IMG/VR virus record: IMGVR_UViG_3300007540_000148 | Coordinates: 1 to 21,542 of that record | DNA: 21,542 nucleotides | Origin: a virus | Strand: one strand, 5' to 3' | In this document: in pieces, positions 1-21,542 of the stretch | Layout: the number at the start of each line of letters is the position of its first letter | Numbering within the stretch: position 1 is the first letter of the stretch | Notes under the pieces: generated by a model | Told to the model about the DNA's origin: nothing | The model's database searches: none | Seen by the model: the letters and a program-made list of their open reading frames with translations, nothing else | Program-made: the position numbers and the translations under genes

Positions 1-16
1 ACCTTACGCTCGACAG

Positions 17-454
17 TTAAGTCGGCTGGTCTTTCGTATCTTGAGCGCACATTAACTCTCTTGCTACATAGCAGAACGTCTCAAAGTCTAGCTCTGCTGT
101 TTTAATCCATCCAATGTTGACGTCTTTACCGACCGACATCGCTAACGCTTGTAGTGACACGACGCAACGAATAGGTGCGCGGTCATACTTATATATAAGC
201 GCTGGCTCTAGGTTACTGCGAACCGCAGCCAAGCACGTTTGACCCCACCACTCAGGCTTATAAGTATTGCCACTAGCATATCGCTTGCACTCAATAGCGA
301 AGGGCCATTGCTCACAATCTATAGGACGCAGGTCGCAGAGCTGCGATTGCCTGTACTGCTCAATGTCTCTTTGAAATTTTATTCCAATTTCATCGAACAG
401 CATACCAGCAATCTGGCGCTCAAACGCTGCACCTTTTTGCCTGCCGTTTATCAA
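17..454 (-). CDS. PD-(D/E)XK nuclease, Hjc/resolvase-like
   Basis: This 145-aa protein looks like a small phage nuclease of the PD-(D/E)XK fold, of the type often labelled Holliday junction resolvase. The N-terminal KGAAFERQ segment supplies Glu12, a central Asp41 follows, and the IECKR motif gives Glu55 and Lys57. Together these form the E...D...ExK active site. A WWGQ segment follows the core, as in other phage members. The ATG overlaps the stop of the upstream ribbon-helix-helix gene (ATGA), so the two are probably co-translated from the leftward promoter near 690-718. Likely roles are resolving branched phage DNA or repair, alongside the recombinase and YqaJ exonuclease nearby. The fold assignment is from visible motifs; the exact substrate is inference. 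The left edge of the window lies 16 bases past its stop, so what follows it is unknown. Confidence 0.75.
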   Translation of the reverse strand: MINGRQKGAAFERQIAGMLFDEIGIKFQRDIEQYRQSQLCDLRPIDCEQWPFAIECKRYASGNTYKPEWWGQTCLAAVRSNLEPALIYKYDRAPIRCVVSLQALAMSVGKDVNIGWIKTAELDFETFCYVARELMCAQDTKDQPT

Positions 455-648
455 CGTCTTGCAGCACTTATCATTCGGTCAACGCTGGTGCGGCTCTCTT
501 CTTCTTGAAGCACCCGCGCTAATGCAGTGTAAATTATTTCATCTGCTAATGCTGACATACTGCGGTGCGCGCTCTTCTCTACAGCCTCGCGCAGCATATG
601 ATGCGTCTCAACTCTTAGTCGAAGCATACAAGGTTTATATTCACTCAT
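451..648 (-). CDS. ribbon-helix-helix (Arc/MetJ-type) DNA-binding protein
   Basis: This 65-aa protein has the layout of a ribbon-helix-helix repressor. A short beta strand with alternating basic and hydrophobic residues (MLRLRV, residues 8-13) is followed by helix A (about 14-27), a turn with Ser30 and Ser32, and helix B (about 32-48). The tail is basic. Such proteins bind as dimers to short operators, often in tandem. It is the first gene of a leftward pair with the Hjc-like nuclease (4-base overlap) and faces the serine recombinase across an 82-bp gap. A repeat (ATATAACAC twice, 11 bp apart) overlaps its own promoter, which fits autorepression and possibly control of the recombinase. The ribosome binding site is weak (GGT followed by an A-run). 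The family call rests on pattern only; it could regulate other phage genes. Confidence 0.65.
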   Translation of the reverse strand: MSEYKPCMLRLRVETHHMLREAVEKSAHRSMSALADEIIYTALARVLQEEESRTSVDRMISAARR

Positions 649-687
649 ATTTTTTTACCGTTTGCTATTGCGGGATATGCTTTCAAT

Positions 688-710
688 GTTATATAACACT
701 GATATAACAC
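688..710. promoter_or_regulatory. tandem operator candidate
   Basis: ATATAACAC occurs at 691-699 and again at 702-710, an 11-bp shift, so both copies face about the same side of the helix. The first copy is part of a perfect 10-bp palindrome, GTTATATAAC (688-697). The second, at 699-708, matches it at 8 of 10 positions. Arc-family repressors commonly bind adjacent subsites about one helical turn apart. The site overlaps the -10 box and spacer of the leftward promoter and lies just upstream of the recombinase gene. Binding by the neighbouring RHH protein is inference. Confidence 0.5.
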
Positions 711-718
711 AAGTACAA
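690..718 (-). promoter_or_regulatory. leftward sigma70-type promoter for the RHH gene
   Basis: On the minus strand TTGTAC (718-713) is followed by a 17-base spacer and TATATA (695-690), a good match to the housekeeping consensus. Transcription would start near 683, about 35 bases before the RHH start codon. Both copies of the ATATAACAC repeat lie within or beside this promoter. Confidence 0.6.
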
Positions 719-730
719 CGGGGATAAACA

Positions 731-1381
731 ATGTTTAAGTATGAGAAGTATGTACTTTACCTTCGCGTATCAACTGATAAGCAAGGTAAGTCTCGTCTTG
801 GCTTAGATGCACAGCAGACAATGGCCGCACGATATATGGAGCGAGTGATTGCTACCTACACTGAAGTGGAAAGCGGCAAGAAAGATAATAGACCAGAGTT
901 AGCTAAAGCGTTGGATCACTGTAAGCGTGAAGGCGCTGCTATCCTCATAGCCAAGCTCGATAGGTTGTCTCGCTCTGCATCCTTCCTCTTCACATTACGT
1001 GACAGTGGTGTGGAGATTGAAGCTGCGGACATGCCCGGTATGGGTACACTAGAGTTTGGTATTCGTGCTGTCTTTGCACAGCATGAGCGCGAAGAAATTA
1101 GTAGGCGAACTAAAGCTGCGCTTGCTGAGAAAAAGGCACAGGGCGTGAAGCTCGGTTGTCCTACACCCCATCGTGGCGGAAAGGAAACTTCTGTTGCGAT
1201 CAAAAATGAGATGCAGAAAATCTGTGCGAAGGCATTGCCTCTTGCAAAGAAACTGCGCGAACATGGCGAGAGCTATCGTGCTATCGCTTCAACTCTGAAC
1301 GAAACTGGTGTACCTGCCTACGGAAAGAAATGGCACGACACAGGCGTTCGTAACATGCTGGAGAACTATAATGGTCGGTAA
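731..1381 (+). CDS. small serine recombinase (resolvase/invertase family)
   Basis: This 216-aa site-specific recombinase has the serine catalytic domain. The nucleophile is Ser14 in the LRVSTDKQ motif, with Arg12 beside it. KLDRLSRS (75-82) supplies the conserved arginines, and the long E helix with HEREEISRR lies at about 118-126. The C-terminal 50 residues carry AIASTLNETGVPA...W....VRNML. This matches the start of the recombinase domain that binds DNA in larger serine integrases, but nothing follows it. At 216 aa it is resolvase/invertase size rather than a large integrase (about 400-700 aa). The start has a GGGG element 7 bases upstream. It overlaps the next gene by 11 bp. Possible jobs are integration, dimer resolution or inversion of a phage segment. 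No paired recombination sites are evident in the window, so the job is open. Confidence 0.92.
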   Translation: MFKYEKYVLYLRVSTDKQGKSRLGLDAQQTMAARYMERVIATYTEVESGKKDNRPELAKALDHCKREGAAILIAKLDRLSRSASFLFTLRDSGVEIEAADMPGMGTLEFGIRAVFAQHEREEISRRTKAALAEKKAQGVKLGCPTPHRGGKETSVAIKNEMQKICAKALPLAKKLREHGESYRAIASTLNETGVPAYGKKWHDTGVRNMLENYNGR

Positions 1382-2330
1382 ATTGACCCCCGATGATATC
1401 GCAACTGCGTCCACACTGCCCGCAATCATGGGCTTCTCACGTTACAAGACGCAGAACGATGCACTCGCTGATGCGATTGCAGCAATGGAAGGAACCAAGG
1501 AAGACAGTTGGACAGGCAACGAAGCTACCCGTTGGGGTGACAGGTTAGAGCCTGTGATTATCACTGAGGCAGCGCAACGATTGAACACCACCAATCTATG
1601 CCTTGAGTTTCCGCAAGCGTTCTTCCATAGCACACTGCCTCTTGCCTGTTCGCTTGACGGTACAGCCGAAGGTGCTGGACAAATCTCCACTGATTATGAG
1701 GCAGGTATCTATTGCATCAATCGTCCAGTAATAGACCTATCTGGAACTGGTATAATTGAGTCCAAGCTAACCAGTGCTATGCCCGAAGATAGGCCACCGC
1801 CCTTCCGTGGACCGTGGCAACTACAGGCGCAGATGATGTGTACGGGACACAAGTGGGGGTGCATTGCCACACTTTACCGTGGAATTGAGCTTCGATTGTT
1901 TCTCTATGGTGAAGACCTAGAGATGCAAGGCGTAATCGCTGAAGCGGTTATGGAGTTTGAGAAGCGTAAGAAGGAACGCGATTGGTATCCATCCGTCTCA
2001 AGCGAGGATGCTAACACCGCTTATGCTCGTGTCGATGATGGACTGCCGGACATAGACTTGAGTAAGTCAATGGATGGAACGAAAGCTCTGAATGATTTGG
2101 TTGAAGCCAAGGCTGCGAAGGCTGCGGCGGAAGCCAGAATTGACGACGCAGAAGCCACAATAAAAGACATCATGGGTAGCCACGAACAAGCCATAGGTCT
2201 AGTCGGCAATACTAGTTATCAAGTAAAGTGGGGAATGCGAAACTATAAGGCGACGCCGGAGAAGATTACTCCAGCGAAGCCAGCCCGTAGTATTCGTTCA
2301 TCCACTCTAACTTTGAAGGCTATCGATTGA
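1371..2330 (+). CDS. YqaJ-family phage recombination exonuclease
   Basis: This 319-aa nuclease is of the YqaJ/lambda-Exo type, which degrades one strand of duplex DNA to start homologous recombination. Visible signatures are an N-terminal motif (LPAIMGFSRYKTQNDAL, 16-32), RLEP with Glu60, CSLDG with Asp96, IESK with Glu130 and Lys132, and the following WQLQAQ (149-154). Together these give the E/D/ExK catalytic set of this superfamily. The C-terminal part (about 226-265) is Ala/Lys/Glu-rich and probably a coiled coil. I chose the ATG at 1371 because GGAG lies 8 bases upstream and homologous sequence begins there; an earlier in-frame ATG at 1308 would lie deep inside the recombinase gene. No annealing protein (RecT, Erf or Redbeta type) is visible beside it, so its partner may lie outside the window. 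Confidence 0.88.
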   Translation: MVGKLTPDDIATASTLPAIMGFSRYKTQNDALADAIAAMEGTKEDSWTGNEATRWGDRLEPVIITEAAQRLNTTNLCLEFPQAFFHSTLPLACSLDGTAEGAGQISTDYEAGIYCINRPVIDLSGTGIIESKLTSAMPEDRPPPFRGPWQLQAQMMCTGHKWGCIATLYRGIELRLFLYGEDLEMQGVIAEAVMEFEKRKKERDWYPSVSSEDANTAYARVDDGLPDIDLSKSMDGTKALNDLVEAKAAKAAAEARIDDAEATIKDIMGSHEQAIGLVGNTSYQVKWGMRNYKATPEKITPAKPARSIRSSTLTLKAID

Positions 2331-2551
2331 TGGAGACAAGGTATCCCGGCACGAAGCTGCCCGATATTATCAGCACGTATCAGGATGAAGGCCAAGGCGA
2401 TAGGACTGCTGAAGTATACCGCCTTGGTAGTTCATACGGTATCCGATACAGCGAAGGCGATAAGCATTGGAATGGTTTCTATGCGACACGTCTTGATGAT
2501 GTCGAAGCAATAGCAAAGGACTGGGTACTCAAGAACCCCATCAGGATTTAA
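2330..2551 (+). CDS. hypothetical 73-aa protein
   Basis: This small, soluble, mixed-charge protein is of unknown function. Its ATG overlaps the stop of the exonuclease gene (TGATG), which indicates coupled translation in the same rightward operon. It has many aromatic residues for its size (YRLGSSYGIRYSEGDKHWNGFYATR, split around residues 31-54), suggesting a compact beta-rich fold. No membrane segment, signal peptide or metal-binding motif is seen. A TTG three bases upstream is in frame, but the ATG is preferred. Its last 11 bases overlap the end of the convergent nuclease gene. It could be an accessory to the exonuclease, but only its position supports that. Confidence 0.6.
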   Translation: METRYPGTKLPDIISTYQDEGQGDRTAEVYRLGSSYGIRYSEGDKHWNGFYATRLDDVEAIAKDWVLKNPIRI

Positions 2552-3047
2552 GCGTTAATCCAAGTGCTGTCTCCCACGTATCCTCTTCAATACTGGGGGA
2601 CAGCATCTTTGATAAGGCCATGCGCCTAGTGAGCTGTTTGGTAATTTCATCAATAGGAAAGAAGGCTATCTTTCTCAGGTCTAACGCTACGCAAGCAACA
2701 ATATCACAGTCGTCTATGGTCAGTGCTTTTTTCGGTAAGCTCTTGCTGACCTGCCATTGGTATCCGTGTTTATCATTCGTCTTCAACGTGGACTTAACTT
2801 GAACCCGGATGATGTCTTGGTTTCTGACAGCGATGATGTCCATACCTTCGGCGTCGATGATCGAAGGACTCCATCCGAAGGTAAACAGGACGCTACAGGT
2901 TAGATGCTCGCCTGCGGTTCCTATGTGTTTAGCACTAAGCAATAGTCTCAAGGCGCGCAGCGTGACGCTCAGTTCTATTGGTAGTTTGCTTGTATAGTTT
3001 ACTGTCCCGCAGTTGTGCTGCTGCTTCCTTCCAATCACCCGCCTCAA
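2541..3047 (-). CDS. PD-(D/E)XK endonuclease, I-Ssp6803I/PDDEXK_5-like
   Basis: This nuclease of up to 168 aa closes the late operon. The core GTAGEHL gives Glu47, GMDIIAV gives Asp70 and IIRVQVKST gives Gln83 and Lys85, the E...D...QxK arrangement. The rVQVKst strand and the later DCDIVACVALD and FFPIDEI segments resemble the family that includes the intron homing enzyme I-Ssp6803I (PF11645); that link is from pattern memory. The first ATG at 3047 would overlap the lysozyme by 113 bp, and the first 35 or so residues look unlike the domain. An alternative TTG start at 2942, with GAGA upstream and overlapping the lysozyme stop, would give 133 aa and is at least as likely. It may be a free-standing homing nuclease or a host-DNA-degrading enzyme. 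Confidence 0.65.
   Translation of the reverse strand: MRRVIGRKQQHNCGTVNYTSKLPIELSVTLRALRLLLSAKHIGTAGEHLTCSVLFTFGWSPSIIDAEGMDIIAVRNQDIIRVQVKSTLKTNDKHGYQWQVSKSLPKKALTIDDCDIVACVALDLRKIAFFPIDEITKQLTRRMALSKMLSPSIEEDTWETALGLTLKS
2565..2605 (+). terminator. candidate terminator hairpin of the rightward operon
   Basis: TGCTGTCTCCC (2565-2575) pairs with GGGGGACAGCA (2595-2605), giving an 11-bp stem with one G-T pair and a 19-base loop. It begins 14 bases after the stop of the rightward operon. The tail TCTTTGAT is only partly T-rich, so efficiency is uncertain. The hairpin lies inside the 3' coding part of the convergent nuclease gene, so the same bases encode protein on the other strand. On the minus strand no T-tract follows it. 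Confidence 0.4.
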
Positions 3048-3375
3048 TAGCTGCGTGATGCTTGACGAATTTCTGATATCGGCTTCGACCTAGCTGGAAT
3101 GCCAAGCTGATGATAGTGACTTGTGCATCCTCTGGCATATTATCTAGGTCAGGATGTAGCCACTTCGCATCATTGACAGCAACCTGCACGTCTTTCTTAA
3201 ACACTTCATGCACACGCTCTTCTGCAACAGGCGCACCAACAGGCCATCCATACTCAGGATCGTCGGGATTAATTTTGTGGCCGATACCTAATGTAAGGGC
3301 ATTTTCTGTACAACGGTACACCCTATACTCACAACCTTCATCCTGCTCAAGAAGCTGCCGCAAACGGGTCATCAT
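2935..3375 (-). CDS. endolysin, T4-type GH24 lysozyme (muramidase)
   Basis: This 146-aa lysozyme cleaves the peptidoglycan MurNAc-GlcNAc bond at the end of infection. The N terminus matches the GH24 signature: DEG with catalytic Glu13, VYRCTEN, then LTLGIGH with Thr28. The position of T4 Asp20 holds Cys22, giving the E-C-T arrangement also seen in many other phage lysozymes, so activity is expected. No signal peptide or SAR anchor is visible, so release should depend on the holin upstream. The length fits the family (T4 lysozyme is 164 aa). The ATG overlaps the stop of the 46-aa gene (ATGA), with AAGG just upstream; a second ATG follows at once. The gene for the following nuclease begins within or at its end. 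Confidence 0.93.
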   Translation of the reverse strand: MMTRLRQLLEQDEGCEYRVYRCTENALTLGIGHKINPDDPEYGWPVGAPVAEERVHEVFKKDVQVAVNDAKWLHPDLDNMPEDAQVTIISLAFQLGRSRYQKFVKHHAAIEAGDWKEAAAQLRDSKLYKQTTNRTERHAARLETIA

Positions 3376-3512
3376 TTACCTTGACCTCTGTAACGCTTCC
3401 AGTTTTTTCGCTTGTGCTTATTAGCCGGACGAGAGCGAGGTGACTGACCTATGCTTGTCATCTTCTGAACGGGTATGGGACGCCACACTTGGCCTACGGT
3501 AGAGCGAGCCAT
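3372..3512 (-). CDS. 46-aa basic protein between holin and lysozyme
   Basis: This very small gene fills the 136 bases between the holin and lysozyme genes exactly. Its ATG overlaps the holin stop (TAATG) and its TGA overlaps the lysozyme ATG (ATGA). The protein is strongly basic, with a C-terminal run KHKRKNWKRYRGQGK (residues 32-46) and almost no acidic residues. There is no membrane segment. The perfect packing between two lysis genes and the unusual composition argue that it is real. Similar short basic proteins ending in KRYRGQG occur in other marine phages as far as I recall, with no assigned function. It might bind nucleic acid or membranes, or serve as a virion component; nothing in the sequence decides. 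Confidence 0.7.
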   Translation of the reverse strand: MARSTVGQVWRPIPVQKMTSIGQSPRSRPANKHKRKNWKRYRGQGK

Positions 3513-3886
3513 TACTTGCTATCCGTCTTTTTGATTTTGTCGAATGAACGCATTCCAGCAAGTCCGAGCATACCAAATAATAATGGCATCATCACAGACA
3601 TATCTGCTTGCGGAATAATGACACCAAATCCAGCACAGATTGGGCTAACTAAATAGTTTATTCCAAGCCCCAATCCGCATATCCAACCAATCAACGGACG
3701 CCACGACGATTGAAACCAGTTACCTTTGGCGTCTGCTTTTAGAACTTCGATCTGCTGAAGCGCTATTTCTTGAGCATGGCGTTCTGCCATCGTACTCAAC
3801 TCAAAAGCGATTTGGTTCTTCTGGTCCTTGTCCTCAATGAACTTATCAAGAAGGCTCGCCACAGGACCAATCAATGCTTGAATCAT
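3512..3886 (-). CDS. holin, 3TM/GTA-type
   Basis: This 124-aa protein matches the holin family first noted with gene transfer agents (Holin_3TMs). An amphipathic N-terminal half contains a helical, charged segment (about 15-50), then the family hallmark NWFQSSWRPLIGW (56-68). Hydrophobic segments follow at about 65-83 and 97-112, and the C terminus ends in SFDKIKKTDSK. It would form lesions in the inner membrane that let the lysozyme out. It overlaps the upstream coiled-coil gene by 4 bases (ATGA) and its stop overlaps the 46-aa gene (TAATG), so the lysis genes should be made in fixed ratio. I see no dual-start arrangement for an antiholin. The family call is firm; holin function is established only for relatives. 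Confidence 0.86.
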   Translation of the reverse strand: MIQALIGPVASLLDKFIEDKDQKNQIAFELSTMAERHAQEIALQQIEVLKADAKGNWFQSSWRPLIGWICGLGLGINYLVSPICAGFGVIIPQADMSVMMPLLFGMLGLAGMRSFDKIKKTDSK

Positions 3887-4248
3887 GTTCCTGCCCTCTC
3901 GTTTGGTACAGGTATATGCTTACCATTATGGATGTGTAGTTGGTGATCCATCTCTTTGCGAAGCTGCGAGACTGTTGAAGTTAATTCAGCCATAGCAATA
4001 TGATCGCGTCGCAAGTTCTCTGGACTGTTCATTTTTGCAAGTATATCAAGACGTTGCTGAATAATGCTACTCTGATTTTCTAACACGTCAATCCGCTTAT
4101 CATTACCCTTTAGCGTAGCGTGGATTTCAGCAATATGTTCTTGTAAATCCTTGATCCTCATCTTTGCTACAGCAGCACCACCAAAGATACTAGCGGCTAC
4201 TCCAAGAAGTGTGACGATGAGGCGGATATCAATCGCGCCGTCCATCAT
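3883..4248 (-). CDS. membrane-anchored coiled-coil protein, i-spanin-like
   Basis: This 121-aa protein has one N-terminal membrane segment (about 9-28), followed by long charged helices with heptad-like spacing (about 32-72 and 86-106) and a polar tail rich in His, Asn and Pro. A type II inner-membrane anchor with a periplasmic coiled coil is the layout of i-spanins (Rz), and similar proteins are also called XhlA-like. Its position directly before the holin supports a role in lysis. I did not find an overlapping lipoprotein gene for an o-spanin partner, so the spanin role is inference. The 5' end overlaps the 55-aa gene by 20 bases; AGGA lies 4 bases before the second of two adjacent ATGs, so translation may start at 4245. 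Confidence 0.72.
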   Translation of the reverse strand: MMDGAIDIRLIVTLLGVAASIFGGAAVAKMRIKDLQEHIAEIHATLKGNDKRIDVLENQSSIIQQRLDILAKMNSPENLRRDHIAMAELTSTVSQLRKEMDHQLHIHNGKHIPVPNERAGT

Positions 4249-4396
4249 TCCTCATCTCACGAATCGTCTGAACTATTCTCAAACCGAACCATATCGCCGA
4301 TAGGGCCGCTGACAGGGCAGGTAGCCACTCCATTAAAGCTGCTGCTGTAATGCCTAAACTTCCCCAATCAAAGATGCGAATATCGTCTTGGTTCAT
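4229..4396 (-). CDS. 55-aa single-TM small protein
   Basis: This short gene starts with an ATG that overlaps the stop of the preceding 31-aa gene (TAATG) and has GAGG 8 bases upstream, a proper ribosome binding site. The protein has an acidic N terminus, a hydrophobic stretch with Trp and Leu (ITAAALMEWLPALSAALSAI, residues 16-35) and a basic C-terminal tail (REMRNDGRRD). This fits one inner-membrane helix. It overlaps the coiled-coil gene by 20 bases. It could be a small holin, antiholin or pinholin-like regulator next to the 3TM holin, but no family is recognised. Evidence that it is real: start signal, stop/start overlaps and a sensible membrane-protein composition. Confidence 0.72.
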   Translation of the reverse strand: MNQDDIRIFDWGSLGITAAALMEWLPALSAALSAIWFGLRIVQTIREMRNDGRRD

Positions 4397-4491
4397 TAGC
4401 TTTTCCTCAAAACCAAGATTATCAATAGCACAATTAACCCGGCTGTCACTAGGTCAGGTGTTGACCACATGCTCATTCCGGGCGGCATCAT
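4396..4491 (-). CDS. 31-aa single-TM miniprotein
   Basis: This tiny reading frame starts at an ATG overlapping the stop of the 86-aa gene (TAATG) and ends at a TAA that overlaps the start of the 55-aa gene (TAATG). After a Met/Pro-rich N terminus it is a single hydrophobic helix (LVTAGLIVLLIILVLRKS, residues 14-31) with a basic end, typical of a membrane miniprotein. It completes the chain of genes between the fibre accessory gene and the lysozyme. It may act with the holin. The ribosome binding site is weak, so expression would rely on coupling; the evidence is packing and composition only. Confidence 0.58.
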   Translation of the reverse strand: MMPPGMSMWSTPDLVTAGLIVLLIILVLRKS

Positions 4492-4751
4492 TATGATGCC
4501 TGAGTGTATAGGTGAGCAGCGTAAGCAACCTTCACTGCGTCTGTGAACACTTGACCTGCAATCGCTGCCACGTCTGCATCTTCAGCAGTTAAGTCTGCGT
4601 CAGGCATTACCACATGACGATGGAAGGTACGGCTGATCTCAGTACCGTCTTCAGCAATTATTGTAGCTGTGCGAACCTGAACTACAGAATAACCCGCAGC
4701 TAAGTTTAGTATCTCGATCTTGTCGTTCTTTGTTTCTTTAGTCAGTGCCAT
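4491..4751 (-). CDS. conserved small phage protein, unknown function
   Basis: This 86-aa soluble protein has an excellent ribosome binding site (AAGGAG, 8 bases before the ATG). It starts MALTKETKNDKIEIL and has a VQVRTATIIAEDG strand, an SRTFHRHVV segment (with adjacent His-Arg-His, about 42-47), then an acidic region and a C-terminal helix with TDAVKVAYAAHL. I recall similar proteins near the tail-fibre and lysis genes of other marine phages, all without assigned function. It sits between the last fibre-like gene and the lysis chain. A role in tail-fibre assembly or as a minor virion protein is possible from position only. Confidence 0.72.
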   Translation of the reverse strand: MALTKETKNDKIEILNLAAGYSVVQVRTATIIAEDGTEISRTFHRHVVMPDADLTAEDADVAAIAGQVFTDAVKVAYAAHLYTQAS

Positions 4752-4795
4752 TGTTTATCTCCTTTGGCTTTAGGACTGTCCACGCTCAAGGCGCA

Positions 4796-5794
4796 TTAAA
4801 TTTCAAATAAACCTTGCACCCACAAATTTGATGAAGCGCCAGAAACATATTGTGCATCCACTTTGCACTTACCGAGTCTCTCTGCTTTAAACTTAGTGCT
4901 ACCAGTTATATCACAAGCAGCAACACCACCTCTCATAAAGTAAATATTACTTGGGATAGTGCCTCCAGTATAAGCTGTGCCAGTTGCAACATCATAAAAC
5001 TTCACAGTAAACTGGGTTGTGGTAGATGACTGAATACCTGCGGTGTATTGTGGGTCTACACAACTTACAATCACATCATTAGCACTTGCTGATGTAGGAT
5101 GCGTTATCGTCCAAGTATCTGTGCCATTCCATGATCCAGTGAATGTTCCAGAATTATCAGTAAGAATAGTAGTAGCACCATTTGTTTTACCATGAATTTG
5201 CTGACGTGTTTCTACTGTAAAACTTGTTTTAGATCGTGACGTTGTTTCATACGGAGACCCTGTTGTGTCATCTCCAAACCCCTCGATTGCTACAACAGAG
5301 CCAGTTGAGTCACTATGGGTTTCTGATGCGTGAGTAAATACCCAAGTGCCATCCGCAATGGTATATTCAGCATACCATTCACCATCGGTCAAAGCTGCAC
5401 TAGATGCCATAGGGCCAAAGTACGAATGAGCCACAACAGCTGTTCCACTCGTTCTTGCCCAGAATGGATGGTATAATGAAATAATTGCGCTTGAATTACC
5501 TACACTAGCACCAAAAGATAGATTGCCGTTTGCATATCCTTCGTCAGGAGTGACTAAAAGACTTCCAATTTTCTGCCCTGTAAAACTATAATTTAAAATT
5601 ATGTTTCCATCAGACTCCGTAACAGGTGTAACCGAGTCAAGACCAACAGGGCGGTGATCTGCATCATCAATAACATACCAACCAGAACTATCGCTGTTTT
5701 GTCGAAGGACACAAGAAACTACTCTATATTTTCTACCATCATCTCCAATGACAAAATCATCTGCCATTCTATTGAATACTTTAGTAAGAGCCAT
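4796..5794 (-). CDS. tail fibre-related virion protein, paralogue of the fibre distal half
   Basis: This 332-aa protein is rich in Ser, Thr, Gly and beta-prone residues, like a fibre or adhesin. It lines up with the distal half of the T7-type fibre encoded 0.9 kb upstream. Residues 24-85 (C, DDA.H.P, SVTP, NYS.T..KI) match fibre 366-422. Modules with THP/W-TITHP at 149-196 and 221-268 match fibre 474-520 and 551-597. The end (residues 282-332, ending NLWV) matches fibre 609-660. It starts with MALTKVFNRMADDF and lacks the fibre's virion-attachment domain, so it may attach through another protein or act as a separate receptor-binding subunit. AGGA lies 8 bases before the ATG. The relationship is read by eye from motif order; a host-recognition role is inference. 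Confidence 0.74.
   Translation of the reverse strand: MALTKVFNRMADDFVIGDDGRKYRVVSCVLRQNSDSSGWYVIDDADHRPVGLDSVTPVTESDGNIILNYSFTGQKIGSLLVTPDEGYANGNLSFGASVGNSSAIISLYHPFWARTSGTAVVAHSYFGPMASSAALTDGEWYAEYTIADGTWVFTHASETHSDSTGSVVAIEGFGDDTTGSPYETTSRSKTSFTVETRQQIHGKTNGATTILTDNSGTFTGSWNGTDTWTITHPTSASANDVIVSCVDPQYTAGIQSSTTTQFTVKFYDVATGTAYTGGTIPSNIYFMRGGVAACDITGSTKFKAERLGKCKVDAQYVSGASSNLWVQGLFEI
4991..5134 (-). repeat. ITHP module, second copy in the 332-aa protein
   Basis: Residues 221-268 of the 332-aa protein form a module of about 48 residues with W...WTITHP, then DV.VSC and TTQFTVKFYD. It aligns with residues 149-196 of the same protein and with two modules in the tail fibre. It probably folds as a small beta domain. 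Confidence 0.55.
5207..5350 (-). repeat. ITHP module, first copy in the 332-aa protein
   Basis: Residues 149-196 carry GTWVFTHAS, then a Val-rich strand and SKTSFTVET, the same order as the other modules but more diverged. Confidence 0.45.
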
Positions 5795-5836
5795 TGTAGT
5801 TTCCTTTTATTTGCTCCAAGCAGTGCTTACGCATTA

Positions 5837-6652
5837 TTACGCTGCACGATAACAAAGGTTGCCATGAATATCAGAAACACCTGAACTTAATTCAGAAACA
5901 ACAATAAAATCTGACCCACTAGCACTTCTGTTTTCATTTAGTAAAAGACTTGTTGCGTTCTCAAACATAAACAAAATAGGTTCATTTGAAAATGTCACGA
6001 CGCTAGTAACTACAGTGCCAGAGTAATATGCTGAGCCACTCACTGATGCTGAAGTAAACGGAAGACCTGTGATATAAACATCATTGCCTGAAGTGAGGCC
6101 AGTAGTATCGATATTTGATACATTAAAATCCACATAAACCATATTACCTATTTTGACATAATTACCATAAACAGTAGAGGAGCTTTCGTTTCCGCTAGAT
6201 GCTGCATCTGCAATCTTACCTGTCCACGTTCCCTCTTCATAGTCGTCGAATAGTTCACTTGTAGAACCTGAAGCATCTGAAGTGGCTGAGAAGTCGATGC
6301 CTTTACCTGATGTACCTATGACTAGGTTGCCAAGAAGAACATTTACATCGTTGCCAGAAATAGAAAGTTTGTTTGAATTATTAATTGCAAAGTAATGCTG
6401 GCCACCAGTTGGAACGTTAAAAAACCAAGCATCATCACTACCATCAGCTCCAATCCATCGGTCAGTGCCAACACCAAATCCAGTTCCAGAATTTTTAATT
6501 AGGCCATTTCCAGAGCCAGAACCATTAAGTGTTAAGTTCCCAGTTACAGTGCCAACACTTATGTCAATATTCTCAACGTCAACATTCTCAACGTCAACAT
6601 CATTAAACGATGGATTACGACCAAAAATGCCGCCTTGCTGCTTAATAGTCAT
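5837..6652 (-). CDS. tail fibre-like protein with DYEEGTW motif
   Basis: This 271-aa fibre-like structural protein begins with a short polar head (MTIKQQGGIFGRNPSF) and an acidic repeat (DVDVENVDVENIDI, 18-31). Gly/Ser/Thr/Asn-rich beta sequence follows, then GKGIDFSATSD and LFDDYEEGTWTGKI (about 125-155). This GIDF...DYEEGTW signature is frequent in tail or appendage proteins of aquatic phages, often near the receptor-binding tip. A C-terminal domain with YVKIGNMVYVDF (about 175-186) follows it. It lies 2 bases after the fibre stop, with GGAG upstream, so the fibre genes form one translational unit. Role in host recognition is inferred. The head repeat is encoded by a perfect 15-bp tandem duplication. 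Confidence 0.74.
   Translation of the reverse strand: MTIKQQGGIFGRNPSFNDVDVENVDVENIDISVGTVTGNLTLNGSGSGNGLIKNSGTGFGVGTDRWIGADGSDDAWFFNVPTGGQHYFAINNSNKLSISGNDVNVLLGNLVIGTSGKGIDFSATSDASGSTSELFDDYEEGTWTGKIADAASSGNESSSTVYGNYVKIGNMVYVDFNVSNIDTTGLTSGNDVYITGLPFTSASVSGSAYYSGTVVTSVVTFSNEPILFMFENATSLLLNENRSASGSDFIVVSELSSGVSDIHGNLCYRAA
6569..6598. repeat. 15-bp tandem repeat, two perfect copies
   Basis: ATTCTCAACGTCAAC is present twice head to tail (6569-6583 and 6584-6598), with a partly matching third copy before it. It adds 5-residue units of VENVD type in frame near the N terminus of the 271-aa fibre protein. Being a multiple of three, slippage would change length without breaking the frame. Confidence 0.8.
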
Positions 6653-6654
6653 CT

Positions 6655-8637
6655 TTAGGACTCCATATCTGCATATACCCAGAAATTATTTCCTGCGACA
6701 TTTGACCAGTTTGCAACAGGAACAACAGCATGACCTCTGCGAACAGAGAAAGTTGTTGCGCTGTCCATCTTGCTATGAACATCAAAATTTCTCCGATACC
6801 AGAATTTCATATCTGTATCTTCTGTTGTGACTTTTGTTCCAGTCCAGTCATAAAAACCGACTTCAAAGTACGTTGACGCAATATCCTCAACAACAGGAAC
6901 ATATCCACCTTGATGCGAGGTTAATTGAACGTTGTAACTTGCACCCGCATCAACATGAGTAACTCTAAGGTTATTACCTGCTGTCCATGTAAACGCCGAA
7001 GGGCTATCAACATTGTTTGAAAGTGATGTATTCCAGACCCAAGCTGAACCGTTATAATTTACATATCCGTTCAAATCATCCATGATCTTAATAACAACAC
7101 TAGATGCATCCCAGCTTACAAAAGGCACAGTTAGTCTCGTACCATTAATACAAGTTACATTTACTGCGTCAGCAATGTCAGCAACAGACGGGTGTGTGAT
7201 AGTTAAAACATTAGACGAAAAAGATGCAGTAATTGATCCGTCCCAAACAGGTGTTGTTGTTACAGTACCGCCACCTTCTACATAAAAGTTTAGAGGCGCA
7301 GCGGCTTTAACATTTGCATAGCTTGTCCCAACATCTCCACCAGCAACAACTCCATATGGAGCCAACGCATCATCTGCTCCCACAATAAATGTATTAATTT
7401 TACTGGCTGTTCGTGAGTAATTTACTCTAAATGTATAGGCATCTGGTTGTGTAACAGATGTTGCGTTCATTGGGGTATGACCAGCATCATCAAGCAATGA
7501 GAACGTACCACCAGAACTTCTTGGAATACAGCCAATGCTAAAGTGATTTTTATCTGGAGTACCACCGATATTACCTACCCTGTGGTAGCGATTATTCAAA
7601 GTTGCTCCAGAGCCGCTGTAAACAACTCCATCACCATAGTAAGTTATAGTTGAGCCTGCGGTTGTACTGTTTTTGTATGACCCAGATGGAACATATATTA
7701 AGCCACTTGCAGCAGCGATTGTTTCGTTAAAATCAGATGAGTTTTCAGTACCGCTTGATGATCCAGTATTATAGTCGCCTACTGCTCCGAAGTCTTTAAC
7801 TGAGACTGACTCTTGCAGCTTGTTCTCTACTGTTCGGGTCTGAGCGCCAGCACTGCCTTGGTTGTAATTGATGTTGCCACTGTCAGCATCAAGCGTATCA
7901 ATGGCATTACCGATAACGACTTCGATCTGAGCGTTAAGCGGTGGAGCCTCAGTAAATGTCAGCGTTGTGCCGGATACGGAGAAGCTGGATTTAAGCTGAT
8001 AAACGCCGTCAATATAGACTTGGGCGTTATTCTTTGAGCCGGGAGCTACGGTTAGAGTGAACGCTGTTTGAGCACCTGTGCCAGTAAAGACGTTGTTTGT
8101 AAAGTTAGCACCGACAATAGCGGCACCAGCGAGAACTTCAGCCGACTCAACAGAAACATTACCTTCAGTATCAAAAGATAGAATTTTGTTAGCACGAGCA
8201 GTTTGAGTAGGAAGCTCCATATTGACGCTGGTTGGGTCAGTTACTGGAGCGCGAACAGCACGATCAGATAGTTCTAATAGCTGTTGGTCAAATATTGTAA
8301 GGGCGTCAAGCTGTTCGTTAAGGGCAGACGCACGTAATTCACCTGCCGTTACGAAGTCGGTAGTGCGCTCAATATCACGAGCGCCAACGATGGTGATGCG
8401 GTCATTTAGGGTTGGCGTTGAAGCAATGCTTGAGCCGACTATAAGCGTAACGCTACCAGTACCGTTGGCATTGATTGTCACGGTGTAATCGGTTGCAAGT
8501 GTCAGCAACGTAGTGTTGAAATATACGTCTACGTCAGTGTTTACAAGGATTTCAAACGAGAACGCATATGGCCCTACACCAGCGCTACCAGTGTAGACGA
8601 TGCGCCTAGTAACAGCATTGATATTGTAGTCCGCCAT
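6655..8637 (-). CDS. tail fibre with T7 gp17-like N-terminal domain
   Basis: This 660-aa protein would be the main tail fibre. Residues 1 to about 150 are the T7 fibre N-terminal domain that docks to the tail (YTGSAGVGPYAFSFEI, the Asp-Tyr-Thr-Val strand, and helix LNEQLDALTIFDQQLLELSDRAV). A second beta domain follows (about 175-245, TGTGAQTAFTL, YIDGVYQL). SVKDFGAVGD (278-287) is the usual start of a pectate-lyase-like beta helix, but only about 75 residues remain before the next domain, so a full depolymerase helix does not fit. The distal half (366-660) contains two ITHP modules (474-520, 551-597) and an end domain, and recurs in the separate 332-aa protein. GAGG is well placed before the ATG. 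Confidence 0.9.
   Translation of the reverse strand: MADYNINAVTRRIVYTGSAGVGPYAFSFEILVNTDVDVYFNTTLLTLATDYTVTINANGTGSVTLIVGSSIASTPTLNDRITIVGARDIERTTDFVTAGELRASALNEQLDALTIFDQQLLELSDRAVRAPVTDPTSVNMELPTQTARANKILSFDTEGNVSVESAEVLAGAAIVGANFTNNVFTGTGAQTAFTLTVAPGSKNNAQVYIDGVYQLKSSFSVSGTTLTFTEAPPLNAQIEVVIGNAIDTLDADSGNINYNQGSAGAQTRTVENKLQESVSVKDFGAVGDYNTGSSSGTENSSDFNETIAAASGLIYVPSGSYKNSTTAGSTITYYGDGVVYSGSGATLNNRYHRVGNIGGTPDKNHFSIGCIPRSSGGTFSLLDDAGHTPMNATSVTQPDAYTFRVNYSRTASKINTFIVGADDALAPYGVVAGGDVGTSYANVKAAAPLNFYVEGGGTVTTTPVWDGSITASFSSNVLTITHPSVADIADAVNVTCINGTRLTVPFVSWDASSVVIKIMDDLNGYVNYNGSAWVWNTSLSNNVDSPSAFTWTAGNNLRVTHVDAGASYNVQLTSHQGGYVPVVEDIASTYFEVGFYDWTGTKVTTEDTDMKFWYRRNFDVHSKMDSATTFSVRRGHAVVPVANWSNVAGNNFWVYADMES
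6847..6987 (-). repeat. ITHP module, second copy in the tail fibre
   Basis: Fibre residues 551-597 (WTAGNNLRVTHVDAG, then STYFEVGFYD) match the other three modules in order of hydrophobic strands, with HVD replacing HPS. Confidence 0.5.
7078..7218 (-). repeat. ITHP module, first copy in the tail fibre
   Basis: Fibre residues 474-520 contain SNVLTITHPS, AVNVTC and SSVVIKIMD. They align closely with residues 225-268 of the 332-aa protein. Confidence 0.55.
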
Positions 8638-8674
8638 TTTAATTCCTCACGTTGACCGCAATCTATCACTCATA

Positions 8675-11600
8675 TCAGCGAGTGCCAAATCGTTTATATT
8701 CGTTATAATTCCGCCTCATGCGTTGAGCCACATCTGGCCTTTCAATGATACTATCGCCAAACCCATGACGATTTCCGTCTAATGCCTCAATTGAAAAGTC
8801 AGCTAACTCTGGGTCTAATTCATCTTCTTGGAACGTGCCAAACATTCTTGCACGAGCAATCTTGCGGTACTCAGATACAGTAGAGTCAATGATGCTACGC
8901 ATAGTACCTATATTAGCTTTTTGTCCTCTCTTTTCATAGTAGGACATTTTCTCATCTACAGCTTGAATGATAGCCTCACTCATGTTCATGCCATCAATTT
9001 CAATTTCTTTGGTGTAAAGTTTTATATACCTATTCTGATCTTCAGCAGATAGGCGAACACCGTTAATCACAAAGTTTGGATTAGCTACACCATGATTTAA
9101 TTCATCAAGCATTTCCCTGACATCGCTTTTCTTGCCAGTAGAAACAAACATAGGCAATGAACTATGCAGAAGAGATTTATCCGCGCCGATAGGATCACCC
9201 GTTAATGGATCAAGTTTGTATGGCACTCCCTTAGTAAGTAAGGGAACACGGCTACGCAATCTGTTGACTGACTCAAAAAATGCCCCGATTGCTGGAAGAG
9301 AATTTGGATCGTCTGATCCAAGGGCATCATATACAAATTGAGCTTGCTTATCATTGACCGCAATATTGCTTATAGTTGGATCAAGCATACGCTCAATTTT
9401 TGCAGTCAATGAGCTATTCAAAAGACTGACACCGGGCGTCGCATTGATTGCAAAATTAGTATAAGCGCGTGATGCGCTATTAACTATATCTACTAATTTT
9501 GATCCGGTTTCTTCACTGCCTCTTACGTTTGCAATTCTCATAATTTCAGCAAACGTCGTCATAACAGGAATGTTAGTAGTGAACTCAGCTAATGCCGCAG
9601 CACTAGCACTTGTCATAATACCAAGTTCACTGTCATCAGGGTCATATGCTCTGAATTTAACAGCATCTGCATATGCAGCAGCCATTATGAATGGAATATT
9701 AAATGGCTCAAGTCTTGATAATGAGATAAATAACTGGCCACTAAATTGTCCTTTACCAACACGGACTTGATCTTCACCGACCAATTCTTGCAATCTCTTT
9801 ACATCCATAGATGTATATTCATCTTCTCCAAGACGAATAGAGAATGGCAACCAACCAAGCTCACGAAGATTGTTTCGGTCCTGAGTTGCTGACGGACCTT
9901 GCCCTGTTATTCTGTCGTTGAAAGCTAAGTGCAATCCACCAAGCATCATGCCAGAACCAACAGCAATGCGGCCTACAGCTAAATCACGATGACGACCACC
10001 GCGTGACCATTCCTCGTGAAAACGTGGTGATAAGAAAAATAAAGGTGATCTAGCCGCACCTTCACTAGCAATGTTTGTAACCGTTCGGCTAAACATCGTA
10101 ATGGGTTTTAATAACGGATTATTTAATATTCTGTTTGCTTTCCACATTAAACGACCAGATTTCAAACCCAAGTTCGGGTCTGAAGTCATGGTTATCATTT
10201 TGCGGAAATGATCTATATTTTGTCCAACATCTGCCGGACGTTCAGTTAATAGTTTTCTTGTTGCATTTTGTGCCGCAGTCATTGCTGCTTCTTGAGACTT
10301 ACCAGCATCAATAGCGTCTTGATAAACCTTCCTACCAAGTCTTGCGCCTTCTCGTAATAATTCAGCACGAGCCGCATAGCCACCAATAAACTCATCTGAC
10401 GCACCAAGAGCTTTGAAGGGTATGCTGTAAACAGTACCCATAGCGTCAATAATTTTACCAAAACCTTGTTTGAAAAGACCTTCAGAACGCCCTGTATCAA
10501 GTTCACGTTTAAATAGATAATCGGCTCGATATGGATTGCGATATACTTCTTTAGCACCTTCACTTTCTTTTAATGAGCGCCCAGCAAGTATCCATCCATC
10601 TTTAATGCCTTCCATCATGGCCCAACCAGCAGCGGCTACGTCATCCATCATTGCAGAGTCTTCATCGTGAGTTTTGCCAAACACCTTGGCGACACGTTGA
10701 CGAAGTTTACCAGCACCGACAGCAGCAACACGTTCCACTGGATCAAGAGCTAACATCAAAGTGTTAGCTGCTAGATTGTATAGATGCGTATCCGGGTTCA
10801 TTAACAAGACGGACTGAGCCGCATAAACAGCAGCATCGTATATTCTACCAGCGGTACTGCGACTGAGCATTTTGTTTTGAGCCGCACGACCGCTTTTCTT
10901 AGTCTCGTTGTATTTTTCAGCAAAGGCACGAAGATTGTCGGAACCACCTAGTGAATCAAGTGCCGAGCGTATTTCACTGAAATTAACAACGTCTTTATTT
11001 TTTATGTTCTTAAACACATTCATAGTGCGCGCGATATCACGCTTGGTGTTTATCATTTCGCCATAGATAATGTCGTGCTGTGCAATAGCCTCACGCAATT
11101 CTAATTGACCAGCATCATCTAACTGATTGTCTGCCATGCGTTGCATTAAGTCATCAAGACGGATTGCGCTCGCATCATGCAATGAAACAAGGCCAGCCAT
11201 ACGGACTGCAAGTTGATTGTCACCAACGACGCTTTCCATTTTTTGACCAGCAAATATTGTATTAAGAACGCCTTGAGTAACACCTCTTGCTTGAGCCTCT
11301 TCGTAAAGAGACTGAATAGTTTTAGTTTTTAACTCTGGTGCTTTGTCAGCAAACGATTGAATAGTGGCCGCAAGACCTTCATTATCGTACATTGTTGTAT
11401 TGAAAGGACCAGTAACAACGCCTGCTTCTTTCTGTAATTGACTAGATGATGGAGCTTGGCGAGGTGTGCCAAGTTCTTTATCACGCTGATCCAGCATACG
11501 CTTCATTTCATCTTCAGATGCTGGTGCTGGCTTTATGGGTCCAGTTGGTGCTTCTGAAGTAGGACCAAGGTCTTCAACAGCTTCTGGTGCAATCGCTGAG

Positions 11601-11890
11601 TCTTCTGGAGCAGGTGTAAGTATTTCTTGATCTATATTATCAATCGGTGCTTCTGGTGCAGGAGCTTCAGCCTCAACAGTAGGTGCTACATTTTCTGGTG
11701 CTGGAGGAGCCTCTGATCCAGCCGCAGGAGACGGAGCAACTTCTTGTGGCCTAACTGTAATATCAAGAGCTTCGCCTTCTGCTTTGGTTGGAGAACGACG
11801 CCGCGTTCTAAAGTCAGTGGCGCGCGCACCCGGCTCCAAAAGAGGCTCAAGGATTTGTCTTGTAAGACCGCGAGTAGGTATCCGAGCCAT
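8675..11890 (-). CDS. large internal virion / DNA-ejection protein
   Basis: This 1071-aa protein is the last and largest of four genes between the tail tube and fibre genes, the place of T7 gp16, whose product extends through the cell envelope during DNA ejection. The first 45 residues are basic (LTRQILEP, RTRRRSP). Residues 46-125 are rich in Pro, Ala and Glu, and helical sequence follows. VLLMNPDTHLYNLAANT (361-377) resembles the LLSGP.TH..N motif I recall from other large phage ejection proteins. A weakly hydrophobic helix with Gly and Met lies in the middle (AVGRIAVGSGMMLGGLHLA). I see no lytic transglycosylase signature such as is present at the T7 gp16 N terminus. Its ATG overlaps the stop of the 273-aa gene (TAATG). 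Function is inferred from size and position. Confidence 0.75.
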   Translation of the reverse strand: MARIPTRGLTRQILEPLLEPGARATDFRTRRRSPTKAEGEALDITVRPQEVAPSPAAGSEAPPAPENVAPTVEAEAPAPEAPIDNIDQEILTPAPEDSAIAPEAVEDLGPTSEAPTGPIKPAPASEDEMKRMLDQRDKELGTPRQAPSSSQLQKEAGVVTGPFNTTMYDNEGLAATIQSFADKAPELKTKTIQSLYEEAQARGVTQGVLNTIFAGQKMESVVGDNQLAVRMAGLVSLHDASAIRLDDLMQRMADNQLDDAGQLELREAIAQHDIIYGEMINTKRDIARTMNVFKNIKNKDVVNFSEIRSALDSLGGSDNLRAFAEKYNETKKSGRAAQNKMLSRSTAGRIYDAAVYAAQSVLLMNPDTHLYNLAANTLMLALDPVERVAAVGAGKLRQRVAKVFGKTHDEDSAMMDDVAAAGWAMMEGIKDGWILAGRSLKESEGAKEVYRNPYRADYLFKRELDTGRSEGLFKQGFGKIIDAMGTVYSIPFKALGASDEFIGGYAARAELLREGARLGRKVYQDAIDAGKSQEAAMTAAQNATRKLLTERPADVGQNIDHFRKMITMTSDPNLGLKSGRLMWKANRILNNPLLKPITMFSRTVTNIASEGAARSPLFFLSPRFHEEWSRGGRHRDLAVGRIAVGSGMMLGGLHLAFNDRITGQGPSATQDRNNLRELGWLPFSIRLGEDEYTSMDVKRLQELVGEDQVRVGKGQFSGQLFISLSRLEPFNIPFIMAAAYADAVKFRAYDPDDSELGIMTSASAAALAEFTTNIPVMTTFAEIMRIANVRGSEETGSKLVDIVNSASRAYTNFAINATPGVSLLNSSLTAKIERMLDPTISNIAVNDKQAQFVYDALGSDDPNSLPAIGAFFESVNRLRSRVPLLTKGVPYKLDPLTGDPIGADKSLLHSSLPMFVSTGKKSDVREMLDELNHGVANPNFVINGVRLSAEDQNRYIKLYTKEIEIDGMNMSEAIIQAVDEKMSYYEKRGQKANIGTMRSIIDSTVSEYRKIARARMFGTFQEDELDPELADFSIEALDGNRHGFGDSIIERPDVAQRMRRNYNEYKRFGTR
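11516..11755 (-). repeat. Pro/Ala/Glu-rich low-complexity segment
   Basis: Codons 46-125 of the 1071-aa gene encode a disordered stretch dominated by Pro, Ala and Glu (repeated APE/APA/EAP units). On the plus strand this appears as recurring TTCTGGTGC and GGTGCTTCTG words. It is probably a flexible acidic linker. Confidence 0.75.
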
Positions 11891-12711
11891 TACTGTACCC
11901 CTACATTAGAAACTGCATCGACCGCGCCTGCATCAACGCCATCACCTAATATATCACCAATAGCGCGTACAGCCTGTGGAGCCATTTCAGCAGCAGTCAT
12001 AAGTGCAGGTCCAGCAGCAGCGCCTATACCTGTTTGCAATGCAACATCAGCTATGTCTGATACTCCTACAGGCATACCTGCTTGTTCTTTAATTTTTAAC
12101 TCTCCAGCCGCCGGAGCGCCTGCATATGTGCCTCCAGCAACGGCAGCAGCTTTCTTGGTGGTTAATGCTGACGCAAGTTTTCTTATTGCCAAATGTAAAC
12201 CTTCTTGCCCTAGCTTACGTGCGCCAAATCCAGCACCAGCAGTAACCAATGCACCCCATGTACTTGGGTCTCTAAACATTCCTCGCGCCATACGCCATGA
12301 GCCAGATGCCGTCCAATTAGGTAGACGCTCATATTGATCCATCATATATACCCAGCGCATTGCGTTTTCACGAGAACCATTCGCATACAAGCGTGCTACT
12401 TGCGACATTGCTCCGGGTGGTATTTCAACTCCATCAACTTCACCGCCAAATGGTTGAGCGAAATTGTAATTAAACTCACCAATCAAGTTAATACCGTACC
12501 GTCCCGCTTCCTCATCCGTACCAGTAAACGGCTCACCTTGCATGAGGCGATACATGACTTTGGCATTATTCACGAACTTATGGTCCATCACCAAATGGTC
12601 TTCAGTGATAGATTGGTTCATTCTTTCTTCTTCTGATGAAGCTGGTTCGCCGGGTGGCGCGTAAAACATAGCTTCTTTTGCATCAGTCATTTCTGCAAAG
12701 ATGTCTGTCAT
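11890..12711 (-). CDS. internal virion protein of the ejection module
   Basis: This 273-aa protein has an N-terminal part resembling the front domain of marine podovirus internal proteins: DHLVMDHKFVNNAKVMYRL and GRYGINLIGEFNYNF (about 38-82). The C-terminal half is Ala/Gly-rich and mildly hydrophobic (GALVTAGAGFG, AAAVAGGTYAGAPAAG, TGIGAAAGPALMTAAEMAP), a composition that could insert in membranes. It overlaps both neighbours by a few bases (ATGA with the 578-aa gene, TAATG with the 1071-aa gene). It and the 1071-aa protein might together correspond to one longer internal protein elsewhere, but no frameshift is needed to explain the break. Role in DNA ejection is inferred. Confidence 0.7.
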   Translation of the reverse strand: MTDIFAEMTDAKEAMFYAPPGEPASSEEERMNQSITEDHLVMDHKFVNNAKVMYRLMQGEPFTGTDEEAGRYGINLIGEFNYNFAQPFGGEVDGVEIPPGAMSQVARLYANGSRENAMRWVYMMDQYERLPNWTASGSWRMARGMFRDPSTWGALVTAGAGFGARKLGQEGLHLAIRKLASALTTKKAAAVAGGTYAGAPAAGELKIKEQAGMPVGVSDIADVALQTGIGAAAGPALMTAAEMAPQAVRAIGDILGDGVDAGAVDAVSNVGVQ

Positions 12712-14444
12712 TGACTTAACTTCCTTTGCAGTAATTTAAGTTGGCGTCTAAGATCATCTCTTATATCTCGTTTAAGGCGTAAACCATCAAGCCTATCAAT
12801 ATAATCTTGAATTTCTTTTGGACCTGCATTTGCAAAATCAAAATTAACATACTGACCAAAACCTTGCTGTAATCTCTCACGAGCTTTTGTTAGGTCATTT
12901 AACTTTTTGTCACCTAAACCTTCTTGAACATATCTTTTTGCAGTTTCAAGTAAAAGTTCTGGTCTTTGATCTGGACTTTTTTTGGCTCGATCTTGGTTTT
13001 CTATATCATTCATTTTTTCAATTTCAGGAAGTGCTTCGGAAATATAAGCACCAACATCTTTAGGAACATCAGATCCAAAAGCACCCTTACGTTCTTTCAA
13101 GAAACTAATAACGCCTTTTTGTTGAGCATCGTTAAACTGTCTTAGCTTTTCTCTGAGGTTATTAGCTTCTTTTCCAAACACATTATTAGATTCTAATTTA
13201 ACATCTAAATCCACAGGATCGGTTACACGACCCTCAATAATCATTCGCGTTACAGTGTCAATGCCAGTTTCAGAGCTTTTTATTCTGGGCCTAAAATCTG
13301 GATTTTCTGCTAATTTTAAAACGTCTGGGTCAACTTTAATAACGCCTGACAAAGCAAGAGCTTTAAGTTCTAAAGCCGCCATAGCTCTTACTTCAGAAGT
13401 AGATGGTTCAGTATATAATGTTGCTACAAGCATATTATATTCTTGAGTGGTTTTTTCTTTAAATTGATCAGTTTTATTTTGCTTTTCTGTGTGTATAGCT
13501 GCGCGTTCGTCACGTATTTCGTCACGCACTCTTTCTTTGCCGTCTTCATCAAGGCTAAAATAAAGGGCTGTTTTGTTTCCAAACAAACCAACATTAATAT
13601 TAACTTGATCTGGGTTTTCACGAGCAAATTTACGGAGCGCATTGATCTTTGCGTTCGTCCGCATATCTTTAACAAATTCTCTAGTACGATCAATATTTAC
13701 AGCATCTTTAGTATTGATTGCTTGATCTATAAGAGACCTTTCCAGAACATCAAATTCTGCATCTACATCTAAAACCGCTTTACCATTAATTATGGTGTGA
13801 CCACCCTGAAAATTGTCAGCGATACTATAGAAAATATCTTTAGAACTTTCTAAGCCACTAGCAAATTTAGCAGCAACCGCTGCATTCCTAAGTTTATAGG
13901 ATTGCTCAAGTGCTGATTTGTAAATAGGTGCAGCTAAAGTACCAACGGTTGCCCTGTATTGAGCGGCGTATTTCCCGCCAAATTGAGACAACAGAGACCC
14001 ATGTCCGTTAGTTATTGCATCTATTTCCGTCTCAACATCGACCGGGTCTAATATATCACCGCCTTCAATAGCGGCAGAAAGTTGTGCCAACTTTGAACGA
14101 ACGTCAGTTTCTAATTCAACTCTAAGTTGCGCGCCTACAGCAGCACGAGAAGCTGCGCCAAAGATTGTGTCTTGATCGCCAACAATATCATCAATACTTA
14201 AACCAGCCTCAAGAGCAGTTTTGATTTGCTCTGGGTTTTGACCGAGCTTGTAGCCAAACTCTTCACCTTCAATCTTTGCTCGACGACCAGCTTCCTCAAA
14301 GGCATAGGAACTTATTTTATCTAACGCACTAGATAGACGTTGATAACCAGCAGCCTGAGTAGCGCCTGCTCCCGCATAATCAATGCGAGGCGGTGGCGCG
14401 AGGCTTATGCCAAGTGGGCGATAGCGAGGAAGACGTTCTGCCAT
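12708..14444 (-). CDS. internal virion protein, gp15-position, largely helical
   Basis: This 578-aa protein is in the position of T7 gp15. It begins MAERLPRYRPLGIS and continues with long charged helices rich in Lys, Glu, Arg and Asn across nearly all its length (for instance residues 35-75, 300-360 and 440-578). No enzymatic motif is recognised. I chose the ATG at 14444: GAGG lies 5 bases upstream and it starts just after the stop of the gp14-like gene. An ATG at 14507 would create a 56-bp overlap and add 21 residues unlike the rest. In T7 the gp15 protein forms part of the tube that carries DNA across the envelope. Assignment is by order and composition, not by recognised domain. Confidence 0.72.
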   Translation of the reverse strand: MAERLPRYRPLGISLAPPPRIDYAGAGATQAAGYQRLSSALDKISSYAFEEAGRRAKIEGEEFGYKLGQNPEQIKTALEAGLSIDDIVGDQDTIFGAASRAAVGAQLRVELETDVRSKLAQLSAAIEGGDILDPVDVETEIDAITNGHGSLLSQFGGKYAAQYRATVGTLAAPIYKSALEQSYKLRNAAVAAKFASGLESSKDIFYSIADNFQGGHTIINGKAVLDVDAEFDVLERSLIDQAINTKDAVNIDRTREFVKDMRTNAKINALRKFARENPDQVNINVGLFGNKTALYFSLDEDGKERVRDEIRDERAAIHTEKQNKTDQFKEKTTQEYNMLVATLYTEPSTSEVRAMAALELKALALSGVIKVDPDVLKLAENPDFRPRIKSSETGIDTVTRMIIEGRVTDPVDLDVKLESNNVFGKEANNLREKLRQFNDAQQKGVISFLKERKGAFGSDVPKDVGAYISEALPEIEKMNDIENQDRAKKSPDQRPELLLETAKRYVQEGLGDKKLNDLTKARERLQQGFGQYVNFDFANAGPKEIQDYIDRLDGLRLKRDIRDDLRRQLKLLQRKLSQ

Positions 14445-14451
14445 TTTTACC

Positions 14452-14940
14452 TCACGTCCAAATACTTGCGGTGTCGCCGCCACTTGGTTTACCACCAAGT
14501 TTACCATAAGATAATGCAGCCGATCCTAGCGTACCAACAGCTTGATACAAACCAGCCCTTTGTGCAGACTTTGCTTGTTTCATTAAGTTTTGCGCTGCTA
14601 TCTGACCACCTTCTCTAAGAATGATTTGATTGTCTTCACTAATGTAAAACTCTTGGGCACCTTCGGACATATTGTATATTGCAAGGTTTTGTGCACTACC
14701 TGAGAATGGGTCAATACCACCAGCAGCAGCTCGTGCATTTAGTGCAGCATTAGCTCTATTTAATTGTTTTAGCGCTTCAATTCCTTGCGCTCTGGCCTCA
14801 AGAGCTTTCCCTCTAGCCTCAATGGTTGCCATTGTAGCTTGACGCGCAAGACCCTTAGCCTGCGCCCGTCCAGCTTGATATTGACCAAATGCCGAAACGG
14901 CAGAGAGGCCAACAGCTATAATTGGTAATGCAGCAGCCAT
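14452..14940 (-). CDS. internal virion protein, gp14-like
   Basis: This 162-aa protein resembles T7 gp14 (internal virion protein B) in size, position and layout. A hydrophobic N-terminal segment (ALPIIAVGLSAVSAFG, 4-19) precedes a long Ala/Gln/Arg-rich helix (about 20-72), a Gly-rich turn (AAAGGIDPFSGSA) and a second helix with NLMKQAKSAQRAGLY. In T7 the homologue inserts into the outer membrane at the start of DNA ejection. The gene starts one base after the stop of the tail tubular B gene. The C terminus is Gly/Ser-rich. The family link is a pattern judgement; the operon order supports it well. Confidence 0.76.
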   Translation of the reverse strand: MAAALPIIAVGLSAVSAFGQYQAGRAQAKGLARQATMATIEARGKALEARAQGIEALKQLNRANAALNARAAAGGIDPFSGSAQNLAIYNMSEGAQEFYISEDNQIILREGGQIAAQNLMKQAKSAQRAGLYQAVGTLGSAALSYGKLGGKPSGGDTASIWT

Positions 14941-14941
14941 C

Positions 14942-17149
14942 TTATTGTCCCGCGCTTAGTTTGTAGTCGATACCCAATACAGTCATTTTCAATGGAACCG
15001 ATTGCCCAATAGTTATCTGACCTTCATAAGTATAACCTAAAATACCATGCAGTGTCTTTATGCCAGTAAACGCTGGAACAGCAGCGTCTAATATTGCCCC
15101 ATCAAGACGACGGAATGCAATCTCTTTACCACCTATGGTCATAGATTGCGTGTCATAAACTTCTGCGTTTACCTCAAAGATACGCTTCTTAAATCCGCGT
15201 AATGGACCGCTTTGCAGTCCCGGCTCAACAGGAAGCGTTTTGATTTCGGTATTGAAGTTTAACCCAACCTGATAGCTCGAAGTCGCCGCTTGAGCGAACG
15301 TAATCGTGTACGGAGACGCTGGTACAACCTGTGCAACTTCAACAATACCGTCTCGTACAATCTGGACAGTTTCTCCTTGGAGGTGATCCATAGTGACTGA
15401 AGCAGCCGCTCCGCCCGATTTAGCAGAATCAACAAAGATTTCATCGTCAAATAACTCCACGAGATAAACATCTGAACCGTTTATGGTTCGTTTCACCACG
15501 ACATAGATTAAGTCAATATCAACACCAACATTGACAAACTCGCCATCAGTAGTCCACTCAGACGGCGCAATAACATTCTGTGAACGCAGTAATGTATAAC
15601 AAGCCATAGACCCGTCATCGCCATTCACAATCAAAAGACGGTCGCCTTCATCGGTACTTGTTGCAACGCGCGTTGCCATTTCTTCTGGAGATTTTAGCAA
15701 GTGAGACGAAAGCAAGGATATCTTAGCTGACGCATAAGCGTTCTGAACATCAGTATATAGAAAGTCCTGTAGCGCTTTGCCTTGTCTTTGGATGAAAAGC
15801 GTAGCACCATCAATGTTTTGCAATCGAATACCCGGCTTCATGCCGTAAGATGATTGCTGCTTAACAATCAAATTAGTAGGCGTGATTGGCGTATCTAATG
15901 ATTGAGGCACATAAAACTCACCGCCAGTCGTAAACACCTGCAAGTGACGGCCAGCATAAATGTCTACAATCGCGTTGAATGTGCCAGTATCAAGTGTGGC
16001 TTCAACAGCATCATCATCCAATCCTTCATTTGGGCTGAAGTCAAAAAACGATGATACGCGAGAACCCCAGATTGTAGATGGGCGAGACTTACTTCCACCA
16101 AAGAATAAACGACCTTCGTGGAAAGTAGTGCTACGAGGCCAACCACGAGAAGCGGACCACGTTGGCTCATAGCCATGTTCTGTTACATAGTCACCAGCAT
16201 CTATCTGGCTATTGTCAAAGAATGGAACTTCAGTAAATGCTTTAACTTCTGTGTCGCTAACAAACTCAATAACACGCGCACGACCAAAACCATTATTAGC
16301 AACAACGTACTCATCAACCATTGCAGAGCCAAAAGGTTGCACTTTGTATCCTGTGGTCGCATCTGGGGCTGTATCCCAATCTGGGGTAACAGTCAGCACT
16401 TTTGTTGAAGCAACATAATCTTCAACATGCCGTACTTGTCCTGACCCAGTGCCGGATGTCAGTGTGATGAACATACCATTAGGCTCATCATCGCTAGTGA
16501 AGCTACTAGCAGCCTTGAGCGTAATTGTACTAGTTGTGCCAGCTTGTGCTGTGCCAGTGTCTGTAGTCGCACCAGAAGCGGTCAGAGTGATATTACCACT
16601 GGCTGCACTAGGAGTGATGTCATACGTGGTGACATGCGTATCAATATCAAAGGCATATCTAGGAATAAAATCAAAGGCAATCGTGCTGACAGTCCAAGTA
16701 GCATCGGTTGCACCGCGAACAATCTTTATAGGCTCAAGGTCTTCGTGAACTATGATTACTGTATCAGCGGACTGCACCCAGTTCATTTCTGGTAAAATGG
16801 CAGCAGTCAACGCAGATACGGTAGCGTAATCGTTGCCAGAACCATTGATATTCGTAATCTTTACACCGTCTTTGAAGACGTACATTTTACCCGGTGTAAA
16901 GATAAGCATGTAGCTATCAGACACGCTAAACTCAAACGACACCATGCGAACAGCGTTAGCTGCACCAGCGTCTAGCGTGGTTATGTATTTTGTGCCGGGT
17001 CTGCGAGTAGCACCACCCTGCGGCTGAATAGAAACATTTTGAGCAGTCGTAAGGCCAGATTGATACTGGGCAATATCAGTCCTTGCGCGCAGACGTGGGT
17101 CTAGCACTCCAGACGTGAAATTGTTTTGCATACGAATAACACGGCTCAT
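14942..17149 (-). CDS. tail tubular protein B (T7 gp12-like nozzle)
   Basis: This 735-aa tail protein corresponds to the gp12 nozzle of T7-like phages. The N terminus carries the typical signature of the family: NFTSGVLDPRLRARTDIAQY (10-29), then the N.....GG..RRPGTKY segment (about 38-55). The rest is beta-rich, with FFGGSKSRPSTIWGSR in the middle (about 350-366). The length is close to T7 gp12 (794 aa). Its ATG overlaps the stop of the tail tubular A gene (ATGA). It forms the distal part of the short tail through which DNA leaves. Confidence 0.9.
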   Translation of the reverse strand: MSRVIRMQNNFTSGVLDPRLRARTDIAQYQSGLTTAQNVSIQPQGGATRRPGTKYITTLDAGAANAVRMVSFEFSVSDSYMLIFTPGKMYVFKDGVKITNINGSGNDYATVSALTAAILPEMNWVQSADTVIIVHEDLEPIKIVRGATDATWTVSTIAFDFIPRYAFDIDTHVTTYDITPSAASGNITLTASGATTDTGTAQAGTTSTITLKAASSFTSDDEPNGMFITLTSGTGSGQVRHVEDYVASTKVLTVTPDWDTAPDATTGYKVQPFGSAMVDEYVVANNGFGRARVIEFVSDTEVKAFTEVPFFDNSQIDAGDYVTEHGYEPTWSASRGWPRSTTFHEGRLFFGGSKSRPSTIWGSRVSSFFDFSPNEGLDDDAVEATLDTGTFNAIVDIYAGRHLQVFTTGGEFYVPQSLDTPITPTNLIVKQQSSYGMKPGIRLQNIDGATLFIQRQGKALQDFLYTDVQNAYASAKISLLSSHLLKSPEEMATRVATSTDEGDRLLIVNGDDGSMACYTLLRSQNVIAPSEWTTDGEFVNVGVDIDLIYVVVKRTINGSDVYLVELFDDEIFVDSAKSGGAAASVTMDHLQGETVQIVRDGIVEVAQVVPASPYTITFAQAATSSYQVGLNFNTEIKTLPVEPGLQSGPLRGFKKRIFEVNAEVYDTQSMTIGGKEIAFRRLDGAILDAAVPAFTGIKTLHGILGYTYEGQITIGQSVPLKMTVLGIDYKLSAGQ

Positions 17150-17760
17150 CCACGAATATCCGTTAAGGGGAAGTCCATAATGTTCTGTGGTGGGCGATCA
17201 ACGCCATCAATATTCATTGACACACGCACTAATCCACCACGCATGTTCTCAGAAGGCGCACCATAAGCGAGACGATGGTAGTAATCGCCTTTTTGTATTT
17301 GATCCGTAATCGGTTCAGCAAATGATGCAGCTAGTGCATGTTTGAGAAGATTAACGAAATACGGCGGAAAAAAGGCAGGTTCTGGACGATACTGATAATC
17401 AATCCAAACCTCTTCATAATTCGTATAAACGTCAGTGCCGTATATCTCAAAGTCACGCACTGGCAGAGAACCAACGGAGCCAGTGATGAAAAGAGCTTTA
17501 GGATTGCCAAGGATATCACCCGGCAGTGTGTAGCGGTATTTCCATTCGTTAATCGGAGTATCGACAAGACGAGCTAACTTAACTTTCTTGATCGACCACG
17601 AATATGGATACTGCATAATCAAGGTATCGCGGATATCGTCATACAAGCGATCCGCAACCTGCGCTTCATCTGTTCCTTCAGAGAAGGAAGAAATAGCAGA
17701 CGCGCCTAACATTATCATGGCGTCCGAACAAATAGTTAATTTGGTATCTCCAGAAGCCAT
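17146..17760 (-). CDS. tail tubular protein A (T7 gp11-like adaptor)
   Basis: This 204-aa protein matches the T7 gp11 gatekeeper or adaptor that joins portal and nozzle (T7 gp11 is 196 aa). It shows the usual start (LTICSDAMIMLGASAISSF), then A..LYDDIRDTLIMQYPYSWSIK (about 36-58), Y.LPGD.....AL and the C-terminal AA.FAEPITDQ helix. GGAG lies 6 bases before the ATG. It is the first gene after the terminator that follows the 92-aa gene, so it is probably reached by read-through from the capsid transcript or from upstream. The overlap with tail tubular B (ATGA) couples the two. Confidence 0.9.
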   Translation of the reverse strand: MASGDTKLTICSDAMIMLGASAISSFSEGTDEAQVADRLYDDIRDTLIMQYPYSWSIKKVKLARLVDTPINEWKYRYTLPGDILGNPKALFITGSVGSLPVRDFEIYGTDVYTNYEEVWIDYQYRPEPAFFPPYFVNLLKHALAASFAEPITDQIQKGDYYHRLAYGAPSENMRGGLVRVSMNIDGVDRPPQNIMDFPLTDIRG

Positions 17761-17773
17761 CTTTTACTCCGCA

Positions 17774-17801
17774 AGAAAAGGGGTGAGCCGAAGCCCACCC
17801 C
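17774..17801 (-). terminator. strong intrinsic terminator after the capsid genes
   Basis: On the minus strand a 9-bp GC-rich stem (17801-17793 with 17788-17780, one G-U pair) closes a UUCG tetraloop and is followed by TTTTCTT (17779-17773). It begins 8 bases after the stop of the 92-aa gene and lies entirely before the tail tubular A ribosome binding site. Its place matches T7 T-phi, which follows the capsid gene and is only partly efficient. Confidence 0.88.
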
Positions 17802-17808
17802 GATCCTA

Positions 17809-18087
17809 TTAGTCGCCGTCGGTTGCGGCAAGTGTCGTGCCGTCAGCAACGTCAACAACGCCACCTGAGTTCGAGAGAACTTGGGTCAACGTGCTAACGC
17901 GAGTGCCTCCGGTAGAGGTTACGCAATAAATCAAATCGCCCACTGCGAGAGTGTCCGAAATGTCATTGAAGTAACCTTCGGTATTTACGTCGGCAATCGT
18001 ATCAGCGGTCTGATAGGTGTAGATGCTAGGAGCATTACCCTTTTTAGAAGCTGAAACAACACCGAGGCCAGCAGCATCAAAAGCCAT
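17809..18087 (-). CDS. small capsid-linked structural protein candidate
   Basis: This 92-aa protein is encoded 12 bases after the capsid gene with a near-perfect ribosome binding site (AGGAGG), which suggests strong translation. It is Ala/Thr/Gly/Val-rich and beta-like. IYTYQTADTIADVNTEGYF (about 22-40) and TLAVGDLIYCVTSTGG (46-61) are segments I recall from phage proteins next to capsid genes. It shares the capsid transcript between promoter and terminator, so it is likely needed in many copies, as a decoration or head-stabilising protein would be. No function has been shown as far as I know; the decoration role is inference from position, size and expression signals. Confidence 0.72.
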   Translation of the reverse strand: MAFDAAGLGVVSASKKGNAPSIYTYQTADTIADVNTEGYFNDISDTLAVGDLIYCVTSTGGTRVSTLTQVLSNSGGVVDVADGTTLAATDGD

Positions 18088-18099
18088 AATTCAGCCTCC

Positions 18100-18933
18100 T
18101 TATTCTGTGCTGGAGATTTTGACGATGCCTTCATCGTCGATTGCAATGGCTCCAGCGGAGAACATTGAAGCGACAAGGAAGGATGTCTTCTCAGGCACAT
18201 AGTTGATTTCTGACCGCTGGTTCATGCTGATGCCAAGGCCAACCGCGTCGCGGTGGAAGGCAAAGCTGGTGCGGGTGGATGGAAGTGGCAAGCCACCTTC
18301 ATCACGATCACCAAGCATGATGAACTTGAAGCCGAGGAACGTATCGATCTCACCCATCGACAGAGCCTTCACGGTAGCGAAGTCGCTGCTGGTGAGTTCG
18401 GTCTCGTCAAGCAATGCAGCCAGACCATTAGCATGGATAACCATGCAACGACCTTCAGCCGGAACGTTTTTGGCGTCCAGAGCTTTTTTAGCAGCAAGAA
18501 GTTTGGCGAGGTTTAGGTTTGTGCCAGCGCCACCAATGTCAGTGCTGACAGTGGATGGTGAAGACGCAGCGTTCAGCGCATCAATGACAAGCTGATCCAT
18601 GCGACGGCCAATGGCATTACCAACGACCTGCACAAGCTCACGACGCTCGTCAAAGTTTACTTTAGCTTGATGGAAGATATCACTGTATTCAGCAGCGATA
18701 TAGTCCGACATTGAAGCTGTCACCTGAGAGTAGGAGACGTTCAAAGGTGTCACGTCCGATTGTGGAACGCGAATTGTTGCGGTGCCTTTCCCAATCTTAG
18801 GGAACTTCACCTGATTGCCCTCGACGTTGTTCCGCTCACGAGTCACGCCAGCAAGCGCACGAGACGCCTGATATGCCTGCTTGACTTCTGCATCGAACAA
18901 CTGGACGAAAGCGTTAGAAATGCCAACAGCCAT
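18100..18933 (-). CDS. major capsid protein (HK97 fold)
   Basis: This 277-aa protein is the shell protein. Its N-terminal helix (FVQLFDAEVKQAYQAS, 9-24) leads to a VKFPKIGKGTATIR strand, then the DERRELVQVVGNAIGRRMDQL spine-helix region (about 95-115). A long domain ends with SRAVGL-type sequence (FAFHRDAVGLGISMN) and a C-terminal DDEGIVKI strand. The order is that of small HK97-fold capsid proteins in podoviruses (Phage_capsid_2-like by memory). It lacks resemblance to T7 gp10 at the level I can judge. AGGA lies 9 bases before the ATG. A dedicated promoter upstream and a strong terminator downstream fit its high expression. Confidence 0.92.
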   Translation of the reverse strand: MAVGISNAFVQLFDAEVKQAYQASRALAGVTRERNNVEGNQVKFPKIGKGTATIRVPQSDVTPLNVSYSQVTASMSDYIAAEYSDIFHQAKVNFDERRELVQVVGNAIGRRMDQLVIDALNAASSPSTVSTDIGGAGTNLNLAKLLAAKKALDAKNVPAEGRCMVIHANGLAALLDETELTSSDFATVKALSMGEIDTFLGFKFIMLGDRDEGGLPLPSTRTSFAFHRDAVGLGISMNQRSEINYVPEKTSFLVASMFSAGAIAIDDEGIVKISSTE

Positions 18934-19030
18934 TTCCAGTTCCTTTCGTTAGAACAGTTATCAAATTAATCGCCATGCAGGTATCCGTAAGGGCTGCGAG
19001 CTTGAACGATTTAACGCCACGTCCCAAGGC

Positions 19031-19067
19031 GGGTCTGGCGGGCCAGTAATGGGTATCCGTCAGACCC
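19031..19067. promoter_or_regulatory. inverted repeat at the predicted capsid transcript start
   Basis: GGGTCTG (19031-19037) pairs with CAGACCC (19061-19067), a perfect 7-bp inverted repeat. Inner pairs extend it to 12 bp on the plus strand with two G-T pairs; on the minus strand these become A-C mismatches. One arm lies between the -10 box and the predicted start of the leftward promoter (about 19061). Because of this it looks more like an operator or a DNA site than a hairpin in the transcript. Confidence 0.5.
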
Positions 19068-19096
19068 AATATAAGAAACTAATTGTTAGTTGTAAA
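19068..19096 (-). promoter_or_regulatory. strong sigma70-type promoter for the major capsid gene
   Basis: On the minus strand TTTACA (19096-19091), a 17-base spacer and TATATT (19073-19068) each match the consensus at 5 of 6 positions. The start would be near 19061, leaving a leader of about 128 bases before the capsid gene. It is the only good promoter I see within the late operon. Confidence 0.7.
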
Positions 19097-19104
19097 CAAG
19101 TAAC

Positions 19105-19126
19105 AGTGTTGCATTTTTGCAACACT
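19105..19126 (-). terminator. hairpin after the scaffold gene
   Basis: AGTGTTGCA, a 4-base loop and TGCAACACT form a perfect 9-bp hairpin that begins at the scaffold stop codon. The downstream sequence (GTTACTTGTTTAC) has only a weak T-tract. It probably slows or partly terminates transcripts from the portal side, or protects their 3' end, just before the capsid promoter. Confidence 0.55.
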
Positions 19127-19935
19127 TATATCGGTTGATAAGGTTCACCTCCGTACATCTTCTCGAACATCCGTTCGACTTTTGCACGATAGGCTGGATC
19201 AGTATTGTACTCAGGACGACCAACCATAGCTGTCAACTCTTCGCGGCTCGGTCCATCTTCGATGGTAGAGACATCCACAGGAACAGTTTGGTCGCCATAG
19301 TAGGCACGTATCTTTTGAAGAGCGCGAATACCATCGGCAGTTCCGCCCATGATTTTAAACTCTTCAAAGTCATTCTCGCCCCAAACACCCTTACGAACTA
19401 GGCTTTGAGCCCAATCCGTCATGGATTTGATTGTGGCATCAGCGTTTGGACCGAGTTTCTTATACTCTTCTTGATACGATAACTGGGCTTGTTGAGCCTC
19501 GCTACCAGACATATCAAGAAACTTTTGAGCTAACTCGTCAAAAGCAGACTGACTAATACCATTCTCTTTGGCCCATTCCTTGTAGGTTACAAAGAGTTCA
19601 TCGTCTTGGGGTATATTTGCGCTCGTAAAAACTGAATCATCATACGTTTCGGGAGCTTTGTGTTTTCCTTGCGAAAACTTTTTCTGAAGTTCGTTATAGG
19701 ATTTAACGAGGTTTTCAAGGTCTGGACCTTCGTCGTCGTTCCAAAACTTCGCTGGATACCAATCTGGTTTAACAAATTCAGTCTCCTCGTCTTCTGAAGC
19801 AACGGTGACTTCATCAACCGATTTTGCCTCAGATGGGGAAACCCCTTCAAGATGGGAGATGCTTACTTCCTGCTCTTGCTGGTTATCGTCGCTCTCGACT
19901 GAGGCTTCGGCCAGCAAGCCTTCGGTTGCGTTCAT
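19126..19935 (-). CDS. capsid assembly scaffolding protein
   Basis: This 269-aa protein is acidic and helical with an unstructured N terminus (residues 1-52, rich in Glu, Asp, Ser). KPDWYPAKFW and LVKSYNELQKKFSQGK (about 56-92) then give the signature of podoviral scaffolds. The central helices and the C-terminal segment (PAYRAKVERMFEKMYGG) fit proteins that hold capsid subunits during assembly and leave before or during DNA packaging. T7 gp9 is of similar size (307 aa). The order portal, small protein, scaffold, capsid supports the call. Its ATG overlaps the stop of the 90-aa gene (ATGA). Confidence 0.86.
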   Translation of the reverse strand: MNATEGLLAEASVESDDNQQEQEVSISHLEGVSPSEAKSVDEVTVASEDEETEFVKPDWYPAKFWNDDEGPDLENLVKSYNELQKKFSQGKHKAPETYDDSVFTSANIPQDDELFVTYKEWAKENGISQSAFDELAQKFLDMSGSEAQQAQLSYQEEYKKLGPNADATIKSMTDWAQSLVRKGVWGENDFEEFKIMGGTADGIRALQKIRAYYGDQTVPVDVSTIEDGPSREELTAMVGRPEYNTDPAYRAKVERMFEKMYGGEPYQPI

Positions 19936-20204
19936 AATTTAGATGCCCTTCTTATTCGCCGCTCTATTTCGCGGACTAGTGAGTTTTGCCCCTCGCGCGC
20001 ATAGCCGTGGGACGCTTCTTCGCCCGGATACCAAGTGGGCTGCTCTATGGTAAGCGAACGCAAATGGGACAAGAGTTCTTGCCCATCGTCGCTACCAAAG
20101 ACTCGGAGATACAATCTATCAATGTCATCTTGTTCGTTTTGACTCGTGCGCCGAAGCTCCGGTTCTACTTGCCGGAGCCCCTCCCAACCTTCTACGATTG
20201 ACAT
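19932..20204 (-). CDS. Bbp19-like small head-module protein
   Basis: This 90-aa protein lies between portal and scaffold. It has the pattern of the Bbp19-like phage family: LRVFGSDDGQELLSHLR (about 33-49) and, near the end, GYAREGQNSLVREIERRIRR (67-86). The function of that family is unknown; it often sits near the portal and may help in head assembly. The ATG begins directly after the portal stop (TAA then ATG) and its TGA overlaps the scaffold start. The protein is highly charged, with no membrane segment. Confidence 0.62.
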   Translation of the reverse strand: MSIVEGWEGLRQVEPELRRTSQNEQDDIDRLYLRVFGSDDGQELLSHLRSLTIEQPTWYPGEEASHGYAREGQNSLVREIERRIRRASKL

Positions 20205-21542
20205 TTACATTCCTTCTGGTGCTTGGCCTCCGCCTTGCTGCGCTGCCATTTGCGCCATCTGCGCGGCCTGTTCCATCATTTGTTGACGCTCCACTGGAGA
20301 CGTACGCAATTCCGCTGGTACACCAAGTTTATCAGCGACGTAATCAGCGATAGCGCCCATCCGTGGAGCCATCTGACCTTCCGGCCCAAGTGCAGAAGAC
20401 AACTGCACCCATTGCGTGATTTTCTCGATATCGCCCATGTTCTGAGCTTGAGCAATCGGTGACACTGGCGTCACCTTAACCTCAAGACCATTCACACGTA
20501 ACGGCATCTCAATCATGCCACGCTCATCCATGACATATAGGATGCGCGCAATAAGCGGCCCCATAGTCTCTGTAATGAGGCGACCGAACGCAGAGCCAAG
20601 GTTCTGCGCCAGTTCTTTCATGCGTTCTGCAATCTCAGTCGCAGAACGAGCCGACATATTGTCCGGCGGTAATGTATCGTCCAGCATGATTTTCTTAATG
20701 TTCATGCGTAGATCGTTGATAACAATCTGAGACACGTTGAAGTCACCAGAACGCGGCAACATCCGCAGGCTTTCACCTTGTGGCCCACCATTACGAGCCA
20801 CAGGAATAATAGCACCGGGAGTAATACGGATCATCTGTGGGTTTAGAACACCATCGTCAGCAGCCGTGTAAACGCCAGCAATCGACAAGGATGCGTTCTT
20901 TAACAGAAGCTCCAGTGTCTTATTCAGTGTCTTAATATCAGGAATAGCAGTAACAAGAGGTCCACGCCCATAAACTTCACCAGCCACTTTCATATAACGA
21001 GCTACGATCCAAGGCGAAGAATTCATCTTGCGTTGCACAATCTGCTCTTTACCTTCAGGCCAAATCACATGGTAATCGTAATCACCACGGTTCACGTCAA
21101 GGATTGTAGCCTCAACAAGCTCAATCTCTTCCGTTGGCTTTTCTTCAACCATACGCGCTAGACGGGTTGGTATGTCAGCATCCATCCAGTGCTGCTTAAT
21201 CGCTTCAGCCTTGATTCGCATACGACGGTAGACGTTATCAACGCGACCGTGAGCGCCTTCCTCAATAGCCACAAGGTATTGAGGTACAGCGGTAAAGCGA
21301 ACAGGTGTTACGTCATCTCCCGGTTGTACGAGCATGACTGCTGTACCAACCGCAAGGTCCATAAGAAATTCACCCATAGCCAAATCAAAATTTGATTGGC
21401 GAAGAACCGAAAACATTTTTTCTGCGTATAAGTCTAAAGCGGCTTGAGCTTCTAACTGACGGTCAGCAGGAATATCTGGACCGGGCTCAAGGCGACACCA
21501 ACGCCCATAAGGCGGGAATAAGCCAGCCTGAATACGGTTAGC
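20205..21542 (-). CDS. portal (head-tail connector) protein, 5' end missing
   Basis: The visible 445 residues are the C-terminal and middle part of a T7 gp8-like portal, the ring through which DNA enters and leaves the capsid. The frame stays open to the right edge, so the ATG at 21416 is internal; the upstream codons encode GLFPPYGRWCRLEPG, typical of these portals. Other family segments are VARYMKVAGEVYGRGP (about 178-193 of the visible part), LPPDNMSARSATEIAERM (about 282-299) and the C-terminal Gln/Met/Ala/Gly-rich tail (QQMMEQAAQMAQMAAQQGGG). T7 gp8 is 536 aa, so about 90 residues are probably beyond the edge. Confidence 0.93.
   Translation of the reverse strand, partial: ANRIQAGLFPPYGRWCRLEPGPDIPADRQLEAQAALDLYAEKMFSVLRQSNFDLAMGEFLMDLAVGTAVMLVQPGDDVTPVRFTAVPQYLVAIEEGAHGRVDNVYRRMRIKAEAIKQHWMDADIPTRLARMVEEKPTEEIELVEATILDVNRGDYDYHVIWPEGKEQIVQRKMNSSPWIVARYMKVAGEVYGRGPLVTAIPDIKTLNKTLELLLKNASLSIAGVYTAADDGVLNPQMIRITPGAIIPVARNGGPQGESLRMLPRSGDFNVSQIVINDLRMNIKKIMLDDTLPPDNMSARSATEIAERMKELAQNLGSAFGRLITETMGPLIARILYVMDERGMIEMPLRVNGLEVKVTPVSPIAQAQNMGDIEKITQWVQLSSALGPEGQMAPRMGAIADYVADKLGVPAELRTSPVERQQMMEQAAQMAQMAAQQGGGQAPEGM

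Follow-up and report, generated by a model that had tools for sequence, protein, structure and literature searches.

The 21,542-nucleotide stretch analysed here (positions 1 to 21,542 of IMG/VR virus record IMGVR_UViG_3300007540_000148, hereafter the window) probably carries a three-slot receptor-binding cluster of a podovirus-type phage, in which a module resembling the end of Escherichia phage N4 gp66 entered slots 1 and 3 separately, with tag-mediated attachment and glycan binding. Slot 1 encodes a long fibre that has a T7-gp17-like anchor, slots 2 and 3 are marked by the N-terminal tags MTIKQQGGIFGRNP and MALTKxxNRM respectively, and the 86-aa fourth gene is a conserved neighbour (Table 1). 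The bases of all three slots are kept while the distal parts are swapped from a common pool. According to the proposed model, diverged versions of one distal module were acquired separately as the slot-1 end and in slot 3. The short slot-3 protein would use its N-terminal tag to dock on either the tail or the slot-1 fibre, and both modules may bind surface glycans, by analogy with N4.

Table 1 Features of the fibre cluster, in window coordinates
Feature	Position	Strand	Basis or remark
Slot 1, 660-aa fibre, putative virion-anchored receptor-binding protein	6655..8637	-	reading frame open throughout
Probable fibre anchor region, ~residues 1-150	8188..8637	-	profile and Pfam matches
DUF4183-like domain, fibre residues 180-235	7933..8100	-	domain search
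Fibre junction, VSVKDFGAVGD beta-helix entry motif	7770..7812	-	DNA identity to sister contig stops at 7774 (~codon 288)
Fibre distal N4-gp66-like module, residues 356-660	6658..7572	-	homology
Slot 2, 271-aa protein, tag MTIKQQGGIFGRNP, no kinship to the module	5837..6652	-	
Slot 3, 332-aa protein made up of tag and distal module	4796..5794	-	reading frame open throughout
Slot-3 N-terminal tag, MALTKVFNRM	5765..5794	-	kept in 42 distinct slot-3 proteins
Short-protein module, first domain, residues 14-112 (R...DDA.H.P...DE...G.SVG)	5459..5755	-	
Short-protein module, C-terminal unit, residues 214-332	4799..5155	-	
86-aa conserved gene (MALTKETKNDKIE), last of the fibre cluster	4491..4751	-	

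The 332-aa protein and fibre residues ~356–660 are homologous, confirming an earlier note, made from the sequence by eye, that had aligned the short protein with the distal half of the fibre. BLASTP pairs short-protein residues 3–331 with fibre residues 347–659 (E 1e-8, 22% identity), and the Smith-Waterman score of 164 lies well beyond that of shuffled sequences (n = 500; mean 50, sd 8, maximum 82). The HHalign comparison suggested in the note gave a significant score: a profile of the short protein and three Arthrobacter phage relatives matched fibre residues 359–659 with a probability of 98.3% and E 1.1e-14, while two control targets, the middle gene and the fibre of a relative, each remained below 0.2% probability with this profile. 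The gene in between is unrelated to both, as judged by Smith-Waterman and HHalign. No significant similarity could be detected between the two module copies at the DNA level. Each protein has a C-terminal unit and a middle insert of ~100 aa, but an internal-repeat test found no significant similarity between insert and end unit, and the two ITHP modules described in the earlier note thus lack statistical support as an internal repeat. A local assembly artefact is not indicated, since 12,514 bases containing all three genes are identical in a second IMG/VR contig, which may share the same sample. An Rfam search gave no match, and promoter and terminator scans returned counts no higher than in shuffled sequence.

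Counterparts of the short protein's first domain were found by phage-genome search in minor tail or fibre proteins from phages of Arthrobacter, Rhodococcus and Aeromonas (31–47% identity), and Vibrio phage F89 g1 contains the module in full. Searching with the fibre distal half alone recovers the same Arthrobacter phage set. The Arthrobacter minor tail proteins Beagle gp50, Odyssey395 gp43 and gp51, Qui gp38 and Anjali gp14 share the same C-terminal module, with domain 1 up to 42–47% identical to that of the short protein, and some of these genomes contain two copies. They belong to phages of other types and hosts, and the Arthrobacter and Rhodococcus modules, in contrast to both window copies, lack the ~100-aa middle insert. 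The module is C-terminal in all complete copies. The Aeromonas R1 module in turn matches the E. coli phage N4 appendage protein gp66 (E 9e-23). A module-family profile that includes this bridging Aeromonas sequence retrieves N4 gp66 from the PDB with E 7.2e-16; with the Aeromonas sequence omitted, N4 gp66 (PDB 9lc0) is the sole significant PDB match, with E 6.9e-10. The short protein by itself has N4 gp66 as its top PDB match at only E 0.054, and a PDB search with the fibre end by itself gave no match. On the basis of these profile comparisons, the module of both fibre genes is related to the end of gp66. Homology to this 60 kDa appendage (PDB 9lc0, 9yf4, 9yf5) is limited to its distal part (~residues 283–517), with the first part of domain 1 unmatched, and just ~residues 1–80 of gp66 are modelled in 9yf4 and 9yf5. 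No family for the module was found in Pfam or NCBIfam, and PHROG yielded only a partial match for the short protein (phrog_24580, 'tail fiber protein'). These comparisons connect a poorly annotated module of an uncultured phage with the appendage of N4 and with tail proteins from phages of Gram-positive hosts, so that its role becomes accessible to experiment in a laboratory phage.

Domain 1 was also sought in the genomes of bacteria and archaea, where none of 25 pattern matches was confirmed. Alignment A1 proved too diverse to serve in pattern scans. IMG/VR searches with the modules of the Aeromonas phage and of contig L138 revealed no further distinct members. A 143-aa protein encoded on another contig (L215:5902-6330) has an N-terminal hydrophobic segment and, of the module, just the first domain; it may represent a membrane-anchored or secreted form of a phage adhesin domain.

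Related IMG/VR contigs share a usual gene order, in which the fibre is followed by a protein starting with MTIKQQGGIFGRNP, a protein starting with M[AST]LTKxxNRM and an 82–95-aa gene starting with MALTK..NDKIE. The 332-aa gene is the third gene of this order, which is broken by a few contigs (slots 2 and 3 are swapped in L019). The first ~290–322 residues of the slot-1 fibres are conserved in the related contigs, with 87% identity over fibre residues 1–322 in contigs L008–L010. In slot 3, the first ten residues, M[AST]LTKxxNRM, are kept in 42 distinct proteins from 27 clusters that are mutually unrelated past residue 60, and many of the tag-bearing proteins are large fibre or spike proteins, several of which start a beta-helix. 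The short gene cannot be described as a fibre half freed from its virion anchor, as had been proposed, because it starts with the conserved tag that marks an established third slot. The accompanying suggestion of a second adhesin, possibly assembling on the first, is consistent with the evidence, and second receptor-binding proteins are known to attach via a short conserved N-terminal peptide (PMC6872550).

The base of the fibre looks like a virion anchor. The fibre-family profile matches orf22 of PDB 9efk at residues 1–121 (E 6e-17), both 9efk orf22 and the tailspike Dpo31 are matched within residues 1–128, and 7 of the 12 fibre-family members match the Pfam T7 tail fibre N-terminal family (Phage_T7_tail). 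Pfam and PDB sequence searches of the fibre detected neither a T4gp10-like docking domain, at the place of which a DUF4183-like domain is situated, nor a docking domain for the tag.

Distal parts are exchanged between phages and between slots. A closely related contig with the same backbone (IMGVR_UViG_3300021960_000289; L009/L240, hereafter the sister contig) shows 90% DNA identity at window positions 7774–8657, 89% at 4278–4802 and 85–87% over other stretches. Between 4802 and 7774 it differs in the fibre end, in most of slot 2, where two short matching pieces only are left, and in all of slot 3. The point at which the two fibres diverge falls at the VSVKDFGAVGD motif, and no copy of the module occurs anywhere in the 33 kb of the sister contig. 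The complete cluster of contig L138 contains the module solely in slot 3; it is a case of the short form alone, for which the earlier note had suggested a search. A recent transfer from slot to slot is seen elsewhere: the 545-aa spike end of the slot-1 fibre in L012 (6438-8870) is 87–93% identical to slot-3 proteins of L013 (10003-11682), L095 (684-2363) and L148 (5141-6820).

Two separate acquisitions into two slots are the most likely history of the window copies, and appear better supported by the sequence comparisons than an older duplication, because the sister contig is free of the module, because the short and long copies are 34% and 30% identical, respectively, to the Beagle or Odyssey395 modules of Arthrobacter phages and only 22% to each other, because significant DNA similarity between them is lacking, and because there is a precedent in Odyssey395 (L088, MT889394.1). 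In this phage, the separate tail genes gp43 and gp51 (5998-8130 and 11911-13608) each carry the module, and the two copies come from different branches of the family and are not sisters (AU p 1.5e-62). The history favoured in the earlier note, namely an intragenomic copying of the fibre's distal half to slot 3 (or of slot 3 to the fibre end) with later divergence, would explain the co-linear homology over the full length of the module in a single genome, and sisterhood of the window copies is compatible with the module tree (AU p 0.379), albeit a tree of low resolution. It nevertheless appears rather unlikely. A duplication within the genome would be expected to leave both copies in close relatives, yet the same-backbone closest relative, 85–90% identical on either side, has neither, and L138 has only that of slot 3. 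The copies would also be expected to be mutual closest relatives, which by identity they are not, each being nearer to the Arthrobacter modules than to its partner, although the tree permits it. The middle insert present in both copies could reflect a shared origin; however, Vibrio F89, Aeromonas R1, N4 and L138 also have a segment at this position. Nor are shared ends enriched in slots of the same genome: of the slot-1/slot-3 pairs, 1 of 25 within a genome shares at least 120 aa compared to 60 of 600 between genomes, the within-genome sample being small. Both modules are lower in GC and GC3 than the fibre base (0.41 versus 0.47), which is a weak sign of foreign origin because the same holds for slot 2 and, in terms of GC3, for the internal virion gene.

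With regard to function, we infer that both modules serve as glycan-binding tips, that of slot 1 on the main fibre and that of slot 3 on a side fibre held by its tag, each presumably trimeric. In N4, the NGR glycan is the presumed ligand of the gp66 appendages (PMC12892993; PMC12633501). The two window modules could bind different glycans, or reinforce binding to a single one. A more far-reaching and tentative proposal is that one virion presents two diverged versions of one adhesin fold at two attachment points, leading to two-point or two-glycan recognition, with the modules interchangeable between slots by means of the standard VxDFGAxGD joint and the tags. AlphaFold2 models of the two module proteins are of low confidence (pLDDT 59 and 61, from seven-sequence alignments). 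Foldseek searches with these weak models gave no PDB match at E ≤0.001; the short-protein model has a weak match to the R1-pyocin fibre (E 0.57).

The module might instead serve mainly in folding or trimerisation, or as a structural end domain, with receptor binding located elsewhere. All complete copies being C-terminal is in keeping with such a role, and C-terminal lectin-like modules can indeed serve trimerisation, KP32 gp38 being an example (PMC13082707). However, the part exchanged between phages of the same backbone is the last module, as would be predicted for a specificity determinant, and the N4 appendages are thought to bind glycan, making a mainly structural role unlikely. That the short protein is released rather than carried on the virion, acting perhaps as a decoy or unattached adhesin, is highly improbable: it is without a large anchor domain, but its slot position and tag are common to many large fibre or spike proteins, and short N-terminal peptides are a known mode of attachment.

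The cluster is a modular multi-protein receptor-binding cluster of a kind already known. As in the anchor-branched systems of G7C (gp66/gp63.1), KP32, KP34 and K1-5, an anchored first receptor-binding protein is accompanied by further ones that combine a short conserved peptide at the N-terminus with a variable remainder. The window cluster differs in having three slots, in the same module occupying two of these, and in the lack of a detectable T4gp10-like domain. What is unusual is the presence of one module type in two slots of a single cluster, as well as the tie between N4 gp66 and tails of phages with Gram-positive hosts. The shuffling of receptor-binding protein parts is itself already established (PMC10684548); ends moving between defined slots provide a concrete case of host recognition rebuilt from standard parts. 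The closest cultured phage is the Methylophilales phage MEP301, an OM43 phage (53% identity for tail tubular protein B, 62% over fibre residues 5–163), which is a lead only as to the host; its own fibre cluster gave no match to the module.

Two further features of this podovirus-type genome lie outside the cluster. A serine recombinase gene of the Resolvase family (731-1381, + strand, opposite to the fibre genes) adjoins a gene of the lambda-exonuclease family (1308-2330). On the - strand (2541-3375), a lysozyme gene (2935-3375) and a 168-aa reading frame (2541-3047) overlap by ~110 bases as called, and the latter may start downstream of the listed TTG.
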